From the NCBI RefSeq assembly GCF_003342675.1, contig NZ_CP031148.1, forward strand, positions 2,976,001-3,040,000: a DNA stretch of 64,000 bases, given 5' to 3'. The number at the start of each line of letters is the position of its first letter. Position 1 is the first letter of the stretch. Shown piece by piece: positions 1-64,000 of the stretch. This stretch comes from Haloplanus rubicundus (GTDB taxonomy: Archaea > Halobacteriota > Halobacteria > Halobacteriales > Haloferacaceae). A program made the position numbers and the translations under genes. The notes beneath the pieces are model-generated. The model saw nothing but the letters and a program-made list of their open reading frames with translations, had not been told where the DNA came from and did not search any database.

Positions 1-778
1 GACGGACGAGTACGGACAGACCTGCGTCGACGGGCTGTACGCCGTCGGCGAGTGTGCTTGCGCGAGCGTCCACGGCGCGAACCGCCTCGGCGGCAACGCC
101 CTGCCGGAACTCATCGTCTTCGGCAAGCGTGCCGGCCTGCACGCCGCCGGCGGCGAGACGGAAGCGCCGCGGGTGACGGTCGGCCGGAGCGACGATTCGG
201 AGGCCGGCGACGTAGAGACGCCGGTCGAACTGGGCGAACCGTGGGGCAGCGAGGGCGACGCCGTGGCGGACGGCGGTGCGGCCGCCGAGACGGCCGAGGC
301 CGTCGTCGAACGGTCGCTCGAACGGGAGCGCGAGCGGGTCGAACGCCTGCTCGAACGCGACGACGGGACCCAACACGCCGAGATTCGGGCGGCGGTCCAG
401 CACACGATGACGGAGAACGTCAACGTCTTCCGCGAGGAGGCGGCGCTGAAGGAGGCGCTGGTCGACATCCACGCCGCGCGCGAGCGGTACCGCGACGTCT
501 ACGTCGCCGACCCGTCGAGCACGTACAACACGGACCTGATCCAGACCATCGAGACGCGGAACCTGCTGGACATCGCGGAGATGATCACCGTGGGCGCGCT
601 CGCACGCGACGAGTTCCGCGGCGCCCACTGGCGCAAGGAACACCAGGAACGCAAGGACGACGAGTGGCTCAAACACACGATGGTGTCGTGGTCGGACGGG
701 TCGCCCGAACTCTGGTACAAGCCGGTGGTCCTCGAAGGCGAGAAGAAGACGTACGAACCGAAAGAGCGGAGCTACTGA
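1..778 (+). CDS. sdhA: Succinate dehydrogenase/fumarate reductase flavoprotein subunit, C-terminal part (5' truncated by window)
   Basis: This is the last 258 residues of the flavoprotein of complex II, read in the frame starting at base 2; the upstream part lies outside the window. The enzyme oxidises succinate to fumarate in the citric acid cycle and passes electrons to the membrane quinone pool through its Fe-S partner. The motif GECACASVHGANRLGGNAL near the start of the fragment is the end of the FAD-binding domain, which closes over the isoalloxazine ring in this family. It is followed by the helical capping region and a C-terminal stretch ending in YEPKERSY. No other sdh gene follows, so this is likely the 3' end of its operon. 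Confidence 0.93.
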   Translation, partial: TDEYGQTCVDGLYAVGECACASVHGANRLGGNALPELIVFGKRAGLHAAGGETEAPRVTVGRSDDSEAGDVETPVELGEPWGSEGDAVADGGAAAETAEAVVERSLERERERVERLLERDDGTQHAEIRAAVQHTMTENVNVFREEAALKEALVDIHAARERYRDVYVADPSSTYNTDLIQTIETRNLLDIAEMITVGALARDEFRGAHWRKEHQERKDDEWLKHTMVSWSDGSPELWYKPVVLEGEKKTYEPKERSY

Positions 779-889
779 GCGACGGTCGCACACCGAGACG
801 CCAAATCACCCGACTGCAACGGGCTGAAGGGTCCCCCTTCTTCGGGGACGCCGACGTTCAACGACGCCCTGAGTCGACGAGTCGGTTCC

Positions 890-927
890 AATTATCTCTC
901 GTGATATTCGAACGCCCGAATTTATCA
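890..927 (+). promoter_or_regulatory. Promoter of pilin gene 1: AATTATCT element plus TATA box
   Basis: An AATTATCT octamer (890-897) lies exactly 30 bp before a TATA-like box ATTTATCA (920-927). The same octamer at the same 30-bp spacing occurs before the other two pilin genes. From the TATA position, transcription should begin near 947, giving a leader of about 78 nt. Confidence 0.6.
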
Positions 928-950
928 CTCACCGCCACATTCGTGCCACC

Positions 951-1024
951 AACACGCCGACGCGTGTCCGTGCGGGAGCACCGAACCGATCCCCCCGGCT
1001 CCGGCCCGGCGTGTCGATCAATCC
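951..1024 (+). promoter_or_regulatory. Conserved 5' leader of pilin gene 1
   Basis: This untranslated leader is nearly identical to those of the next two pilin genes. It starts with a small perfect hairpin (ACACG, 6-nt loop, CGTGT; about 952-967), then a second short stem GTGC-GGGA-GCAC, then a C-rich run. No Shine-Dalgarno sequence is evident before the ATG. Confidence 0.55.
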
Positions 1025-1435
1025 ATGCAACTGAAACAACTACTGACAGAGGACCGCGCAGTGAGCCCGGTCATCGGCGTCATCCTGATGGTGGCCATCA
1101 CCGTCATCCTCGCCGCCGTGATCGGCACGTTCGTCCTCGGCCTGGGCGACCAGGTCAGCGAGAGTGCACCGCAAGCCAGCTTCAGCTTCGACTTCAACGA
1201 TACCGGCGTGAACATCACCCACGAGGGTGGCGAGACGCTGGAGGCGGACAACATCAACGTGAGCGGCGACAATGGCGCCGATCCGAGCGGCAACAACTGG
1301 GCGGGTAATACCATCTCGGCCGGCGATACGGCTCCTTATTCGGGCGTCGACCCCGGCGAGACGGTTCGCGTCATCTGGACCAACCCAGCCGGCGGAGCGA
1401 CCAACACCATCGCCCGCGCGACCGCACCGCAGTAA
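1025..1435 (+). CDS. Type IV pilin, tandem copy 1
   Basis: A 136-aa archaeal type IV pilin precursor. The N-terminus [18 protein letters not shown] has the short charged leader and the AVSPVIG start of the hydrophobic domain typical of haloarchaeal PilA-like pilins. Prepilin peptidase would cut just before or around this point. The next roughly 22 residues are a hydrophobic helix (H-domain) used for membrane anchoring and filament assembly. The rest is a short, acidic, Asn/Gly/Thr-rich surface domain ending in [14 protein letters not shown]. Two near copies follow directly. I chose the ATG at 1025 because all three genes start with the same MQLKQLL and share the leader just upstream. Confidence 0.9.
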   Translation: MQLKQLLTEDRAVSPVIGVILMVAITVILAAVIGTFVLGLGDQVSESAPQASFSFDFNDTGVNITHEGGETLEADNINVSGDNGADPSGNNWAGNTISAGDTAPYSGVDPGETVRVIWTNPAGGATNTIARATAPQ

Positions 1436-1466
1436 CCGAACTGCGACACCGCCATACCGTTTTTTC
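1436..1466 (+). terminator. T-run terminator after pilin 1
   Basis: After the stop codon comes a segment ending in six T residues (1460-1465). The same 3' segment follows pilin 2. Oligo-T tracts are the usual archaeal termination signal. Confidence 0.5.
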
Positions 1467-1516
1467 GAGCCACGTTCGGCGGACGTTCACTCGGCGTTCG
1501 TCGATAAGCGGCGTAT

Positions 1517-1554
1517 AATTATCTATTTTGATAATTAGCCGCGCAAATTTATCA
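1517..1554 (+). promoter_or_regulatory. Promoter of pilin gene 2: AATTATCT element plus TATA box
   Basis: AATTATCT (1517-1524) lies 30 bp before ATTTATCA (1547-1554), the same arrangement as in pilins 1 and 3. The flanking bases differ, so the match is not simply a long duplication. Confidence 0.6.
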
Positions 1555-1577
1555 CTCGTCGCCACGTTCGTCGGGCT

Positions 1578-1644
1578 AACACGTCGACGCGTGTCCGTGC
1601 GGGAGCACGTATCCCCCCGGCTCCGGCCCGGCGTGCCACATAAC
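1578..1644 (+). promoter_or_regulatory. Conserved 5' leader of pilin gene 2
   Basis: Same leader as in pilin 1, including the ACACG/CGTGT hairpin and the GTGC-GGGA-GCAC stem, but with a short deletion after the second stem. Confidence 0.55.
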
Positions 1645-2055
1645 ATGCAACTGAAACAACTCCTAACCGAGGATCGTGCGGTCAGCCCGGTCATCGGCGT
1701 CATTCTGATGGTGGCTATCACCGTCATTCTGGCCGCCGTGATCGGCACGTTCGTCCTCGGCCTGGGCGACCAAGTCAGCGAGAGCGCACCGCAAGCCAGC
1801 TTCAGCTTCGACTTCAACGGCAGTAATGGCGTGAACATCACTCACGAGGGTGGTGAGACGCTGGAGGAGAGCAACATCAACGTCAGCGGTGACGAGGGCG
1901 GCGTGACCGAAACCACGGCCTTCCCGTCCACGATCGCGGCCGGTGACACAGCCGAGTACGGTAGTGTCGCCGAAGGCGAGACCATCCGCGTCGTCTGGAC
2001 CAACCCGGCCGGCGGGAGCACGAACACTATCGCCCGCGCGACCGCACCGCAGTAA
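1645..2055 (+). CDS. Type IV pilin, tandem copy 2
   Basis: A 136-aa pilin precursor whose first roughly 55 residues are almost identical to copy 1, including the complete H-domain ([20 protein letters not shown]). The surface domain differs in its middle and then returns to a conserved end ([10 protein letters not shown]). The reading frame stays open upstream to 1528, but the start at 1645 is supported by the leader and by the other copies. In Haloferax, several pilins share one conserved H-domain and can be mixed in one filament; that this applies here is inference. Confidence 0.9.
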
Positions 2056-2086
2056 CCGAACTGCGACACCGCCATACCGTTTTTTG
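2056..2086 (+). terminator. T-run terminator after pilin 2
   Basis: Repeats the 3' segment of pilin 1, ending in six T residues (2080-2085). Confidence 0.5.
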
Positions 2087-2139
2087 AACCCCAAGTCGAC
2101 AAGTGACGACCACATCCGCTTCCGAGGTCGTGGCAATCA

Positions 2140-2177
2140 AATTATCTCTTTCGAGAATTGATGACGCAGATTTATGC
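2140..2177 (+). promoter_or_regulatory. Promoter of pilin gene 3: AATTATCT element plus TATA box
   Basis: AATTATCT (2140-2147) lies 30 bp before a TATA-like ATTTATGC (2170-2177). It is the third instance of the same spacing. Confidence 0.6.
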
Positions 2178-2200
2178 ATCGCTACCCCATTCGTCGATCC

Positions 2201-2273
2201 AACACGTCGACGCGTGTCCGCGCGGGAGCACCGAACCGATCCCCCCGGCTCCGGCCCGGCGTGTCACACACCC
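2201..2273 (+). promoter_or_regulatory. Conserved 5' leader of pilin gene 3
   Basis: Same leader with the ACACG/CGTGT hairpin. The second stem carries one mismatch (GCGC instead of GTGC). Confidence 0.55.
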
Positions 2274-2726
2274 ATGCAACTGAAACAACTACTGACGGAG
2301 GACCGCGCAGTGAGCCCGGTCATCGGCGTCATCCTGATGGTGGCCATCACCGTCATCCTCGCCGCCGTGATCGGCACGTTCGTCCTCGGCCTGGGCGACC
2401 AGGTGAGCGACAACGCACCGCAGGCTAGCTTCAGCTTCGACTTCAACGACGGCGGCGACGGGTTCGACGGAACCAGCGACGACATCGTCAACATCACCCA
2501 CGAGGGTGGCGAGACAATAGAGAACTCGACGCTCAGCGTGAGCGGCGACGATAGCGGGCTGACCTACGTCCCCAGCGACTCGAACTGGGGCGACGACGGC
2601 GTCGTCTCCGCCGGTGACCGCATCTCCCACAGCGACGTCAACTCCGGCGAGACCATCCGTGTCATCTGGACCAACCCCAACGGCGGGAGCACCAACACCA
2701 TCGCTCGCGCGACGGCACCGCAGTAA
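2274..2726 (+). CDS. Type IV pilin, tandem copy 3
   Basis: A 150-aa pilin precursor with the same N-terminal leader and H-domain as copies 1 and 2. Its surface domain is longer because of an insertion rich in Gly, Asp and Ser (about residues 58-110). The C-terminus again reads [10 protein letters not shown]. The start at 2274 matches the other copies. The three genes have separate promoters and terminators, so they look like independent transcription units rather than one operon. Confidence 0.9.
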   Translation: MQLKQLLTEDRAVSPVIGVILMVAITVILAAVIGTFVLGLGDQVSDNAPQASFSFDFNDGGDGFDGTSDDIVNITHEGGETIENSTLSVSGDDSGLTYVPSDSNWGDDGVVSAGDRISHSDVNSGETIRVIWTNPNGGSTNTIARATAPQ

Positions 2727-2734
2727 CGCGACGG

Positions 2735-2744
2735 CCCATTTTTT
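2735..2744 (+). terminator. T-run terminator after pilin 3
   Basis: Six T residues (2739-2744) shortly after the stop codon. The sequence before them differs from the 3' segments of pilins 1 and 2. Confidence 0.45.
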
Positions 2745-2792
2745 CCGGCGCGAACCGTCACCCTCAGTAGCGACGCGCCCGTACTGCCACGT

Positions 2793-3011
2793 ATGGACGC
2801 CGACGCGTTTCTGACCCGCGATACCCTGTTGATCATCGTCCTCCTGGTCCTCGGCATCGGCGGGTCGGGGCTGGCCCGTGGCTTCCTGGCGGAACAGGGA
2901 TACGACGCCCTCGGCTCGGCCGTGTTCGTGACGGGCTACGGAACGATGGTGTTTCTGCTGTGGTGGGGGTGGCTTCGGCCGCTCGACATCACCGGCCCGA
3001 GCGAGCGGTAG
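2793..3011 (+). CDS. Small two-helix membrane protein
   Basis: 72 residues with two predicted membrane spans (about 12-30 and 43-60), a charged N-terminus (MDADAFLTRD) and a short polar tail. I do not recognise a named family. It follows the pilin cluster in the same direction but has no pilin signal sequence. Acidic and basic residues sit at the ends of the hydrophobic stretches as expected of a real small membrane protein. Confidence 0.65.
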   Translation: MDADAFLTRDTLLIIVLLVLGIGGSGLARGFLAEQGYDALGSAVFVTGYGTMVFLLWWGWLRPLDITGPSER

Positions 3012-3101
3012 GGCGCCATCGGGGGCGGCGCACCGCCGGGAGTAGAGCGTCGTCGGTAAACGGAACTTTAATGCCCGATTCCGGGCGAGATGTGAACACG
3101 A

Positions 3102-3353
3102 ATGCTCCCGCTACAGATCATCGACAGTTTCCTGCTCAACTACAACGTCGGGCAGGCGCTGTTGTTGGTTTTCATCCTCGCGACGGTCGGAGCGCTGCCG
3201 CTGAAATCCCGGCGGATCATCGCCATCAACGCGACGGTGTTCGGTCTCGTGTTCATCATGACGCCGCAGTCGCTCGCTCCGGTGCACTACCTGTTTCTCG
3301 GTATCGTCCTGCTGGTCGTGGGGCCGGTGCTGTGGGTGACGGCCGAGCGATAA
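3102..3353 (+). CDS. Small membrane protein
   Basis: 83 residues, nearly all hydrophobic, with two to three predicted membrane spans (about 15-33, 38-55 and 63-80) and a short cytoplasmic loop PLKSRR. A TATA-like ACTTTAAT (3065-3072) lies 37 bp upstream of the ATG. No named family recognised. Similar short membrane proteins are common in haloarchaea. Confidence 0.65.
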   Translation: MLPLQIIDSFLLNYNVGQALLLVFILATVGALPLKSRRIIAINATVFGLVFIMTPQSLAPVHYLFLGIVLLVVGPVLWVTAER

Positions 3354-3396
3354 TCGAGAACGCGACGTTTAACCCGACGAGGGTGCAAGTCGGAGT

Positions 3397-3930
3397 ATGA
3401 CGAAACCGGGCGTCCCCGGCGACGACGCGCGGACGGTCGAGCTACCCTGCGGCGAGACCGTCCGCGCGACCGACCTCGATCTGGGGATGCGGGAGTTCGA
3501 CTGTGTCTGCGGCGACGTCCACGCCGTCGTGATGGACGTCCATCCACCCGAGCGATTCCTGCCCGAATTCCTGGTCGACCTGCTCCGGGAGACGGTCGAG
3601 ACCAGCAGCGAGGAGATGCCTGAGTTCGACACGCCGCACCTCCTGGGCGTCGTCCTGGAGGAGTTTCCCGACCAGGTGGCCGTCGCGGACCTGAGCGACG
3701 AGGGCGACGTGGGCTACGCGCTCCTGTGGGTGAGCGACTTCGACTCGCGGCGCCTCCACGAGGTCGTCGTCGAACTCGTGATCGAACTGATGGAACACGC
3801 CGTCAGCCACGCCGACGACGACGCCGCGATCCAGGAGTTCGAGCAGCAGATGCTGGAGTTCGACGTGTCGGCGTTCGTCGACCAGTACCGCGCCGAGCGC
3901 GATCTCGACGCCGACGACGTCTACGCCTGA
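3397..3930 (+). CDS. Conserved haloarchaeal protein (DUF5815-like)
   Basis: 177 residues, strongly acidic and soluble. It starts with a short region containing the cysteine pair DCVCGD (near residue 36) and continues into a mixed helical domain with FDTPHLLGVVLEEFPD and YALLWVSDFDSRRLHEVVVELV. From memory this resembles a haloarchaea-specific family (DUF5815); I could not verify that. TATA-like CGTTTAAC (3366-3373) lies 31 bp before the start, indicating a leaderless transcript. Function unknown. Confidence 0.75.
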   Translation: MTKPGVPGDDARTVELPCGETVRATDLDLGMREFDCVCGDVHAVVMDVHPPERFLPEFLVDLLRETVETSSEEMPEFDTPHLLGVVLEEFPDQVAVADLSDEGDVGYALLWVSDFDSRRLHEVVVELVIELMEHAVSHADDDAAIQEFEQQMLEFDVSAFVDQYRAERDLDADDVYA

Positions 3931-4025
3931 GACGCGGACGCTCCCGACATCGCCACGACTCGTCTGACAGTCGTCGGACGGTCGTCTCACTGAACACTAA
4001 GTCGATCCCGGGCGTTGTGTGACGT

Positions 4026-4238
4026 ATGCGCCCCCAACGACGGCAGTACGAGCGACTCCGGGGCGTGCTCTCCGACGCCGACGAGCCGTTGACCGCTCGC
4101 GAGATTTTGACGCTCCTGGAAGAACAGGAAGAGTTCGAGAGCGCCCACCGTGTCGCGACGGTCCTCGGCCGCTGGGCCGAGGAGGGTGACGTGGAAGTCC
4201 TGCAGGGGAGTCCCTACCGCTACCGACTGAACAACTGA
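4026..4238 (+). CDS. Small winged-helix DNA-binding-like protein
   Basis: 70 residues. The order of predicted helices and a final turn-rich segment (GDVEVLQGSPYRYRLNN) fits a single winged helix-turn-helix domain: helix 1 YERLRGVLSDA, helix 2 LTAREILTLLEE, recognition helix SAHRVATVLGRWAEE, then the wing. TATA-like CACTAAGT (3994-4001) lies 32 bp upstream of the ATG. A role as a small transcription factor is inferred from the fold only. Confidence 0.65.
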   Translation: MRPQRRQYERLRGVLSDADEPLTAREILTLLEEQEEFESAHRVATVLGRWAEEGDVEVLQGSPYRYRLNN

Positions 4239-4450
4239 TAGGGATTATCGGAAGTCAGCAGCGACTCTCGCCGGCACGGTCCGGCGAGAATCGCTGGACA
4301 GTGACCATACTCCCTATGAGACACACGACCGCAATCCGGCGGCTGCAGTCGCGACGCCCGGAGAGACCGAGGGCGACGACAGCCCCCTTGTTACTCACTC
4401 TCGTTTCGAAATCCGTAATCTTGCTTCGCATCTCGTACCGTTTCGTGGGG

Positions 4451-4458
4451 CTTATTAC
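4451..4458 (+). promoter_or_regulatory. TATA box of carB
   Basis: CTTATTAC is 31 bp before the carB ATG, placing the predicted transcription start at or within a few bases of the start codon (leaderless mRNA). Confidence 0.6.
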
Positions 4459-4481
4459 GATGTGCGAACTCGGATCGGACG

Positions 4482-7400
4482 ATGACCGACGAGGCCACCG
4501 TGGCGGAGACAGAGACCGCCACCGACTCCGAAGATCGGACGATACTGTTGATCGGAAGCGGCCCGATTCAGATCGGCCAGGCCGCCGAGTTCGACTACTC
4601 CGGCGCGCAGGCCTGCCGAGCCCTGCAGGAGGAGGGTGCGCGAGTCGTCCTCGTCAACTCGAACCCCGCGACGATCATGACCGACCCGGACATGGCCGAC
4701 CGGGTCTACATCGAGCCGATCACGACCGAGGCCATCGCCGAGATCATCCGAAAGGAGAAGCCGGACGGCGTGATCGCCGGTCTCGGCGGCCAGACCGGGC
4801 TGAACGTCACCGCCGAACTCGCCGAAGAGGGCGTCCTCGAGGAACACGACGTGGAGATCATGGGGACGCCGCTCGACACCATCTACGCGACGGAGGACCG
4901 CGACCTCTTCCGCAAGCGGATGGAGAACATCGGCCAGCCGGTCCCCGGCTCGACGACCATCTCGCTCGACGAGGGCGAGGAAGTGAGCAGCATCGATCAG
5001 GACGCGCTCCGTGACCGCGTCGAGGCCGCAGTCGAGGAGGTGGGTGGTCTGCCCGTCATCGCCCGGACGACCTACACGCTCGGCGGGTCGGGATCGGGCG
5101 TCGTCGACAACATGCCGGAACTCCTCGAACGCGTGCGCAAGGGCCTCCGCCTCTCCCGCAACAGCGAGGTCCTGATCACCGAGTCCATCGCGGGCTGGGT
5201 CGAACTCGAGTACGAGGTGATGCGCGACGCCGACGACTCGACCATCATCATCTGCAACATGGAGAACCTCGACCCGATGGGCATCCACACGGGCGAGTCG
5301 ATGGTCGTCACGCCGTCGCAGGTGATCCCCGACGACGGCCACCAGGAGATGCGCGACGCCGCGCTGGAGGTCATCCGGGAACTCGGCATCCAGGGTGGCT
5401 GTAACATCCAGTTCGCGTGGCACGACGACGGCACGCCCGGCGGCGAGTACCGGGTCGTCGAGGTGAACCCTCGCGTCTCGCGGTCCTCCGCGCTCGCCTC
5501 GAAGGCGACGGGCTACCCCATCGCTCGCGTCACCGCGAAGGTGGCCCTCGGCAAGCGCCTCCACGAGATCGAAAACGAGATCACGGGCGAGACGACGGCC
5601 GCCTTCGAGCCGGCAATCGACTACGTCGTGACGAAGATTCCGCGGTGGCCGAAAGACAAGTTCGGCGACGTGGACTTCACGCTCGGCACGGCGATGAAGT
5701 CGACGGGCGAGGCGATGTCCATCGGCCGGACCTTCGAGGAGTCCCTGTTGAAGGCGCTCCGGTCGACGGAGTACGACCCCGCCGTCGACTGGGTCGACGT
5801 GGACGACGGGACGCTCGAAGACGAGTACCTCGCGACGCCGACGCCCGACCGCCCCTACGCCATCTTCGAGGCGTTCGACCGCGGCTACAGCGTCGACGAC
5901 GTGGTCGAGATGACCGGCATCAAGGAGTGGTACGTCGAGCGGTTCGCGCGCGTCTCGGAGGCGGTGGCCAACGCCGCCGAGGGCGACTTCACCGACGCGG
6001 CGGTCAAGGGCGTCACCAACGCCGAAATCGCCGCCGCCGCCGGTGCCGACGTGGGCACCGTCGAAACCGCGGTGCCCGGCCGCACGTACAAGCAGGTCGA
6101 CACCTGCGCCGGCGAGTTCGCCGCGCAGACGCCGTACTACTACTCCTCGCGGAAACCCGAGTTCGTCACCGGACCCTTCGAGGGCGACGCGGCGGCGGGC
6201 GAACTGCGGGTCGACCGCGACGTGGAGAGCGTCGTCGTCGTCGGCGGCGGCCCCATCCGCATCGGACAGGGCGTCGAGTTCGACTACTGCTCGGTCCACG
6301 CGATTCAGGCGCTCCGCGAGGAGGGCATCGACGCCCACGTCGTCAACAACAACCCCGAGACGGTGTCGACGGACTACGACACCTCCGACGGCCTCTTCTT
6401 CGAGCCGATCACCGCCGAGGAGGTGGCGGACGTCGTCGAGGCCGCCGACGCCGACGGCGTGATGGTCCAGTTCGGGGGCCAGACCTCCGTGAACATCGGG
6501 CACCCGCTCGAAGCGGAGCTGCAGCGCCGTGACCTCGACTGCGAGATTCTGGGCACGAGCGTCGACGCCATGGACCTCGCGGAGGACCGCGATCGGTTCA
6601 ACCGCCTGATGGACCAGCGCGGCATCGCCCAGCCGGAGGGTGGCTCCGCGACCAGCGAAGCCGAAGCCCTCGAACTCGCCAACGACATCGGCTACCCCGT
6701 CCTCGTCCGCCCGTCCTACGTCCTCGGCGGGCGCGCGATGGACGTGGTCTACAACGACGACGACCTGAAGGAGTACATCGAGGAGGCGGTGCGCGTCTCG
6801 CCGGACAAACCGATCCTCGTCGACGAGTTCCTCGACGACGCGGTCGAACTGGACGTCGACGCCGTCGCCGACGGCGAGGACGTCATCATCGGCGGCGTGA
6901 TGGAACACGTCGAATCGGCGGGGGTACACTCCGGCGACTCGGCGTGTATGATCCCGCCACAGGCCGACGCGGTGACCGAGGTGATGGACCGCGTGCGCGA
7001 GGTGACGGTCGAAATCGCCCGCGAACTCGACACCGTCGGCCTGCTGAACGTCCAGCTGGCCGTCAAGGACGGCACCGTCTACGTCCTCGAGGCCAACCCG
7101 CGGTCCTCGCGGACGGTCCCCTTCGTCTCGAAGGCGACGGGCGTCCCCATCGCCAAACTCGCGGCGAAGGTGATGGCGGGTCACTCGCTCGACGAACTCG
7201 ACGCGCAGGAACAGATCCCCGAGCAGGTGAGCGTCAAGGAAGTCGTCCTGCCTTTCGACCGCCTGCCCGGCAGCGACCCGCGCCTCGGCCCCGAGATGAA
7301 GTCGACGGGCGAGGTGATGGGCACGGCCGAACACTTCGGTAAGGCCTACGAGAAAGCCCAGTCCGCGACGGGCAAGGCCATCCCAGCGTCGGGGACGGCC

Positions 7401-7715
7401 GTCGTCGACCTCTCGGCGTCGGAGTTCCCCGACCCCGACAGCGAGGAGGGCAAGGCACTGATCGACGCGTTCGCGGAGTTCTACGACGTCGCCGAGTTCG
7501 ACGACCTGTCCGAGGCGATCCGTCGGGGCGAGGTGGACGTCATCGTCTCGCGCAACCGCGAGGCGCTCGAAGTCGCCGTCGAGGAGGACATCACGTACTT
7601 CTCGACGCACGCCTCGGCGGAAGCAGTCCTCGAAGGCCTGCGCCACCAGGACGACCCCATCGACGTGCAGGCCACCTCGGACCGGCCGAAGGTGCAGAAG
7701 CAGTGGGGCGAGTAG
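4482..7715 (+). CDS. carB: Carbamoyl-phosphate synthase, large (synthetase) subunit
   Basis: 1077 residues, the normal full length. The enzyme makes carbamoyl phosphate from bicarbonate, ammonia (from the glutaminase subunit) and two ATP, for pyrimidine and arginine synthesis. Both homologous synthetase halves are present: GSGPIQIGQAAEFDYSG near residue 25 and GGGPIRIGQGVEFDYCS near residue 587, each opening a pre-ATP-grasp plus ATP-grasp unit. ATP-grasp signatures include NPRVSRSSALASKATGYP in the first half and ANPRSSRTVPFVSKATG in the second. The last roughly 140 residues form the allosteric domain. carA is not adjacent: the genes on either side are a small wHTH protein and a convergent NAD kinase. 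Confidence 0.97.
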   Translation: MTDEATVAETETATDSEDRTILLIGSGPIQIGQAAEFDYSGAQACRALQEEGARVVLVNSNPATIMTDPDMADRVYIEPITTEAIAEIIRKEKPDGVIAGLGGQTGLNVTAELAEEGVLEEHDVEIMGTPLDTIYATEDRDLFRKRMENIGQPVPGSTTISLDEGEEVSSIDQDALRDRVEAAVEEVGGLPVIARTTYTLGGSGSGVVDNMPELLERVRKGLRLSRNSEVLITESIAGWVELEYEVMRDADDSTIIICNMENLDPMGIHTGESMVVTPSQVIPDDGHQEMRDAALEVIRELGIQGGCNIQFAWHDDGTPGGEYRVVEVNPRVSRSSALASKATGYPIARVTAKVALGKRLHEIENEITGETTAAFEPAIDYVVTKIPRWPKDKFGDVDFTLGTAMKSTGEAMSIGRTFEESLLKALRSTEYDPAVDWVDVDDGTLEDEYLATPTPDRPYAIFEAFDRGYSVDDVVEMTGIKEWYVERFARVSEAVANAAEGDFTDAAVKGVTNAEIAAAAGADVGTVETAVPGRTYKQVDTCAGEFAAQTPYYYSSRKPEFVTGPFEGDAAAGELRVDRDVESVVVVGGGPIRIGQGVEFDYCSVHAIQALREEGIDAHVVNNNPETVSTDYDTSDGLFFEPITAEEVADVVEAADADGVMVQFGGQTSVNIGHPLEAELQRRDLDCEILGTSVDAMDLAEDRDRFNRLMDQRGIAQPEGGSATSEAEALELANDIGYPVLVRPSYVLGGRAMDVVYNDDDLKEYIEEAVRVSPDKPILVDEFLDDAVELDVDAVADGEDVIIGGVMEHVESAGVHSGDSACMIPPQADAVTEVMDRVREVTVEIARELDTVGLLNVQLAVKDGTVYVLEANPRSSRTVPFVSKATGVPIAKLAAKVMAGHSLDELDAQEQIPEQVSVKEVVLPFDRLPGSDPRLGPEMKSTGEVMGTAEHFGKAYEKAQSATGKAIPASGTAVVDLSASEFPDPDSEEGKALIDAFAEFYDVAEFDDLSEAIRRGEVDVIVSRNREALEVAVEEDITYFSTHASAEAVLEGLRHQDDPIDVQATSDRPKVQKQWGE

Positions 7716-7719
7716 GCTA

Positions 7720-8541
7720 CTAATCCAGTTTTCCGAGCGCTTCGAAGAAATCCGACGTCGGGCCGGCGACGCGCACGGGCGCGTCGGCGCGGCCGACGCG
7801 GACCTCGGTCGGCGGGTCGAGTTCCCGGAGGACGCGGCCGTCGCCGACGACGACGGCGCGGTCGGCCCCCGAGACGTGAATCGTCACCTCGCTGTCCGGC
7901 CCGACGACGAGCGGCGGCATCCCCTCGCTCGCGCACATCTCGTTGACGACGAGGCCGTCGACGCCGGGGTGGACGAGTGGGCCGGCCTCGCTGAGGTTGT
8001 AGGCCGTGCTGCCCGTCGGCGTGGCGACGAGGACGCCGTCGGCGCGACTCGCCGAGTAGCGCGACCCGTCGACGCGGACGTCGCAGTCGACGCCGCCGCT
8101 CGGCCCGCGGATCGATCCCTGGACGACCACTTCGTTCGTCGTCGGCGGGGCGGTCCAGCCGTCGCCGGCGGCGGCGAGTCGGGGCGTCTCGCGAACCGAC
8201 ATCTCACCGGCGCGGAAGGCCGCAACTTCGTCTAAGACGACGTCGACGGCCTCGTCCGGGCCGACGGCGTTGAGGAAGCCGACTTCGCCGAGGTTGACAC
8301 CGAGGATGGGCGTGCCGTCGGCGCCGCGGGCGGCGTAGAGGAACGTGCCGTCGCCGCCGATGCTGACCACGAGGTCGCAGGCGTCGAACGCCTCGACCGG
8401 CGTCCCGTCGAGGTCGAGCGTCTCGGCGGTCGCCGTGTCGACGGCGACGGTGACGTCGGCGTCCCGGAGTCGCCGCCGAAGCTCCGCCGCGAGAAACGAC
8501 GCCCGACTGTTGCCCTTCTGTGCGACGAGACCGACGTACAT
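7720..8541 (-). CDS. nadK: NAD kinase
   Basis: 273 residues. Phosphorylates NAD to NADP with ATP or polyphosphate. The family signature GGDGT is present ([16 protein letters not shown], near residue 63), as is the NE motif (TTNEVVVQ) and the glycine-rich segment [15 protein letters not shown] that binds NAD. The start [10 protein letters not shown] at 8541 was preferred to in-frame ATGs upstream because it begins directly with the first beta strand. It ends four bases after carB in convergent orientation. Its product would supply NADP to the transhydrogenase encoded at 18926-21883. Confidence 0.93.
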
Positions 8542-8683
8542 ACCCGAATCTCGCCCCGTGAGAAAAAAAGCCCACCGGACGGACAACATTGATGATACCG
8601 GCGTGCGCAGAGGAACCGATGGCAGGTTCCGCGGGGACGACCGTCGAGCACGGGCGTCGCGGACCGGGCACCGGTGACCGACG

Positions 8684-9766
8684 ATGAGCGAGGACGACGG
8701 CGAGGACTGGTTCGAGCGGGCGCTCCGCGAGGACTCGGACTCGACGACCGACGAGTCCGGCGACGACGGACCGGACGCCGACTCGGATTCGGCGACCGAC
8801 GACGGACCGGACGCCGATCAGGCGTCGGCCGACTCGCCGTTCGAGGAGGACTTCGCCGGCGCAGTCGAGAACGCACCGGATATCGACGAGGAGCCGGCGT
8901 CGGACGACTCGCCGTTCGAAGAGGATTTCGCCAGCGCGTTCGAGAACGCGCCCGACATCGGTGACGCGCCGGACGGGGAGTCGGGGGAGGACCTGTTCAG
9001 CGGCGGCGGCCCGAGTGGCGGCGAGCAGGCGGCCGAGCCGTTCGACGACGACGCCGAGTTCGACTCGGAAATCGAGCGGATCGACCTCGGGATCGACGGG
9101 CTCGACAACATGATTCTCGGGGGCGTGCCGAAGCGCTCGCTGATTTCCATCGTCGGGTCCGCGGGGACCGGCAAGACCACGTTCGGACTGCAGTTCCTCG
9201 ACGAGGCGCTCTCGAACGGGAATCGCGGCGTCTATCTGACCCTCGAAGAGGCCGCGAGCCGCATCTACGACACCGCCGAGGAGAAAGGGTGGCCGTTCAG
9301 GCAGTACGCCGACGAGGGACGACTCGCCGTCGTCCACCTCGACCCCGTCGAAATGGCGAACAGCCTGGCGAGCATCCGCAACGACCTGCCGGAACTGATC
9401 GAGGAGTTCGGCGCCGACCGGCTCGTCCTCGACTCGGTGTCGCTGCTGGAGATGATGTACGACCGACCCTCGGACCGCCGGAGCGAGGTGTTCCAGTTCT
9501 CGAAGTCGCTCAAGGAGGCGGGCGTGACGACACTCGTGACCAGCGAGGCCAGCAGCGACACCCCGTACGCGTCCCGGTACGGCATCATCGAGTATCTCGC
9601 GGACGCGGTGTTCGTCCTGCAGTACGTTCGCGCCTCGGATTTCCAGGAGACGCGGCTGGCCGTCGAGATTCAGAAGATCCGCGACGCGAACCACTCCCGG
9701 GAGACGAAACCCTACGAGATAACCGACGAGGGACTGAGCGTCTACCGGCAGGCCAACATCTTCTAG
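8684..9766 (+). CDS. KaiC/RadA-like ATPase with repeated acidic N-terminal region
   Basis: 360 residues in two parts. Residues 1-128 are very acidic and disordered and contain an internal tandem repeat: [18 protein letters not shown] (50-67) and [18 protein letters not shown] (75-92), preceded by two DDGPDAD units. Residues about 129-360 are one RecA-fold KaiC-like domain with Walker [10 protein letters not shown] (158-166), the EEA sequence TLEEAASRI and Walker [11 protein letters not shown]. There is only one ATPase domain, unlike clock KaiC. Single-domain KaiC-like ATPases are frequent in archaea and are linked to signalling and motility (ArlH-type) or unknown roles. It is divergent from nadK. 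Confidence 0.85.
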
Positions 9767-9774
9767 CTTATCGC

Positions 9775-10440
9775 CTAATCGTCCGCCGGCGTCGCCGACT
9801 CACGGGCGACCGGATCGAACTCGTCGAGGTGAAGGAACTCGTCGGTCGGGCGGCGGAACTTCCGGGGACGTTCGAGGTCGGCCGCCCCGTCCTCGGGGTA
9901 GCCGAGCGTGACGAGCATGACCGCCTCGTAGTCGTCGGGCACGTCGAACTCGTCGTGGAGCGCCTCTGCGTCGAACCCACCCATCGGACAGGAGGCGATG
10001 CCGCGCCCCCACGCGGCGTGCATGAGCGTCATCGCGGCGAGGGTCGAACTCCCCGTCGTCCAGAGGCGACGGGTCTCCGCGTCGGCGGCCGCGAGGTTGT
10101 CGACGGTGTCGAGACGGGCCTCCGCGGCGTCCTCGTTCGGGAGGTACCCCTTCTCCAGCAGGTCGCTCGTGACCCGCTCGGCGTGGTCGCTCGGATCGAG
10201 CGTCCCGAGGACGACGACGGCGGCCGCGGCGTCGGTGACGTGTTCCTGCCCGTAGGCGACCGACTGGAGCCGTTCCAAGTCGTCGCCGCGGACGACGAGG
10301 AACTCCCACGGCTGGAGGTTGAATGAGGAGGGTGCGTGGCGGACGTCCTCGAAGAGGTCGTACAGCGTTTCGTCGTCGATGTCGGCGTCCGAATACTGGT
10401 GGACGGACCGACGGGTGCGGATGACGTCGTCGAACTCCAT
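9775..10440 (-). CDS. Nitroreductase family FMN oxidoreductase
   Basis: 221 residues. The N-terminus MEFDDVIRTRRSVHQYSD has the RRSVR-type FMN phosphate-binding motif, followed by APSSFNLQPWEFLVV, the standard nitroreductase cofactor segment. Later GIASCPMGGFDAE and VMLVTLGYPED match the C-terminal FMN and substrate region. Such enzymes use NAD(P)H to reduce quinones or nitro compounds; the true substrate is unknown. The start at 10440 was chosen because the family begins with this motif. Confidence 0.88.
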   Translation of the reverse strand: MEFDDVIRTRRSVHQYSDADIDDETLYDLFEDVRHAPSSFNLQPWEFLVVRGDDLERLQSVAYGQEHVTDAAAAVVVLGTLDPSDHAERVTSDLLEKGYLPNEDAAEARLDTVDNLAAADAETRRLWTTGSSTLAAMTLMHAAWGRGIASCPMGGFDAEALHDEFDVPDDYEAVMLVTLGYPEDGAADLERPRKFRRPTDEFLHLDEFDPVARESATPADD

Positions 10441-10531
10441 CGGCGAACGAAAGGACCGAACGGACAAGAACCGGCGGAAGTCGGCCGAACTCGCCGGCTG
10501 TGAGCCGGTAGCGCGTCTCACGGACGGGACG

Positions 10532-10948
10532 CTATCGGACCACGGTCACCGGCACCGGCGACCGGCGGACGACGCCTTCCGCGACGCTTCCGAGCAGGAT
10601 GCGGGAGACGCCCTCCCGCCCGTGGCTCCCGAGGACGACGTGATCGAACGGGCCCTCGCTCGCGACGTCGACGACGACGCGGGCGGGACTCCCCACCTCG
10701 ATACGGGTCTCGACGGGGCGGCCGACGAGTTCCCGCGCCTCGTCGAGGCAGCCACGGGCCGTCTCGCGGGCGTTTTCGTACCACGTCTCCGAACTGCCGG
10801 GGAGGGCGCGTTGAGCGACCCCCGCCGTGACCGGATCGATGACGTACAACAGGGTGAACGTCGCGTCCGGCCACTCCTCGGTGGCGAAGGCGAGCGCCGC
10901 CTCGGATTGGGGCGTGCCGTCGAACGGAACGAGGACCTGTGATGGCAT
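10532..10948 (-). CDS. Universal stress protein (UspA fold)
   Basis: 138 residues, one UspA domain. It starts MPSQVLVPFDGTPQSEAAL, the usual first strand and phosphate loop. The ATP-binding signature GSHGREGVSRILLGSVAEGVVRRSPVPV is at the C-terminus, so it is probably an ATP-binding Usp. It lies just upstream of the nitroreductase on the same strand (about 90 bp), possibly co-transcribed. A role in stress tolerance is assigned by family only. Confidence 0.88.
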   Translation of the reverse strand: MPSQVLVPFDGTPQSEAALAFATEEWPDATFTLLYVIDPVTAGVAQRALPGSSETWYENARETARGCLDEARELVGRPVETRIEVGSPARVVVDVASEGPFDHVVLGSHGREGVSRILLGSVAEGVVRRSPVPVTVVR

Positions 10949-11045
10949 ACCACAGCGTACGCGGACCGGATACAAAAAGCGTCGCCGACACCCCCGATCC
11001 AGTTCGGGGTGGGGGTTACGTGCGGTGGTCGCGTAGCCATCACCC

Positions 11046-11345
11046 ATGGAACGCACGACGCTCGCCGACCTGGAGGACCGCCCCCACGCCGAGGTGTTCG
11101 AGACGCGTCGCCCGCGGACGGTCCGGCTCTCGCTCGACGCCGACGAACGCGTCCCCCGGCACACCCACGAGGGGACGAACGTCGTCCTCCACCTGCTGTC
11201 TGGACGGCTGGAACTGACGCTCGACGACGAGACACACACTCTCGACGCCGGCGACCTGATCCGCTTCAGCGGCGAGCGGGAGGTGTCGCCGTACGCCGTC
11301 GAGCCGAGCACGGCCGTCGTCGTCTTCGCTCCGGTCGAGTCGTAA
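11046..11345 (+). CDS. Cupin-domain protein
   Basis: 99 residues forming a single small beta-barrel. The first cupin motif is seen in RHTHEGTNVVLHLLSGRLELTLD, with metal-ligand candidates His, His and Glu. The second is seen in LDAGDLIRFSG, although the usual second His is not obvious. Substrate unknown. It is divergent from the universal stress gene. Confidence 0.8.
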   Translation: MERTTLADLEDRPHAEVFETRRPRTVRLSLDADERVPRHTHEGTNVVLHLLSGRLELTLDDETHTLDAGDLIRFSGEREVSPYAVEPSTAVVVFAPVES

Positions 11346-11442
11346 GTCGCCGGCATCCGGCGATGCCGTTCGGCTTCGAGTCTCCGTACGACCCCGGCCG
11401 ACACGCGGAGGCCTTTTTACCTACCGACGCTTACCTCACGTC

Positions 11443-12096
11443 ATGGACTCGGCGGTACTACTCGATCTCCTCGGCAACGAGAACCGCCGGCGGATCCTGC
11501 GACTCCTCGCTCGAAAACCCTGCTACGTCACCGAGATCAGCGAGTATCTCGGCGTGAGTCCGAAGGCGGTGATCGACCACCTCCGGAAACTCGAAGAGGC
11601 CGGCCTCGTCGAGAGTCACACCGACGACCAGCGGCGGAAGTACTTCCACATCTCGCGGAACCTCCGGCTGGAGGTGAGCGTCTCGCCGTACGGCTTCGGC
11701 ACCAAGAGCGCCTATCCGGCCAGCCCCAGCCTCGATATGAACGGGCAGTGTCGACACGTCTCGCTCGACGCTCCGGGCGAGACCGACGACGACGTGGAGG
11801 ACCTCGCGGTGGCGTTCGACCAGTTACAGGCCCTGGAGAACGAACTCTCCCTCGCCCAGCGGTGGGTGTACGGCCGGATCACGGAGGTGATGGACCGGCT
11901 GAACGACCACCTCGGCGTCGACGCCGACAGTCGGTTCCACGCCGAGGTGCTCGCGGCGGTGGCGACGGGGTCGAAGACGACGGCGGAAATCGTCGCGGCC
12001 GTCGACGCCCCGACCGACGCGGTCCGGGGGGCGCTGAACACGCTCGCGGACCGGGGACTGGTCAGCCAGCAGGGCGACGAGTGGCGGATCGCCTGA
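11443..12096 (+). CDS. ArsR-type transcriptional regulator with two winged-helix domains
   Basis: 217 residues. The N-terminal wHTH (MDSAVLLDLLGNENRRRILRL through HISRNLRLEV) is ArsR-like, with recognition helix SPKAVIDHLRKLEEAG. The middle holds a helical, probably dimerising stretch (about 115-155). A second wHTH-like unit closes the protein (TTAEIVAAVDAPTDAVRGAL). No cysteine metal site of arsenic-sensing ArsR is present. TATA-like CTTTTTAC (11413-11420) lies 30 bp before the ATG, so it is leaderless. Target genes unknown. Confidence 0.83.
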   Translation: MDSAVLLDLLGNENRRRILRLLARKPCYVTEISEYLGVSPKAVIDHLRKLEEAGLVESHTDDQRRKYFHISRNLRLEVSVSPYGFGTKSAYPASPSLDMNGQCRHVSLDAPGETDDDVEDLAVAFDQLQALENELSLAQRWVYGRITEVMDRLNDHLGVDADSRFHAEVLAAVATGSKTTAEIVAAVDAPTDAVRGALNTLADRGLVSQQGDEWRIA

Positions 12097-12097
12097 A

Positions 12098-12544
12098 CTA
12101 GAGCTCTTTCGTCAGGCCGGCCCGCAGATCACGCCCGAAGTAGTGACCGACCAGCGCCGCGAGGAGACCGGCGGTCGTCCCGACACCGGCAATTTGGAGG
12201 CCGTAGTCGGCGACGACGGGGAAGAGTACGGAGTTGAGCGTCCCGAGGACGAACCCGAGACCGGCAGCGAGGGCGCCGGCGAGGCCGGCCTCGACGTATC
12301 GCCGCCCCGAAACGAGGAAGGCGAGGGCGAAGGCGGCGAGGGCGATGCCGAGAAACCGGCCGAGGTAGCCGACGACGGGGACGGCGCCGCCGGTGACGAG
12401 ACCGACGACCGAGAGGACGAGAGCGAGGAGGAAGGTCCGGGGAGAGAACAGGCGGCGGAACCGGCGGCCGAGGCCGAACCGACCGCCGCCGGCGTCGTCC
12501 GCGTCGGCGTTCGCCTCGTCGCTCGTCAGATCGGGGCGTCGCAT
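12098..12544 (-). CDS. Membrane protein of unknown function
   Basis: 148 residues. An acidic N-terminal 45-residue segment is followed by four predicted membrane spans (about 46-68, 70-88, 93-112 and 118-140) rich in Gly, Ala, Leu and Val. The start MRRPDLTSDEANADADD (12544) is preferred because longer in-frame extensions are Arg-rich and look non-coding. Its stop lies one base after the regulator's stop in convergent orientation. No family recognised. Confidence 0.65.
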   Translation of the reverse strand: MRRPDLTSDEANADADDAGGGRFGLGRRFRRLFSPRTFLLALVLSVVGLVTGGAVPVVGYLGRFLGIALAAFALAFLVSGRRYVEAGLAGALAAGLGFVLGTLNSVLFPVVADYGLQIAGVGTTAGLLAALVGHYFGRDLRAGLTKEL

Positions 12545-12629
12545 ACCCCGACTCGGGGAGCGACGGGCAAGTGGCTTGCGCCCGCCCGCAACGAGTGGAT
12601 TCAAGTCCGCGCGGGCGGTAGCCCGGCGT

Positions 12630-13877
12630 ATGAATCCAGGGGATCGCGTCCGCGTCGAACGCGGGGGCGTCGCAAACGAGGGCGTCCTCATGCCGTCGAC
12701 GACGGCCGACCACCTCGTGGTGAAGCTACCGGGCGGCTACAACGTCGGCATCGACCGCGAAGACGCCGCGGTCGACGTCCTCGAACGCGACGTCTACGAC
12801 GTGGAAGACGCCGACGCCGGCGGGGGCGAAGCCTCGACCGTCGAGTTCGACGACGACCTGCCGACCGTCTCGCTCATCTCCACCGGCGGCACCATCGCCT
12901 CGACGGTCGACTACCGCACCGGCGCCGTGACCGCGCAGTTCGACGCCGAGGACGTGCTTCGCGCCGTCCCGGACCTCGCCGGTCGGGCGAACTACCGCGG
13001 CCGCGTCGTGGCCAACATCCTCTCCGAGAACATGACGCCCGCGGTGTGGCGGGACCTCGCCGAGGCGGTCCGCGAGGAGATCGCGGCCGGCGCCGACGGC
13101 GTCGTCGTCATGCACGGGACGGACACGATGCAGTACACCGCGTCGGCGCTCGCCTTCATGCTCGACACGCCGGTTCCAGTCGTGTTCACCGGGAGCCAGC
13201 GCTCCGCCGACCGCCCCTCCAGCGACAACGTGATGAACGCCGTCTGCGCGGTCGAGGCCGCGAAAGCGGACCGCGCCGAGGTGCTCCTGTGCATGCACGG
13301 GTCGTCGAGCGACGACGCCTGTGCGCTCCACCGCGCGACGCGCGTCCGGAAGAACCACACCTCGCGCCGCGACGCGTTCGAGACGGTTGGCGCAAAGCCC
13401 ATCGGCGAAGTCGACTACGCATCCGAGACGGTCAGCTTCCGGCGGGACGGTCCCGAACGCGGCGAGACCGACCTCGATCTCCACCCGGAACTGGAGACGA
13501 GCGTCGAACTCGTGAAGTTCACGCCGGGGATGAACCCCGCCGCCCTCGACCACCTCGACGACGCTGCGGGCGTCGTAATCGAGGGGACGGGGCTGGGCCA
13601 CGTCGCGACCGACTGGATCGACCGGATCGAGGAGTTGGTCGATCGGGGGACCACGGTCGCCATGACGAGTCAGTGTCTCGAAGGTCGGGTGTGTGATCGG
13701 GTGTACGACACCGGCCGCGACCTCCTCGACGCCGGCGTCGTCGAGGCGGGCGACACGCTGCCGGAGACGGCGACGGCGAAGCTGATGTGGGTGCTGGCGA
13801 ACCGGAGCGATCCGGCGGCCGCGATGGGCGAGTCCCTCGCCGGCGAACTCCAGCCGCGGTCGGCGCCGTGGACCTGA
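12630..13877 (+). CDS. gatD: Glutamyl-tRNA(Gln) amidotransferase subunit D (asparaginase-like)
   Basis: 415 residues. GatD is the glutaminase of the archaeal GatDE complex, which turns Glu-tRNA(Gln) into Gln-tRNA(Gln). Residues 1-75 are the small beta-barrel AnsA-like extension (MNPGDRVRVERGGV...). The asparaginase domain follows, with the nucleophile loop ISTGGTIAST and the second catalytic motif VVMHGTDTMQYTASALAF. VFTGSQRSADRPSSDN is also typical. The start at 12630 fits the known N-terminus. gatE is not in this window. It overlaps the next gene by 10 bp. Confidence 0.95.
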   Translation: MNPGDRVRVERGGVANEGVLMPSTTADHLVVKLPGGYNVGIDREDAAVDVLERDVYDVEDADAGGGEASTVEFDDDLPTVSLISTGGTIASTVDYRTGAVTAQFDAEDVLRAVPDLAGRANYRGRVVANILSENMTPAVWRDLAEAVREEIAAGADGVVVMHGTDTMQYTASALAFMLDTPVPVVFTGSQRSADRPSSDNVMNAVCAVEAAKADRAEVLLCMHGSSSDDACALHRATRVRKNHTSRRDAFETVGAKPIGEVDYASETVSFRRDGPERGETDLDLHPELETSVELVKFTPGMNPAALDHLDDAAGVVIEGTGLGHVATDWIDRIEELVDRGTTVAMTSQCLEGRVCDRVYDTGRDLLDAGVVEAGDTLPETATAKLMWVLANRSDPAAAMGESLAGELQPRSAPWT

Positions 13878-14776
13878 CCCTCCGCCCGGCGCGGGTCGAC
13901 GACCACGACGACGTGGTCGCGTTCACGCACGATACGTGGCCCGAACGGGAACTGGACGATTACCTGCCGCGCACGTTCCGGGCGTGGGCCGAGAACGACG
14001 ACGACGCGAAACGGACGCTCGTCGCCGACGACGACGGACATGCCGTGGGCGTGATCCAGGGCGTCCACCTCACCGAGCGCGAGGCGTGGGTGCAGGCGCT
14101 CCGGGTCCACCCGGACTACCGGGACCGGGGACTGGCCCGGCGGCTCACGGACGCGGTGCTGTCGTGGGCGCGCGACCGCGGCGCGGTCGTCTGCCGCAAC
14201 CTCGTGTTCTCGTGGAACGTCGCCAGCCTGAGCCTCGCGCGGAGCCTCGGGTTCGCCCCCGCCACGGAGTTTCGGTGGGCGCGGATCGAGGCCGACCCGG
14301 GCGCCGACCCCGCACTCGACGTCTGCACCGACCCCGACGCCGGGTGGACGTTCTGGACCGACTCGGACGCGCGCGACCACCTTCGGGGGCTGACGATCCA
14401 CCCCTCGGAGGCGTGGACGCTCTCGGAACTGCGGCCCGCCGATCTGGAGCGGGCGGCAGCGGCGGACGGCCTGTTCGTCGTTCGGAGGGATGGCACGCGC
14501 GGGCTGGCGGTTCGCAACCGCGCGTTCGAGGCCGACGGCGAGCGCTGGACGGAGTACGCGGTCGGTGCGTGGGCCGACCTCGGTGCGGCGCGAGCGCTCG
14601 TCGACGCGGCCGCACGGGACGCCGCCCGCCTCGACGCCGACCGGGCGCGGATGCTGATTCCGGAGACGCCCCGGTTCGTCACCGACGCCGCGGCGGCGCG
14701 AGCGGACGTGAGCGGCGACCCCGACTTCGTGTTGGCGGCGGATCTGACCGATCCGGGCGTGGGTGCGGGCGAGTAA
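13868..14776 (+). CDS. GNAT family N-acetyltransferase
   Basis: 302 residues if started at the GTG at 13868, which overlaps the gatD stop and begins directly with the first GNAT strand (VDLTLRPARVDDHDDVVAF). The acetyl-CoA motif A is VHPDYRDRGLARRLTDAVL, followed by FSWNVASLSLARSLGF. The C-terminal roughly 130 residues (after WTFWTDSDARDHLRG) are a second, weaker GNAT-like or substrate region. An in-frame ATG upstream at 13787 would overlap gatD by about 90 bp and reads as a poor extension. Substrate unknown; probably translationally coupled to gatD. Confidence 0.85.
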   Translation: MDLTLRPARVDDHDDVVAFTHDTWPERELDDYLPRTFRAWAENDDDAKRTLVADDDGHAVGVIQGVHLTEREAWVQALRVHPDYRDRGLARRLTDAVLSWARDRGAVVCRNLVFSWNVASLSLARSLGFAPATEFRWARIEADPGADPALDVCTDPDAGWTFWTDSDARDHLRGLTIHPSEAWTLSELRPADLERAAAADGLFVVRRDGTRGLAVRNRAFEADGERWTEYAVGAWADLGAARALVDAAARDAARLDADRARMLIPETPRFVTDAAAARADVSGDPDFVLAADLTDPGVGAGE

Positions 14777-14819
14777 TCCACACCACAATTCACTTACCGC
14801 CGCTCGCCACAGTCGTGGT

Positions 14820-16130
14820 ATGATCCACGTCGTCGGGGGCGGCATCGCCGGACTGGCCGCCGCGTACCGACTCCAGCAGCGGGGGTACGAAGCGACGGTG
14901 TTGGAGGCGAGCGACGACCTCGGCGGATTGGCAGCGACGTATTCGACCGCCGGCGACGACATCGAGCGCTTCTACCACCACCTCTCGAAGTCCGAGGAGA
15001 CTATCGTCGAGGTGGCCGAGGAACTGGGGCTGGGCGACCGCGTGGAGTGGCTGGTCGGCAAGAACGCCTACTACGTCGACGGCGTCGTCCACCCCCTCGA
15101 CACGCTGCCACAGATCGCCGCCTACCCCCATCTGGGCCTCTACGACACCTTCAGACTCGGCCTCCTGACCCTCGAAATCGACGTGCGGGGCGGGCGGCCG
15201 CGCTTCGACACGTACGACGATCTGACCGACTTCGAGGACGTGCCGATCAAGGACTTCCTCCTTTCCCACACGACCCGCGGCGTCTACGAGAACTTCTTCG
15301 AGCCGCTGTTGGACGCCAAATTCGGCGACCGCAAGGACGACGTGAGCGCCGCGTGGCTCCTCGGCCGCATCAAGTTCCGGGGGGAGCGCGACCTGCGCCG
15401 GGGCGAGATCCTCGGCTACTTCGAGGGCGGCTTCGCCGTCCTGATCGACGCCCTCGTCGACGCGGTTGGGCGGGAAAACGTCGTGACGGGCGCGCGGGCG
15501 ACGGACCTCGACGTTCGGGAGGGCGGGGTCGAGTCGATCACCGTCGACACCGAGTCGGGGACGGAGGTCCACCCGACCGACGGCGTCGTCGTCGCGACGA
15601 TGCCGAACGTCCTCGAATCGCTGACGGGCTACACCTGCAACATCGACTTCCAGGGCGCCGTCTGTGCCGTGGTGACGATGGACGAACCGCTGACGGAGAC
15701 GTACTGGCTCAACGTCGCCCACGACGCGCCCTTCGGCGCGCTGATCGAACACACGAACTTCGTCCCGCCGGAGCGATACGGCGGCGATCACCTGTGCTAC
15801 GTCGCCAGTTACGTCCAGGACCCCTCGGAAGCGGTATGGAAAATGGACGACGCGGCGTTACGGGAGACGTGGCTGGGGCATATCGCGGAACTGTTCCCCG
15901 ACTTCGACCCCGCGGACGCCCGCGAGTTCCGCGTGGCACGCAACCCGCGGGCGGCGCCGGTGTACGAGCGGGGGTATCTGGAGATGGTGGTGCCGTACGA
16001 CCTTCACGAGGCAGTGGGCGAGGGCGTCTACTACGCGGGGATGGCGAGTCGGGCGCAGTACCCCGAACGGAGCCTGAACGGGGGTATCGTCGCCGGGTTC
16101 GAGTGTGCGGATCGGATCGCGGAGAACTAG
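14820..16130 (+). CDS. NAD(P)/FAD-dependent oxidoreductase, protoporphyrinogen oxidase/phytoene desaturase-like
   Basis: 436 residues. The N-terminal dinucleotide fold is clear: VVGGGIAGLAAAYRLQQRGY with ASDDLGG about 30 residues later. The C-terminal FAD motif is GVYYAGMASRAQYPERSLNGGIVAG. The middle region is related to flavin amine-oxidase/desaturase proteins, including the UDP-galactopyranose mutase-like branch. The reaction cannot be told from sequence. Its stop codon shares a CTAG tetramer with the convergent gene at 16127. Confidence 0.85.
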   Translation: MIHVVGGGIAGLAAAYRLQQRGYEATVLEASDDLGGLAATYSTAGDDIERFYHHLSKSEETIVEVAEELGLGDRVEWLVGKNAYYVDGVVHPLDTLPQIAAYPHLGLYDTFRLGLLTLEIDVRGGRPRFDTYDDLTDFEDVPIKDFLLSHTTRGVYENFFEPLLDAKFGDRKDDVSAAWLLGRIKFRGERDLRRGEILGYFEGGFAVLIDALVDAVGRENVVTGARATDLDVREGGVESITVDTESGTEVHPTDGVVVATMPNVLESLTGYTCNIDFQGAVCAVVTMDEPLTETYWLNVAHDAPFGALIEHTNFVPPERYGGDHLCYVASYVQDPSEAVWKMDDAALRETWLGHIAELFPDFDPADAREFRVARNPRAAPVYERGYLEMVVPYDLHEAVGEGVYYAGMASRAQYPERSLNGGIVAGFECADRIAEN

Positions 16131-16717
16131 GCCTCGCCTTCCCGCTCGTCCTCAACGCCGGGCGCGACGGAGACGTCCACGTCCTCGGGTTCCTCCTGCC
16201 CGCCGACGACGAGGTTGCCGTCGCCGTCCTCGACGTACACGTCGTCGGCGAAGCCGCCCTCGGCGTGGGGGTGGACGGGGTCCTCGATGCGCTCGGGCGT
16301 CGACGGAGCGTCCGGCAGGTCGCCGCCGTACTCGCCGAGTGGGTCGGCGATAGTGATCCCGTGGCGCTCGAAGAAGTCGGCGTAGCGGTCGTAGTGGTCC
16401 CCGAGTTCGTCGGCGGGGAACTCCATCATCTCGGTCCAGCCGTGATTGTAGAACTCGAAGTTGGCCTGGATGTGGGTGATTTCGCGGGCCTTCGCCTCGG
16501 AGAAGCCCGCGTCGAGGGCGTCGACGTACGTATCGAACGTGTAATCGAAGAAGGCCTCCAGCCGCGGTTCGCGCTCGGCGCGCCGGCCCTCTGCGGCCTT
16601 CGACCCGAAGACGTCGACGTGGAGGTCGACGAGTTTCTCGCGGACCACCTCGCCGACGACGGGCATGGTGAGCGCCTGCTTCGCGGCGAAGTGACGGACG
16701 TTCTGACGGAGTTTCAT
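16127..16717 (-). CDS. Conserved haloarchaeal protein (DUF6149-like)
   Basis: 196 residues, all-helical in its first 125 residues (MKLRQNVRHFAAKQAL, REITHIQANFEFYNHGWTEMMEF, ADFFERHGITIADPLGEYGG), with a disordered acidic tail. The conserved-looking central helix NFEFYNHGWTEMMEFP suggests a defined function, but none is known to me. From memory this is a haloarchaea-restricted family (DUF6149). Convergent with the FAD oxidoreductase. Confidence 0.75.
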   Translation of the reverse strand: MKLRQNVRHFAAKQALTMPVVGEVVREKLVDLHVDVFGSKAAEGRRAEREPRLEAFFDYTFDTYVDALDAGFSEAKAREITHIQANFEFYNHGWTEMMEFPADELGDHYDRYADFFERHGITIADPLGEYGGDLPDAPSTPERIEDPVHPHAEGGFADDVYVEDGDGNLVVGGQEEPEDVDVSVAPGVEDEREGEA

Positions 16718-16834
16718 CGGCCGTCGTTAGGATCGTTCAGTCTTCAAGCCAACGGTGGCACGCGCGGCGTCGGTGGTCGCGGCGAGTTTCGCGGATAGCA
16801 ATCGACATTAACCCGTACCCCTAAAGTTCGGGGT

Positions 16835-18073
16835 ATGAGTCAGTCGTATGTGATCATCGGTGACGGGATCGCAGGGAGTTCTGCCGCCGAAACGTTGCGC
16901 GAGGGGGCGCCCGACGCCGAGATCACCGTCATCACCGACGAGGGGGAAGCCCTCTACAATCGCATCCTCATCAAGGAGTTCGCGAAGGGGAAGCTCCCGG
17001 AGATGCCTATCTCCATCCACGAGCCGTCGTGGTACGCGGACCGCGACATCGACCTGCGCCTCGACACGCTGGTGACGAGCATCGACCCAGACGGCCACCG
17101 CCTCCGAACCCACGAGGACGAGGTGATCGAGTACGACAAGCTACTGATCGCCACCGGCGGGACGCCGACGCAGTTGCCGGTCGAGAACAGCGACGCCGAC
17201 GGCATCCACCACTTCTGGACGTTCCAGGACGCCCGTGCGATCCGCGAACACGCCGAGCAGGCGGATACGGGCATCATCGTCGGCGCCGGGTTGCTGGGGA
17301 TCGACCTCGCGGCCATCTGTGGCGAACAGGACGTCGAGGCCCACTACCTCATGCGCGGCGACTGCTGGTGGCGCTACGCGCTCTCGACGGAGGGGGCGGA
17401 GATCCTCCACGAAGCCATGCGCGAACGCGGCGTCACCCCGGTCTTCGGCAGCGGCGTCGATCACTTCGAGACCGACGACGAGGGCACGGTAACCGCAGCA
17501 GTCGACCCCAACGGCGACCGATACGAGGGTGACTTCGTCGGCATCGCCATCGGTCTCACCTTCAACACCGAACTCCTGCAGGGAACGGACGTCGAACGCG
17601 ACGACGGCATCCTCGTCGACGAGTACATGCGGACGAACGTCGACGACATCTACGCCGCCGGCGACATCACGCGCTATCACGACACGATCCTCGGCGAACG
17701 CGCCCAGAACGGCTCGTGGGACAGCGCCAAATCGCAGGGCACCGTCGCGGCGAAGAACATGCTCGACCCCGGCTCCGAACCCTTCCGCTTCGTCTCCTCG
17801 TACTCCATCACCCACTTCGACTTCCCCTTCCTCTCCTTCGGTCACCCCACCATCGGCGACGACGAGTGCGAGCGCAAGTATTCGGAGACGGAGTGGCGTC
17901 GGCTGGCGTTCAAGGACGGCAAAATCGTCGGCGGGGTCCTGATCGGCGACCTCTCGCCCCAGAGCGCCTACAAGAAGCTGATGCGCGAGGAGCGCGTCGT
18001 CGCGGACCAGAAAGACGTATTGCTGGAGAAGTCGGTCGACCTCGACGACCTGGCGCCGGCACAGGAGCAGTAA
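16835..18073 (+). CDS. FAD/NAD(P)-dependent pyridine nucleotide-disulfide-type oxidoreductase (NirB/rubredoxin-reductase-like)
   Basis: 412 residues. FAD-binding motif YVIIGDGIAGSSAAETL at the N-terminus, then LYNRILIKEFAKGK, a second nucleotide-binding GAGLLGIDLAAICGEQDVE (about residue 150), and the C-terminal FAD contact NVDDIYAAGDITRYHD. This order matches nitrite reductase large-subunit N-domains and ferredoxin/rubredoxin reductases. There is no Fe-S or siroheme domain, so it is not itself a nitrite reductase. The electron acceptor is unknown. TATA-like CATTAACC (16806-16813) lies 29 bp upstream. Confidence 0.85.
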   Translation: MSQSYVIIGDGIAGSSAAETLREGAPDAEITVITDEGEALYNRILIKEFAKGKLPEMPISIHEPSWYADRDIDLRLDTLVTSIDPDGHRLRTHEDEVIEYDKLLIATGGTPTQLPVENSDADGIHHFWTFQDARAIREHAEQADTGIIVGAGLLGIDLAAICGEQDVEAHYLMRGDCWWRYALSTEGAEILHEAMRERGVTPVFGSGVDHFETDDEGTVTAAVDPNGDRYEGDFVGIAIGLTFNTELLQGTDVERDDGILVDEYMRTNVDDIYAAGDITRYHDTILGERAQNGSWDSAKSQGTVAAKNMLDPGSEPFRFVSSYSITHFDFPFLSFGHPTIGDDECERKYSETEWRRLAFKDGKIVGGVLIGDLSPQSAYKKLMREERVVADQKDVLLEKSVDLDDLAPAQEQ

Positions 18074-18157
18074 TACGGATTATTGTAACTGTGTACCGGG
18101 GGTTCGCCGGACTGTCGCGGCGAACCACCGGTGACGACGTACAATAAACCGTATGAG

Positions 18158-18565
18158 CTAGGGCCAGTCGTCCCGCGTCTCGGCCTCGAACGGGTCCTCC
18201 TCCTCGTCCTCGCCGAGTTCCCACTCGGCGAACTCCGCCGCCTCCTCGATGGAGAGATACTCCCAGCCGTGTCGCTCGGCCGTCTCGCGGTCGTCCTCGC
18301 TCGTCCCGATGAAGACGTGGCGGTCGGTGTCGAACTGGTCGCGGACGTTGTCGAGGCTCTCGTCGACGCCCCGCGGACCGGAGAAGAAGTCCTGTCGGAG
18401 GCGTCGCTTGCGCGTGAAGTTGGTGACGACGTACGTCGGTTCGTCGCTCAGAACGCCGACGTATTCGGTCCACTGTCGGGCGCCGTCGAACACCGCGTTC
18501 GGATCGGCGAGCGCCTGTAGGGCCTCGAACTCGAACGCGAGCGTCATCGTCCCGCCGCTATCCAT
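18158..18565 (-). CDS. Conserved haloarchaeal protein (DUF7124-like)
   Basis: 135 residues, acidic and soluble. Contains LQALADPNAVFDGARQWTEY, YVVTNFTRKRRLRQDFFSGP and DTDRHVFIGTSEDD, then an acidic tail. I recall a haloarchaea-specific family (DUF7124) with this pattern, unverified. An alternative start is the ATG at 18547 (MTLAFEF). Function unknown. Confidence 0.7.
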   Translation of the reverse strand: MDSGGTMTLAFEFEALQALADPNAVFDGARQWTEYVGVLSDEPTYVVTNFTRKRRLRQDFFSGPRGVDESLDNVRDQFDTDRHVFIGTSEDDRETAERHGWEYLSIEEAAEFAEWELGEDEEEDPFEAETRDDWP

Positions 18566-18622
18566 ACGCGACCTACCGCCGGACCGGACAAAACGGCTTC
18601 GGTCCGGGAGACACCGCCGCCG

Positions 18623-18835
18623 CTACTGGATGCGGTAGTACTCGGTGAATACGACGACGTCGCCCTCGTTCAGTCCCGAGAGATTGCTGGGGTCCCGCGG
18701 CGATGCCCCCTGGGCGACGTTGAACAGATACTCCTGTGCCGAGTCGTCGAGTTCGTCGAAGTGACGCACCCTGGCCGTCTCCGGCACCGTATCCGTTCTG
18801 TCCACGTCGTACTTCGCGTCGGCGGCGCGTGCCAT
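18623..18835 (-). CDS. Small conserved protein
   Basis: 70 residues starting MARAADAKYDVDRTD, with HFDELDDSAQEYLFNVAQG and a final NEGDVVVFTEYYRIQ strand. The start at 18835 was chosen because a TATA-like CTTTATGATT lies about 30 bp before it on the minus strand (near 18865). That predicts a leaderless message. No function known. Confidence 0.65.
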   Translation of the reverse strand: MARAADAKYDVDRTDTVPETARVRHFDELDDSAQEYLFNVAQGASPRDPSNLSGLNEGDVVVFTEYYRIQ

Positions 18836-18925
18836 GTGACAACAGTTACCATTAAGAATCATAAAGGTTTCGCAAGATTCGCCGGGAGCGGTGTGGCGGC
18901 CTCCCGTCCCGTACGGCACTCCCGA

Positions 18926-20365
18926 TCAGTGGTTCTCCTTGTAGATGTTCACCAGTTCCTGCATCGTCTCCTTGCCGTCGCCGAAGAGCATGTTCGTATT
19001 GTCCTGTGCGAAAAGCGGGTTGGGGACCCCGGAGAAGCCGGGGCTGAGGCTCCGCTTGTTGACGATGACGGTGCGCGCCTCGCCGACGTTGAGGACGGGC
19101 ATGCCAGCGAGCGGCCCGGAGCCGGCCTCGTTGGCCGACGGGTTCACCACGTCGTTGGCGCCGATGACGATGACCACGTCCGTCTGGGAGAACGTCGGGT
19201 TGATCTCCTCCAGATCACGGAGTTTCTCGTAGGGCACGTCCGCCTCGGCGAGGAGGACGTTCATGTGACCGGGCATGCGGCCGGCGACGGGATGGATACC
19301 GAACTCCACGTCGACGCCCGCGTCCTCCAGCAGTTCGGACAGTTCGGCCACGGCGTGTTGGGCCTGCGCGACCGCCATCCCGTAACCGGGGACGATGACG
19401 ACGCGGTCGGCCACGTCGAGGGTCATCTCCACTTCCTCCGGGGAGGTGGTGGTGATGTTGCCCTCGTAGATGTCCTCCATCTCCTCGTCGCTCTCGCTCG
19501 TCTCGCCGATGCCGCCGAAGAAGACGTTCGCGAGCGACCGGTTCATCGACTCGCACATGATGACGGTGAGGATCAGCCCCGAGGCGCCGACGAGCGTCCC
19601 CGCGATGATCAGCACGGAGTTGTCGAGGACGAAGCCCGTCGTCGCGGCCGCCAGCCCCGAGTAGGAGTTCAGCAGGGCGATGACGACGGGCATGTCCGCG
19701 CCGCCGATGGGGATCACCAACAGCACGCCGAGAATCGACGCGGCGGCGACGAGCACCCAGTACGAGGGCACCCAGCCGGAAAGCGGCACCGCGCCGAGCA
19801 GGTTCGGCCGGACGACGAGATGTATCCCGGCGAGGACGGCGAGGACGAGAAACAGCGCCTTGACGGCCTGCTCGCCGTCGTACCGGACCGCGGAGTCGTC
19901 GACGACGCCGTGGAGTTTGCCCGCCGCCACGAGGCTCCCCCAGAAGGTGACGGAGCCGATGAGGCCGGCGAGCGCGGCCGTCGCGGTGACGCCGAGCTGG
20001 AACGAGCCGGTGCCGAACATGTCGATCAGTTCGGCGCCGGCCACCAGGGCGGAGGCGCCGCCGCCGAAGCCGTTGAACAGGCCGACGAGCTGGGGCATCT
20101 CCGTCGTCTCCACCGTCATCGCCAGCCAGACGCCGATGGCGGCGCCGACCAGCAAGCCCGCGAACAGCAGGACCGGCGAGAGGATGTCGGTCACGAGGAC
20201 CGTAACGCCCACCGCGAGCGCCATCCCGCCGGCGGAGATGAGGTTGCCCCGCGGCGCCGTCCGCGGGTGGGTCATGTCGCGCAGCCCCTGGATGAACAGG
20301 ACGCCGGCGACGAGATAGACGAAGGCGAGAACGGAGGCGGGGAGGCCGCCGAGGATGGCCGCCAT
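18926..20365 (-). CDS. pntB: NAD(P) transhydrogenase, beta subunit
   Basis: 479 residues. The N-terminal half has about eight membrane spans that form the proton path. The C-terminal half is the NADP(H)-binding domain III, with the GYGMAVAQAQHAVAEL dinucleotide motif and EFGIHPVAGRMPGHMNVLLAEA. Together with the two alpha proteins it couples hydride transfer between NADH and NADP to the proton gradient. The start is four bases before the end of the small alpha protein, so the three genes form an operon. Confidence 0.95.
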   Translation of the reverse strand: MAAILGGLPASVLAFVYLVAGVLFIQGLRDMTHPRTAPRGNLISAGGMALAVGVTVLVTDILSPVLLFAGLLVGAAIGVWLAMTVETTEMPQLVGLFNGFGGGASALVAGAELIDMFGTGSFQLGVTATAALAGLIGSVTFWGSLVAAGKLHGVVDDSAVRYDGEQAVKALFLVLAVLAGIHLVVRPNLLGAVPLSGWVPSYWVLVAAASILGVLLVIPIGGADMPVVIALLNSYSGLAAATTGFVLDNSVLIIAGTLVGASGLILTVIMCESMNRSLANVFFGGIGETSESDEEMEDIYEGNITTTSPEEVEMTLDVADRVVIVPGYGMAVAQAQHAVAELSELLEDAGVDVEFGIHPVAGRMPGHMNVLLAEADVPYEKLRDLEEINPTFSQTDVVIVIGANDVVNPSANEAGSGPLAGMPVLNVGEARTVIVNKRSLSPGFSGVPNPLFAQDNTNMLFGDGKETMQELVNIYKENH

Positions 20366-20368
20366 GGG

Positions 20369-20665
20369 TCAGTCCCTCCCCCTGCGGTCGTCCCCGCTCC
20401 GGAACTGCTCCAGCATGCTGTTGGTCACGAGGTAGCCGCCGACGACGTTGACCGTCGCCATGACGACGGCGACGAAGCCGAGCCCCGTCGCGAGCGTCGT
20501 CGATCCCGATCCCGCCACGACGACCGACCCGATGAGCGTGATGCCCGAGATGGCGTTCGCACCCGACATCAGGGGCGTATGGAGGTTGGTCGGAATCTTC
20601 GTGATGATCTCGTAGCCGACGAACGCGGCGAGGACGAAAAACGTCAGGTTCTGGACGAACGTCAT
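20369..20665 (-). CDS. NAD(P) transhydrogenase, alpha subunit membrane part
   Basis: 98 residues with three predicted membrane spans. It corresponds to the C-terminal membrane segment of bacterial PntA (AAFVGYEIITKIPTNLHTPL, MSGANAISGITLIGS). It is encoded separately here, as in other split alpha subunits. It sits between the soluble alpha protein (9-bp gap) and pntB (3-bp gap). Confidence 0.93.
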   Translation of the reverse strand: MTFVQNLTFFVLAAFVGYEIITKIPTNLHTPLMSGANAISGITLIGSVVVAGSGSTTLATGLGFVAVVMATVNVVGGYLVTNSMLEQFRSGDDRRGRD

Positions 20666-20674
20666 GGCTCACCC

Positions 20675-21883
20675 TCACGCATCGGCTTCACCCTCCGTCG
20701 GTTCGCCGTCGCCGTCGTCGGCCTCGGCACCGTCTTCGGCTGCCTCTTCACCGCCGTCTTCGTGGGGGCGTCGTATCCGTCCATCGTGTGTGAGTAGCGT
20801 CGAATCGACGATTTCGTCGTCCGTGTCGAGGTCGAGTTCGCCCTCGTCGAGCAGGTGATCCAGGAAGTTGTACAGGTTGTTGGCGAACAGTTGGCTCGCG
20901 GTGTGAGAGACGGTCGCCGGGAGGTTGGTCGGGCCGAAGATGGTGACACCCTCGTGTTCGACCGTCTCGCCGGCCACGGTGGGCTCGCAGTTGCCACCCG
21001 TCGGCGCCGAGAGGTCGACGATCACCGACCCGTCGTCCATCCCCTCGATCATCTCCGTCGAGACGAGTTCGGGCGCTGGGGCGCCGGGGATGGCTGCCGT
21101 CGTGATCACCACGTCCGACTCCGGGACGACCTGGCTCAGTTGCTTGCGCTGTTGTTCGTAGAACTCCTCGCCCATCTCGACGGCGTAGCCCTCGTCGTCG
21201 CCCGAGCCTTCGGTTTCGAGGTCGAGTTCGACGAAGTCCGCGCCGAGGCTCTCGACTTCCTGTTTCACCTCCAGCCGGATGTCGTAGCCCTTCACGGAGG
21301 CGCCGAGACGTTCGGCGGTCGCGATGGCCTTCAGGCCCGCGACGCCCGCGCCGATGACGAACACCTCCGCCGGCCGGACGGTGCCCGCCGCGGTCATCTC
21401 CAGCGGGAACAGTTTGGGTAACTGCTCGGCCGCCACCAGCGCCGCCTTGTAGCCGCCGATGCTCGCCATCGAGGAGAGCACGTCCATGCTCTGGGCGCGG
21501 CTGATCCGCGGCATGAGTTCGAGGGCGAACGCGCTCACCTGCCGGTCGGCGAGTTCGTCGTACGACTCGTCCTCGAGGTCGAAGGGGCCGAGCGTGCCGA
21601 CGACGATCTGACCCTCGCGATAGGGGTCCATCGGCTCCCCTTCGTTCGCCGCCAGTCCCCGGACCTGACAGATCACGTCGGCGCGCTCGAACACCGTTTC
21701 GCGGTCCTCGACCACGTCACAGCCCACGTCCCGGTAGTCGTCGTCGGACCAGTCCGATCCCTCGCCCGCGCCGCTCGCGATACACACCGCCACGTCCCGA
21801 CCGACCAACTTCTTCGCCACGGGCGGCGTGAGGGCGACGCGCGTCTCGTCGGCCGCCGTCTCGTCCGGAACGCCGACGATCAT
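20675..21883 (-). CDS. pntA: NAD(P) transhydrogenase, alpha subunit NAD(H)-binding part
   Basis: 402 residues, related to alanine dehydrogenase. It begins MIVGVPDETAADETRVALTP, and has the conserved LMPRISRAQSMDVLSSMAS and the NAD-binding GAGVAGLKAIATAERLGA. The last roughly 60 residues are an acidic, disordered extension. First gene of the operon pntA - alpha membrane part - pntB. Confidence 0.94.
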   Translation of the reverse strand: MIVGVPDETAADETRVALTPPVAKKLVGRDVAVCIASGAGEGSDWSDDDYRDVGCDVVEDRETVFERADVICQVRGLAANEGEPMDPYREGQIVVGTLGPFDLEDESYDELADRQVSAFALELMPRISRAQSMDVLSSMASIGGYKAALVAAEQLPKLFPLEMTAAGTVRPAEVFVIGAGVAGLKAIATAERLGASVKGYDIRLEVKQEVESLGADFVELDLETEGSGDDEGYAVEMGEEFYEQQRKQLSQVVPESDVVITTAAIPGAPAPELVSTEMIEGMDDGSVIVDLSAPTGGNCEPTVAGETVEHEGVTIFGPTNLPATVSHTASQLFANNLYNFLDHLLDEGELDLDTDDEIVDSTLLTHDGRIRRPHEDGGEEAAEDGAEADDGDGEPTEGEADA

Positions 21884-22175
21884 GGCGTCCGTCCCCGACC
21901 CGTGGGTGCCGCGGTCGAACCGGCCCCGCGGCCTCGTCTGCTCGCCCAGTCTACACGTCCTCGTAAACTGTTATTCCGTCGCATGGTTACACGGCTCTAT
22001 GTGATGAGGTTCCACACTACGTACCGATGTTTCAGTGCTCACATAAATTCCGGGGGCGAATCGAGGCACCCGATATCGACGAACGACACCCGTCCAGTAC
22101 GGCGATCATCGGCATTTCCCGCCGACTGCGACCACGGTGGCCGAGTCGGCGCCGCCGTCGAACGGAGGACGGCGG
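21884..22175. other. Intergenic region before the transhydrogenase operon
   Basis: Carries no convincing gene. It must contain the operon's promoter on the minus strand; no strong TATA-like box stands at the expected position, so the operon may have a longer leader. Base composition falls slightly between about 21955 and 22050. Confidence 0.4.
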
Positions 22176-22661
22176 CTACGCGTCGTCCTCGTCGGCCGCC
22201 TCGAACGCCGGCGGCAGTCCGAGGTGTTTGATCCCGCTTCGATCCGTAACGACGAACCGATACAGCGCCGTCCGTTCCTCGGCGACGGCCCGGCGGAACA
22301 GGTCCGGTTGCCACGGCAGTTCCACACGCTCCGGGAGCGTCTCCAGGTCGTCGTCGGCCACGCGTTCGATTCGCCCCGTCAACAACACGCTCCGCCAGTT
22401 GAACGCCGTCTCCGCGCTGTAGACCAGAAAGCGTGCCGCCTCCGCCCGGTCGCTCAGTTTCGCCTTCCGGCTCTCCGCGCCGACGACGTAGAGCATGTAG
22501 ACCGTATCGGCGCCGTCGTAGCCGAACGACATCGGCCGCAGGCTGGGGGCCTCGTCCGCCGGTAGTCCCAGCACTCCCACACCCTGACTCGACAGGAAGT
22601 CACGAATCTCCGCGTCGTCCATCCGATACATTCCGTAGTCGGTGAGATCGTCGACGGTCAT
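22176..22661 (-). CDS. Pyridoxamine 5'-phosphate oxidase-fold protein
   Basis: 161 residues. The split-barrel FMN-binding pattern is visible: GVGVLGLPADEAPSLRPMSFGYDGADTVYMLY, then AETAFNWRSVLLTGRIERV, then ERTALYRFVVTDRSGIKHLGLP. These small proteins bind FMN, haem or F420 and reduce or sense diverse substrates; the specific role is unknown. An alternative start is the downstream MYRMDDAEI. Confidence 0.8.
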   Translation of the reverse strand: MTVDDLTDYGMYRMDDAEIRDFLSSQGVGVLGLPADEAPSLRPMSFGYDGADTVYMLYVVGAESRKAKLSDRAEAARFLVYSAETAFNWRSVLLTGRIERVADDDLETLPERVELPWQPDLFRRAVAEERTALYRFVVTDRSGIKHLGLPPAFEAADEDDA

Positions 22662-22787
22662 CGCCGAGAACTCGTTACTCAGTTGTCGTAATCGATTCCC
22701 TCGTTCCTACCGGGTGAGAATGGACGTTCGCCACCGACACTCGTGGGACCGAAAGCCATAATCGCGGCCGGTCCTTGCCGATAGTCG

Positions 22788-23714
22788 ATGAGTCACCAGT
22801 TGCCTGACGTGCAGGCAAGCCAGCCCGACGTGACCGTCGGGCTCAGTCAGGTCGGGGTGACGGGCGTCGAGAAGCTCGTCAAACTCGACCGCAACGGGAA
22901 GCGGCCGATCGTCCTGATGGCGGAGTTCGAGGTGTTCGTCGACCTGCCGAGCGGCCGCAAGGGCATCGACATGAGCCGAAACATGCAAGTGATCGACGAG
23001 ACGCTGGAGGCCGCCGTCGCCGAATCCTCCTACCGCGTCGAGGACGTCTGTGGCGACGTGGCCGAGCGACTGCTCGAAAAACACGACTACACGTCGACAG
23101 CGGAGGTGCGGATGGAGGCCGACTACATCACACGGGAGGAGACGCCCGCCTCCGGCCTCGACACGCAAAACACTGCGACGATCATCGCCGGCGCCGTCGC
23201 CACCGACGAGGGGACCCGCGAGGAAATCGGCGCCCGCGTCACCGGGATGACGGTCTGTCCCTGCTCGCAGGGGATGTCCGAATCCCGCGCCCGCGACACC
23301 CTCACCGACCTCGGGGTCGACGAGGAGACGACCGAGGCGTTCCTCGATCAGGTGCCCCAGCCCGGCCACTCCCAGCGCGGCCACGCCACGCTCACCATCA
23401 CGAGCGACGGCTCGCCGGACGTCGACCTGCGGGACGTGATCGACGTGGCCCGCGACGCCATGAGCGCCCGCATCTACAACCTCGCGAAGCGACCCGACGA
23501 GGACCACATGACCTACCACGCCCACGCGAACGCCAAGTTCGTCGAGGACTGCGTGCGGTCGCTCGCCGAATCCGTCGTCGAGGAGTTCGGCCACCTGCCG
23601 GACGGGGCGGTGGTGCACATGAAACAGTCGAACGACGAGTCGATCCACCAGCACAACGCCCACGCGGAACGCGAACTCACGCTGGAGGCGCTCCGCGAGG
23701 AAGTCGGCCGGTAA
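22788..23714 (+). CDS. mptA: GTP cyclohydrolase MptA (FolE2/COG1469 family)
   Basis: 308 residues, the usual length. Converts GTP to dihydroneopterin cyclic phosphate, the first step toward pterins; in haloarchaea it also feeds folate and 7-deazaguanine (archaeosine) synthesis. The metal-binding and active-site motifs are visible: [16 protein letters not shown] (the Cys of TVCPC), [13 protein letters not shown] and [21 protein letters not shown]-like CCATAATC (22756-22763) lies 32 bp upstream of the ATG. Confidence 0.94.
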
Positions 23715-24533
23715 CTACGGTGCGTTCCGCTGGAACTCCAGCGGCGTCGAATCCACCCACTGCTCCTCGAAGACGGTGCGAACGTCGGTGGCGAAGCTCG
23801 CGTCCTTGAAGTCGATGAGCGCGAACGCTTCGTCGGCGTCGAGCGGGTTCGGCACCTCGATACACACCTCCTCGCCGTCGACGAGCGTGAACGTGCCGTC
23901 GATGGCCGCCGACGTTCGGCTCGCGTAGCGCTCGTGCTCCCCGAGTCGGGTCGCGTACGCCGCACGGAGGTCGTTCGGGACCGCTTCGACGAGCGTCGGG
24001 TGGATCAGAATCGACACCGAGACGCCCCGGTCGAGCGCCGACTCGAACGCGTCGAGCATCCGCTGGCCGACCGCGTCGACGTCGATCTGTGCCGACGGGA
24101 GCCCAGCGACGTGGTGAATCTCCTCGTCCGCCGCGGAGAGCCGTTCGAGCAGGAGTTCGACCGTCTCCTCGGGACCGACGGCCGCCGTCCAGAACTGCCC
24201 CTCGACAGGAGCGGCCGCGTCGAGGTCGTTCACGAGTTCCGCGGCGACCGACTCGTACCGCTCGGCCTGCTGGTCGAGTTCCCGCTTGCGCGTCTCGACC
24301 AGCCGATCCAGCGCCGTGTCGGGCTCGACCGCGACGTACTTTTTCGGGCGACTCGCCGCCTGACTCCGCACCAGCCCGTTCCCCTCCAGCCCGTTGAGCA
24401 CGTCGTAGATGCGGCCCATCGGTACCTCACTCGACGACGACAACTCCTTGGCAGTTGCCGGCCCGCGGTCGAGGAGCGCGCGGTAGGTCCGCGATTCGTA
24501 CTCCGAAAGGCCGAGATCACGAAGTGATGCCAT
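23715..24533 (-). CDS. TrmB family transcriptional regulator
   Basis: 272 residues. The N-terminal TrmB wHTH is textbook: LGLSEYESRTYRALLDRG, recognition segment VPMGRIYDVLNGLEGNGLV, then ASRPKKYVAVEPDTAL. A coiled coil (about 80-105) and a phospholipase-D-like/ligand domain follow. TATA-like box on the minus strand (24555-24563) 30 bp before the ATG gives a leaderless message. TrmB proteins usually sense sugars or metabolites. The gene is convergent with mptA with no gap, so its target is not obvious. Confidence 0.88.
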   Translation of the reverse strand: MASLRDLGLSEYESRTYRALLDRGPATAKELSSSSEVPMGRIYDVLNGLEGNGLVRSQAASRPKKYVAVEPDTALDRLVETRKRELDQQAERYESVAAELVNDLDAAAPVEGQFWTAAVGPEETVELLLERLSAADEEIHHVAGLPSAQIDVDAVGQRMLDAFESALDRGVSVSILIHPTLVEAVPNDLRAAYATRLGEHERYASRTSAAIDGTFTLVDGEEVCIEVPNPLDADEAFALIDFKDASFATDVRTVFEEQWVDSTPLEFQRNAP

Positions 24534-24582
24534 ACATCGGCCTCGCGCCGACGCAGTAAAAACGAATCGGCCGTTTACTCGG

Positions 24583-26172
24583 TTACGCGGCGAGCGCCGC
24601 GACGGCGTCGGCGAGGTCCGCCGGCGTCGACACCGTCCGGGAGCGGTCGCCGACGGCCACGACGGCCGTCCCGGGGTCCGGTCCCGTCGCGCCGGGCACG
24701 ACCACCGCCTCGTGGTCCGCGACCCGGAGCGCCGCCCGGTGGAGGTCCGAACCGGCGCCGGGTGCGACGGTGATCGTCAACGGGTCGCGGCGGAGTCGGG
24801 CCGCGACGGCACCGTAGCCCGCGACCTGCACGCCGAAGCGATCCCACGCGCCCGCGAAGGCCGCGACGGCGTCGCGGGCCACCTCGCGATACCGCGTCTC
24901 CCCGGTCAGCACGGCGAGATCGATGAGGGCGTCGGCCACGGCGACGTTGCCATCGAGGGGACGCAGCGGCCGGTCGAGCAGCCCCGGCCCGGACGCCGGC
25001 CCGTCGCGGAAGGCGCCGTCGTCGCCCGCGAGTTCCGTGATCGTCCGATCCGCGACCCGACGCGCCATCGACAGCGCGTCGTCGTCGCCGAGCACCTGCG
25101 CCGCGCGGACGCCAGCCGCCACCGTGTGAGCCTGATCGTCGAGGACGAGCGTCGGCGCCGCCTCGCCGTCCCAGTGACGGACCGTCCCGTCGTCGACGAA
25201 GTCCTCGCGAAGCGTCGAGAGCGTGCGACGGGCGTACTCGCGGGGGTCGTCCGAGTCGGTGTAGGACGTGAGCACGAGGAGGGCGTCGACCGCGAGGGTG
25301 TTCGCGTCGGCGTACGCCGTCAGATCGGTTCGCGGCCCGGTGTCGTCGGCCCCCGGTCCCTGACTCCCGCCGAACGCCGACCCGTTCCAGAGCGCGTCGA
25401 TCAGGTACTCGACGGTCCGGTCGGCCGGGCGGCGGTACGCGTCCTCGCCGGTGTAACAGTACGCGTGGGCGAACGCGCGCACCAGCGCCGCGTTGTCCGC
25501 GAGGAGCTTCGCGCGGTCCGGGTCGCCCCAGTCACGCGTCCGGGCGTAGCGGTAGAAGCCGCCCTCGGCCTCGTCGAACAGGCCGCGGGTGACGGCGTCG
25601 AGCGTCTGTCGCGCCTTCGCCCGGTCGCGTTTGAGCGCGAACTCCACGGTCCGGGGGAGCGGGAACTTGGGCGCGTCGCCCCAGCCGCCGAACTCGTCGT
25701 CGAACTGCGCGTCGAGCTGGCCGGCGAGGTGTTCCTCGATGCGACCTGTCACCTCGCCGGCGGGCGTGGGGTCGCCGGCGAGGGCGCGCGGCACCCGGCC
25801 CGCGTCCATCCCGCTCGCGTCCCAGCGCTCGCGCACGCTGTCGATCACCTGTCGCATGCCGTCGGGGCCGAGAAAGCCCGCGCCCGCGATGCGGTTCCCG
25901 TCCGGCGTACAGAACACCGTCGAGGGGAAGCCGCCGACGTTGTACCGTTCGCGCACCCGCGGGTGGCGGTCCACGTCGACCCGGACGGGGACGAAGCCGT
26001 CGTTCAGGTTGGCGGCGATCCGTGGCTCGCCGTACGTCCGGGCGTCCATCTCGTGACAGTCCCCACACCACGTCGCCGTCAGCGCGAGCAACACCGGCGC
26101 GCCACGGCGACGGGCCTCCTCGAAGGCGGCCGCGCCCCAGTCGCGCCACTCGACGCGCGTCCCGTCGGTCAT
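24583..26172 (-). CDS. Thioredoxin-domain protein with six-hairpin-like C-terminal region (YyaL/DUF255 type)
   Basis: 529 residues. The N-terminal 120 residues are a thioredoxin fold with ATWCGDCHEMDARTYGEP, giving the redox pair C36-x-x-C39, and the cis-proline segment GGFPSTVFCTPDG. The rest is a long helical toroid-like region similar to N-acylglucosamine 2-epimerase folds (ADNAALVRAFAHAYCYTGED, DNVAVADALIDLAVLTGE-like segments). YyaL proteins usually have a CHWCH-type site; here it is CGDC. The function of this family is not established. Confidence 0.85.
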   Translation of the reverse strand: MTDGTRVEWRDWGAAAFEEARRRGAPVLLALTATWCGDCHEMDARTYGEPRIAANLNDGFVPVRVDVDRHPRVRERYNVGGFPSTVFCTPDGNRIAGAGFLGPDGMRQVIDSVRERWDASGMDAGRVPRALAGDPTPAGEVTGRIEEHLAGQLDAQFDDEFGGWGDAPKFPLPRTVEFALKRDRAKARQTLDAVTRGLFDEAEGGFYRYARTRDWGDPDRAKLLADNAALVRAFAHAYCYTGEDAYRRPADRTVEYLIDALWNGSAFGGSQGPGADDTGPRTDLTAYADANTLAVDALLVLTSYTDSDDPREYARRTLSTLREDFVDDGTVRHWDGEAAPTLVLDDQAHTVAAGVRAAQVLGDDDALSMARRVADRTITELAGDDGAFRDGPASGPGLLDRPLRPLDGNVAVADALIDLAVLTGETRYREVARDAVAAFAGAWDRFGVQVAGYGAVAARLRRDPLTITVAPGAGSDLHRAALRVADHEAVVVPGATGPDPGTAVVAVGDRSRTVSTPADLADAVAALAA

Positions 26173-26260
26173 ACCGGGTGTCGGTGGCGGGCGGGCCTAA
26201 GGGCTTCGTCCCGACGCGACGGTCAAAAGGGCTATCCGTAACCACCCGGTAACGGTCAGT

Positions 26261-26752
26261 ATGCGCCTGCGCTGGGTCTTCGCGCTGCTGTTGCTCATCC
26301 CCCTCGCCGACGCCCTGTTCCTCGTCGTCGTCGCCGACAGCATCGGCGCCCCGGCGACCGTCGCTCTGGTCGTTCTCACCGGTCTCGTCGGCATGTTGCT
26401 GGTCCGGGCCGAGGGGCGGCATACGATCCGCAGCCTGCAGGAGAAGCTCGCGACGGGCGAGGTGCCGACGAAGGAACTCATGGACGGCGGCCTGCTGATC
26501 GCCGCGGGCGCCTTCCTGCTCACGCCCGGCCTCGTCACCGACGCCATCGGCTTCCTCATCGGCGTGCCGCTGACCCGGGCGCCGATCCGGGCCGGACTGG
26601 AACGGTTCGTGGTCGGGCCCTACCTCGACAAGAAGAGCGGCGGGTTCGTCACCGGCACCGTCTACACCGGCGGCTTCCCGAACGAGGGCGACACCTACGA
26701 CGACGACGTCTACGACGTGGACGGGAGTTCGTACCGCGTCGACGACGAGTAA
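26261..26752 (+). CDS. fxsA: FxsA family membrane protein
   Basis: 163 residues. Three to four predicted membrane spans in the first 110 residues, with the FxsA hallmark layout: RLRWVFALLLLIPLADALFL, GLVGMLLVRAEGRHTIRSLQ and DGGLLIAAGAFLLTPGLVTDAIGFLI. It ends in an acidic Asp/Tyr tail. FxsA in E. coli relieves phage exclusion when overproduced; a housekeeping membrane role is unknown. Confidence 0.88.
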   Translation: MRLRWVFALLLLIPLADALFLVVVADSIGAPATVALVVLTGLVGMLLVRAEGRHTIRSLQEKLATGEVPTKELMDGGLLIAAGAFLLTPGLVTDAIGFLIGVPLTRAPIRAGLERFVVGPYLDKKSGGFVTGTVYTGGFPNEGDTYDDDVYDVDGSSYRVDDE

Positions 26753-26790
26753 CCGTGGTGTGACGCGTCCGACGGGAACCGAAAAGAAAC

Positions 26791-26798
26791 GCTTAAAC
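26791..26798 (+). promoter_or_regulatory. TATA box of tRNA-Ile
   Basis: GCTTAAAC lies about 41 bp before the mature 5' end of the tRNA, leaving room for a short precursor leader removed by RNase P. Confidence 0.5.
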
Positions 26799-26831
26799 AA
26801 CCGACCGCGCAAGCAACTGATGCGCTCACCT

Positions 26832-26905
26832 GGGCCAATAGCTCAGTCAGGTTGAGCGCTCGGCTGATAACCGGGAGGTCCGCGGTTCAAATCCGCGTTG
26901 GCCCA
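26832..26905 (+). tRNA. tRNA-Ile (GAT)
   Basis: 74-nt cloverleaf. Acceptor GGGCCAA pairs with TTGGCCC, discriminator A. D-stem GCTC/GAGC. Anticodon stem CTCGG/CCGGG encloses loop CTGATAA with anticodon GAT (26866-26868). T-stem CGCGG/CCGCG with loop TTCAAAT. No intron and no encoded CCA. Confidence 0.96.
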
Positions 26906-26916
26906 TCCACAGCGTC

Positions 26917-26933
26917 CACGGTCTTTGGCCGTG
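26917..26933 (+). terminator. Stem-loop after tRNA-Ile
   Basis: CACGG (26917-26921) and CCGTG (26929-26933) form a perfect 5-bp stem with a TCTTTGG loop, 12 nt after the tRNA. It may act in 3' processing or termination; this is inference from position. Confidence 0.35.
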
Positions 26934-27087
26934 ACGCGTTAGGGGCTGATTCCTCCCCAGCCACCTAACTTCGTTCGGAACTACCCCGAACAGAAGTGCA
27001 TATCGCGATTGGGTTGAGCCGGGGTTCTCGCGGCGTTCGATTCCGTGCGACGAGAGCGTGCTCCGCGTCGAAAGCCGGACGGCAGGG

Positions 27088-27357
27088 TCAGCGATGCTCG
27101 TCGATCCACGCACACCACGCGCGGAAATCGTCGGCGCCACACTGGCTGGCGATGTTCCGGAGCGTGTCGCCACTGATCTCGTGGCCGAGCGGGAGCGTCA
27201 CGTTTCGGATCTCGCCCGTCTCGGGATGCACGTAGCGAAGTTTCAGGTGACTCCCCGTCCGGCCGACCGGCTGGTAGCCCATGTCGGTCAACACGCTCAC
27301 GATTTCGCGGCCGGTGAATCGCGTCCGTACCTCGCCTACTCCTCGGAATCGAACCAC
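27088..27357 (-). CDS. hicA: HicA-type mRNA interferase toxin
   Basis: 89 residues. The double-stranded RNA-binding-like HicA fold is suggested by VSVLTDMGYQPVGRTGSHLKLRYVHPETGE, where GSH carries the catalytic histidine, and by TLPLGHEISGDTLRNIASQ. HicA cleaves mRNA unless bound by HicB. The gene starts inside the end of hicB (22-bp overlap), as expected for a co-translated pair. The N-terminus is about 15 residues longer than a minimal HicA because no other start codon is available. Confidence 0.85.
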   Translation of the reverse strand: MVRFRGVGEVRTRFTGREIVSVLTDMGYQPVGRTGSHLKLRYVHPETGEIRNVTLPLGHEISGDTLRNIASQCGADDFRAWCAWIDEHR

Positions 27358-27596
27358 GGCGCGTCCGGTTCCCGTGGCTCGTCGGGGACGGAATCGGGGT
27401 CGATGCCGAGTTCCCGTAGATTCTCGTCGGTCATGAGATCGCCGGCTTCACCCTTGTGGAGCGCCACCGCCTCGTCGAGCATCTCCAGCGCCTCCTCGCG
27501 GGTATCGCCATGACTGGCGACGCCCGTCTCCTTGTCGATGGCCGACCATCGACCGTCGTCTTCTTCGACGAGTCGAATCTCGCGCCCCGTACTCAT
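27336..27596 (-). CDS. hicB: HicB-type antitoxin
   Basis: 86 residues. MSTGREIRLVEEDDGRWSAIDKETGVASHGDTREEALEMLDEAV is a short HicB fold (partial RNase H-like) of the kind found in archaea: strand, turn, strand, then the EEALEMLDEAV helix. The C-terminal acidic tail (PDSVPDEPREPDAPWFDSEE) probably wraps the toxin. No separate DNA-binding domain is visible. TATA-like box on the minus strand (27620-27627) about 31 bp upstream. Confidence 0.82.
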   Translation of the reverse strand: MSTGREIRLVEEDDGRWSAIDKETGVASHGDTREEALEMLDEAVALHKGEAGDLMTDENLRELGIDPDSVPDEPREPDAPWFDSEE

Positions 27597-27725
27597 GGCT
27601 GGTAGTAGTGGGAGTGCGCCGATAAGCGTTCGGGGCCCCCGATGTTCGAGACGAATCCACCCCTTCCCACCCACGAAAAACTCCCCCTTCCCTATATGAC
27701 ACTCGAGCAATAATTTCTCGCTAGC

Positions 27726-28544
27726 ATGTACCGAGTGCTCGTCCCCGTCGATTCGAACACGAACCGCGCCCGACACCAAGCCCAGTACGTCGCCCGTCTC
27801 CCGGACGCCGACTCGGCGGTCGCGGCGACGGTGCTCTACGTGTCGCCGCCGGATCGGTTCGAGTCGGCCAAGGAAGCGTCGTTCTCGAAGGTCGACAGCG
27901 CCGCCACCGCCGCCGAGGAACTCGAACGCGCCGGCGTCGAGGTGGACCGTCGCATCGACGGCGGAAGCGTCTCGCGGGCCATCGTCGACGCCATCGCGGA
28001 CGTCGACGCCGACGAGGTGGTGATGGGTGGACGGAAGCGTTCCGGGGTGACGACGGTCCTGCTCGGCAGTACGGTGCAGGACGTATTGCTCTCGACGGAG
28101 CGGCCGGTCACGGTCACGGGCGAGCGGGTCAGCCTCGGCGAGGGGACGCGAAAGGTGCTCGTCCCCGTCGACGGGAGCGAGGAGCGGGCGCGACAGCAAG
28201 CGCGGTACGTCGCGGGACTGCCGGGCGATCCGTCGACCATCGAGGCGACCGTATTCTACGTCTTCCGCCACCAGGACTACGCGGGCGCGCCGCCCCACGA
28301 GTTCGAGGACGTCGACAGCGCGGTGACGGCCGCCGAGATGCTCGAAGACGCCGGCGTGACCGTGAACCGCGTCGCGGAGGGCGGTGAAGTCGCCCGCCGC
28401 ATCCTGCGGGCCGCGGAGGACCACGCCGTCGACGGCATCGTCGTGGGCGGGCGGAAGCGATCCGGAGTCCAGAACGTGCTCCTCGGCAGTACGGTGCAGG
28501 ACGTGTTGCTCTCCGCGGAGCGGCCGGTGACGGTGACCGGATAG
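27726..28544 (+). CDS. Tandem universal stress protein (two Usp-like domains)
   Basis: 272 residues, two repeats of about 135 residues (1-132 and 140-272). Each starts with a VLVPVD strand and ends with GGRKRSGV followed by VLLGSTVQDVLLS and ERPVTVTG. The ATP-binding loop of canonical UspA (GxxGxxxxxxxGS) is altered to GGRKRSGVxxVLLGS. TATA-like CTATATGA (27692-27699) is 34 bp upstream. Divergent from hicBA. Confidence 0.85.
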   Translation: MYRVLVPVDSNTNRARHQAQYVARLPDADSAVAATVLYVSPPDRFESAKEASFSKVDSAATAAEELERAGVEVDRRIDGGSVSRAIVDAIADVDADEVVMGGRKRSGVTTVLLGSTVQDVLLSTERPVTVTGERVSLGEGTRKVLVPVDGSEERARQQARYVAGLPGDPSTIEATVFYVFRHQDYAGAPPHEFEDVDSAVTAAEMLEDAGVTVNRVAEGGEVARRILRAAEDHAVDGIVVGGRKRSGVQNVLLGSTVQDVLLSAERPVTVTG

Positions 28545-28577
28545 GGAGCCGGCGCCGCGGCGTCGCCACGCCCCGTC

Positions 28578-29027
28578 TCAGCGCACGACCGTCACGGTGA
28601 TCGAGGTTCGTTCGACGATGCCCTTCGCGACGCTGCCGACCAGCCGTTCGGTCCGTTCGGAGCGCCCCCGATGCCCGACGTAGATGGCGTCGAACCCCTC
28701 GCTCTCGGCGAACGCCGTGATCGCACGGACGGGGTCGCCGTAGAGGAGTTCCGTCTCGACCGGCTGCCCGCGGTCGGCGGCGAACGCCGCGGCGTCGTCG
28801 AGGACGTCGATCCCCCGCCGTTCGGTGTCCTCGACGCTCTCCATGATCAGTCGACGGTCGGCGTCGGAGAGCCCGGAGACGGGGGCGGGACCCCCCAGAT
28901 CGTAGACGGACGGATCGACGGCGTAGGCCACCGTGACCGAGCCGCCCATCGCGTCCGCGACGTCGAGGGCGCGTTCGAGCGCGGCGGTCGACTCGTCGGA
29001 GCCGTCGACGGCGACGAGAATGTTCAT
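28578..29027 (-). CDS. Universal stress protein (UspA fold)
   Basis: About 149 residues from MNILVAVDGSDESTAALE; an ATG seven codons upstream (29048) is also possible. The ATP-binding end GHRGRSERTERLVGSVAKGIVERTSITVTVVR is intact. It is convergent with the tandem Usp gene, making a small stress-protein pair of opposite strand. Confidence 0.87.
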   Translation of the reverse strand: MNILVAVDGSDESTAALERALDVADAMGGSVTVAYAVDPSVYDLGGPAPVSGLSDADRRLIMESVEDTERRGIDVLDDAAAFAADRGQPVETELLYGDPVRAITAFAESEGFDAIYVGHRGRSERTERLVGSVAKGIVERTSITVTVVR

Positions 29028-29097
29028 AGGATCGTGTTCGTTCGCCAATCAGATGAATGGGCGACGCCGTTCCAATCGCGTGGGAACGACACGCGGG

Positions 29098-29757
29098 TCA
29101 CCGGGGTGTTAACTCGTCCGCGGGCGCGCCGTCGCCCGCGTGCTCGCGATAGCGCGCGGGGACGTACGCCAAGGCGCTGTGGGGAACGACCGGCACGAAC
29201 AGGCGCTCGACGACGAACACCGCGAGACGGGGGAGGACTCGCCGGACGGCCGTGTAGCCGACGGCGACGGCCAGCGTCGCGAGCACGACTCCGCGGAGCG
29301 TGGCGTCGAGCGTCACGAGCAGGGGTGTAGCGAGACCGACGGCGAGAAACAGGTCGCGCGGCGAGCCGTCGTAGCGCACCCACCGGCGGGGTGCGATCCA
29401 CCGGCCGCGGTGGTGGTCGTAGACGGCCCGATCCGAGGTGGCCTCCCACGGACGGAGTTCGAGCCCGGCGCCGAGAACGTCGGCCAGACTGTGGACGGCC
29501 GCGCCCCCGAGGACGAACGCGACGCCGACCGTCGCAGTCGTGGGATGCCACGCCGCGATCACGAGTGCCACCGCCGCCAACGGCGGTGCGTACACCGGAT
29601 AGTGGAGCGTCTTCCGGTGACCGGCGTAGAGGTCGAGGTCGGGCACCACGCCGCCGACGAACCCCGCCACGAGTGCAACGGCGGCGAACTCCGGACGGAC
29701 GTACGCCACCGGGAGGGCGAGCACCATCCCCGCGATGGCGTGGGTCGGGAGCATCAT
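29098..29757 (-). CDS. Membrane-bound metal-dependent hydrolase-like protein (YdjM/DUF457 type)
   Basis: 219 residues with about five membrane spans. The family pattern of histidines and aspartates is present: LPTHAIAGM at the N-terminus, GGVVPDLDLYAGHRKTLHYPVY, and AAVHSLADVLGAGLELRPWE. YdjM-like proteins are predicted membrane hydrolases that bind metal; no substrate is known. Confidence 0.82.
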   Translation of the reverse strand: MMLPTHAIAGMVLALPVAYVRPEFAAVALVAGFVGGVVPDLDLYAGHRKTLHYPVYAPPLAAVALVIAAWHPTTATVGVAFVLGGAAVHSLADVLGAGLELRPWEATSDRAVYDHHRGRWIAPRRWVRYDGSPRDLFLAVGLATPLLVTLDATLRGVVLATLAVAVGYTAVRRVLPRLAVFVVERLFVPVVPHSALAYVPARYREHAGDGAPADELTPR

Positions 29758-29877
29758 CCTGTCGATACAAGGAGGTCAGGATTCCTCAATGTGTCGATGC
29801 TCGGGACGGGTGGCTCGTGTGGCTTATCGGTCAGTCCGGTGCTCCGCCAGATGGTCCGACGAAGCACCGGTGCGCGG

Positions 29878-31092
29878 TTACGACGAGTCGTCTCGGTCCT
29901 CCAGAACCATCCATCCGAAGCGCTTCCTCCAGAACTCCTCGTCCGGGTGTTTCTTGCTCCGCCGGTGGGTCTTCCGGTCGCGAAGCTGTCGCTCCAGGGT
30001 GTCGCGTGCCTCGTTGATCGCGTGGCTCGCGCCGTAGCCCTCGCCCGAGGCGATGTACAGGCCGCGGTCGGTGTACAGACGAATCCGAGCGAGGACGAGG
30101 GGCGTGCCACGAAGTGTCTCGTCGTGTTCGTGGAGATGAATCTTCGCGTCGAGGACGGTCATGTCGCTGTCGCGGTCGTCGAACTTGTCGATCATCGCCA
30201 CGACGTCCTCGTAGCTCGTGTCGTCGAGGAGATCGGTGCCGTACACCTGCACGGCGCGGTTGCCGCCGGCCTCCCAGGTGAGCGAGTCGAGTACGTCCGT
30301 CTTCGTGACGATGCCGTCGGGGCGGCCGTCGGCGGTCACGATCAGCGACGAGGTGCCGGCCGCGAACATCTCCTCGACGCCCGCCTCCAGCGTCTCGTCC
30401 CGACCGATGGTTCGCACGGGCGACGCCATCAGATCCCGGACCGGCAGATCGAGGACGCGTTCGAGTTCGCCCTCGCGGGCGCCGAAGCCGCCGCGCGAGC
30501 GGCCGCCGCCCACGGACGCCGCCTCGCTCGGGTCGCCGCCCTGGCTCTTGCTCGCGGCGCGGACCGTCAGCCCCGCCACGTCGTAGAGGCTGAGGACGCC
30601 GACGGCCGCGTCCTCCTCGACGACTGGCAGGTGGGTGACGTGGTGCTCGCGGAAGGTGTGGAGCGCGTCGCCGAACGTCGACTCCGGCGACAGGGAGACC
30701 AGATCGGCGGTGTAGGCCTGCGCGACGGTCACCGCGTCGAGGAAGGGCTGGACCTGCCGGAGCACGTCGTCGGCGGTGACGACCCCGACGAGCGTCTCGC
30801 CCTCGAACACCGGCAGGAGCTGCGAGTCGCTCTCGATCATGAGCCGCGCGACCTTCCGAACGTCCTCGTCGGGGGCGAGCCGGGGGACGCGGTGGACCAC
30901 CGATCCGGCCTTCTCCGTCGGCGGGTGGTGCGACGTGGCGAGCTGTCGCCGGGTGACGACGCCCTCGAACTCGTCGCCCCGAATTACGACGCCGACGACG
31001 GACGGGTCCTCGAAGGAGCCGGCGAGTTTCGAGACACGCGTCTCGGGCGTGAACTCGACGTACTCCTCCGAAACGAGATTAGCGATGTCCAT
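29878..31092 (-). CDS. Four-CBS-domain protein with ribosome-hibernation-factor-like C-terminus
   Basis: 404 residues. Four CBS motifs lie in two Bateman pairs (about 1-120 and 120-275): IANLVSEEYVEFTPETRVSK, SQLLPVFEGETLVGVVTADD, THLPVVEEDAAVGVLSLYDV and SSLIVTADGRPDGIVTKTDV. These bind adenine nucleotides in other proteins. The last roughly 110 residues differ: MTVLDAKIHLHEHDETLRG, IRLYTDRGLYIASGEGYGAS and AINEARDTLERQLRDRK, the alternating beta strands and final helix of the HPF/RaiA fold that binds the 30S subunit. A nucleotide-controlled ribosome-inactivating role is inference. Confidence 0.8.
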   Translation of the reverse strand: MDIANLVSEEYVEFTPETRVSKLAGSFEDPSVVGVVIRGDEFEGVVTRRQLATSHHPPTEKAGSVVHRVPRLAPDEDVRKVARLMIESDSQLLPVFEGETLVGVVTADDVLRQVQPFLDAVTVAQAYTADLVSLSPESTFGDALHTFREHHVTHLPVVEEDAAVGVLSLYDVAGLTVRAASKSQGGDPSEAASVGGGRSRGGFGAREGELERVLDLPVRDLMASPVRTIGRDETLEAGVEEMFAAGTSSLIVTADGRPDGIVTKTDVLDSLTWEAGGNRAVQVYGTDLLDDTSYEDVVAMIDKFDDRDSDMTVLDAKIHLHEHDETLRGTPLVLARIRLYTDRGLYIASGEGYGASHAINEARDTLERQLRDRKTHRRSKKHPDEEFWRKRFGWMVLEDRDDSS

Positions 31093-31383
31093 GGGTCTGC
31101 GGAGCGGGGAACTGAATCATCGGTGCGATCACACACAAATGTTGTTCACCTGACTGTAAATACTAGCCGGTCGTTGTCGTCGGCTGGGGATCGAGGTGGG
31201 CCACGTCTCGGGACGGCCGGCCGCCACAACGCTCATGGTGTGATGTGTCATAGCACGATAGGGCGAGTGGCGGCGTGGCTCATCGGGACGCCCGCGACAC
31301 CGCGACATGCCACGCGGCGGGCGTTCCCGGGACGCCGTTCCCGACCGAACCGTTAACACCCCGTCCAGCCGAATCGAGGAGCG
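31093..31383. other. Intergenic region between divergent genes
   Basis: Holds the promoters of the CBS gene (minus) and the membrane protein (plus). TATA-like CGTTAACA is centred near 31354, about 34 bp before 31384. Around 31145-31165 composition drops (TGTAAATACTAG). No gene or strong repeat recognised. Confidence 0.45.
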
Positions 31384-32130
31384 ATGGGTACGGTACTGAG
31401 CCTCGTCGCCGATATCGGATACGACCTGCGGCGGCTTCACGGCCTCTGGATGGCGCTACTCTTTCCACAGCTACGCGACTCCCATCCCGTCGTGTCCCGC
31501 TGGAGCCCCGAGACGACGCGCGAACGCGTCCTGTATCGGGCGTGGGCGCTCGTCGGTTCGCTCGGACTCCTCGTGGGCTACCCGCTCGCCGTCCTCGGCC
31601 TCCTGATCCGGTTTCACGTCCGCCGGTTCGACCGCACCGCAACCCGACTCGGCGCCGTCGGCACCGTCGTCCTCGCCGTCCTCGTCTGGGGTGGGCTGAC
31701 CGCGCTCGCACGCGTGCGCTTCTCGACCGAGGGCTTCCTCGCCGTCGCCGCCGCGGGCACCGTCGCCGTCGTCTCGACGGTGCTCGCTCTCTTTTTCCGG
31801 TGGCTCGGCGGGCGGGTGATCACCGTCCTGATCGCCTACCCCTTCGCCGTCGTGGCCGTCTTCCTCCCGCCAGTGGTGGCCGCGCTCTACTCCCCGACGC
31901 TCGCGGCCGTCGTCTTCCCTCGGAGCGAGACGCTCGCCATCTGGCTGCTCGACAACGTCCTCACGTACCGGAACCTGAACACGGTCCTCCGCCAGCGGTT
32001 CGACCTCGCCGGCTTCGCGTACGTCGCGATGTGGGGCGGCCTCGCCGTGCCCGTGGGGTGGGCGTTCGGCCTGCTGGTGACGCTCGCGAACCTCGTGCGG
32101 CCGACCGACGACGACGGCGACGACGGATAG
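31384..32130 (+). CDS. Polytopic membrane protein of unknown function
   Basis: 248 residues with five to six predicted membrane spans (starting about 57, 96, 121, 143 and 208) and an N-terminal cytoplasmic segment YDLRRLHGLWMALLFPQLRDSHPVVSRWSPET. The latter is distinctive and may be a domain of its own. No named family recognised. Confidence 0.68.
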   Translation: MGTVLSLVADIGYDLRRLHGLWMALLFPQLRDSHPVVSRWSPETTRERVLYRAWALVGSLGLLVGYPLAVLGLLIRFHVRRFDRTATRLGAVGTVVLAVLVWGGLTALARVRFSTEGFLAVAAAGTVAVVSTVLALFFRWLGGRVITVLIAYPFAVVAVFLPPVVAALYSPTLAAVVFPRSETLAIWLLDNVLTYRNLNTVLRQRFDLAGFAYVAMWGGLAVPVGWAFGLLVTLANLVRPTDDDGDDG

Positions 32131-32164
32131 ATACCTCCAAGGGGCCGGGGCGACTGTGACGGGT

Positions 32165-32323
32165 GTGGTCGTCATCGTGACCTGCGAGGAGTGCGGCCGG
32201 GGCTACGCTCACACCCGCTTCGTCGGCGAACCCGACCGCCACGGCTCCCGTCCGATCCAGTGTCCGAACTGTTACGCGTATCTCGGACGGACGGAGCAGG
32301 GTGAGAGCGACGGAGCGTGGTGA
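32165..32323 (+). CDS. Small zinc-ribbon protein
   Basis: A 52-residue frame with a GTG start. It reads TCEECGRGYAHTRFVGEPD then RPIQCPNCYAYLGRTEQGE, giving two CxxC pairs about 30 residues apart, the geometry of a zinc ribbon. An alternative GTG at 32177 (V-TCEEC) would give 48 residues. Many haloarchaeal genomes carry short double-CxxC proteins of this kind. Start and existence are less certain than for neighbouring genes. Confidence 0.5.
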   Translation: MVVIVTCEECGRGYAHTRFVGEPDRHGSRPIQCPNCYAYLGRTEQGESDGAW

Positions 32324-32348
32324 TCGGGCGTCTGCAGGGCACTCGAAC

Positions 32349-32621
32349 ATAGCGGGCGGTGGATTTGAACCACGGTCGTTGCGCTCACTACGTTCGCTTC
32401 ACTCCCTGATTCAAATCTACTGGGCGATTTCGAGCGAACGGCTCCCTCGTCGCAAGGCTCCTCGGTCGTCGTTGTCGGCCGGAAAATAGCGGGCGGTGGA
32501 TTTGAACCACGGTCGTTCCGCTCACTACGTTCGCTTCACTCCCTGATTCAAATCTACTGGGCGATTTCGAGCGAACGGCTCCCTCGTCGCAAGGCTCCTC
32601 GGTCGCGTTGTTCGCTCGAAA
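32349..32621. repeat. Two tandem tRNA-3'-end-containing repeat units beside the initiator tRNA
   Basis: Copy 1 (32349-32468) and copy 2 (32486-32605) are 120 bp long and differ at one base; spacing is 137 bp. Each begins, on the plus strand, with ATAGCGGGCGGTGGATTTGAA, nearly the complement of the 3' end of the tRNA gene at 32623. Inside each, the T-arm piece GATTTGAA (32499-32506 in copy 2) has its inverse TTCAAATC (32547-32554). After copy 2 comes a perfect 12-bp inverted repeat, TTTCGAGCGAAC (32565-32576) with GTTCGCTCGAAA (32610-32621). The spacing from copy 2 to the tRNA is 136 bp, so the tRNA end is the third unit start of the series. Confidence 0.85.
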
Positions 32622-32622
32622 A

Positions 32623-32697
32623 TAGCGGGAGGTAGATTTGAACTACCGATCTCCGGGTTATGAGCCCGGCGGAATCTCCTGGCTATCCCATCCCGCT
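32623..32697 (-). tRNA. tRNA-Met (CAT), probably the initiator
   Basis: 75-nt cloverleaf on the minus strand. Acceptor AGCGGGA pairs with TCCCGCT, discriminator A. Anticodon stem CCGGG/CCCGG with loop CTCATAA, anticodon CAT (complement of 32660-32662). Two features point to the initiator: the A1:U72 first pair and the run of three G:C pairs at the bottom of the anticodon stem. T-arm GGTAG-TTCAAAT-CTACC. A TATA-like box for the minus strand lies at 32721-32728. Confidence 0.92.
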
Positions 32698-32824
32698 ACC
32701 GAACGCTACCCCCGAGGCGGCGTTAAGGGTTTTGAAATCGTCGCGACGCGCCGACCCCCGGACCACCACGGGAAAACGCTGAATAGCGACGCGCGCTATC
32801 CGTCGTGGTCACCGGTGGTCCCCG

Positions 32825-33598
32825 ATGAGCGACACCCCCAACACGAATCGACGACTCTGGAACGAGTGGAGCGACGCCTTCCAGGCGCTGTGGAACGCCG
32901 ATACGGCCGAGGGCGGCCTGCCGCCGGCGCCCTGTCCCCTCACGCCGGACGCCGACGGCGCCCACCCCGACGTCGTCCCCGCGCCGGCGGGCGTCGAGTT
33001 CGTCGAACTGGGGTGTGGCGGCGGGCAGGCGAGCGTCGGCACCGCGGCCGAGGGCGCCGACCGGGTGGTCGGCGTGGACTTCTCCGCGGCACAGCTCGAC
33101 CACGCCCGGCGACTGCGGGACTGCTACGGCGTCGACGCCCAGTTCGTCGCCGGCGACGTGACGACCCTCCCCCTCGCCGACGACGCGTTCGACGTGGCGT
33201 TCTCCGGCTGGGTGGTCCAGATGATCGAGCGCCTCGACGCGTATCTGTCGGAGGCCCGGCGGGTCCTCCGGGCTGACGGCGTCCTCGGGTTCGACGTGCC
33301 GCACCCGTTCTACGAGTGCTTCGACCCGGCGACCGAGTCCATCGAGCGAAGCTATCACGGGCCACCGCACCGGGAGATCACGATCGACGAGAGGTACGAC
33401 GCGAACCTGATCGTCTTCGACCGGCCGGTGAGCGACCTGCACAACGCGCTGGTCGACGCCGGGTTCGACGTGCGGCGAGTCCTCGAACCCGGAAGCGACG
33501 ACCCCGAGGCGTACGACGACGACCCGCTCGACAGCAACCGGCCGTCGCTGATGGCGAAGGTGCCCCGGACCCTCCGGTTCTGGGCGACCGTGCGGTGA
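32825..33598 (+). CDS. Class I SAM-dependent methyltransferase
   Basis: 257 residues. The Rossmann-type motif I is VEFVELGCGGGQASVGTA, followed by RVVGVDFSAAQLDHAR (motif II acidic residue), FVAGDVTTLPLADDAFDVAFSGWVVQMI (motifs III-IV) and ARRVLRADGVLGFDVPHPFYE. Substrate unknown; the overall layout is that of methyltransferase type 11 small-molecule enzymes. Confidence 0.88.
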   Translation: MSDTPNTNRRLWNEWSDAFQALWNADTAEGGLPPAPCPLTPDADGAHPDVVPAPAGVEFVELGCGGGQASVGTAAEGADRVVGVDFSAAQLDHARRLRDCYGVDAQFVAGDVTTLPLADDAFDVAFSGWVVQMIERLDAYLSEARRVLRADGVLGFDVPHPFYECFDPATESIERSYHGPPHREITIDERYDANLIVFDRPVSDLHNALVDAGFDVRRVLEPGSDDPEAYDDDPLDSNRPSLMAKVPRTLRFWATVR

Positions 33599-33678
33599 AT
33601 GCGTTCGCGGGCCACGACGCGTCCTCGGACACCGGGAGTCGCCGAACGTTTAATGAGACTCCGTGACACAGACCGCGT

Positions 33679-33858
33679 ATGGTCGAAGCGTTCGTCAGAC
33701 TACTGTGTCCCGAGTGTGGGAAAGACTGGGAGGACGGCCCGACGGAGCTTCCCGGTCACCGGAAGAACTTCAGCTGTCCGACCTGTCACGCGACGCGTCG
33801 GCTCGCGGAGTTCATGCGGACCGAACGCGACCTGGAGCTCGTAAAACAGTTCGAGTGA
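33679..33858 (+). CDS. Small zinc-binding protein (DUF7836-like)
   Basis: 59 residues: MVEAFVRLLCPECGKDW, then NFSCPTCHATRRLAEFMRTE. Two CxxC pairs 23 residues apart form a zinc ribbon, with a C-terminal helix. TATA-like GTTTAATG (33648-33655) is 31 bp before the ATG, the normal leaderless spacing, which supports a real gene. From memory this is a haloarchaea-specific zinc-ribbon family. The stop adjoins the aIF2-beta stop in a TGATCA palindrome. Confidence 0.75.
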   Translation: MVEAFVRLLCPECGKDWEDGPTELPGHRKNFSCPTCHATRRLAEFMRTERDLELVKQFE

Positions 33859-34266
33859 TCAGCGGTCCGGCACGGCCGACAGCGCCCCGCACGCGTCGCA
33901 TTTCAGGACCGTCGCGCCGCGCTCTTCCACCAGCCGCGTATCCGGCGAGCCACACTCCGAACACGTCACGAACGACTCGACGTACTCGTCGAGGGCGTCG
34001 GCGACGCGGGACTGTCTGAAGTCGCCGGTGAACCGCGCCCGTCCCCGGTCGTCGATGCTGGCGCTCGTTCCGAGCTCCGACTGGAGGAACTTGAGGAGGT
34101 GTTCCTGTGTCCGGTTCAGCCGGTCGATAGTCGCCTGGAAGTTCTCGTAGCTCGTGACGTTGCCCTCGGGTCGCACCTCCGGGGCGGGGACTTGGAACCG
34201 GTCGGCGGCGTCGCCCACCTCCGGCGTCTCGGTCAGCGCGCGGTCGAGACTGTCTTCGTAATCCAT
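33859..34266 (-). CDS. Translation initiation factor IF-2 subunit beta
   Basis: 135 residues. aIF2-beta is part of the trimeric factor that carries initiator Met-tRNA to the small ribosomal subunit. The order fits: N-terminal helix MDYEDSLDRAL, the central alpha-beta domain (YENFQATIDRLNRTQEHLLKFLQSELGTSASI, RARFTGDFRQSRVADALDEYV), then the zinc ribbon with cysteines 102, 105, 123 and 126 (CSECGSPDTRL, LKCDACGA). It is a neighbour of the probable initiator tRNA at 32623. Confidence 0.93.
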   Translation of the reverse strand: MDYEDSLDRALTETPEVGDAADRFQVPAPEVRPEGNVTSYENFQATIDRLNRTQEHLLKFLQSELGTSASIDDRGRARFTGDFRQSRVADALDEYVESFVTCSECGSPDTRLVEERGATVLKCDACGALSAVPDR

Positions 34267-34396
34267 GGGTCGATGTGGCACCGCGGGCGACTAAAACGTT
34301 TCAGAAGCCGCTCGTGGAAGGATCAGATAAAAACCCGCAAGGGGGAAACACACTGACTGCCGCGGCTCCGTCGTGTCGACGACCGTCGGTCCGGGA

Positions 34397-36040
34397 TCAG
34401 GCTTCGCCGTCGACCGTCTCGCTGTTCATGCCTTCGCCGTCGTTGTGGCGGCACTGCTCGGTGTAGAAGCCGAGGTCGAACTCCACGGAGTCACCCTGCA
34501 CCTCGTTGCCGTGGTCGACCGGTAGCCACCACTCGAGACCGAGGTAGACGTCGGACGAGTTGACGAAACAGTCGCGCCCCTCGGTCTCGGGGAACGCGTC
34601 GAGGCCGAGGCCCCAGTCGCCGGCGGACGGGTCGGCCATGAGCGCCATGAGCACGTCACGGAGCGATCCGGAGACGATTTCGGTGTCGCCGCCGATTGCC
34701 TGCACCAGCTGTCCGAACGCGCCCGTGATCTGGTCGGGGTCGGTGACGTCGAGGAACACGCCGTTCCCGCTCGGGCTCAGGTCCGCGATGTCCTGGAGCA
34801 GATCGTCGCCCGCCGTCCCCGCCTGGACGCCGATGGTGAAGAACGTGTCCACGTTTCCGGCGTCGACTTCGTCCTGCGCGGCGTCTCGGGCGTCGCCGAT
34901 GTTCTCGGCGCCGTTCGAGAGGATCACCATGATCGTGTCAACGTCGTCCGGGCACTCGGACAGTTCGTCGCCGGCGATGCCGATGGCGTCGTCGATGTTC
35001 GTCAGTCCGGCGTCGCCGTCGACCTCGTCGATCGCCGTCTCCAGGTCGCCGACGTCGTTCGTCAGGGCCTGCTGAAGGTTGGCACCGCTCCCGAACGTCG
35101 TCACGGCCGCCTGGTGGGGGTCGATGTCGCCGTCGTCGTCGAAGTCGAGATCGTTGATGACCGCCTTGGCGCCGTCGCGGGTCTGTTGGGCCTTCGTCCC
35201 GGCCATGGAGCCGGAGTCGTCGAGGACGAAGGAGATGCAGGCCGGATTGTTCTGTGCGGTGTCGTACAGGTTGTTACCGTCGTCGTAGAACAGGCAGGCC
35301 TGTAAGGTGTCGAGAAGTTCGACCTGCGCGTCGTCGAGGCTGTCGCCGTCGGCAGTACTGCCCTCCTCGTCGGCCGGGCCGACCGACTGCGGGTCGTCGT
35401 CCTCCGGTTCGGTGTGGCCGTTCTCGGCCCACTCGATGTTCATCGCGTTCGCCCACAGGTAGCCGGGGTTGTCACAGAGGTGTAGGCTGAACGTGACCTC
35501 GCCGAAGTCGCCCGGCTTCACGTCGTCGAGGGCGATGAGCGGCCGACCGAGGTCGTCGGGGTCCGGGTAGTCCTCACAGGGAATGACCTCCCACGGTTCC
35601 TCGGTTTCGTCGTTCACGAGGTCGTAGACGCCACCGTCCGCGAGGTTGTCGCCGTCGACGTCCGGCGCCGCTTCGACGGCCGTCGCACGCATGAAGTTCG
35701 CCACCTGATCGTTTGCGACCGCCACGCGCGGGACGTTGTTGTCCGCACACGTCGGGAACGCCCGTGCTCCAGTCGGCGGGTCTTCGCCGATGTCGAGCAT
35801 CGTGACGTCGCCGTCCTCGCCGACTTCCTCGTCCGACGACCAGTCGGAGTAGTGCTCCTCCCAGTCGACCTTCAAGTCGAGTTCGCCAGCCATGAGCGAG
35901 TTGTTCTGGAACGTCTCCTGATCGGAGAAGTACGCGGACGTGCCCAGCCCTGCCCCGGCGGAGGCGACGCCGATCGTTCCGAGTGCTGCGAGTGTCTTGC
36001 GCCGCGAGATGTTGAGTGCGGCGGAGTCGTCGTCTGTCAT
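34397..36040 (-). CDS. Secreted von Willebrand A-domain protein with SipW-type signal peptide
   Basis: 547 residues. The N-terminus ISRRKTLAALGTIGVASAGAGLGTSAYFSD is a SipW/TasA-type export signal: twin basic start, long Ala/Gly core, then AYFSDQET. A camelysin/TasA-like beta region follows, and at about residues 265-470 a vWA domain is inserted, with the MIDAS motif DDSGS (FVLDDSGSMAG) and matching TNIDDAIG and SNGAENIG segments. The C-terminus (NEVQGDSVEFDLGFYTEQCRHN) resembles the end of haloarchaeal TasA-like proteins. It probably acts outside the cell in adhesion or metal-dependent binding. No SipW-like peptidase is nearby. Confidence 0.85.
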   Translation of the reverse strand: MTDDDSAALNISRRKTLAALGTIGVASAGAGLGTSAYFSDQETFQNNSLMAGELDLKVDWEEHYSDWSSDEEVGEDGDVTMLDIGEDPPTGARAFPTCADNNVPRVAVANDQVANFMRATAVEAAPDVDGDNLADGGVYDLVNDETEEPWEVIPCEDYPDPDDLGRPLIALDDVKPGDFGEVTFSLHLCDNPGYLWANAMNIEWAENGHTEPEDDDPQSVGPADEEGSTADGDSLDDAQVELLDTLQACLFYDDGNNLYDTAQNNPACISFVLDDSGSMAGTKAQQTRDGAKAVINDLDFDDDGDIDPHQAAVTTFGSGANLQQALTNDVGDLETAIDEVDGDAGLTNIDDAIGIAGDELSECPDDVDTIMVILSNGAENIGDARDAAQDEVDAGNVDTFFTIGVQAGTAGDDLLQDIADLSPSGNGVFLDVTDPDQITGAFGQLVQAIGGDTEIVSGSLRDVLMALMADPSAGDWGLGLDAFPETEGRDCFVNSSDVYLGLEWWLPVDHGNEVQGDSVEFDLGFYTEQCRHNDGEGMNSETVDGEA

Positions 36041-36324
36041 AGTTGTGCGCTCCCTGACTCGTCTCCGGGAGCTACCTCTCAATTCAATCGACTAACATCT
36101 TCGTTATGTGCCGGATTACCGAACTAACGAAGCCATAAGTGAGTCGGTCGGATCCGGTTCGAGCGCTAACGTGTCGTTTGAAACATCCGAATGGGTGGAA
36201 GCGAACGCCTACTAACGGGCCGTCGGTCATCGGACCGTACACTCGGAGAGTCGTCCGTATTCGACTGGTTACGGGTCGGTAAGGTGCCGGTTTACAATTT
36301 CACCTGCGCACGTATCGGTGGTCG
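36041..36324. other. Intergenic region between vWA gene and DUF7344 regulator
   Basis: Holds divergent promoters. Contains a perfect 8-bp inverted repeat, CTTCGTTA (36099-36106) and TAACGAAG (36125-36132), next to a minus-strand TATA-like box (about 36133-36140). No gene seen. Confidence 0.5.
36099..36140 (-). promoter_or_regulatory. Possible operator and TATA box of the vWA gene
   Basis: The 8-bp inverted repeat with an 18-nt spacer lies just downstream of CTTATGGC in the minus-strand sense, where a repressor would block the start of transcription. Binding factor unknown; the DUF7344 neighbours are candidates. Confidence 0.35.
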
Positions 36325-36876
36325 ATGGCGGAGGACCGAATCACCCGGGACGCCGCGTTCTCGCTCCTGAGCAACCGGCGACGCCGACAACTGCTGTGCG
36401 TGCTCGCACGAAGCGGGGAGGCGCGGTCGCTGCGGGCGGCCGCGCGCGAAATCGTCGGCCGGCTGGAAGGCATCGACTCGACGGAGATCACGGACGAGGT
36501 GTACCGGAGCGTCTACGTCTCGCTCTATCAGACGCACGCGCCACAGCTGGCCGCCGAAGGAATCGTCGACTACGACGAGACGGAGCGGACGGTTCGGCTC
36601 GCCCACAACCGACGGACCGAGACGCTCCTGCGGATCGTCGGTATCGACCCGAACGGCGCGGACACCGTCGACCGACGGACGGCGCTCGTCCTGACGGGAG
36701 CCGTCGTCGTGGCGACGCTCTGTGGACTGTTCGCGCTCTTCGGCGCGGTCTGGACCGTCCCGTGGGCGGCGCTGGTGGCCGGCCTCCTCGCGTACCGGGT
36801 TCGGCAGTACGCCGGCAGGGATCTCCCCACACCCATCTGCGACTGCGGCGATCTGGCGACGAGCGACGACTCGTAG
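36325..36876 (+). CDS. Membrane-anchored wHTH regulator (DUF7344 type), copy A
   Basis: 183 residues. A wHTH domain (AAFSLLSNRRRRQLLCVLARSG, TDEVYRSVYVSLYQTHAPQLAAEGIVDYDETERTV) is followed by two membrane spans (about 123-140 and 145-162) and a short tail with the CDCGD pair. The YVSLYQTHAPQL signature marks DUF7344 proteins. A membrane tether on a DNA-binding domain suggests that a surface or envelope signal controls transcription; inferred. Confidence 0.8.
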   Translation: MAEDRITRDAAFSLLSNRRRRQLLCVLARSGEARSLRAAAREIVGRLEGIDSTEITDEVYRSVYVSLYQTHAPQLAAEGIVDYDETERTVRLAHNRRTETLLRIVGIDPNGADTVDRRTALVLTGAVVVATLCGLFALFGAVWTVPWAALVAGLLAYRVRQYAGRDLPTPICDCGDLATSDDS

Positions 36877-36951
36877 TGGGTATCGGAACTGTCCGTAGAT
36901 TCTCGCCGGACCGTCCCGGCGAAACTCTCCCACGTCGCCCGATACTCCCTC

Positions 36952-37506
36952 TCACTTCCGGATATCGTAGGCGATGGCGCTCATTCCGACCAGTGAGAGA
37001 AGCACGGCCGCGCCGAGCGAGAGGTCGGCGGGCACCATCCCGAATTCGCCGACGAAGACGACGAAGAGTGCACTCCCGAGGAGGACGACGGTGCTCAGAC
37101 CGAACTGGTTCTCCGAGAGCGTCATCGTTTGAGGCTCGTCTTCGAACCGGTCGAGATACTGGAGCAGTTCGTCGGTTCGGGCCGTCCGCTCGACGGTGCC
37201 ACGATCACGGTCGAACGAGATAGCGCCGAAATCGTCGAGTTTTGGGAGATGTGCCTGATACAGGGAGACGTACACCCGTTTGCGCTGCGTGGAGCTGACG
37301 GCGGACTCCGGAATCCCGTTCTCGACGGCCGCGACGTGGCGGGCGAGGTCACCCTGTGTCGTCGAGTCGTGGTCCCGAAGGAACTCCAGAACGAGTCGCC
37401 GCCGGTGGTTCTGGAGGATGGCGAAGATCCGATCCAGTTGCTCCGCCGATGGCTCCGGCGACTCCCTCGTACGCGTCTGCGCTTCGACGGCTCCCGTGGA
37501 ACTCAT
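36952..37506 (-). CDS. Membrane-anchored wHTH regulator (DUF7344 type), copy B
   Basis: 184 residues from MSSTGAVEAQ. It has the same design as copy A: DRIFAILQNHRRRLVLEFLRDH, VYVSLYQAHLPKLDDFGAISFD, then two membrane spans (about 132-150 and 158-178) and the end AYDIRK. It is convergent with copy A, 75 bp apart. An in-frame ATG at 37530 would add eight residues. Confidence 0.8.
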   Translation of the reverse strand: MSSTGAVEAQTRTRESPEPSAEQLDRIFAILQNHRRRLVLEFLRDHDSTTQGDLARHVAAVENGIPESAVSSTQRKRVYVSLYQAHLPKLDDFGAISFDRDRGTVERTARTDELLQYLDRFEDEPQTMTLSENQFGLSTVVLLGSALFVVFVGEFGMVPADLSLGAAVLLSLVGMSAIAYDIRK

Positions 37507-37824
37507 GAGAGCGGGTATCGCCGGGCACACATCCCCGCTCGCAGTCCGCTAGCGGTGGCTATCGCCGGAGAAAGCATCAATGACATAAACATTCATGTGC
37601 TCCAAGAGGATAACAATGGTGGAGATATTCATTCACACGGGTGAACACGGCCCGGCACTTCGATGGCCGGCGTTCGACCCGAAGAGTAAGCAGTGCCTAC
37701 CGCTGGATTCGCGGGGTTCTGGGCTCCTCCGGGCGTCTTTGGGGATGTGTGTCAATACCGATAGTCGCATGTTAACTCCACTCAAGATAATAATATAACC
37801 TTCCACTCGCTATGGATGGTTGTT
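37507..37824. other. Intergenic region with divergent promoters
   Basis: Serves regulator copy B (minus) and UPF0058 (plus). TATA-like boxes: minus-strand GTTTATGTC at 37583-37590 and plus-strand TAATATAAC at 37790-37799. Composition is lower in GC than the genes (about 37570-37640 and 37770-37800). No further gene seen. Confidence 0.45.
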
Positions 37825-38058
37825 ATGAAGAAGCAGGAGCTCATTCACCTGCACGGCCTCCTCGCGGAGGTAGAGAAACAGTGCGCAGCATGGCACGACG
37901 ACGAAATTGACCTGACCGCCTACGAGGACATGGGGGTACGACCCACATCGATCCACAAATCGAAGACCGACCACAAGGCGGCTGTTTTTAAATTGGCGAA
38001 CGGAATCACCTCTTCGCTGGAAACGACCGAGGAGCGCGTCGCTCCTCACGCGGACTGA
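37825..38058 (+). CDS. UPF0058 family protein
   Basis: 77 residues from MKKQELIHLHGLLAEVEKQC. The family pattern continues with LTAYEDMGVRPTSIHKSKTDHKAAVFKLANGIT. A second ATG nine bases upstream (37816) is possible; the TATA box at 37790-37799 would place transcription start close to either. Small helical protein, found throughout haloarchaea, function unknown. Metal or nucleic acid binding is not evident. Confidence 0.85.
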   Translation: MKKQELIHLHGLLAEVEKQCAAWHDDEIDLTAYEDMGVRPTSIHKSKTDHKAAVFKLANGITSSLETTEERVAPHAD

Positions 38059-38144
38059 ATTCGACGACCCGGCGCAGTCTCCCCCGGAACGCTACTCCCG
38101 ACGAGCCTCGGCTGTCCGTCGTGTAGCGCCGAAACGTCGCGGTA

Positions 38145-38585
38145 TCACTCGTCGACCAGTTCCTCGAACTCCGGAATGAGGTCGTCGTCCCCCTGGTCGT
38201 CCGTCTCCTCGTCCGCCGGGGCGTCCGCCTCGTCCGCGTCCTCGTCGTCGGACTCCATGGGGTCGACCCGTAACACGGAAAGCGGGACGTTCTCGAGTCG
38301 CTGGCCGATCTCCTTGCGCGCGATCCGGGACGCGTGTTCCTCCTGCTCGACGTTGAACACCTTCATCTCCAGTTCGAGGGCGACGAGCGCCTCGTCGGCA
38401 GCGATGAAGGCGGGGGGCAGTTCCTCACCCGACGGGGTGGTCCGAGACCCCATCTCGATTTCGACGTAGTTGAGGTCCGGATTCAACATCTCGCCGGTCT
38501 TGGCGATAGCGATCCGTATCGCCTCGTCGGGAGTCTCTACGTCGTACACCGGAACCGCTGCCTCGACGACGACTCGACAGTCCAT
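38145..38585 (-). CDS. DUF555 family protein (UPF0212-like)
   Basis: 146 residues starting MDCRVVVEAAVPVYDVETPDEAIRIAIAKTGEMLNPDLNYVEIEMG, a recognisable DUF555 opening. Then PAFIAADEALVALELEMKVFNVEQEEHASRIARKEIGQRL. A long acidic tail ends the protein. Broadly conserved in archaea, function unknown. The frame extends ten codons further, but the family begins at this Met. Confidence 0.85.
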   Translation of the reverse strand: MDCRVVVEAAVPVYDVETPDEAIRIAIAKTGEMLNPDLNYVEIEMGSRTTPSGEELPPAFIAADEALVALELEMKVFNVEQEEHASRIARKEIGQRLENVPLSVLRVDPMESDDEDADEADAPADEETDDQGDDDLIPEFEELVDE

Positions 38586-38745
38586 ACCACACCTAAATTG
38601 TACGTCCACCGTCATGAAGTTTCGCCTGCTGCGTTAGCGCCGTCTCGATGGGTGCGTGCCCGGCGGGTTTTTTGGTTCACTACTCGTTCAAGTCTTAGAC
38701 AACGGTGAGGACACAAATTACGGCTAAAGTTACCACTGTACGCCG

Positions 38746-38811
38746 TATTTCGATATCGTGACGAAAGGAACCGAAACAGTTACTTGAGCAAAATATGAAC
38801 TATATTTCGAT
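38746..38811 (+). promoter_or_regulatory. ars operon control region with repeated TATTTCGAT
   Basis: TATTTCGAT occurs at 38746-38754 and again at 38803-38811, with 57 bp between their starts, around the predicted arsR promoter. The downstream copy overlaps the start codon and likely transcription start, the position where an ArsR repressor would act. No palindromic ArsR operator was evident. Confidence 0.35.
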
Positions 38812-39205
38812 GGCAAACGGGACCGAACGGCTCAGACGGTATCTCGACGACGAACTCGACGAGTGTCGCAGCGAGGACGTCGACAGGCGACTCGACGAGC
38901 TCGATGCGCTCGAAGCGGCGCTCGGACGGGCGCGGGTGGACGCCGAACTCGACGTGCTCTCGGCGCTCGCCAACGAAACCCGGTACACCCTCACCCGGGT
39001 CCTCGTGGCTGCGGGCGAGGAACTCTGCGTCTGTGAACTGCACGCCGTCGTCGACGTGAGCGAGAGCGGCCTCAGCCACGCCCTCTCGACGCTCGTCGAC
39101 GCGGGCCTCGTCGAGGGGCACAAGGACGGCCGGTGGAAGAAGTACCGCGCGACCAACCGCGCGGTGGCGCTGGTGACGGTGCTGGAGGGGACCGTCGGTG
39201 AGTAG
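38810..39205 (+). CDS. arsR: ArsR family arsenic-responsive repressor
   Basis: 131 residues from MANGTERLRRYLDDELDECRS. The wHTH contains LSALANETRYTLTRVLVAAGEELCVCELHAVVDVSESGLSHALSTLVDAGLVEG. ELCVCEL in the recognition-helix neighbourhood holds the cysteine pair that binds arsenite in ArsR, so it should release DNA on arsenite binding. The long N-terminal helical segment is typical of haloarchaeal ArsR. An ATG at 38795 is possible. First gene of arsR-acr3-arsC. Confidence 0.9.
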   Translation: MANGTERLRRYLDDELDECRSEDVDRRLDELDALEAALGRARVDAELDVLSALANETRYTLTRVLVAAGEELCVCELHAVVDVSESGLSHALSTLVDAGLVEGHKDGRWKKYRATNRAVALVTVLEGTVGE

Positions 39206-40352
39206 CGCCCACGAGCACGGCCCGAACTGCGGCTGCGAGAGCTGTGGCGACCCGCGGTCGATGGATTTTCTCGATAAGTATCTCACCGTCTGGATCTTCG
39301 GCGCGATGGCCGTCGGCGTCGGTCTCGGCTACGTCGCGCCGTCGGTGACGGAGCCGATCCGAGACCTCCACCTCGTCGAAATCGGCCTCGTGGTGATGAT
39401 GTACCCACCCCTCGCCAAGGCGGACTACTCGCAGCTGCGCACTGTCTTCAGCAACTGGCGCGTCCTCGGCCTCAGCCTGATCCAGAACTGGCTCATCGGG
39501 CCGACGCTCATGTTCGGCCTCGCCGTCGTCTTCTTCAGCGGACTCGTGCCCGGTCTCCCGGCCCGCCCCGAATACTTCCTGGGCCTCGTGTTCATCGGCA
39601 TGGCCCGCTGTATCGCCATGGTGCTCGTCTGGAACGAGTTGGCCGACGGATCGACCGAGTACGTCACCGGACTGGTCGCGTTCAACAGCCTCTTTCAGAT
39701 CGTCACCTACGGCGTCTACGTCTGGTTTTTCGGGCTCGTCCTCCCACCGCTGCTGGGCATGGAGAGCCTCGTCGCCGGAATCGAGGCGTTCAACGTCTCG
39801 CCGACGCAGGTGTTCCAGGCCATCGTCGTCTTCCTCGGCATTCCCTTCGCCGGTGGCTTCCTCACCCGGTACGTGGGCACGCGGACGAAGGGGCAGGAGT
39901 GGTACGAGGAGTCGTTCGTCCCGAAGATCGATCCGCTCACCTTGGTCGCCCTGCTCTTCACGGTGATCGTCATGTTCGCCACGCAGGGGGGCAACATCGT
40001 GGCCGCGCCCGGTGACGTACTCCTGATCGCCGTGCCCCTGACCATCTACTTCGTCGTGATGTTCCTCGTGAGCTTCGGGATGGGCAAGGGCATCGGCGCC
40101 GACTACTCCACGACGACCGCCATCGGCTTCACCGCCGCCTCGAACAACTTCGAACTCGCCATCGCCGTCGCCGTCGCCGTCTTCGGCGTCGGCTCCGGTA
40201 TCGCCTTCACCACCGTCGTCGGTCCGCTGATCGAGGTGCCCGTCCTGCTCGCGCTGGTCAACGTCGCGCTCTACTTCCAGCGTCGGTTCGACTGGAGCGA
40301 CGCCACACCCGGCGGTATCGACGCCGCGACGACCGACCCCACCGACGACTGA
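39198..40352 (+). CDS. acr3: Arsenite efflux transporter, ACR3 family
   Basis: 384 residues from a GTG that overlaps the arsR stop by 8 bp (translational coupling). About ten membrane spans. Family signatures: MMYPPLAKADYSQLRTVF, GLVFIGMARCIAMVLVWNELA (the conserved Cys of TM4 that carries arsenite) and GFTAASNNFELAIAVAVAVFG. The N-terminal 22 residues (HEHGPNCGCESCGD) are rich in Cys and His and precede the usual start of the domain near MDFLDKYLT. They may bind metalloid or metal. Confidence 0.93.
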   Translation: MSSAHEHGPNCGCESCGDPRSMDFLDKYLTVWIFGAMAVGVGLGYVAPSVTEPIRDLHLVEIGLVVMMYPPLAKADYSQLRTVFSNWRVLGLSLIQNWLIGPTLMFGLAVVFFSGLVPGLPARPEYFLGLVFIGMARCIAMVLVWNELADGSTEYVTGLVAFNSLFQIVTYGVYVWFFGLVLPPLLGMESLVAGIEAFNVSPTQVFQAIVVFLGIPFAGGFLTRYVGTRTKGQEWYEESFVPKIDPLTLVALLFTVIVMFATQGGNIVAAPGDVLLIAVPLTIYFVVMFLVSFGMGKGIGADYSTTTAIGFTAASNNFELAIAVAVAVFGVGSGIAFTTVVGPLIEVPVLLALVNVALYFQRRFDWSDATPGGIDAATTDPTDD

Positions 40353-40354
40353 TC

Positions 40355-40798
40355 ATGTCCGACACCACCACCCAACCGACCCGTATCGCCTTCGTCTGCG
40401 TCCAGAACGCCGGCCGCTCGCAGATGGCGACCGCCTTCGCCGAGCGCGAACGCGAGCGTCGCGGCCTCGACGTGACGATCCTGACCGGCGGCACCCACCC
40501 CGCCGACGCGGTCCACGACGAAGTGATCGACGCCATGGCGGACCTCGGGATCGACCTCTCCGACCGGACGCCCCGAGAGATCACCACGGACGAACTCCGG
40601 TCGTGTGACTACGTGGCGACGATGGGCTGTTCGACGCTCGAACTGGACGATACGCCCACCGTCGACGTGCGCGACTGGGCACTCGACGACCCCGATGGGG
40701 AGGACGTCGACCGCGTCCACGACATCCGCGACGAAATCGATTCCCGCGTGCGCGCGCTGTTCGACGAGATCGAAGCCGAACGCGGAGCGAGCGCGTAG
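40355..40798 (+). CDS. arsC: Arsenate reductase/low-molecular-weight phosphatase family
   Basis: 147 residues. The P-loop FVCVQNAGRSQMATAF contains the nucleophilic cysteine in the CxNxxRS-type motif shared by thioredoxin-type ArsC and low-molecular-weight tyrosine phosphatases. The general acid aspartate region is VRDWALDDPDGEDVD. It begins two bases after the acr3 stop, so arsenate reduction and arsenite export are coupled in one operon. The third Cys of the thioredoxin-type relay is not obvious. Confidence 0.9.
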   Translation: MSDTTTQPTRIAFVCVQNAGRSQMATAFAERERERRGLDVTILTGGTHPADAVHDEVIDAMADLGIDLSDRTPREITTDELRSCDYVATMGCSTLELDDTPTVDVRDWALDDPDGEDVDRVHDIRDEIDSRVRALFDEIEAERGASA

Positions 40799-40803
40799 GG
40801 CGC

Positions 40804-41718
40804 TCACTCCCCGCCTGCGCGGAGATAATAGAAGAGATACGTCTGGGCGTAGCCCGCGAACTCGCCGCCGAGTCGCTCGCGGATCGCCCGCGAGGTGTCT
40901 GCGTACGACCCCTTGTCGCAGTCGGGATAGTGGTCCGCGATGGCCGACCGAATCCACGTATCGAGCGGCACGGCTTCGAGATACCCCAGCGAGAACAGCA
41001 ACACGCAGTCGGCCACCTTGTCGCCGACGCCGACGAACCCCGTGAGGTAGTCGCGGGCCGCCTCGTAGTCGCGTCCCCGGGCTGCCGCGGGGTCGGCCTC
41101 CCCCTCGGCGACCATCTCCGCAGTCCGTTGCACGTACGGCGCCCGATAGCCGAGCTTCAGGTCGCGGAGTTCGGCCTCGGAGCGCGCCGCGAGCTGGGCC
41201 GGCGTCGGGAAGGCGTGGTAGGTCCGGCCGTCGACGGCGAGCCGGTCGCCGTACTCGCGGGCGAGCGCGGTCTGCATCCCGTGGATGCGCGACACCCGCA
41301 TCTGCGCCGAGCAGATGAAGGAGATCAGACAGGGAAAGGGTGGGTCCCGAACCAGCCGCATCCCTCGATACGTCTCGTAGGCGCGATCGAGGAGCGGGTC
41401 GTCCGGCGTCGCCGCGAGGATGGCCTCCAAGTCGTCGTCCAGCCGAAGGAGGTGGGTGAGGATGGGGACGGCGTCGGTCGTCGACTCCCACTCCAGTCGC
41501 CCCTCGGTCTGGCGCACCCGAACCACGGCGCGGTCGTTCCCTACCGCGTCGAGCGGCGGGACGACCGTCTCGTACCACGCGTCGCCGCCGTGTGCATCCA
41601 TCCGCTCGTACATCCCACCGTCCGACCGGTCCCAGAGGTAGCTCTGCCCGCTCTCGACGGTCGCCTGCAGGTCGAAGTCGCCGTCGAGGTCGGCCAGCGG
41701 GATGGCGCCGCGTTCCAT
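40804..41718 (-). CDS. ogg: 8-oxoguanine DNA glycosylase/DNA lyase (OGG1-type)
   Basis: 304 residues. N-terminal OGG_N region (GDFDLQATVESGQSYLWDR with the QSYxW pattern), then a helix-hairpin-helix GPD domain: ISFICSAQMRVSRIHGMQTALA, LKLGYRAPYVQRTAEMV and VGVGDKVADCVLLFSLGYLEAVPLDTWI. The last holds the catalytic Lys of the hairpin and the Asp near its end. It removes 8-oxoguanine and nicks the strand. Convergent with the ars operon. Confidence 0.9.
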   Translation of the reverse strand: MERGAIPLADLDGDFDLQATVESGQSYLWDRSDGGMYERMDAHGGDAWYETVVPPLDAVGNDRAVVRVRQTEGRLEWESTTDAVPILTHLLRLDDDLEAILAATPDDPLLDRAYETYRGMRLVRDPPFPCLISFICSAQMRVSRIHGMQTALAREYGDRLAVDGRTYHAFPTPAQLAARSEAELRDLKLGYRAPYVQRTAEMVAEGEADPAAARGRDYEAARDYLTGFVGVGDKVADCVLLFSLGYLEAVPLDTWIRSAIADHYPDCDKGSYADTSRAIRERLGGEFAGYAQTYLFYYLRAGGE

Positions 41719-41757
41719 GGACCGGGGTTGGCCCCCGCCGGTTTCCCGGTTTCGTTT

Positions 41758-43188
41758 CTACTCCTCGTCGTAGGCCGCCGCGAGGGGGCGCTGCTCGACG
41801 CCGCGGTCCGCCCGGTAGTCCGCGGCGACGGCGAGGACGGCGACGCCGACGAGTTCCCACAGAACGAGCGCGGGGACGACGGTCGAGAGCGGGTCGCTCA
41901 CGAGGACGGCCTCGTCGACGGCCACGAGTGCCGGTGCCCAGCGCGTGAACACGAGGGACGTAGCGGGGTCGAGAACCAGCACGCGCGAGAGGACGACGAG
42001 GGCCGTGGCGACGCCGACGAGGGAGACGAGCGCCAGCGCCGGCGCCGGAGGACGGAACCGGCACCGGCGATAGAGCGCCGGCCGGAGGACGGGGAGGAGT
42101 CCGACGGCCGCCGCGAGCGCGCCGTAGCCGACGAAGACGCCCGCGATAGAGAGGTAGAGTGCCTGTCCGACCAGATCGAGGGCGACGACGGTGCCCGCGA
42201 GCAGGCCAGTCAGCGCCAGCGCGGGGTCCGGCAGTCCCGGCCGCGTCTCGGCGGCGACCCCCGGCACGAGTTCGTCGAACCCACGGAGCGTCCGGGTCGG
42301 GAGCCACGTCGTCGCGAGGGCGGCGCTGATCGTCGCGAGGACGGTGCCGGGGACGACGAGGCGAGCGGCGTCGACGCCGAGGCCGCTGGCGGCGGCGTCG
42401 GCGAAGGGGGCCGTCGCGAACACCAGCCGGGGCCACGGGATGACACCCAGCGTGACGAACGCCGCGACGGCGGCGACGAATCCGGCGATCAGGACGCCGA
42501 CGAGGACCGCCCGCGGCGCGGTCCGCCGCGGGTCGCGCGTGACCGCCGAGGCGGCGGCAGCGGCGTCGAAGCCGACGAAGCCGAACAGCGTGGCGACCGC
42601 CGCGGCGCCGATGGCGGCCAGCGGTCGGTCGCGGAGCGTCGGCGTCGGGAAGAGCGGCGAGAAGTTGTCGGGGGCGATGGCGAGGAGGGCGGCGACGGCC
42701 ATCCCGCCGAGGAAGAGGAGCAGGGGTCCGGTCGCGTAGAGCTGGAGGCGACCGGCGGCGGTAGGACCGAGGGCGTGGACGGCGACGACACAGGCGAGGA
42801 CGACGAGGGCGGCGACATTCGGAGAGAGGGAGACGAGCCCGGAGAGCGACTGGCCGAGCGCGGCGATGAGGGTGGCGAGGACGGCGGCGTACGCGCCGAC
42901 CATCGGCCACGCGGCGAGGAAGCCGAGCGAGCGCGCGCCCGCCGTCCGGGAGACGGCGGCGAAGACGAGGCCGTCGCGCTCGGCCAGCGGGCTGGACAGG
43001 TAGACGGCGTAGGCGACGGCGATCGAACAGATCGCGAGCGTGCCGGCGACGTAGGCGACGGGCGTGGCGGGACCGCCGAGGTTCTCGACGCCGTGTGGAA
43101 GGACGAACACCCCCGCACCGAGCGGGAGGCCGAGCGAGACGGCGACGGCGTGGCGGACGCCCAGCGGACGGTCGCGGGACACGGTCAC
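41758..43188 (-). CDS. APC superfamily amino acid/polyamine permease
   Basis: 476 residues with about twelve membrane spans. The first TM carries [20 protein letters not shown], the unwound glycine-rich TM1 of APC transporters, and TM6 has [24 protein letters not shown]. Substrate unknown. Ends in an acidic tail. It is divergent from thrS. Confidence 0.87.
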
Positions 43189-43240
43189 ACGGGGCGTGGC
43201 AGGGAAAAATAGCTTGCGCGGGCGTGAGCGTGTTCGACAG

Positions 43241-43248
43241 TATTATTC
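43241..43248 (+). promoter_or_regulatory. TATA box of thrS
   Basis: TATTATTC lies 30 bp before the ATG, consistent with a leaderless message. Confidence 0.6.
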
Positions 43249-43270
43249 CGTTCGTCCGACTTCCACCGGT

Positions 43271-45193
43271 ATGAGCGAAATCGTAGTGACGCTTCCCGAC
43301 GGGTCGGAGCTCTCCGTCGCGGAGGGGTCGACGGTCGAGGACGTCGCCTTCGAGATCGGTCCGGGTCTCGGGCGCGACACGGTGGCGGGCGTCGTCGACG
43401 GCGACCTCGTCGACAAGGCCACGCCCCTGTCGGACGGCGCCGACCTCGTCATCGTCACCGAGGACAGCGACGAGTATCTCCGCGTGCTCCGCCACTCCGC
43501 GGCCCACGTCTTCGCGCAGGCGCTCCAGCGCCTGTATCCCGACGCCAAACTCGCCATCGGCCCTCCGACCGACGACGGCTTCTACTACGACGTGACGAAC
43601 GTCGACCTCGACAGCGAGGACTTAGCGGCCATCGAGGCCGAAGCCGAGGAGATCATCGCGGAAGACCTCGACATCGAGCGCGAGGAACGGCCGCGCGAGG
43701 AGGTCGTAGCGGGGTACGCCGACAACCCGTACAAGCGGGACATCCTCGAAACGGAGGCGGCGGGCGAGGACCCCGTCACGATCTACCGACAGGGCGAATT
43801 CGAGGACCTCTGTCAGGGCCCCCACGTCGAATCCACGGGCGAGATCGGGGCGTTCAAACTCCTCAACATCTCCTCCGCGTACTGGCGGGGCGACGAGGAC
43901 AACGACACGCTCACGCGCGTCTACGGGACGGCCTTCGAGAGCGAGGAGGAGATGGAGGCGTACCTCGAACGGCGCCGCGAGGCCCAGGAGCGCGACCACC
44001 GGAAACTCGGGCAGGAACTCGACCTGTTCTCCATCGACGAGACGACCGGCCCCGGCCTCCCGCTCTACCATCCGAACGGCAAGCGGGTGCTCGACGAACT
44101 CTCGGACTTCGCGCGCGACCTCAACCTCGACGCCGGCTACGACCCCGTCGAGACGCCCCACCTCTTCCGGACGGAGCTGTGGAAGAAGTCGGGGCACTAC
44201 GAGAACTACGTCGACGACATGTTCCTCCTCGACGTGAACGACGAGGAGTACGGCCTGAAGCCGATGAACTGCCCGGGCCACGCCACCATCTTCGAGCAGA
44301 ACTCCTGGTCATACCGCGACCTTCCCGTCCGCTACTTCGAGGACGGGAAGGTGTACCGGAAGGAACAGCGTGGCGAGCTCTCCGGACTTTCGCGGGTGTG
44401 GGCCTTCACCATCGACGACGGCCACGTCTTCGTCCGGCCCGACCAGATCGAAGACGAAGTGAACCTCGTGATGGACAACATCTTCCGCGTCTTCGAGACG
44501 TTCGGTCTCGACGCGGAGGTGGCGCTCGCGACCCGCCCCGAGAAGTCGGTCGGGAGCGACGAAATCTGGGAGCGCGCCGAGTCGCAACTGCGGGACGTCC
44601 TCGATTCACAGGACATCGCGTACGACGTCGAGGCGGGCGACGGTGCCTTCTACGGGCCGAAAATCGACTTCGCGTTCGAGGACGCCCTCGGCCGCAAGTG
44701 GGACGGTCCGACGGTCCAACTCGACTTCAACATGCCCGACCGGTTCGACCTGACCTACACCGGGGAGGACAACGAGGACCACCGCCCGGTCATGCTCCAT
44801 CGCGCGCTCTACGGCAGTTACGAGCGGTTCCTGATGGTGCTGATCGAACATTTCGACGGGAAGTTCCCGCTCTGGCTGGCGCCCGAACAGGTGCGCATCC
44901 TCCCCGTCAGCGACGACAACCTCGGCTACGCCCACCGCCTCAAGAACGAACTCGACGACTTCCGGGTCGAAATCGAGGACCGCTCGTGGACCGTGGGCCG
45001 CAAGATCCAACAGGCCCACAGCGACCGCGTGCCCTACATGCTCATCGTCGGCGACGACGAGGAGGCGAGCGGCGCCGTCTCGGTGCGGGACCGGAAGGAA
45101 CGGGAGCGCAAGGACGTCGACCGCGAGGCGTTCGCGGCGCACCTGCGGGCCGAACGCGACGAGAAACGGATCGAACCGGACTTCCTCGACTAG
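43271..45193 (+). CDS. thrS: Threonyl-tRNA synthetase
   Basis: 640 residues, full length. TGS domain at 1-62 ([19 protein letters not shown]), editing N2 domain ([34 protein letters not shown], where HxxxH binds metal). The class II catalytic domain has motif 2 [26 protein letters not shown] and [13 protein letters not shown], then the C-terminal anticodon-binding domain ([21 protein letters not shown]). It is the bacterial-like, full editing-domain form. Stop overlaps the next convergent gene at a CTAG. Confidence 0.96.
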
Positions 45194-45375
45194 AGCATCG
45201 CGCGGTTTTCGTCGTCGATCAGGTTGTAGAGCCGCAGGTCGCAGTCGGTGGCGAACTGCCGGGGCGCGCCCCGCGGCGTCGGATCGGGCTCCGGTTCGGG
45301 CGTCGTCTCGGAACGCCACGTGCCGTCGGTCAGGGTCGGTGCAGTGCGGTCGGTCGTCGGGGTGGATGTGCTCAT
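45190..45375 (-). CDS. Small hypothetical protein
   Basis: 61 residues: [20 protein letters not shown], a Pro/Glu-rich middle ([12 protein letters not shown]) and an ordered end [18 protein letters not shown]. The end looks helical and protein-like. It terminates in a CTAG shared with the thrS stop, which is unusual and argues for a real gene. No family known. Start and function uncertain. Confidence 0.4.
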
Positions 45376-45541
45376 TGGTTTGGGGTCGGGGGTCGGTCGA
45401 ACGTCGATACCTGGGGGTCGAGAAAGGTCAGTCGCGTACAGGTACGACGTGAGCACGCATCGACTCACACGAGATGCGCATCTATCATAAACGTTCCTGT
45501 TTATTCGGCGGTGGCGGCGTATCCGGCGCCGGGGTGGTGGC

Positions 45542-46291
45542 TCACTCGTCGGCGTCGGGGGGCGAGACTTCGGAGACGGCGATGAGAAGGTGGTCGTCGT
45601 CGAGGGTGGTGACCATCTTCGACTCGGTGAACGTGCTCCCGTCGGCGCGGAGGCCGGTGCTTCGACCCGTCCACTTGCCGCCCTCCTGCACCACCGGGAG
45701 GACGTGCGTGCGGATGTGTTCCACCTCGTCGTCCGGGTGGAGTTCCGTCCAGTGTTTCCCCGTCACCTCGTCGGCGTCGTAGTCGTACAGGTCGGCGTAG
45801 CCGGTGTCGACGCGGTCGAACCGTTCGTCCGGCCCCACCACGCCGACGGCGTCGAGTTCGGTCGCCGCCTCCGAATCGAACTGCCCGTCGGAGTCCACGG
45901 CGTGTTCGACGCGGCGGACGAGGGTCGTATACTGGCTGGGGCTGCTCTTGTGGAGGTAGTCCGTCACGCCAGCCCGGATCATCTCCGCGGCCACGTCGCC
46001 CGTCTCCTCGCCCGAAAAGAGGAGAAAGGGGAGTTCGGGGTGGGTCTCCCTGACTGCTCGCAAGAACTCGATGCCGTTGGTCTCGGGCATCCGGTAGTCG
46101 CTGACGATGCAGTCGAAGTCGGTGTCGGCGTCGCGGAGTCGGTCGAGCGCGTCCGCCGGCGTCGTCGTCGTCGTCACGGTACAGTCGAGGGCGTCGTCGC
46201 GTTCGAGGTAGGCTTGCACCAAGTCGCCGAGCGCGTCGTCGTCGTCGACGTGGAGTATCGAGAGCGTCGCGTCGGGCCGCATCGTCGGCAT
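45542..46291 (-). CDS. Response regulator with receiver and PAS domains
   Basis: 249 residues. Receiver domain at about 10-125: acidic pocket HVDDDDALGDL, phospho-acceptor D65 (CIVSDYRMPETNG), Ser of FLLFSGEE and Lys of DYLHKSS. Residues about 145-240 form a PAS-like sensor (LDAVGVVGPDERFDRVDTGYADLYDYDADEV). There is no DNA-binding or kinase domain, so it must signal through a partner. Last gene of the minus-strand series from glutaredoxin. Confidence 0.85.
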   Translation of the reverse strand: MPTMRPDATLSILHVDDDDALGDLVQAYLERDDALDCTVTTTTTPADALDRLRDADTDFDCIVSDYRMPETNGIEFLRAVRETHPELPFLLFSGEETGDVAAEMIRAGVTDYLHKSSPSQYTTLVRRVEHAVDSDGQFDSEAATELDAVGVVGPDERFDRVDTGYADLYDYDADEVTGKHWTELHPDDEVEHIRTHVLPVVQEGGKWTGRSTGLRADGSTFTESKMVTTLDDDHLLIAVSEVSPPDADE

Positions 46292-46345
46292 TCAGGGCGC
46301 CGAGCGCATAAACTGACCGCCACGGGGGCTATCAGTTCCCGTCGG

Positions 46346-47143
46346 TCACGCGACGCCGACAGCCGTCGCGGCGAGGACGGCGACGCCCGCGACGCCGGCG
46401 GCGACGCCCACCGTTCGCGCGAGTCGGTCACCCCACGACACCGTCCGCTCGGCGGAGAGCACGAGGGTGATGCCGGCCATCCACACCAGGTTCATGGTCC
46501 CGACGACCACCATGAAGGCAAACAGCGCCCAGCAACAGCCGAGACAGTACGCCCCGTGGTCGAGACCCATCCGCGCCGCACCCCGAACGCCGGGGCGACT
46601 GTGCGTCAGCAGGAAGCCGAGCGGGGTCCGGCAGTGATCGAGACACCGCTCCTTGTACGGTGAGAGCTGATACGCCGCGAGGAGGAGGAGCGTCACGCCG
46701 ATGAAGATACCCGACGACGCGACCCGCGAGACGGGGACGGCGTAGTTCGCCGCCAGCGGAACGACGCCGACGGCCGTCCAGAGGAGCGTGTAGCTGCCGA
46801 GGAAGGCGCCGACGCGAAGCAGTCGCTCGCCCCGTCCGCGGCCGTCCAGCGTCCGGTGGTACATGCTGACGAGCGGCACGGACGACGGGTACATCATCGC
46901 GACCATCATCACACCCCACATCAGGAGGTAGAGCGCCCAACCGGTCGGTCCGGACCCCGTCGCCATCGCCTCCGGGACGCCGGGGTCGGTCATATCCATC
47001 GCCATGTTCGACGAGGGCATCGGCAGCCACCGCCCGAGCATCGAGAGCCACGCGACGAGCGCGGCGGCGTACACGCCGAGGGCGACGACCCGCCGCTCGT
47101 GGCGCCCCTCCGGCAACACCCGTGCGGCGAATCCGGGCGCCAT
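46346..47143 (-). CDS. DUF2182 integral membrane protein
   Basis: 265 residues with about six membrane spans. The family pattern is LYLLMWGVMMVAMMYPSSVPLVSMYHR, YQLSPYKERCLDHCRTPLGFLL and DHGAYCLGCCWALFAFMVVVG. The conserved cysteines suggest metal handling, as proposed for COG5486; no function has been proved. It follows the DUF1326 gene with a 4-bp gap, a pairing also seen in bacteria. Confidence 0.88.
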   Translation of the reverse strand: MAPGFAARVLPEGRHERRVVALGVYAAALVAWLSMLGRWLPMPSSNMAMDMTDPGVPEAMATGSGPTGWALYLLMWGVMMVAMMYPSSVPLVSMYHRTLDGRGRGERLLRVGAFLGSYTLLWTAVGVVPLAANYAVPVSRVASSGIFIGVTLLLLAAYQLSPYKERCLDHCRTPLGFLLTHSRPGVRGAARMGLDHGAYCLGCCWALFAFMVVVGTMNLVWMAGITLVLSAERTVSWGDRLARTVGVAAGVAGVAVLAATAVGVA

Positions 47144-47147
47144 CGAC

Positions 47148-47759
47148 TCAGGCGTTGGTCAGTTCGAAGTCACAGATGTAGGCGTTGTTGCCGCCCACAT
47201 CCCACTGGAACCGGTCGTCGTACGAGACGGTCGCGCTCCGTGACTCGCCGGTCTTCATCGTCAAATCCGCCGTGAGCGGGTGCGGGGAGACGGTGCCGGC
47301 CTCCTCGTTGAAGCCGACCCGTTCGACCACGTCCATCTCCATGTCGTCGCCAAAGGAGACGGTCGTCCGGTCACCATCGACGGCGAACTCGACGGGTGCC
47401 GTCGCCACCTCGGTCGACCGGAAGTGACCGTCCGCGACGGGCGCCCAGATGCCGCCCGCGCGACCCAAGTAGATGTCTTCGATGGCGGCGCGTTCCTCGT
47501 CGGTCGCCTCGTCGTCGACGAGTAACACCACGTCCCACTGCGTCGACGGATCGAACATGACCCCCTCGTCCGACTCGATGAGCATCCCCACCCGTCGCCC
47601 GGAGAGGTCGACGTCGCCGTACCCGCCGTCGGTGATGTTCCACGCGAGCGCCGCCGTACAGTGGTCGTCGTCCGGCGCTTCCATCCAGACGCACTGGCAG
47701 GCCACGTCACAGTTACACGCCTCCGCGTACTCCCCCGAAATCTCCCACGTTGTTGTCAT
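47148..47759 (-). CDS. DUF1326 domain protein
   Basis: 203 residues. The N-terminal cluster EACNCDVACQCVWM gives Cys at 15, 17, 21 and 23, with another at 33. The C-terminal VSYDDRFQWDVGGNNAYICDFELTNA is characteristic. The proteins are thought to bind metal and occur beside DUF2182. The start is fixed by a Shine-Dalgarno sequence AAGGAGA six bases before the ATG, itself in the loop of a hairpin. Confidence 0.88.
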   Translation of the reverse strand: MTTTWEISGEYAEACNCDVACQCVWMEAPDDDHCTAALAWNITDGGYGDVDLSGRRVGMLIESDEGVMFDPSTQWDVVLLVDDEATDEERAAIEDIYLGRAGGIWAPVADGHFRSTEVATAPVEFAVDGDRTTVSFGDDMEMDVVERVGFNEEAGTVSPHPLTADLTMKTGESRSATVSYDDRFQWDVGGNNAYICDFELTNA

Positions 47760-47778
47760 CGTGTGTCTCCTTCACACG
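47760..47778 (-). promoter_or_regulatory. Hairpin with Shine-Dalgarno in its loop, before DUF1326
   Basis: On the minus strand CGTGTG, AAGGAGA, CACACG is followed at once by the ATG. The 6-bp stem is perfect (47773-47778 with 47760-47765) and the 7-nt loop (47766-47772) is the ribosome-binding site. A TATA-like box in the AT-rich stretch near 47800 could start the transcript. Confidence 0.55.
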
Positions 47779-47870
47779 GTACGTCCTGTTGGGCCATAAA
47801 CATATATTCACCAATCCCTGACACACTCGAAATTCGTCGAACTGACAGCTGACGCGCCGAACTGGTCGCG

Positions 47871-48137
47871 CTACTCGCGCAGGATCGCTCGGAGTTCGTC
47901 GGCGTCGACGCGGTATTTGAATCGCGGGCGCCCGTCGACGGTGACGTAGGGGACGCGCTCGCCGTATCGCTCGCGCAGGTCCGGGTCGGCGTCCACGTCG
48001 ACGGTGTCGATCTCGACCGGTCGGGACGACGACGCCGCGACGCGCTCGACGGTGTCGATGGCCTCCGCACAGAGGTGGCAGTTCTCGCGGGTGTAGACGG
48101 TGACCTGCGCCGGGTCGGGGTCCGAATCGGCTGTCAC
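47871..48137 (-). CDS. Glutaredoxin-like protein
   Basis: 88 residues from a GTG start. VTVYTRENCHLCAEAIDTVE has the redox CxxC (CHLC), and RERYGERVPYVTVDGRPRFKYRVD gives the cis-Pro VPYVTV. It is a small thioredoxin fold of the glutaredoxin-2-like type. Located upstream of DUF1326 and DUF2182 on the same strand, so it may maintain their cysteines; inferred. Confidence 0.8.
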   Translation of the reverse strand: MTADSDPDPAQVTVYTRENCHLCAEAIDTVERVAASSSRPVEIDTVDVDADPDLRERYGERVPYVTVDGRPRFKYRVDADELRAILRE

Positions 48138-48204
48138 GGGCGGCCCTACCCATCCGCCGGCCCTAACTCCTTCGCCGGAGCGACGTGACGCGGCTCGCAC
48201 GGAG

Positions 48205-48315
48205 CGCGATTTGAGATACAGTAATGTTTAATTATAGTGAACTTTTCAATCGATATTAATACTAATATGCATAACTACATTAGCTTTTTCAGTTTATTCC
48301 CAATTTTAGACAATT
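48205..48315. other. AT-rich promoter region
   Basis: The segment is strikingly AT-rich for this genome: 48241-48300 has 15 G/C in 60 bases (25 percent). Contains several TATA-like stretches, including TTTAATTATAG near 48230. It serves the exported protein at 48316. Confidence 0.7.
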
Positions 48316-48723
48316 GTGAAAAGAAACAGTTCAGTTCGAACGGGCGTCGTCGTCGCCGCCGCGGGATTACTGGTCGTGATGGCCGGATTGTCGGGTGTCG
48401 GACTGGCCGAGAACCGCCCGGTCTCGGCGGCCCACTCGTCGGCCACGGCGAGCGGGGTCGAAATATACGAACACCGGACGGAGTCCGGAGACGAGTTGCA
48501 CACAATCGTTCTCCCACCGGCGGCAGTCGATGAAACGACGGCCGACGGCGACATGCTCGGAATCGTCGTGATTCCGGAGCGGGATCGAGTCTGTCGATCC
48601 GTCGCCGGCGAGAGTGACGAAACCGCCACCGCCGACTGTGTGACGAGCGGGTCGACGGTCGATGCGTACCTCGACGACGCCGCAGTCGAACGGAGATCGA
48701 ACGGCAACTACACCGTCGAGTAG
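48316..48723 (+). CDS. Hypothetical exported protein
   Basis: 135 residues from a GTG. A Sec-type signal is evident: KRNSSVRTG, then VVVAAAGLLVVMAGLSGVGLA, cleavage likely near the following AENRP. The mature part is acidic, contains one Cys pair (CRSVAGESDETATADC) that may form a disulfide, and shows no known domain. It differs from its neighbours in base use of the upstream region and may be a recent arrival. Confidence 0.6.
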   Translation: MKRNSSVRTGVVVAAAGLLVVMAGLSGVGLAENRPVSAAHSSATASGVEIYEHRTESGDELHTIVLPPAAVDETTADGDMLGIVVIPERDRVCRSVAGESDETATADCVTSGSTVDAYLDDAAVERRSNGNYTVE

Positions 48724-48756
48724 GACGACTCCGCTCGTCGCTCGATGGCGCGGAAG

Positions 48757-48874
48757 CGGGCCGGGAGGGAGTTGAACCACGGTCGTTCCGCTCGCTTCGC
48801 TCGCGTCACTCTCTGGTTCAACTCCTTCCTGCCGGTTCCCTCACCGCCTCGCTGTCGCTCGGCGGTTCAGTGCA
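48757..48874. repeat. tRNA-Lys 3'-end-containing repeat unit
   Basis: CGGGCCGGGAGGGAGTTGAA and the following CC (48757-48778) repeat the tRNA-Lys 3' end (48875-48896) exactly over 22 bp at a distance of 118 bp. Within the unit GGAGTTGAACCA (48768-48779) is matched by a perfect inverse TGGTTCAACTCC (48814-48825). A second inverted repeat ACCGCC (48843-48848)/GGCGGT (48861-48866) lies toward the tRNA. The design is the same as at 32349-32621. Confidence 0.85.
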
Positions 48875-48948
48875 CGGGCCGGGAGGGAGTTGAACCCCCG
48901 ACCGACGGATTAAGAGTCCGTCGCTCTACCTGACTGAGCTACCGGCCC
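48875..48948 (-). tRNA. tRNA-Lys (CTT)
   Basis: 74-nt cloverleaf on the minus strand. Acceptor GGGCCGG pairs with CCGGCCC, discriminator G. Anticodon stem ACGGA/TCCGT with loop CTCTTAA; anticodon CTT (complement of 48912-48914). T-arm GGGGG-TTCAACT-CCCTC. TATA-like box on the minus strand at 48972-48979. No intron. Confidence 0.94.
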
Positions 48949-49048
48949 TCACCCTTCGCTATCGGTGGCCCGGTAAAAGGCGTTTCCCTTCCCGTCCGGT
49001 GGGTGGAAGGGACGACGTTAAGTGAGATGCCGCGATACGTCGGCGTGC

Positions 49049-50509
49049 ATGAGCAACGCGGCTACGGTCTCGACGATGTCGTCGTACGCGATCCTCGGCT
49101 GTGGGAGCGTCGGTCACGCGGTCGCCGAGGACCTGGCGGACGAGGGCAAGAACGTGCTGATCCTCGACCGGGACGAGAGCCGCGTCGAAGCGCTCCGCGA
49201 TCAGGATCTCGACGCCCGCCAGACCGATATCCGCGACGACGAGGTGGCGGACCTCGTCGCCGGACGGGACGTACTCCTCATCCTCGCCTCCGACGTGGAG
49301 GCGAACAAGGCGGCCGTCTCGACGATCCGCGAACGCGGCGGCGATCAGTTCATCATCGTCCGCGCATCCGACCCCGTCTCGGAGGACGAACTCACCGAGG
49401 CGGGCGCGGACGTGGTGATCACCCCCTCGCAGGTGATCGCGGAGTCCGCCCTCCGGGCGCTGGAGACGGGCGAGCTGGAGTACAAGGCCCAGCAACTCGC
49501 CGACATCCTCCGTTCGGGCGGCGGGCGCCTCGCGATCCTCACCCACGACAACCCCGACCCCGACTCCATCGCCAGCGCGGTGGCGCTACAGGCCATCGCC
49601 GAGGCCCACGACGTCGAGGCGGACATCCTCTATCACGGCGACATCGGCCATCAGGAGAACCGGGCGTTCGTCAACCTCCTCGGCATCGAACTTCTACCGC
49701 TCTCGGAGGCGGACGCGCTCGACGACTACGCGCTGGTCGCGCTGGTCGATCACATGAAGTCGGGCGACGTGGGTCTCGACACCGGCGTCGACATCTTCAT
49801 CGACCACTACGAACCCGAGACGGACTACGACGCCGAGTTCATGGACGTGCGGCCGAACGTCTCCTCCACCTCCACCATCCTCACCAAGTACATTCAGGAG
49901 TTCGACCTCTCGCCGGAGGAGGCGGTGGCGACGGCGCTCCTGTACGGCATTCGCGCCGAGACGCTGGATTTCAAGCGCGACACGACGCCCGCAGACCTGA
50001 CCGCGGCGGCGTATCTCTACCCCTTCGCCAACCACGACACGCTCGAACAGGTGGAGTCGCCGTCGATGTCGCCCGAGACGCTCGACGTCCTCGCGGAGGC
50101 CATCCAGAACCGACAGGTGCAGGGGAGCCACCTCGTCTCGAACGCGGGGTTCATCCGCGACCGGGACGCGCTGGCACAGGCCGCCCAACACCTCCTGAAT
50201 CTGGAGGGGATCACCACCACCGCCGTCTTCGGCATCGCCGACGACACCATCTACCTCGCCGCGCGCTCGAAGGACATCCGGATCAACATCGGGAACATCT
50301 TGGACGACGCCTACGGCGCCATCGGCGAGACGGGCGGGCACTCGACGCAGGGGAGCGTCGAGATTCCGCTCGGACTCTTCACCGGCATCGAGGCCAGCGA
50401 GGACAACCGCGATACGCTCCTGTCGCTGGCCGAGGAGGCGGTCCGCAAGAAGCTGTTCGACGCGATGGGCGTCGAGAGTAGCGCGAGCGAGGCAGGAAAC
50501 GGGAGCTAG
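49049..50509 (+). CDS. TrkA-N/DHH phosphoesterase fusion protein
   Basis: 486 residues. N-terminal RCK/TrkA-N nucleotide-binding fold (YAILGCGSVGHAVAEDLADEG, LILDRDESRVEAL). A DHH phosphoesterase domain follows (LAILTHDNPDPDSIASAVALQAI with DNPDPDS replacing DHH, then ALVDHMKSG, IFIDHYEPE) and a DHHA1 end (STQGSVEIPLGLF). Similar proteins cleave cyclic dinucleotides or short oligonucleotides; the substrate here is unknown. TATA-like CGTTAAGT (49017-49024) is 32 bp before the ATG. Confidence 0.88.
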   Translation: MSNAATVSTMSSYAILGCGSVGHAVAEDLADEGKNVLILDRDESRVEALRDQDLDARQTDIRDDEVADLVAGRDVLLILASDVEANKAAVSTIRERGGDQFIIVRASDPVSEDELTEAGADVVITPSQVIAESALRALETGELEYKAQQLADILRSGGGRLAILTHDNPDPDSIASAVALQAIAEAHDVEADILYHGDIGHQENRAFVNLLGIELLPLSEADALDDYALVALVDHMKSGDVGLDTGVDIFIDHYEPETDYDAEFMDVRPNVSSTSTILTKYIQEFDLSPEEAVATALLYGIRAETLDFKRDTTPADLTAAAYLYPFANHDTLEQVESPSMSPETLDVLAEAIQNRQVQGSHLVSNAGFIRDRDALAQAAQHLLNLEGITTTAVFGIADDTIYLAARSKDIRINIGNILDDAYGAIGETGGHSTQGSVEIPLGLFTGIEASEDNRDTLLSLAEEAVRKKLFDAMGVESSASEAGNGS

Positions 50510-50796
50510 GCGACGACTTCCTCGTCTTCGTCCTCGTCTTCCAGCCGTTCGACCACGTCGTTGATCAGGATGACGTCGCCGACGGCACGGACCCAGCGAT
50601 AGGGGATCATCACGCCCTTCCCGGCCTCGATGCGGCCGGCGAACAGTTCCTGACTCAGTTCGCCGAGCGCGAGTCCGGTGACGGCCTGCTGGCTCAGATC
50701 CAGCCGTACGTCCTCGACTTCACCGACGAAGACCCCGTTGTTCGAGTACACCTCGCGCCCGACGAGCGTCGTTATCTCCTGTGGCGTGCCGTCCAT
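50506..50796 (-). CDS. PRC-barrel domain protein
   Basis: 96 residues. EITTLVGREVYSNNGVFVGEVEDVRLDLSQQAVTGLAL is a PRC barrel, as in RimM and photosynthetic H subunits. The second half, EAGKGVMIPYRWVRAVGDVILINDVVERL, completes it. Archaeal single-PRC proteins act in RNA or cell-division-related complexes (CdpB-type); the family here is not resolved further. Stop shares CTAG with the DHH gene. Confidence 0.85.
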   Translation of the reverse strand: MDGTPQEITTLVGREVYSNNGVFVGEVEDVRLDLSQQAVTGLALGELSQELFAGRIEAGKGVMIPYRWVRAVGDVILINDVVERLEDEDEDEEVVA

Positions 50797-50844
50797 ATGC
50801 CTCCCTGTTCGTCGCGGGTCTTAATAGTTCGCGGAAGGGGTTGA

Positions 50845-53043
50845 CTACGGCGCGATCAACTCGACCGGGTGCGTCGAGGGCCGCGAGAGGAGGGCGTCGA
50901 GCTGTTCGAGACAGGAGGTCCCGCTCGCCACCACCGTACGGTCCCGCGCCTCCGTCGTCGAGAACTGTTCGGCCAGGTCGTCGCCCACGTCCATGCTCAG
51001 TTCGTAGTACGTGTCCTTGTAGCCGAAGGAGCCGGCCATGCCGCAACACTCCACGTCGGAGGTGAGCACGTCGTAGCCGAGGTCCTCCAACACCGCGACG
51101 GTGTGGGCCTCCAGCCCGAGCGTCCGCTGCTGGCAGTGGGCGTGGTAGGCGACGCCGTCCCCGTCGCCGCCGCGGAGCGTATCGGCGTCCGCGCCGTTCT
51201 CCAGCAGGCCGTAGACGTACTCCATGATCTCGTAGCTGTGCTCCTGCAGGCGCTCGACGGACGCCTCGGGGAGGAACTTCTCGTACTCGCGGTCGAACAT
51301 CGCGAGGTCGGAGGGTTCGATGACGACCACGTCGCGGCCGGCATCGAGGTGTTCCGCGAGCCTCCCGTACACGTCGTGAGCGTGCTCCTCCGCGGTGGCG
51401 ATCATACCCTGCGAGAGGGGCGCGCGCCCGCTGGAGCGCACGTCGGGGACGCGGACCGAGACGCCGAGCGCCTCCAGGGTCCGGACCGCGGCCTTCCCGC
51501 GTTCGACCTGGACGTGGTTGGTGTAGACGTCGGGGTAGAGGACGACTTCGCGCGTGGGGTCGGACACCGCCGTGACGCGGTTCTCGAACCAGTCGACGAG
51601 CGTCTCGCGCTGGAACTCGGGCAGGTCACGGCGGGCGTCGACGCCGGCGACGCGTTCGAGCGCCCAGCGGGCCGGGCCGGTCTTTGCGACCCAGTTCGAG
51701 ACGGGCGCCGTCGCGCTCCCGAGTTTCGCCAGCGTCTCGAAGTTGCCGAACAGGCGTTTGTCCAGGTCGAGGCCACCGGGCTCCTCGTCCGGCGTCAGGC
51801 CCTCGACGAGGAAGTCGTAGCCGTCCGGCTCCTTGCCGCGGTTCACCCGGTCGCGGACGACGGTGTTGATCCACGGGATGTCGATCTTGGTGGGACAGCC
51901 GTTGACACACCGGGAACAACCGGTACAGAAGTCGTTGAACTCGGCGGCGGTGTCCAGCCCCTCGATGCCCGCCTCCCAGCCGGTGCCGATGCCACCGGAG
52001 TACGTCTCGCCGCCGAAGGCGTGGCCGCCGACGTGCTGGAAGTTGGCACAGGAGTTCGAACACTGACCACACCGGATGCAGTAGAGCGTCTCGCGGAGCT
52101 GGTCGTCCTCGCGCATCGCCATCCGTCCGTTGTCGATGAGGACGAGGTGGAACTCGCGGTCCGAGTCGCGCTCGGAGAGCGGCGTCTCGTCGTCGTCGAA
52201 GTCGACGGTCGGAGTGTCGACGGGCGGCGTGAGCAGGGAGACGTACGCCGTCAGGTCCTGTCCCGTGCCCGAACGCGCGAGGAGTTCGAGGAAGGGAGAG
52301 AGCTCGTCGGTGGAGGGAATCACCTTCTCGACGCCCGTGACGGCGACGTGGGTGTCGGGCGTGACGGCACATTTTCGGGCGTTGCCCTCGCTGGTGACGA
52401 TGGCCATCGTCCCGCTGTCGGCGGTGACGAAGTTGGCGCCGGTCATGCCGACGTCGGCGTCGCGGATGCGTTCGCCCAGTTTCTCGCGCGCGAAGCTGGT
52501 CAGCTCGCTCGCCGTCTCCGGCGGGTCCGCGGGGTCGAACACCTCCTTGAACAGTTCCGCGATGCTCTCCTGAGAGCGGTGGATGGCGGGCGCGATGAGA
52601 TGCGAGGGCGTCTCGTCGGCGAGTTGGACGACCCACTCGCCGAGGTCCGTCTCGACCACGTCGACGCCGTCCTCGGCGAGGGCGTCGTTGACCTCCAGTT
52701 CCTCGGTGGTCATCGACTTGCTCTTGACGACGCGCTCGGCCTCCTTCTCCGCCGCCACGTCGCGGATGTAGCGGTTGGCGTCGGCGGCGTCGTCCGCGAT
52801 GTACATCTGGCCGCCGTTGTCCTCCACCGCCGTCCGCAACTCATCGAGGAGTTCGGGCAGGCGGTCGATGGCGTCCTCCTTGATCTCGCGGGCGCGGTCC
52901 CGGAGTTCCTCGTAGTTCTCCAGGCCCTCGATGGCTTCCCGACGCTTCCGGTTGAAGCCCTTGGTGTTCTCCTCGATGGCGGGGCCTTCGGTCGCCATCA
53001 GCCGGCGAATTTCGGCCGCCTTGTCGCCTCGACCCTTACTCAT
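50845..53043 (-). CDS. lutB: LutB-like LUD/Fe-S protein fused to a CCG-domain (LutA-like) protein
   Basis: 732 residues joining two subunits that are separate in Bacillus lactate oxidation. Residues 1-310 are a LUD domain (SKSMTTEELEVNDALAEDG, FVTADSGTMAIVTSEGN). Two 4Fe-4S motifs follow: CIRCGQCSNSC (C322, C325, C328, C332) and CTGCSRCVNGCP (C373, C376, C379, C383). The last 250 residues are CCG-type, with YHAHCQQRTLG and ECCGMAGSFGY. Together with LutC it oxidises L-lactate. Overlaps the lutC stop by 8 bp. Confidence 0.92.
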   Translation of the reverse strand: MSKGRGDKAAEIRRLMATEGPAIEENTKGFNRKRREAIEGLENYEELRDRAREIKEDAIDRLPELLDELRTAVEDNGGQMYIADDAADANRYIRDVAAEKEAERVVKSKSMTTEELEVNDALAEDGVDVVETDLGEWVVQLADETPSHLIAPAIHRSQESIAELFKEVFDPADPPETASELTSFAREKLGERIRDADVGMTGANFVTADSGTMAIVTSEGNARKCAVTPDTHVAVTGVEKVIPSTDELSPFLELLARSGTGQDLTAYVSLLTPPVDTPTVDFDDDETPLSERDSDREFHLVLIDNGRMAMREDDQLRETLYCIRCGQCSNSCANFQHVGGHAFGGETYSGGIGTGWEAGIEGLDTAAEFNDFCTGCSRCVNGCPTKIDIPWINTVVRDRVNRGKEPDGYDFLVEGLTPDEEPGGLDLDKRLFGNFETLAKLGSATAPVSNWVAKTGPARWALERVAGVDARRDLPEFQRETLVDWFENRVTAVSDPTREVVLYPDVYTNHVQVERGKAAVRTLEALGVSVRVPDVRSSGRAPLSQGMIATAEEHAHDVYGRLAEHLDAGRDVVVIEPSDLAMFDREYEKFLPEASVERLQEHSYEIMEYVYGLLENGADADTLRGGDGDGVAYHAHCQQRTLGLEAHTVAVLEDLGYDVLTSDVECCGMAGSFGYKDTYYELSMDVGDDLAEQFSTTEARDRTVVASGTSCLEQLDALLSRPSTHPVELIAP

Positions 53044-53548
53044 CGAGCATCACCACGTGGACGGCCTCGGGACCGTGGGCGCCGAGGACGAGTTTCCCCA
53101 TGTCGGCGGTGGCGCTGGGACCGGTGGCGACGATGGCGCTCAGGTCCTCCTCGCGGGCGGCGTCGCCGAAGCGATCGAGTGCCTCGGGCAGGGCCGGAAG
53201 CACGTCGTCCGCGCGAACGACGGGGACGTGGAGCTTGGGGTAGAGGGAGACGAGTTCGGCGCCGTCGTCGGTGGCGGGGAGGAAGACGCTGCCGTAGTTG
53301 GCGACGCCGTAGGAGGCGGGCGTGATCCCCGTCTCGGCCCGTTCCAGTTCGGCGGGCGTGGGGTCGACGGTCACGCTGTCGGGGTACTCGACGTCGAAGG
53401 GGAGAGGGACGCCGACGGCCGGGTCGCGGACGATGTCCGCGAGCGTCGTCGCGAAGTCCGCGGCCGTCGTCCGGGTGCAGTCGACGCCGAGGTCGGCGAG
53501 GGACTCCTCGAACGTCGAGAGCGTCGGATTCGTGGTCGTCGTTGCCAT
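53036..53548 (-). CDS. lutC: LUD-domain protein LutC-like
   Basis: 170 residues, one LUD domain (SLADLGVDCTRTTAADFATTLADIV, GITPASYGVANYGSVFL and GPSATADMGKLVLGAHGPEAVHVVMLDE). The final GPSxTADIE-like motif is the LutC nucleotide or metal site. First gene of lutC-lutB; the two are translationally coupled through an ATGAGTAA overlap. Confidence 0.92.
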   Translation of the reverse strand: MATTTTNPTLSTFEESLADLGVDCTRTTAADFATTLADIVRDPAVGVPLPFDVEYPDSVTVDPTPAELERAETGITPASYGVANYGSVFLPATDDGAELVSLYPKLHVPVVRADDVLPALPEALDRFGDAAREEDLSAIVATGPSATADMGKLVLGAHGPEAVHVVMLDE

Positions 53549-53593
53549 GTCCGGTGGATTGGGACGCGGCGGCTTTGTAGCTTCGGTCCGCGA

Positions 53594-55327
53594 TCAGCGC
53601 TCGGCGACGACGGTGCCCGCCGCGGCGCGTTTGGCGCCGACGGACCGAGCGACTGCGTACCCCTGCACGAGCGCGTAGCCGACCCAGAGGGCGTAGCCGC
53701 CGGGGGCGCTCCCGACGACGCCGACGGTCGTCCCGAGGGCGTCGACGCCCGCGGTCGTCGCCGTCTGGCCGATCAGGAGGACGCTGAAGTAGCCGTAGAA
53801 GCCCGACGCCCACCACATGGCGACGACCCGACCCCAACTCGGCTGGAGGTGTTCGGGCAGGCGTCGCGTGTTGACGAGGAGGGTGAGGACGGTGTAGGGC
53901 CACATCATCACGCCGGAGAGGGCGGCGCCGACGACGAGCAGGAAGAAGGGGCCACGCGTGCCGAGCGGCGCCGAAAAGAGGAGGATGACGACGATCCCCC
54001 AGACGGTGAAGGCGGTGAGGAGCCACCAGAATAGCCGCGAGAGGTCCCAGCCGGCGTCGCGCGCGAACGCCTCGTAGACGGCGTCCGCGGAGTTGCGGAC
54101 GAACGACTCGACGATAGCGTACTCGGTGGTAAAGAGGGCGACGAAGAGGAGAAGGAAGACGAGCAGTGCGCCGAGACCGCCGAGGGCGGGCGCGATGGCG
54201 CCGAGCCACATGTCGAGTGCGTTCGCGTCCGCGCCCGGCGCGTGCCGGCGAGCGACGGCCATCAACACCGTCGCGACGAGGAGGAGGCCGACGACGAAGG
54301 TGAGCAGGTGTTCGGCCTGGATCACCCGCCACCAGCCACGCCACCGCTGCAGGTGCAGGGGCGTGGGACGGAACGTGAAGCCGTCGCGCCGGATCGGTTC
54401 GGGGTCGTCGCCGGTGAGGGGGTTGCGGACGCGGCCCTGGTAGTTGCCCATGCCGTACCCCTTCTCGCGCGCCCAGAGGCTCTGGGAGAGGTTGAGGTAG
54501 CCGCCCGCGCCCGCGAAGGCGAGGCCGCCGAGGAAGACGGCCACGTCCATCTCCGGCGGGAGCGTCCCGACGCCCGTCACGGCCGTCGACAGGGAGCCGA
54601 CGTCGGCGACGGCGCCACTGACGACGGCGAGGGCGAGGGCGGCCGCGATGGCGACAAAGAGGAGGCCGATCTGAAACGCCTCGACGGCGTTGTAGGCGAC
54701 CGACGACACCTGATAGGAGAGCCAGACGACGAGCAGGAGACCGACCGCGAGTGGTTTCCACGCGGGGAAGCCGAACAGCGTCGTCCCGGCGAGACCGGTG
54801 GCGGTGGCGGCGACCTGTGCGGCGCCGGCGGCCCACCCCGGCCATCCGAGGCTGAGGAGGCCGGCGAGGAGGAACACCCACGGCCACGCGGGGGTGACCC
54901 GGACGTAGGAGCGGAAGACGCTCTCGCCGGTGGCGAGCGTCCACCGCTGGAGTTCGGTGTTGACGACGAACTGGGTGAGGACGCCGACGACGAAGGCCCA
55001 GTAGATGGCCCAGCCGTGGCGGGCGATGAGGCCGGGCCAGAACAGCGTCTCGCCGCTCCCGAGGGAGGCACCGAGCATGATGGCGCTCGGCCCGACGACG
55101 TGGCGGACCCGCGGCACCCGCGGGAGTTCGGCGAGGCGGAAGGCGCCGCCGGTGCCGCGGGCGGGGTAGTCGTCGGTCTCCGGGGCACGCTCCAGGTCCT
55201 CGTAGGGCAGCGGACAGTACCACGTGCCCCGGTACTGACGCCCCTCGATGGCGGACGCGTAGACGGGGCCGTCGTCGGCGTCGGGCGCGTCGGCGTCGGC
55301 CTCGGAGCGCGAACCGCCGTCAGCCAC
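53594..55327 (-). CDS. Nramp-related transporter
   Basis: 577 residues with about eleven membrane spans and a 60-residue acidic N-terminus. The Nramp-fold regions are recognisable: TM1 GPSAIMLGASLGSGETLFWP and TM6 FLGGLAFAGAGGYLNLSQSLWAREKGYG. However, the metal-binding DPGN of canonical Nramp in TM1 is replaced by GSGE, and the MPH of TM6 by a different sequence. It is therefore probably not an ordinary Mn/Fe transporter. It lies between lutC and a regulator in the lactate region. Confidence 0.8.
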   Translation of the reverse strand: MADGGSRSEADADAPDADDGPVYASAIEGRQYRGTWYCPLPYEDLERAPETDDYPARGTGGAFRLAELPRVPRVRHVVGPSAIMLGASLGSGETLFWPGLIARHGWAIYWAFVVGVLTQFVVNTELQRWTLATGESVFRSYVRVTPAWPWVFLLAGLLSLGWPGWAAGAAQVAATATGLAGTTLFGFPAWKPLAVGLLLVVWLSYQVSSVAYNAVEAFQIGLLFVAIAAALALAVVSGAVADVGSLSTAVTGVGTLPPEMDVAVFLGGLAFAGAGGYLNLSQSLWAREKGYGMGNYQGRVRNPLTGDDPEPIRRDGFTFRPTPLHLQRWRGWWRVIQAEHLLTFVVGLLLVATVLMAVARRHAPGADANALDMWLGAIAPALGGLGALLVFLLLFVALFTTEYAIVESFVRNSADAVYEAFARDAGWDLSRLFWWLLTAFTVWGIVVILLFSAPLGTRGPFFLLVVGAALSGVMMWPYTVLTLLVNTRRLPEHLQPSWGRVVAMWWASGFYGYFSVLLIGQTATTAGVDALGTTVGVVGSAPGGYALWVGYALVQGYAVARSVGAKRAAAGTVVAER

Positions 55328-55426
55328 GGTCGGGGGCGTCGCGTGGCGTCCGGCAGTCGCTGGGCGGCGGTCCGTGCATGGGGTGAACAGCGGGGGGTCG
55401 GCGTCGCGCGGAAAAAAAGGGACCGA

Positions 55427-55987
55427 TCAGTCGCCGCCGAGGAAGTGCCAGAGGTGGCCGCGCTCGGCCGGCGGATCGACGCCCGGGAGGTCCTTCAGCG
55501 CCGGCTGAATGGCGTTCCACCACGCCTCCGCGGACTCGTAGCCCGCGGGGTTGTCGTGGTACACGTCCCGCAGGAAGTCGGCCTTCTTCGCCTCGGGATG
55601 TGCCGCGAGGTAGTCGTAGGCGGCCGAGAGCGCCTCCCGGCGGGCGTCGAGCGTCGGGCCGCTCCCGGGGAGGGTGGCGTCCCGGATGGCGTTGTCGACG
55701 GCGAGCGGCCGGTCGTCGTCCGGATCGGGACCGCGTTCCATCGGCACCCACCACACCCGACTCCGGGCGCCGACCTTCCGCGTCCGGAGCGTCCCCCGGT
55801 CGACGAGCGTCGAGAGTTTGTTGTGTGCCGTCCGCCGCGAGCAGTCGAGCGCCTCCATCACGTCGCTCGCGGTGAGGGGGCGGGCGAGATCGTCCCGGGC
55901 GTCGAAGACGTCCAGCGCCGCCTCCGGGGGGATGTGGTCGGCGTACTGGCCGTCGTCGTTCCGGGGTCGGTCGCCGCCGTCGCTCAT
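55427..55987 (-). CDS. Winged-helix transcriptional regulator
   Basis: 186 residues. N-terminal wHTH: RPLTASDVMEALDCSRRTAHNKLSTLVDRGTLRTRKVGARSRVWW. The C-terminal half (ALSAAYDYLAAHPEAKKADFLRDVYHDNPAGYESAEAWWNAIQPAL) is helical and of unknown function. Divergent from lctP; a TATA-like box on the minus strand at 56012-56019 lies 32 bp before the ATG. A local regulator of the lactate genes is likely but inferred. Confidence 0.78.
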   Translation of the reverse strand: MSDGGDRPRNDDGQYADHIPPEAALDVFDARDDLARPLTASDVMEALDCSRRTAHNKLSTLVDRGTLRTRKVGARSRVWWVPMERGPDPDDDRPLAVDNAIRDATLPGSGPTLDARREALSAAYDYLAAHPEAKKADFLRDVYHDNPAGYESAEAWWNAIQPALKDLPGVDPPAERGHLWHFLGGD

Positions 55988-56212
55988 GCCGAACACCAGT
56001 GCAGACGTGCGCATAAGCCTTTACACACGAAAGAACATCGAGTGCACACGTATGTACCACCCATTATTCTCGTGTGCATAGGACATCGCCAAATCCACTA
56101 AAACCGCCACAAAAGCCCCAAAACCCGAAATTATTCCAGTTCACTCGAAGATATCAGGCGCGTAGCGCGTCGGCGCCGACCGCCGAAACGTCACGAAAAG
56201 CGAGGAACGACG

Positions 56213-56220
56213 GATATATA
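56213..56220 (+). promoter_or_regulatory. TATA box of the lactate permease gene
   Basis: GATATATA lies 101 bp before the ATG, indicating a leader of about 70 nt, unlike most genes here. Confidence 0.55.
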
Positions 56221-56282
56221 TCGGGGCAAACGGTGCCATGGAACGATGCCAGAACGATTAGAGAACGACTGTGGAACGAACC

Positions 56283-56308
56283 GCGCGGCCGTCGTGCCGC
56301 GCCGGAGG
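56283..56308 (+). promoter_or_regulatory. Leader hairpin and Shine-Dalgarno of lactate permease
   Basis: GCGCGGC (56283-56289) and GCCGCGC (56296-56302) form a perfect 7-bp stem with a 6-nt loop. It is followed by GGAGG (56304-56308), a strong ribosome-binding site six bases before the ATG at 56314. Confidence 0.6.
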
Positions 56309-56313
56309 GTGTG

Positions 56314-58023
56314 ATGGCGGCGATCGACGTCGCCATCGCGGTGTTGCCGCTCGCGGCCATCGCGTACCTGATGGTCGGGCGGTTCTGGCCTGCGACGCGG
56401 GCGATGCCCGTCGCGTGGGTCGTCGCCATCGGCGCCGGCTACTTCGGCTGGAACATGTCGCTCCGATGGATCGGCGCCGCCACCGTCAACGGCTTCATCA
56501 CCGCCGCGAGCATCCTCTGGATCGTCTTCGGAGCGATCCTGCTGCTCTATACGCTCAAGCGCACCGGCGCGTTCGACGCGATCAACCAGGGTTTCGCCTC
56601 GATCAGCGACGACCGGCGCGTGCAGGTCGTCCTGCTGGTCTTCCTGATGGGCTCGTTCATCGAGGGCGCGGCCGGGTTCGGCACGCCCGCGGCCATCGTC
56701 GGCCCGCTCCTCGTGGGACTCGGCTTCCCGCCGCTGGCCGCCGTCGTCGTCGCGCTCACCGGCAACCTGATGGCCATCACCTTCGGCGCCGTCGGGACGC
56801 CGCTGATCATCGGCATGATCGACATCTTCGGCGACGTGGAGGTCATCAACTCGGCCGTCACGGCCCAGGGCATGACCATCGAGGGCTGGGTGGCCGAAAT
56901 CGCGGTGTGGGCCGCCTCCTTCCACGTCGTCGTCGGCGCCGTCCTCCCCTTTATCGGCGTGGCGATGATGACTCGCTTCTTCGGCGAGGAGCGCTCGATC
57001 AAGCCCGCACTGGAGGTCCTGCCGCTCTGTCTGTTCGCGTGGGCCTCCTTCGCCGTCCCCTACTGGGCGACGGCGTACCTCCTCGGTCCCGAGTTCCCCG
57101 GCCTGATCGGTGCGATGGTCGGCCTGTTCGTCACGGTCGGCGCGCTCAAGGCCGGCTTCTTCCACCCCGACGAGGAGTGGGACTTCGGCGACCAGTCCGG
57201 GTGGCCCGACCACTGGGTCGGTGACATCCAGCCCGGCGAGTCCTCGTCCCGCGGGACCCACGTCGCCGCCGACGGCGGCACCGTGCAGACGATGTCGCTC
57301 CCGCGGGCGTGGGCGCCCTACGCCCTCGTGGCGGTCCTGCTGGTCGTCACGCGCGTCGTCGACCCGGTGACCGGGTTCCTGCAGTCGAACCTCGTCCTCG
57401 AGTGGACGCGCATCCTCGGTACGTCGCTGTCGGGGTCGCTCGCCGTCCTCTACCTACCCGGCGCGGTGTTCGTCGCCGTCCACCTCCTGACCATCCCCAT
57501 CCACGGGATGTCGACCGACGAGATCACGGGCGCGTGGGCAGAGACGGCGGAGAAGGTGATGCCCGCCGTCATCGCCCTGCTGTTCGCGGTGGCGACGGTG
57601 CAGATCATGCTCCAGTCGGGGACCGCGACTGGAACCGACGGCATGCTGATCGTCCTCTCGGATACGATGGCGACCGTCGCCGGCGGCGTCTACCCGTTCT
57701 TCGCGGCGCTCGTCGGCGCCCTCGGCGCCTTCCTCGCCGGGTCGAACACCGTCTCGGACATCCTCTTTGGCACCTTCCAGTACGGCGTGGCCGATCAGAT
57801 CGGCTTCCCGCACACCATCATCCTCGGCGCGCAGGCCGTGGGTGGCGCCATCGGGAACCTCATCGCCGTCCACAACGTGGTCGCGGCGCTCGCCGTCGTC
57901 GGCCTCGTCGGCGAGGAGGGACGGGTCATCCGCTACGAACTCATCCCTCTCGCGTACTACGCGGCCGCGACGGGTGCCCTGACGCTCCTGTTCGGCTACG
58001 TGCTGTTCCCGGGCGTCTTCTAA
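56314..58023 (+). CDS. lctP: L-lactate permease (LctP family)
   Basis: 569 residues, the normal length, with about thirteen membrane spans. Family signatures: [55 protein letters not shown] and [27 protein letters not shown]. Lactate enters with H+ or Na+. The start at 56314 is set by the GGAGG and by the first membrane span; an upstream in-frame extension to 56074 would be Arg-rich and lies before the TATA box. Confidence 0.93.
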
Positions 58024-58077
58024 CCCGACGCCCAGCAGTACCTGCATTTTAAGCGCCCCTACGCCAAGAGGCCGCCA

Positions 58078-61000
58078 ATGGCAACGACAGGCGACGCCGC
58101 CGACGATCCCGCGTCGGCGGGCGATTACGACTACCGGAGCGACGACGTCGACCGGCCGGGGATGGTCGACGACCTGGACGACCTGATCGCGGGCGCCGTT
58201 CGCTTCGACGACTACTCCCGACAGCTGTACGCCACCGACGCCAGCGCCTACGAGATGACGCCCATCGGCGTCGTCTTTCCCACCTCGACGGCGGACGTGG
58301 CCGCGGTGGTCGACTACTGCGCCGAGCGCGAGATTCCCGTCCTGCCGCGGGGCGGCGGCACCAGCCTCGCCGGCCAGACCGTCAACGAGGCCGTCGTCCT
58401 CGACTTCTCCAAGGAGATGGACGACGTGCTGGAGATGGACCCGGAGAACCGCCGCGCCCGCGCGCAACCCGGCGTGAAACTCGGCGACCTCAACGCCGAA
58501 CTCGCCCCGCACGGACTGAAGTTCGCGCCCGACCCCGCGTGGGGTGACAAGAGCGTCCTCGGCGGCGCCATCGGCAACAACTCCACCGGCTCGCACTCGC
58601 TGAAATACGGCAAGACCGACGCCTACGTCGAGGAGGTGGAGGTCGTCCTCGCGGACGGCACGGTGACGACGCTCGGCGAGGTGACGATGGACGAACTCCG
58701 GGCAGGGGCCGATCCCGACGGGTCGCTCGAAGAGCGGTTCTACGCCGAAGCCCTCCGCATCGTCGACGAGGAGGCCGACGAGGTGCGCGAGAAGTACCCG
58801 AACCTCAAGCGCAACGTCTCCGGCTACAACCTCGACGTGCTGATCGACGAGGCCGAATCCGACTCCGTGAACCTCGCCCGACTGCTTGCGGGGAGCGAGG
58901 GAACCCTCGCCATCATCACGGAGGCGACCGTCTCGCTCGAACCCGTCCCCGAGACGAAGGCCATCGGCCTGCTGACCTACGACGACCTGCTCGACGCGAT
59001 GGAGGACGTGGCGCCGATTCTGGAGCACGACCCGGCGGCGGTGGAGGTGATGGACGACGTGTTGCTCGACCTCGCCCGCGAGACGGCAGAGTTCCGGGAC
59101 GTTGTCGGGATGCTCCCCGAGGGGACCGACTCGGTACTCCTCGTCGAGTTCTACGCCGAGAGCGACGCGGACGGCCGGGAGAAGGTGGCGGACCTGATCG
59201 CCGACCGCGTGCCCGACGGCGAGTCGGACGCCGACCCCTCGGACGGCGCCGCCGACCTGACGCCCGAACCGCGCCGCGCCCGCGCGGCGATGGAGGCCCA
59301 CGACCCGGAGACCCGCGAGAAGTTCTGGAAGATGCGCAAGTCCGGTCTCCCCATCCTGCTGGGTCGCACCAGCGACGCCAAACACATCGCCTTCATCGAA
59401 GATACGGCCATCCCGGCCGAGAACCTGCCCGCCTACGTCGCGGACTTCCAGGACATCCTCGACGACCACGATACCTTCGCCAGCTACTACGCCCACGCCG
59501 GGCCGGGCGTCCTCCACATCCGCCCGCTGGTGAACACGAAGACCGTCGAGGGCGTCGCGGAGATGGAGTCCATCGCCGACGCCGCGACCGACCTCGTGGT
59601 CAAATACGACGGCTCCGTCTCGGGCGAACACGGCGACGGCCGGGCACGCACGCAGTGGAACCGGAAGCTGTACGGCGACCACCTCTGGAACGTCTTCCGC
59701 GACCTGAAGACGGCGGTCGATCCCGACTGGCTGCTCAACCCGGGGAACGTCTGCGGCGATGCCGACATGACGGAGCACCTCCGGTTCGGTCCCGACTACG
59801 ACTTCGACGCCGGGTTCGATTCCGCGCTGAACTGGGACAACGAAAACGGCTTCCAGGGCATGGTCGAACTCTGTCACGGCTGCGGCGGCTGTCGCGGCCC
59901 ACAGGAGACCACCGGCGGCGTCATGTGCCCGACCTACCGCGCCAGTCAGGAAGAGATTACGGCCACCCGCGGCCGGGCGAACCTGCTCCGGCAAGCCATG
60001 AGCGGCGACCTGGACGACGAGGAGCAGTTCGACGTGGAGTTCATGCACGAGGTGCTCGACCTCTGTATCGGCTGCAAGGGCTGTTCGAAGGACTGCCCCA
60101 GCGAGGTCGACCTCGCCAAGCTGAAAGCGGAGGTGACCCACGAACACCACCAGCGCCACGGCTCGACGCTCCGCGACAGACTGTTCGCGAACATCGACGC
60201 GCTGAACGCGCTGGGGTCGACACTCGCTCCCCTCTCGAACTGGGCGGCGAAGGTGCCGGGCGCCCGGACGGTCATGGAGAAGACGGTGGGCATCGCGAAG
60301 GACCGCTCGCTGCCCACCTTCCACCGCGAGTCGCTGGTCGACTGGTTCGAGGCTCGCGGCGGGGCACAGGTGGACGCGAGCGAAGCCGACCGCCGGGTCC
60401 TGCTCTTTCCCGACTCGTACACCACGTACAACGCGCCGGAGGCGGGCAAGGCCGCCGTCAGAGTGCTGGAGGCGGCGAACGTCCACGTCGAGATACCCGA
60501 CGACGTGACCGGGAGCGGTCGCCCGCCGTTCTCGAAGGGCTTTCTCGACCTGGCGCGGGAGCAGGCGGCGACGAACGTCGACGCCCTCGCACCCCGGGTG
60601 CGAGAGGGGTGGGACGTGGTCGTCGTCGAACCGTCCGACGCGGTGATGTTCCAGTCGGACTACCTCGACCTCCTCTCGGGTGAGGACGCCGAGACGGTGG
60701 CTGCCAACAGCTACGGGATCATGGAGTACGTCGACGCCTTCCGCCTCGACGAGTCGCTGGACGTCGACGCGCCGGCGGAGACGCTGACCTACCACGGCCA
60801 CTGTCACCAGAAGTCCACCCGGAAGGACCACCACGCGGTCGGCGTGTTGCGCCGCGCCGGCTACGCGGTCGACCCCCTCGATTCGGGCTGTTGCGGGATG
60901 GCCGGCTCCTTCGGCTACGAGGCCGAACACCTCTCGATGAGCAAGGCCATCGGCCGCATCCTCTTCGATCAGGTCGACGACAGTCCGGGCGACCGGATCG

Positions 61001-61095
61001 TCGCCCCCGGCGCCTCCTGTCGCACCCAACTCGGCGACCACTACGACGAGAAACCGCCGACGCCGGTCGAAGCGCTCGCCGAGGCGCTGAACTAG
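58078..61095 (+). CDS. FAD-linked lactate/glycolate dehydrogenase fused to Fe-S and CCG domains
   Basis: 1005 residues. FAD_binding_4 domain: YCAEREIPVLPRGGGTSLAGQ and VLGGAIGNNSTGSHSLKYGKT. An FAD-oxidase C domain ends with VSGEHGDGRARTQW. Fe-S region: CHGCGGCRGPQ (about residue 599) and CIGCKGCSKDCPSEV (about 663). Two CCG segments follow: YHGHCHQKSTRKDHH (about 906) and SGCCGMAGSFGYE (about 938). The set equals D-lactate dehydrogenase or glycolate oxidase GlcD plus GlpC-like subunit in one chain. TATA-like ATTTTAAG (58046-58053) is 32 bp before the ATG. Confidence 0.93.
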   Translation: MATTGDAADDPASAGDYDYRSDDVDRPGMVDDLDDLIAGAVRFDDYSRQLYATDASAYEMTPIGVVFPTSTADVAAVVDYCAEREIPVLPRGGGTSLAGQTVNEAVVLDFSKEMDDVLEMDPENRRARAQPGVKLGDLNAELAPHGLKFAPDPAWGDKSVLGGAIGNNSTGSHSLKYGKTDAYVEEVEVVLADGTVTTLGEVTMDELRAGADPDGSLEERFYAEALRIVDEEADEVREKYPNLKRNVSGYNLDVLIDEAESDSVNLARLLAGSEGTLAIITEATVSLEPVPETKAIGLLTYDDLLDAMEDVAPILEHDPAAVEVMDDVLLDLARETAEFRDVVGMLPEGTDSVLLVEFYAESDADGREKVADLIADRVPDGESDADPSDGAADLTPEPRRARAAMEAHDPETREKFWKMRKSGLPILLGRTSDAKHIAFIEDTAIPAENLPAYVADFQDILDDHDTFASYYAHAGPGVLHIRPLVNTKTVEGVAEMESIADAATDLVVKYDGSVSGEHGDGRARTQWNRKLYGDHLWNVFRDLKTAVDPDWLLNPGNVCGDADMTEHLRFGPDYDFDAGFDSALNWDNENGFQGMVELCHGCGGCRGPQETTGGVMCPTYRASQEEITATRGRANLLRQAMSGDLDDEEQFDVEFMHEVLDLCIGCKGCSKDCPSEVDLAKLKAEVTHEHHQRHGSTLRDRLFANIDALNALGSTLAPLSNWAAKVPGARTVMEKTVGIAKDRSLPTFHRESLVDWFEARGGAQVDASEADRRVLLFPDSYTTYNAPEAGKAAVRVLEAANVHVEIPDDVTGSGRPPFSKGFLDLAREQAATNVDALAPRVREGWDVVVVEPSDAVMFQSDYLDLLSGEDAETVAANSYGIMEYVDAFRLDESLDVDAPAETLTYHGHCHQKSTRKDHHAVGVLRRAGYAVDPLDSGCCGMAGSFGYEAEHLSMSKAIGRILFDQVDDSPGDRIVAPGASCRTQLGDHYDEKPPTPVEALAEALN

Positions 61096-61850
61096 AGCGG
61101 CGTCGCCGCCGCCCACAGACGCTCGTGGAGGTCACGCGCCCACCGCGTCGCCGCGGGGTCGTCGCTGCCGACGAACCCCCGCGGCGTCTCGTCGCGGTAG
61201 ACGACCAGCCCCATCTCGGGGCCGTCGGGCGTCTCCGCCAGGACCAGCGAGACGGGGTCGTCCCGGTCGAGACGGCACAGGGCCACGCGGCCGAGGTCCA
61301 TCGCTTCCCGCATCTCCCCGGGCCGAGCCGAGCGCTGTCGATCGATCACGCGATCCGTCGCCACGAACGTGCCGGTCATGCCGTCGAGCACTCTGTCGTG
61401 GTAGAGGCGGGCGTGGCGGGAGAGAAACCGACCGGTGTACACCGAGACGTGGGTGGCGTCCGCGACGAGCGCGGCGACGCACTCGACCGGCCGGTTCGGA
61501 GCGTGCGGATGGGCCTCGACGACGCGCGCCCCGTCGAGAACGGAGAGGTCGACGTCAAAGGAGAGGTCGACGCCGTCGAACAGCGGTGCGACGGCAGCGG
61601 CGGTGGCGGTCCGCCGCCGCCGCTCGTCGTGGGCGGCGAGCGCCAGCCGACCGGCGACCGTTACCCGATACCCTTCGTCCGACGCCGCCACGAAACCGTG
61701 CGTCTCCAGTTCGCGGATCGACCGCTCCGCCGTCGACCGCGAAACGTCGATTCGCTCCGACAGTCCGGCCTTCGACGCCGGCGCCTCGCCGAGGGTACGA
61801 AGCGTGTCGAGACGCCGGTCGACGGTGGCCACGGCCGAGGAGTCGGTCAC
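61092..61850 (-). CDS. wHTH transcriptional regulator with FilR1/DUF1724-like domain
   Basis: 252 residues. wHTH at the N-terminus (EAPASKAGLSERIDVSRSTAERSIRELETHGFV, then YRVTVAGRLAL). The C-terminal half (AHPHAPNRPVECVAALVADATHVSVYTGRFLSRHARLYHDRV) resembles the ligand domain of archaeal FilR1/DUF1724 regulators. A minus-strand TATA-like box at 61870-61880 lies about 30 bp before the ATG. Its stop shares CTAG with the dehydrogenase; the two face each other. Confidence 0.82.
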   Translation of the reverse strand: MTDSSAVATVDRRLDTLRTLGEAPASKAGLSERIDVSRSTAERSIRELETHGFVAASDEGYRVTVAGRLALAAHDERRRRTATAAAVAPLFDGVDLSFDVDLSVLDGARVVEAHPHAPNRPVECVAALVADATHVSVYTGRFLSRHARLYHDRVLDGMTGTFVATDRVIDRQRSARPGEMREAMDLGRVALCRLDRDDPVSLVLAETPDGPEMGLVVYRDETPRGFVGSDDPAATRWARDLHERLWAAATPL

Positions 61851-62070
61851 CGACCCTCACCACCGATATTTTTATATATTTGAACTCACCCGCTGACGTA
61901 TTCTCCAGGCGGTAACATGAAGCTATCGTCGAATGTGTTTAATAGTGCCGGGGTGCCTCTGACACGAAGGGTCGTGGCGGGTTGCCCGGCCCGCCTCCCG
62001 ACCGTTGCCCGACCGACGGCCGATTCGCCCGGATCGGCCGGCGGTTGGGCGTCCCCGGTCGCCCATACTT
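61851..62070. other. Intergenic region
   Basis: Contains the promoter of the regulator, including an AT-rich segment TATTTTTATATATTTG (61867-61882). From about 61935 to 62070 no gene is supported. A mild AT-rich spot lies near 61935-61952. Confidence 0.45.
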
Positions 62071-62505
62071 CTACACCGCTCGGCGAGCGTCTCGATGTGC
62101 CGCCTCGACGGCCGTCCGTATCGACTCGATACCCCGACCGACCGCGAGATGCGAGCGACAGCCACAGTCCGAGGCGCCGAAGCCGGCGACCGGGCCGTCG
62201 GGGAGGCGGGCGGCAACGGCACACTCGGCGTCGACGCCGGGTGACGTGACGACGCCGACCAGTTCGGTCGTCGGGTGCCCGGTCAGGTAGTCGACGTGCC
62301 AGTGTCGAGTGTCGTGGTCGCCGGCCGCGACGCGCCGGTGACGGTCGACGCGGGCGAAGCCGCCGCTGCCGAGGGCGCTCCCGGTGTAGGCGTACGCGCC
62401 GGCAGGGAGGGCGTGCGTACCGAGCGCGCCGACGGCGATTTCGGCCGGGTCGGGCAGGGACAACAGGAGGGTGTAGGTGCCACCCGCGGCGTCCGTGTCG
62501 TCCAT
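62071..62505 (-). CDS. DUF123 GIY-YIG-like nuclease family protein
   Basis: 144 residues. GGTYTLLLSLPDPAEIAVGALG corresponds to the GIY strand and the YTGSALGSGGFARVDRHRRV stretch to the YIG element. HWHVDYLTGHPTTELVGVV and CAVAARLPDGPVAGFGASDCGCRSHL continue the family pattern with paired cysteines. Function unproven; related domains occur in endonuclease III-linked proteins. Confidence 0.8.
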   Translation of the reverse strand: MDDTDAAGGTYTLLLSLPDPAEIAVGALGTHALPAGAYAYTGSALGSGGFARVDRHRRVAAGDHDTRHWHVDYLTGHPTTELVGVVTSPGVDAECAVAARLPDGPVAGFGASDCGCRSHLAVGRGIESIRTAVEAAHRDARRAV

Positions 62506-62627
62506 GTGGCCGCGTGCGGCGTCGGGGAGGAAAACGGTGTCGTGATCCGCGGCCGCGCGTCGCCCACCCCCGACGCCGAAGTCGGCGGGACCGCAACCGG
62601 TATGACCGTGCCGTCCCGAGCGGCGAT

Positions 62628-64000
62628 GTGGACGCCGTCGACCGACTGCGTGCGCGCGCCGGCGAGGGGCAGCTCGCCGACTACCGCCGCCTCCCGGGCC
62701 GCGAGCCGACGTACGCCGACTGTGATCTCGAACCGCGACTGGCGAGTGCGCTCGCCGACCGGGGGATCGACCGCCTCTACCGCCACCAGGTCGAGGCCAT
62801 CGAGGCCGTTCGCGACGGCCGGGACGCCGTGCTCGCGACGCCGACGGCGAGCGGCAAGAGCCTCGCGTACACCGTCCCCGCGTTCGAGCGGGCGATGGAT
62901 CACGGGGGTCGCACGCTGTATCTCGGCCCGCAGAACGCCCTCATCGCCGATCAGGCCGAGAGCCTCTCCGAACTCGCGTGCGACCTGGGGTTCGGGAGCC
63001 GCGTCTCCGTCGACACCTACACCGGCCGGCTCTCGCAGGCCGAGAAACGGGACGTACGCGATCGACGACCGACGGTCCTCCTCTCGAACCCCGACATGCT
63101 TCACTACGGCCTCCTGCCCCACGGTCACCGGCTGTGGGAGTGGCTCTTCTCCTCGCTGGACCTCGTCGTCGTCGACGAGGTCCACGGCTACCGCGGCGTC
63201 TTCGGGAGCCACGTCGCCCTCGTCTTCCGACGGCTCGCCCGCCTCTGTGAGCGGTTCGGGAGCGACCCGCAGTTCGTCTGCTGTTCGGCCACCATCGGCA
63301 ACCCGGTCGAACACGCCGCGCGCCTGACCGACCGGCCCGAGTCGGGGTTCGCGCTCGTCGACGAGGAGACGAGCGGCCGGGGGCCGCGCCACTGGCTCCT
63401 CTGGAACCCCCCCGAGTACGAGGGCGACGGGGGCTCTGGACGGCGCCGGTCTAGCCACGTCGAGACGAAGCGACTGTTCGCCGACCTGGTGGCTGAGGGG
63501 CACCAGAGCCTCGTCTTCACGCGGGCGCGACAGACCGCCGAACGCTACGCCACCGAGAGCGCCGACACCCTCCGCGACCGGGGCGAGCGGGACCTGGCGA
63601 ACCGGATCGAGGCGTACCAGGCCTCGCTGCGGGACGACCGCCGGCGCGACATCGAGGACGGCCTCCACGACGGCGACGTGCGGGGCGTCTGGAGCACGAG
63701 CGCGCTCGAACTCGGCGTCGACGTGGGGGGACTCGACGCCGTCCTCCTCGACGGCTACCCCGGCACCCGGATGTCGACGTTCCAGCGCGCGGGGCGGGCG
63801 GGTCGCGGATCGGACCCGGCGCTCGTCGGCCTCGTCGCCGGCGAGGACCAGTTGGACCAGTATCTGATGGCGAACCCCGACGACCTCTTTGCCGGCGACC
63901 CGGAGCGGGCGACCGTCGACCCCGAGAACGAACACCTGTTGCCCGCCCACGTCGCGTCGGCGGCCGCGGAGAACTGGCTGTCGCGGGCCGACGAGGCCCA
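62628..64000 (+). CDS. DEAD/DEAH-box ATP-dependent helicase (Hrq1/COG1205-like), 5' part
   Basis: At least 457 residues in frame from the GTG at 62628, running off the end of the window. Walker A/motif I is ATPTASGKSLAYTVP, motif II VVVDEVHGYRG (DEVH), motif III CSATI. Motifs IV-VI are in the SLVFTRARQTAERYA, GVWSTSALELGVDVGGLDAV and STFQRAGRAGRGSD segments. N-terminal REPTYADCDLEPRLASALADRGIDRLYRHQVEAIEAV is the Q-like entry region. The start is uncertain because no ATG is available in this frame nearby; the C-terminal MrfA-type zinc domain would be beyond the window. Confidence 0.88.
   Translation, partial: MDAVDRLRARAGEGQLADYRRLPGREPTYADCDLEPRLASALADRGIDRLYRHQVEAIEAVRDGRDAVLATPTASGKSLAYTVPAFERAMDHGGRTLYLGPQNALIADQAESLSELACDLGFGSRVSVDTYTGRLSQAEKRDVRDRRPTVLLSNPDMLHYGLLPHGHRLWEWLFSSLDLVVVDEVHGYRGVFGSHVALVFRRLARLCERFGSDPQFVCCSATIGNPVEHAARLTDRPESGFALVDEETSGRGPRHWLLWNPPEYEGDGGSGRRRSSHVETKRLFADLVAEGHQSLVFTRARQTAERYATESADTLRDRGERDLANRIEAYQASLRDDRRRDIEDGLHDGDVRGVWSTSALELGVDVGGLDAVLLDGYPGTRMSTFQRAGRAGRGSDPALVGLVAGEDQLDQYLMANPDDLFAGDPERATVDPENEHLLPAHVASAAAENWLSRADEA

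Follow-up and report, generated by a model that had tools for sequence, protein, structure and literature searches.

Short gene-less units with site-copying arms at tRNA T-arms of haloarchaea, a possible family of mobile cassettes

Short units of one anatomy and one orientation, single or in tandem arrays, occur in haloarchaea at a fixed boundary within the T-arm of tRNA genes. Their arms follow the sequence of the site that they occupy, two occupied sites outside tRNA genes are empty in relatives, and units are shuffled between tRNA genes that share a T-arm. These units may form a family of gene-less mobile cassettes that is spread by site-specific recombination at G53|T54 of the T-arm (the bar marks the junction), a reading to which a little less than an even chance is given. 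The unit at tRNA-Lys in the window, which is the whole 64,000-nucleotide stretch of Haloplanus rubicundus DNA that was analysed, is one case of this class-wide phenomenon.

The Lys and Met loci of the window

The unit was noticed in a preliminary description of the window, whose coordinates were all correct when the sequence was re-read, including the repeat of the tRNA-Lys end 118 bp away (48757 versus 48875). Along the minus strand, tRNA-Lys is followed by a trailer of 49 nt and then by L, which repeats tRNA positions 54-62 in inverted form; after a core of 40 nt comes R, which repeats positions 54-73 directly:

48875..48948, minus strand: tRNA-Lys(CTT) gene (ARAGORN, Rfam), its own positions 54-73 at 48875-48894
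48826..48874, minus strand: Lys cassette trailer, type B, TGCACTGAACCGCC..., containing a small hairpin of its own (sequence, trailer comparison)
48817..48825, minus strand: L arm, reading GGAGTTGAA on this strand; it copies tRNA-Lys 54-62 in inverted form
48777..48816, minus strand: core hairpin of the CAGGGAG..CGACCGTGG family, here as the variant CCAGAGAGTGACGCGAGCGAAGCGAGCGGAACGACCGTGG (sequence, folding)
48757..48776, minus strand: R, direct 20/20 copy of tRNA-Lys 54-73, TTCAACTCCCTCCCGGCCCG

The two Lys arms, GGAGTTGAACCA (48768-48779) and TGGTTCAACTCC (48814-48825), differ in nature. On the minus strand, the inner end of R, which copies positions 54-73 directly, forms one of them; the other is L, which copies about 54-62 in inverted form. 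They had been described as exact copies of the tRNA; 11 of the 12 bases bear this out, and the final A belongs to the core, not the arm. Similarly, the 21 bases TGAACCACGGTCGTTCCGCTC are indeed common to Lys 48773-48793 and Met 32503-32523, but only 14 of them are loop proper, the other seven (TGAACCA) being arm. The whole L-core-R segment folds with z = -4.07 as RNA and -2.82 as DNA. The type B trailer also stands at both tRNA-Lys genes of other Haloplanus species. The Met locus contains two L-core-R units in tandem, and in the first of these L agrees with the tRNA at position 62, where the R copy has changed:

32622..32698, minus strand: tRNA-Met(CAT) gene (ARAGORN)
32547..32556, minus strand: first unit, L arm, TAGATTTGAA
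32507..32546, minus strand: first unit, core hairpin (core pattern match)
32487..32506, minus strand: first unit, R copy, TTCAAATCCACCGCCCGCTA
32410..32419, minus strand: second (tandem) unit, L arm
32370..32409, minus strand: second unit, core hairpin (core pattern match)
32350..32369, minus strand: second unit, R copy

Cores were searched for with the pattern CAGGGAGN{5,35}CGACCGTGGTTC, which occurred twice in the window and in none of 100 window shuffles, a real excess over what GC-rich DNA gives by chance. Low complexity of GC-rich sequence was rejected as an explanation on these shuffles and on a reversed-pattern control, which gave 0 matches in nearly all genomes. The only matches at gathering score in a search of the window with Rfam 15 were three tRNAs, and the units themselves had none. 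Trailers and long cores, for example GCGAACGTAGTGAGC in 32507-32546, contain recurrent GAGCGAAGCGAGC-like motifs. Such sequences in haloarchaeal intergenic DNA form hairpins with 2-bp steps between tandem G.A mismatches, favourable in one strand only, and may represent a wider class.

Anatomy and distribution of the units

On the tRNA strand the general order is trailer, L (inverted 54-63), core hairpin and R (direct 54-73). Units measure about 50-140 bp, too short for genes, and have a fixed period where they are in tandem. Correspondence of the arms to the tRNA was measured over 144 distinct haloarchaeal first units, a pooled sample in which relatedness inflates the figures but leaves the within-genome test unaffected. 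Against the inverted tRNA sequence, L had per-site matches of 0.88-0.97 over positions 54-62, 0.72 at position 63 and about 0.5 at 64-65. The proposal that the core is conserved while the arms follow the host was upheld, with a mean L match of 10.15/12 to the own tRNA versus 8.75+-0.08 in 2000 shuffled tRNAs. The acceptor part of R gave 6.58/8 matches versus 3.68+-0.11, and no shuffled-tRNA control attained the observed value for either arm. At the left boundary, the constant sequence that precedes R shows no match to tRNA positions 49-51 (0.19, 0.28 and 0.08); on the other side identity is 0.88 at position 73 and then about 0.4. The copy begins at 52-54, the sites away from tRNAs read GG|TTCG, and the boundary is G|TT, as in integrons. 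Because G52 and G53 are present on both sides, any point from 51 to 54 could be the place of the cut.

The core hairpin, CAGGGA..GACCGTGG, has an inner stem that varies freely yet covaries, with pairing kept in 126 of 130 cells over 26 distinct 13-nt stems (0/5000 column shuffles). Longer inner parts consist of 2-bp steps with tandem G.A mismatches between them, favourable only in the tRNA-sense strand, as is the core mismatch TCA/TGG. A K-turn was considered and rejected, since by eye the tandem G.A pairs are there and the 3-nt bulge is not. A tRNA intron or split tRNA was considered too; a reading of the junctions by eye showed no bulge-helix-bulge (BHB) motif. Other cores have the same architecture (CACGCGAG..CTCGCAATCGGG; CGAGAGAACG..CGTTCGCGTGG; CAGACGAG..CTCGGCGTGG). 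With at least four kinds of core in existence, a single recognised core sequence is therefore unnecessary.

In 31 single units R has drifted within positions 54-63, and L is closer to the tRNA in 27 of them and to R in three. That L follows the upstream copy fits a cassette composed of positions 54-73, trailer, L and core, in which the hairpin partner of L is the cassette's own start; independent neutral decay of R would give 27:3 too. The corresponding comparison within arrays (L against its own start or the next R) had five informative pairs, which split 2:2:1. About 15 of the 31 changed R copies have a one-base T-loop insertion (TTCAcAAT, TTCAAcAT, TTCcAAAT), found at several tRNAs and in several genera (loci L187, L203, L210, L062, L185 and L209, for example), and random substitution is no explanation for this recurrence. 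Some units stand apart from the usual arrangement. A core about 192 nt past a tRNA-Pro of Natronolimnohabitans (L154) has lost its arms and is probably a decayed unit. Two tRNA-Asp genes 2.3 kb apart in genome G009 (L100, 1785-1857 and 4134-4208) both have a downstream unit, identical in core, and this pair is a segmental duplication around a sensor-kinase-like ORF. In G026 (L101, 4732-4770) the tRNA-Thr unit has a second copy 2.9 kb downstream, which includes part of the trailer and has no tRNA.

The flanks of the 45 tRNA matches in the studied Haloplanus genome were read, and 43 could be parsed. An R copy within four edits was present downstream on the same strand at 22/43 tRNA genes, and exact 20/20 copies were present at 11/43 versus 0/1798 wrong-tRNA controls. 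Arms might have fitted an unrelated tRNA better; this comparison was run, and the own tRNA was strictly best for 21 of the 22 units. All 18 core matches in this genome are a short way downstream of a tRNA gene and on its strand. The sole GGTCGTTCCGCTC match away from a tRNA, at C2 296330-296342, has a flank without arms and is a chance match.

The core pattern was found in 33/60 relatives and in 32 of 295 genomes sampled across the phylum. All 32 belong to the same order, and the roughly 240 genomes of the phylum beyond it gave 0 matches. Across the class Halobacteria it was present in named genomes of Natrinema, Natrialba, Halorubrum, Haloarcula, Halobellus, Haloferax and other genera. Among haloarchaeal cores with a detectable upstream tRNA, 163/168 lie on the same strand and no more than 300 nt downstream, at a median of 58 nt. 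About half of tRNAs are without a unit, and the unit-bearing set varies by species. Fourteen matches in bacterial genomes had neither arms nor a tRNA. Viral contigs gave 12 matches, with arms in none; these matches are all chance, and an origin from a virus or plasmid was rejected.

Exchange between loci and insertions away from tRNA genes

Trailers were compared at Lys(CTT) and Lys(TTT) in 12 Haloplanus genomes. They group into families, four of which each occur at both tRNA-Lys genes and at varying array positions among species; the same 36 nt, for example, stand at Lys(CTT) of the studied genome and at Lys(TTT) of G006. The genome closest at the Lys locus (G005, 95% over the region) has the trailer series A-B-A, and the studied genome has B followed by a remnant of A. 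Met loci across Haloplanus change in cassette, core and number, and some are without any. Some units are old, because the Leu(TAA) unit is common to several congeners. Ordinary homologous recombination, acting through the repeats of about 20 bp, could account for the shuffling between the two Lys genes.

Arrays were also found at two sites away from tRNA genes, both of them T-arm look-alikes, GG|TTCG(A/G)NCC: a gene end in Natronorubrum and a position ahead of thiI in one Haloplanus. The protein gene concerned in Natronorubrum texcoconense (L127) is followed, beyond its stop region, by three units. They sit at CGG|TTCGAACCGG; their L reads GCCGGTTCGAA and their R TTCGAACCGGTCT. The host gene has a weak PF01796 match, below cut-off, and encodes a putative OB-fold protein. 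Units are also present at a paralogue of this gene within that genome (L310) and in a related genome (L312), where the host gene reads TTCGAGCC and the R copies read alike. Together these gene ends carry one to three units at CGG|TTCGA(A/G)CCGG. Among other Natrialbaceae loci that were read (L313-L340), 27 have the same gene end with the unit absent, and L313 has a homologous trailer, but core and R are both missing. Haloplanus G009 has an array of 11 units, each 50 bp long, at GG|TTCGATCC in the interval that separates the AdoMet synthetase gene from thiI. They are in antisense orientation ahead of thiI, and no tRNA is there. Four readable congeners (L342, L343, L346 and L351) have GGTGG|TTCGGTCC or a close variant, with the array absent.

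The arrays at the gene end and ahead of thiI are insertions, and their arms mirror sites outside tRNAs. Between 9 and 20 nt of the target are present at both ends of the off-tRNA units, and the gene-end cassettes start with 13-19 nt of the host gene, stop codon included. The suggestion that the element captures, or is templated on, the site that it joins is supported beyond tRNAs too, at a gene end and at thiI, where relatives are empty. Together with the shuffling at the Lys genes, these insertions and empty relatives point to a mobile gene-less cassette joined at G53|T54.

Possible mechanism, competing explanations and known systems

The target of such a cassette would be the T-arm sequence GG|TTCRANNC, normally within tRNA genes. 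The cassette would begin with TTC, replacing everything 3' of the site (54-73 in a tRNA), and continue through the trailer and L to a core hairpin ending in GTGG. L would be an inverted copy of the cassette's own first ~10 nt, and L and the cassette start would close a hairpin around the core. The folded single strand may be recognised by a putative host recombinase acting in trans, with the T-arm as receptor, in a manner comparable to the joining of a folded attC to attI by an integron integrase. Insertion would spare the tRNA or gene end, the cassette supplying the missing 3' part, while the original 3' part would be displaced downstream as R, and repeated insertion would produce tandem arrays. 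For the cassettes at gene ends, which carry the host stop codon, recombination of a ready-made cassette would be insufficient without capture or templating; hairpin-primed copying at insertion is one possible way for the new site's sequence to enter both arms. We infer the single-strand recognition, the dedicated recombinase and the entry of the new site's sequence into the cassette.

It is possible, if on the doubtful side, that this amounts to an integron-like system in which T-arms are receptors and folded hairpins are donors. About half of the tRNA genes would then have an exchangeable 3' half and trailer, the recombinase would be a host enzyme not yet recognised as integron-type, and the same activity would copy a new T-arm-like site into the arms. 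None of the 12 Haloplanus genomes had a match over cut-off to the integron integrase profile TIGR02249. The Y1 (IS200-type) transposase PF01797 was present in nine of the 12 and absent from the carriers G003 and G011, and the units are therefore not a general product of an IS200-type transposase.

The same arrangement might arise with no dedicated enzyme, by template switching of replication or repair at the quasi-palindromic T-arm GGTTCGAATCC, which would copy local sequence both ways, with spread by homologous recombination or gene conversion and the core passed between loci. This is judged rather unlikely. It explains directly why the arms are copies of the local site. The sites are quasi-palindromic, also at the gene end (CCGGTTCGAACCGG), slippage typically gives tandem arrays and changes in copy number, the same inner modules are found at more than one locus, and the shuffling observed was between genes having 20 bp in common. 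It leaves unexplained, however, why a class-wide conserved core occurs only at T-arm-like sites, why the 53/54 boundary is fixed and the orientation uniform, and how the core arrived at two unrelated non-tRNA sites that are empty in relatives. A function in RNA, which we consider improbable, would place the unit within the tRNA transcript, with L pairing with the T-arm or R and the trailer serving as a folding or processing switch, a terminator or a stabiliser. The constant position downstream on the tRNA strand, the strong fold as RNA (z = -4.07), the covarying inner stem, the TCA/TGG and tandem G.A mismatches favourable in the tRNA-sense strand only, and the tracking of the tRNA by L are all in its favour. 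Against it, mismatches between L and the tRNA have no G.U excess (23 versus 28 A.C), and units exist without a tRNA, at a protein-gene 3' end and antisense ahead of thiI; on both counts the earlier idea that the RNA must fold with its own tRNA's 3' end lacks support. In addition, about half of tRNAs have no unit, the set differs among species, and cores are swapped for unrelated ones.

Least probable, and a reading that we hold very unlikely, is that ordinary integrative elements whose tyrosine recombinases target tRNAs left the R copies behind as attR sites. The 3' halves of tRNAs are standard attB sites (PMC8371274), and at L176 and L071 intact elements bearing an integrase (recognised by eye) lie between the tRNA and the unit. 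At both loci, however, the element's own attR copy is distinct from the unit. An attR copy brings neither an inverted arm nor a class-wide core. The units are gene-less, their tandem repetition has a fixed period (50-140 bp), and the 12 viral contigs with the pattern had no arms. Apparent integrative elements were seen on the tRNA side of the unit at L176 (Haloterrigena salina, tRNA-Val), L071 (tRNA-Pro), L216, L070 and L309, with a tyrosine recombinase recognised by eye in all but L070; both kinds of element therefore use one target site.

Returning to the mobile cassette, the units resemble tyrosine-recombinase elements of the SSV, pT26-2, pTN3 and SNJ2 types in inserting at tRNAs, rebuilding the 3' part and leaving a direct partial copy of the tRNA, with the T-loop among the known targets. 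They differ in their lack of a recombinase gene, their size of 50-140 bp, their conserved hairpin core, their inverted copy of the site, and the use of one core at many different tRNAs. Integrase elements adjoin the units and are not within them, and no unit was found as part of an attP. Like IS200/IS605 elements and PATEs, the gene-less palindromic elements of Haloquadratum (PMC3119063), the units are without genes and have hairpin ends; a further common trait is a stretch 5' of the hairpin that can base-pair at the site of cleavage. PATEs, as described there, have no target duplication and have element-specific ends, whereas the haloarchaeal units copy the site both ways. Similarly, MITEs are short and non-coding, with inverted repeats and a target copy, but their terminal repeats belong to the element, whereas the arms of the units change by site.

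T-arms and 3' ends of archaeal tRNAs are known attachment sites (PMC8371274), and integrons are known elsewhere in archaea (PMC9668308). No element in the available portions of PMC8371274, PMC9668308 and PMC3119063 copies its insertion site in both directions in its arms, and a literature search of open-access papers found no published description of the cassettes. Because each known family tested fails a defining feature, the cassettes, whose recombinase is putative, appear categorically new. If the cassette reading is right, a whole archaeal class carries a mobile cassette named in no searched paper, present at about half of the tRNA genes of the studied genome, with repeats that mirror any site entered, and this would be a natural case of an element acquiring the sequence of its target. 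It would also bear on tRNA annotation, through partial 3' copies, on the evolution of tRNA 3' ends and on tRNA-based integration sites in haloarchaea.

The comparison with integrons is the closest in form. The attC site is a hairpin at the cassette end with unpaired bases and a terminal stem that is sequence-free and variable in length. Integron recombination proceeds by single-strand folding (PMC9668308). In both systems cassettes are in tandem and in the same orientation, the junction is G|TT, the cassette begins with one hairpin arm and ends with the other, and the hairpin has a conserved outer part and a variable terminal stem, covarying in the haloarchaeal units. Unlike integrons, these units have neither IntI nor an ORF, the receptor is a T-arm (of a tRNA or a look-alike), the arms of ~10 nt are copies of the receptor site, and the entire 3' part of the tRNA is carried along as a direct copy. 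If the cassette reading is right, these units would constitute a second cassette system beside integrons, one that is gene-less.
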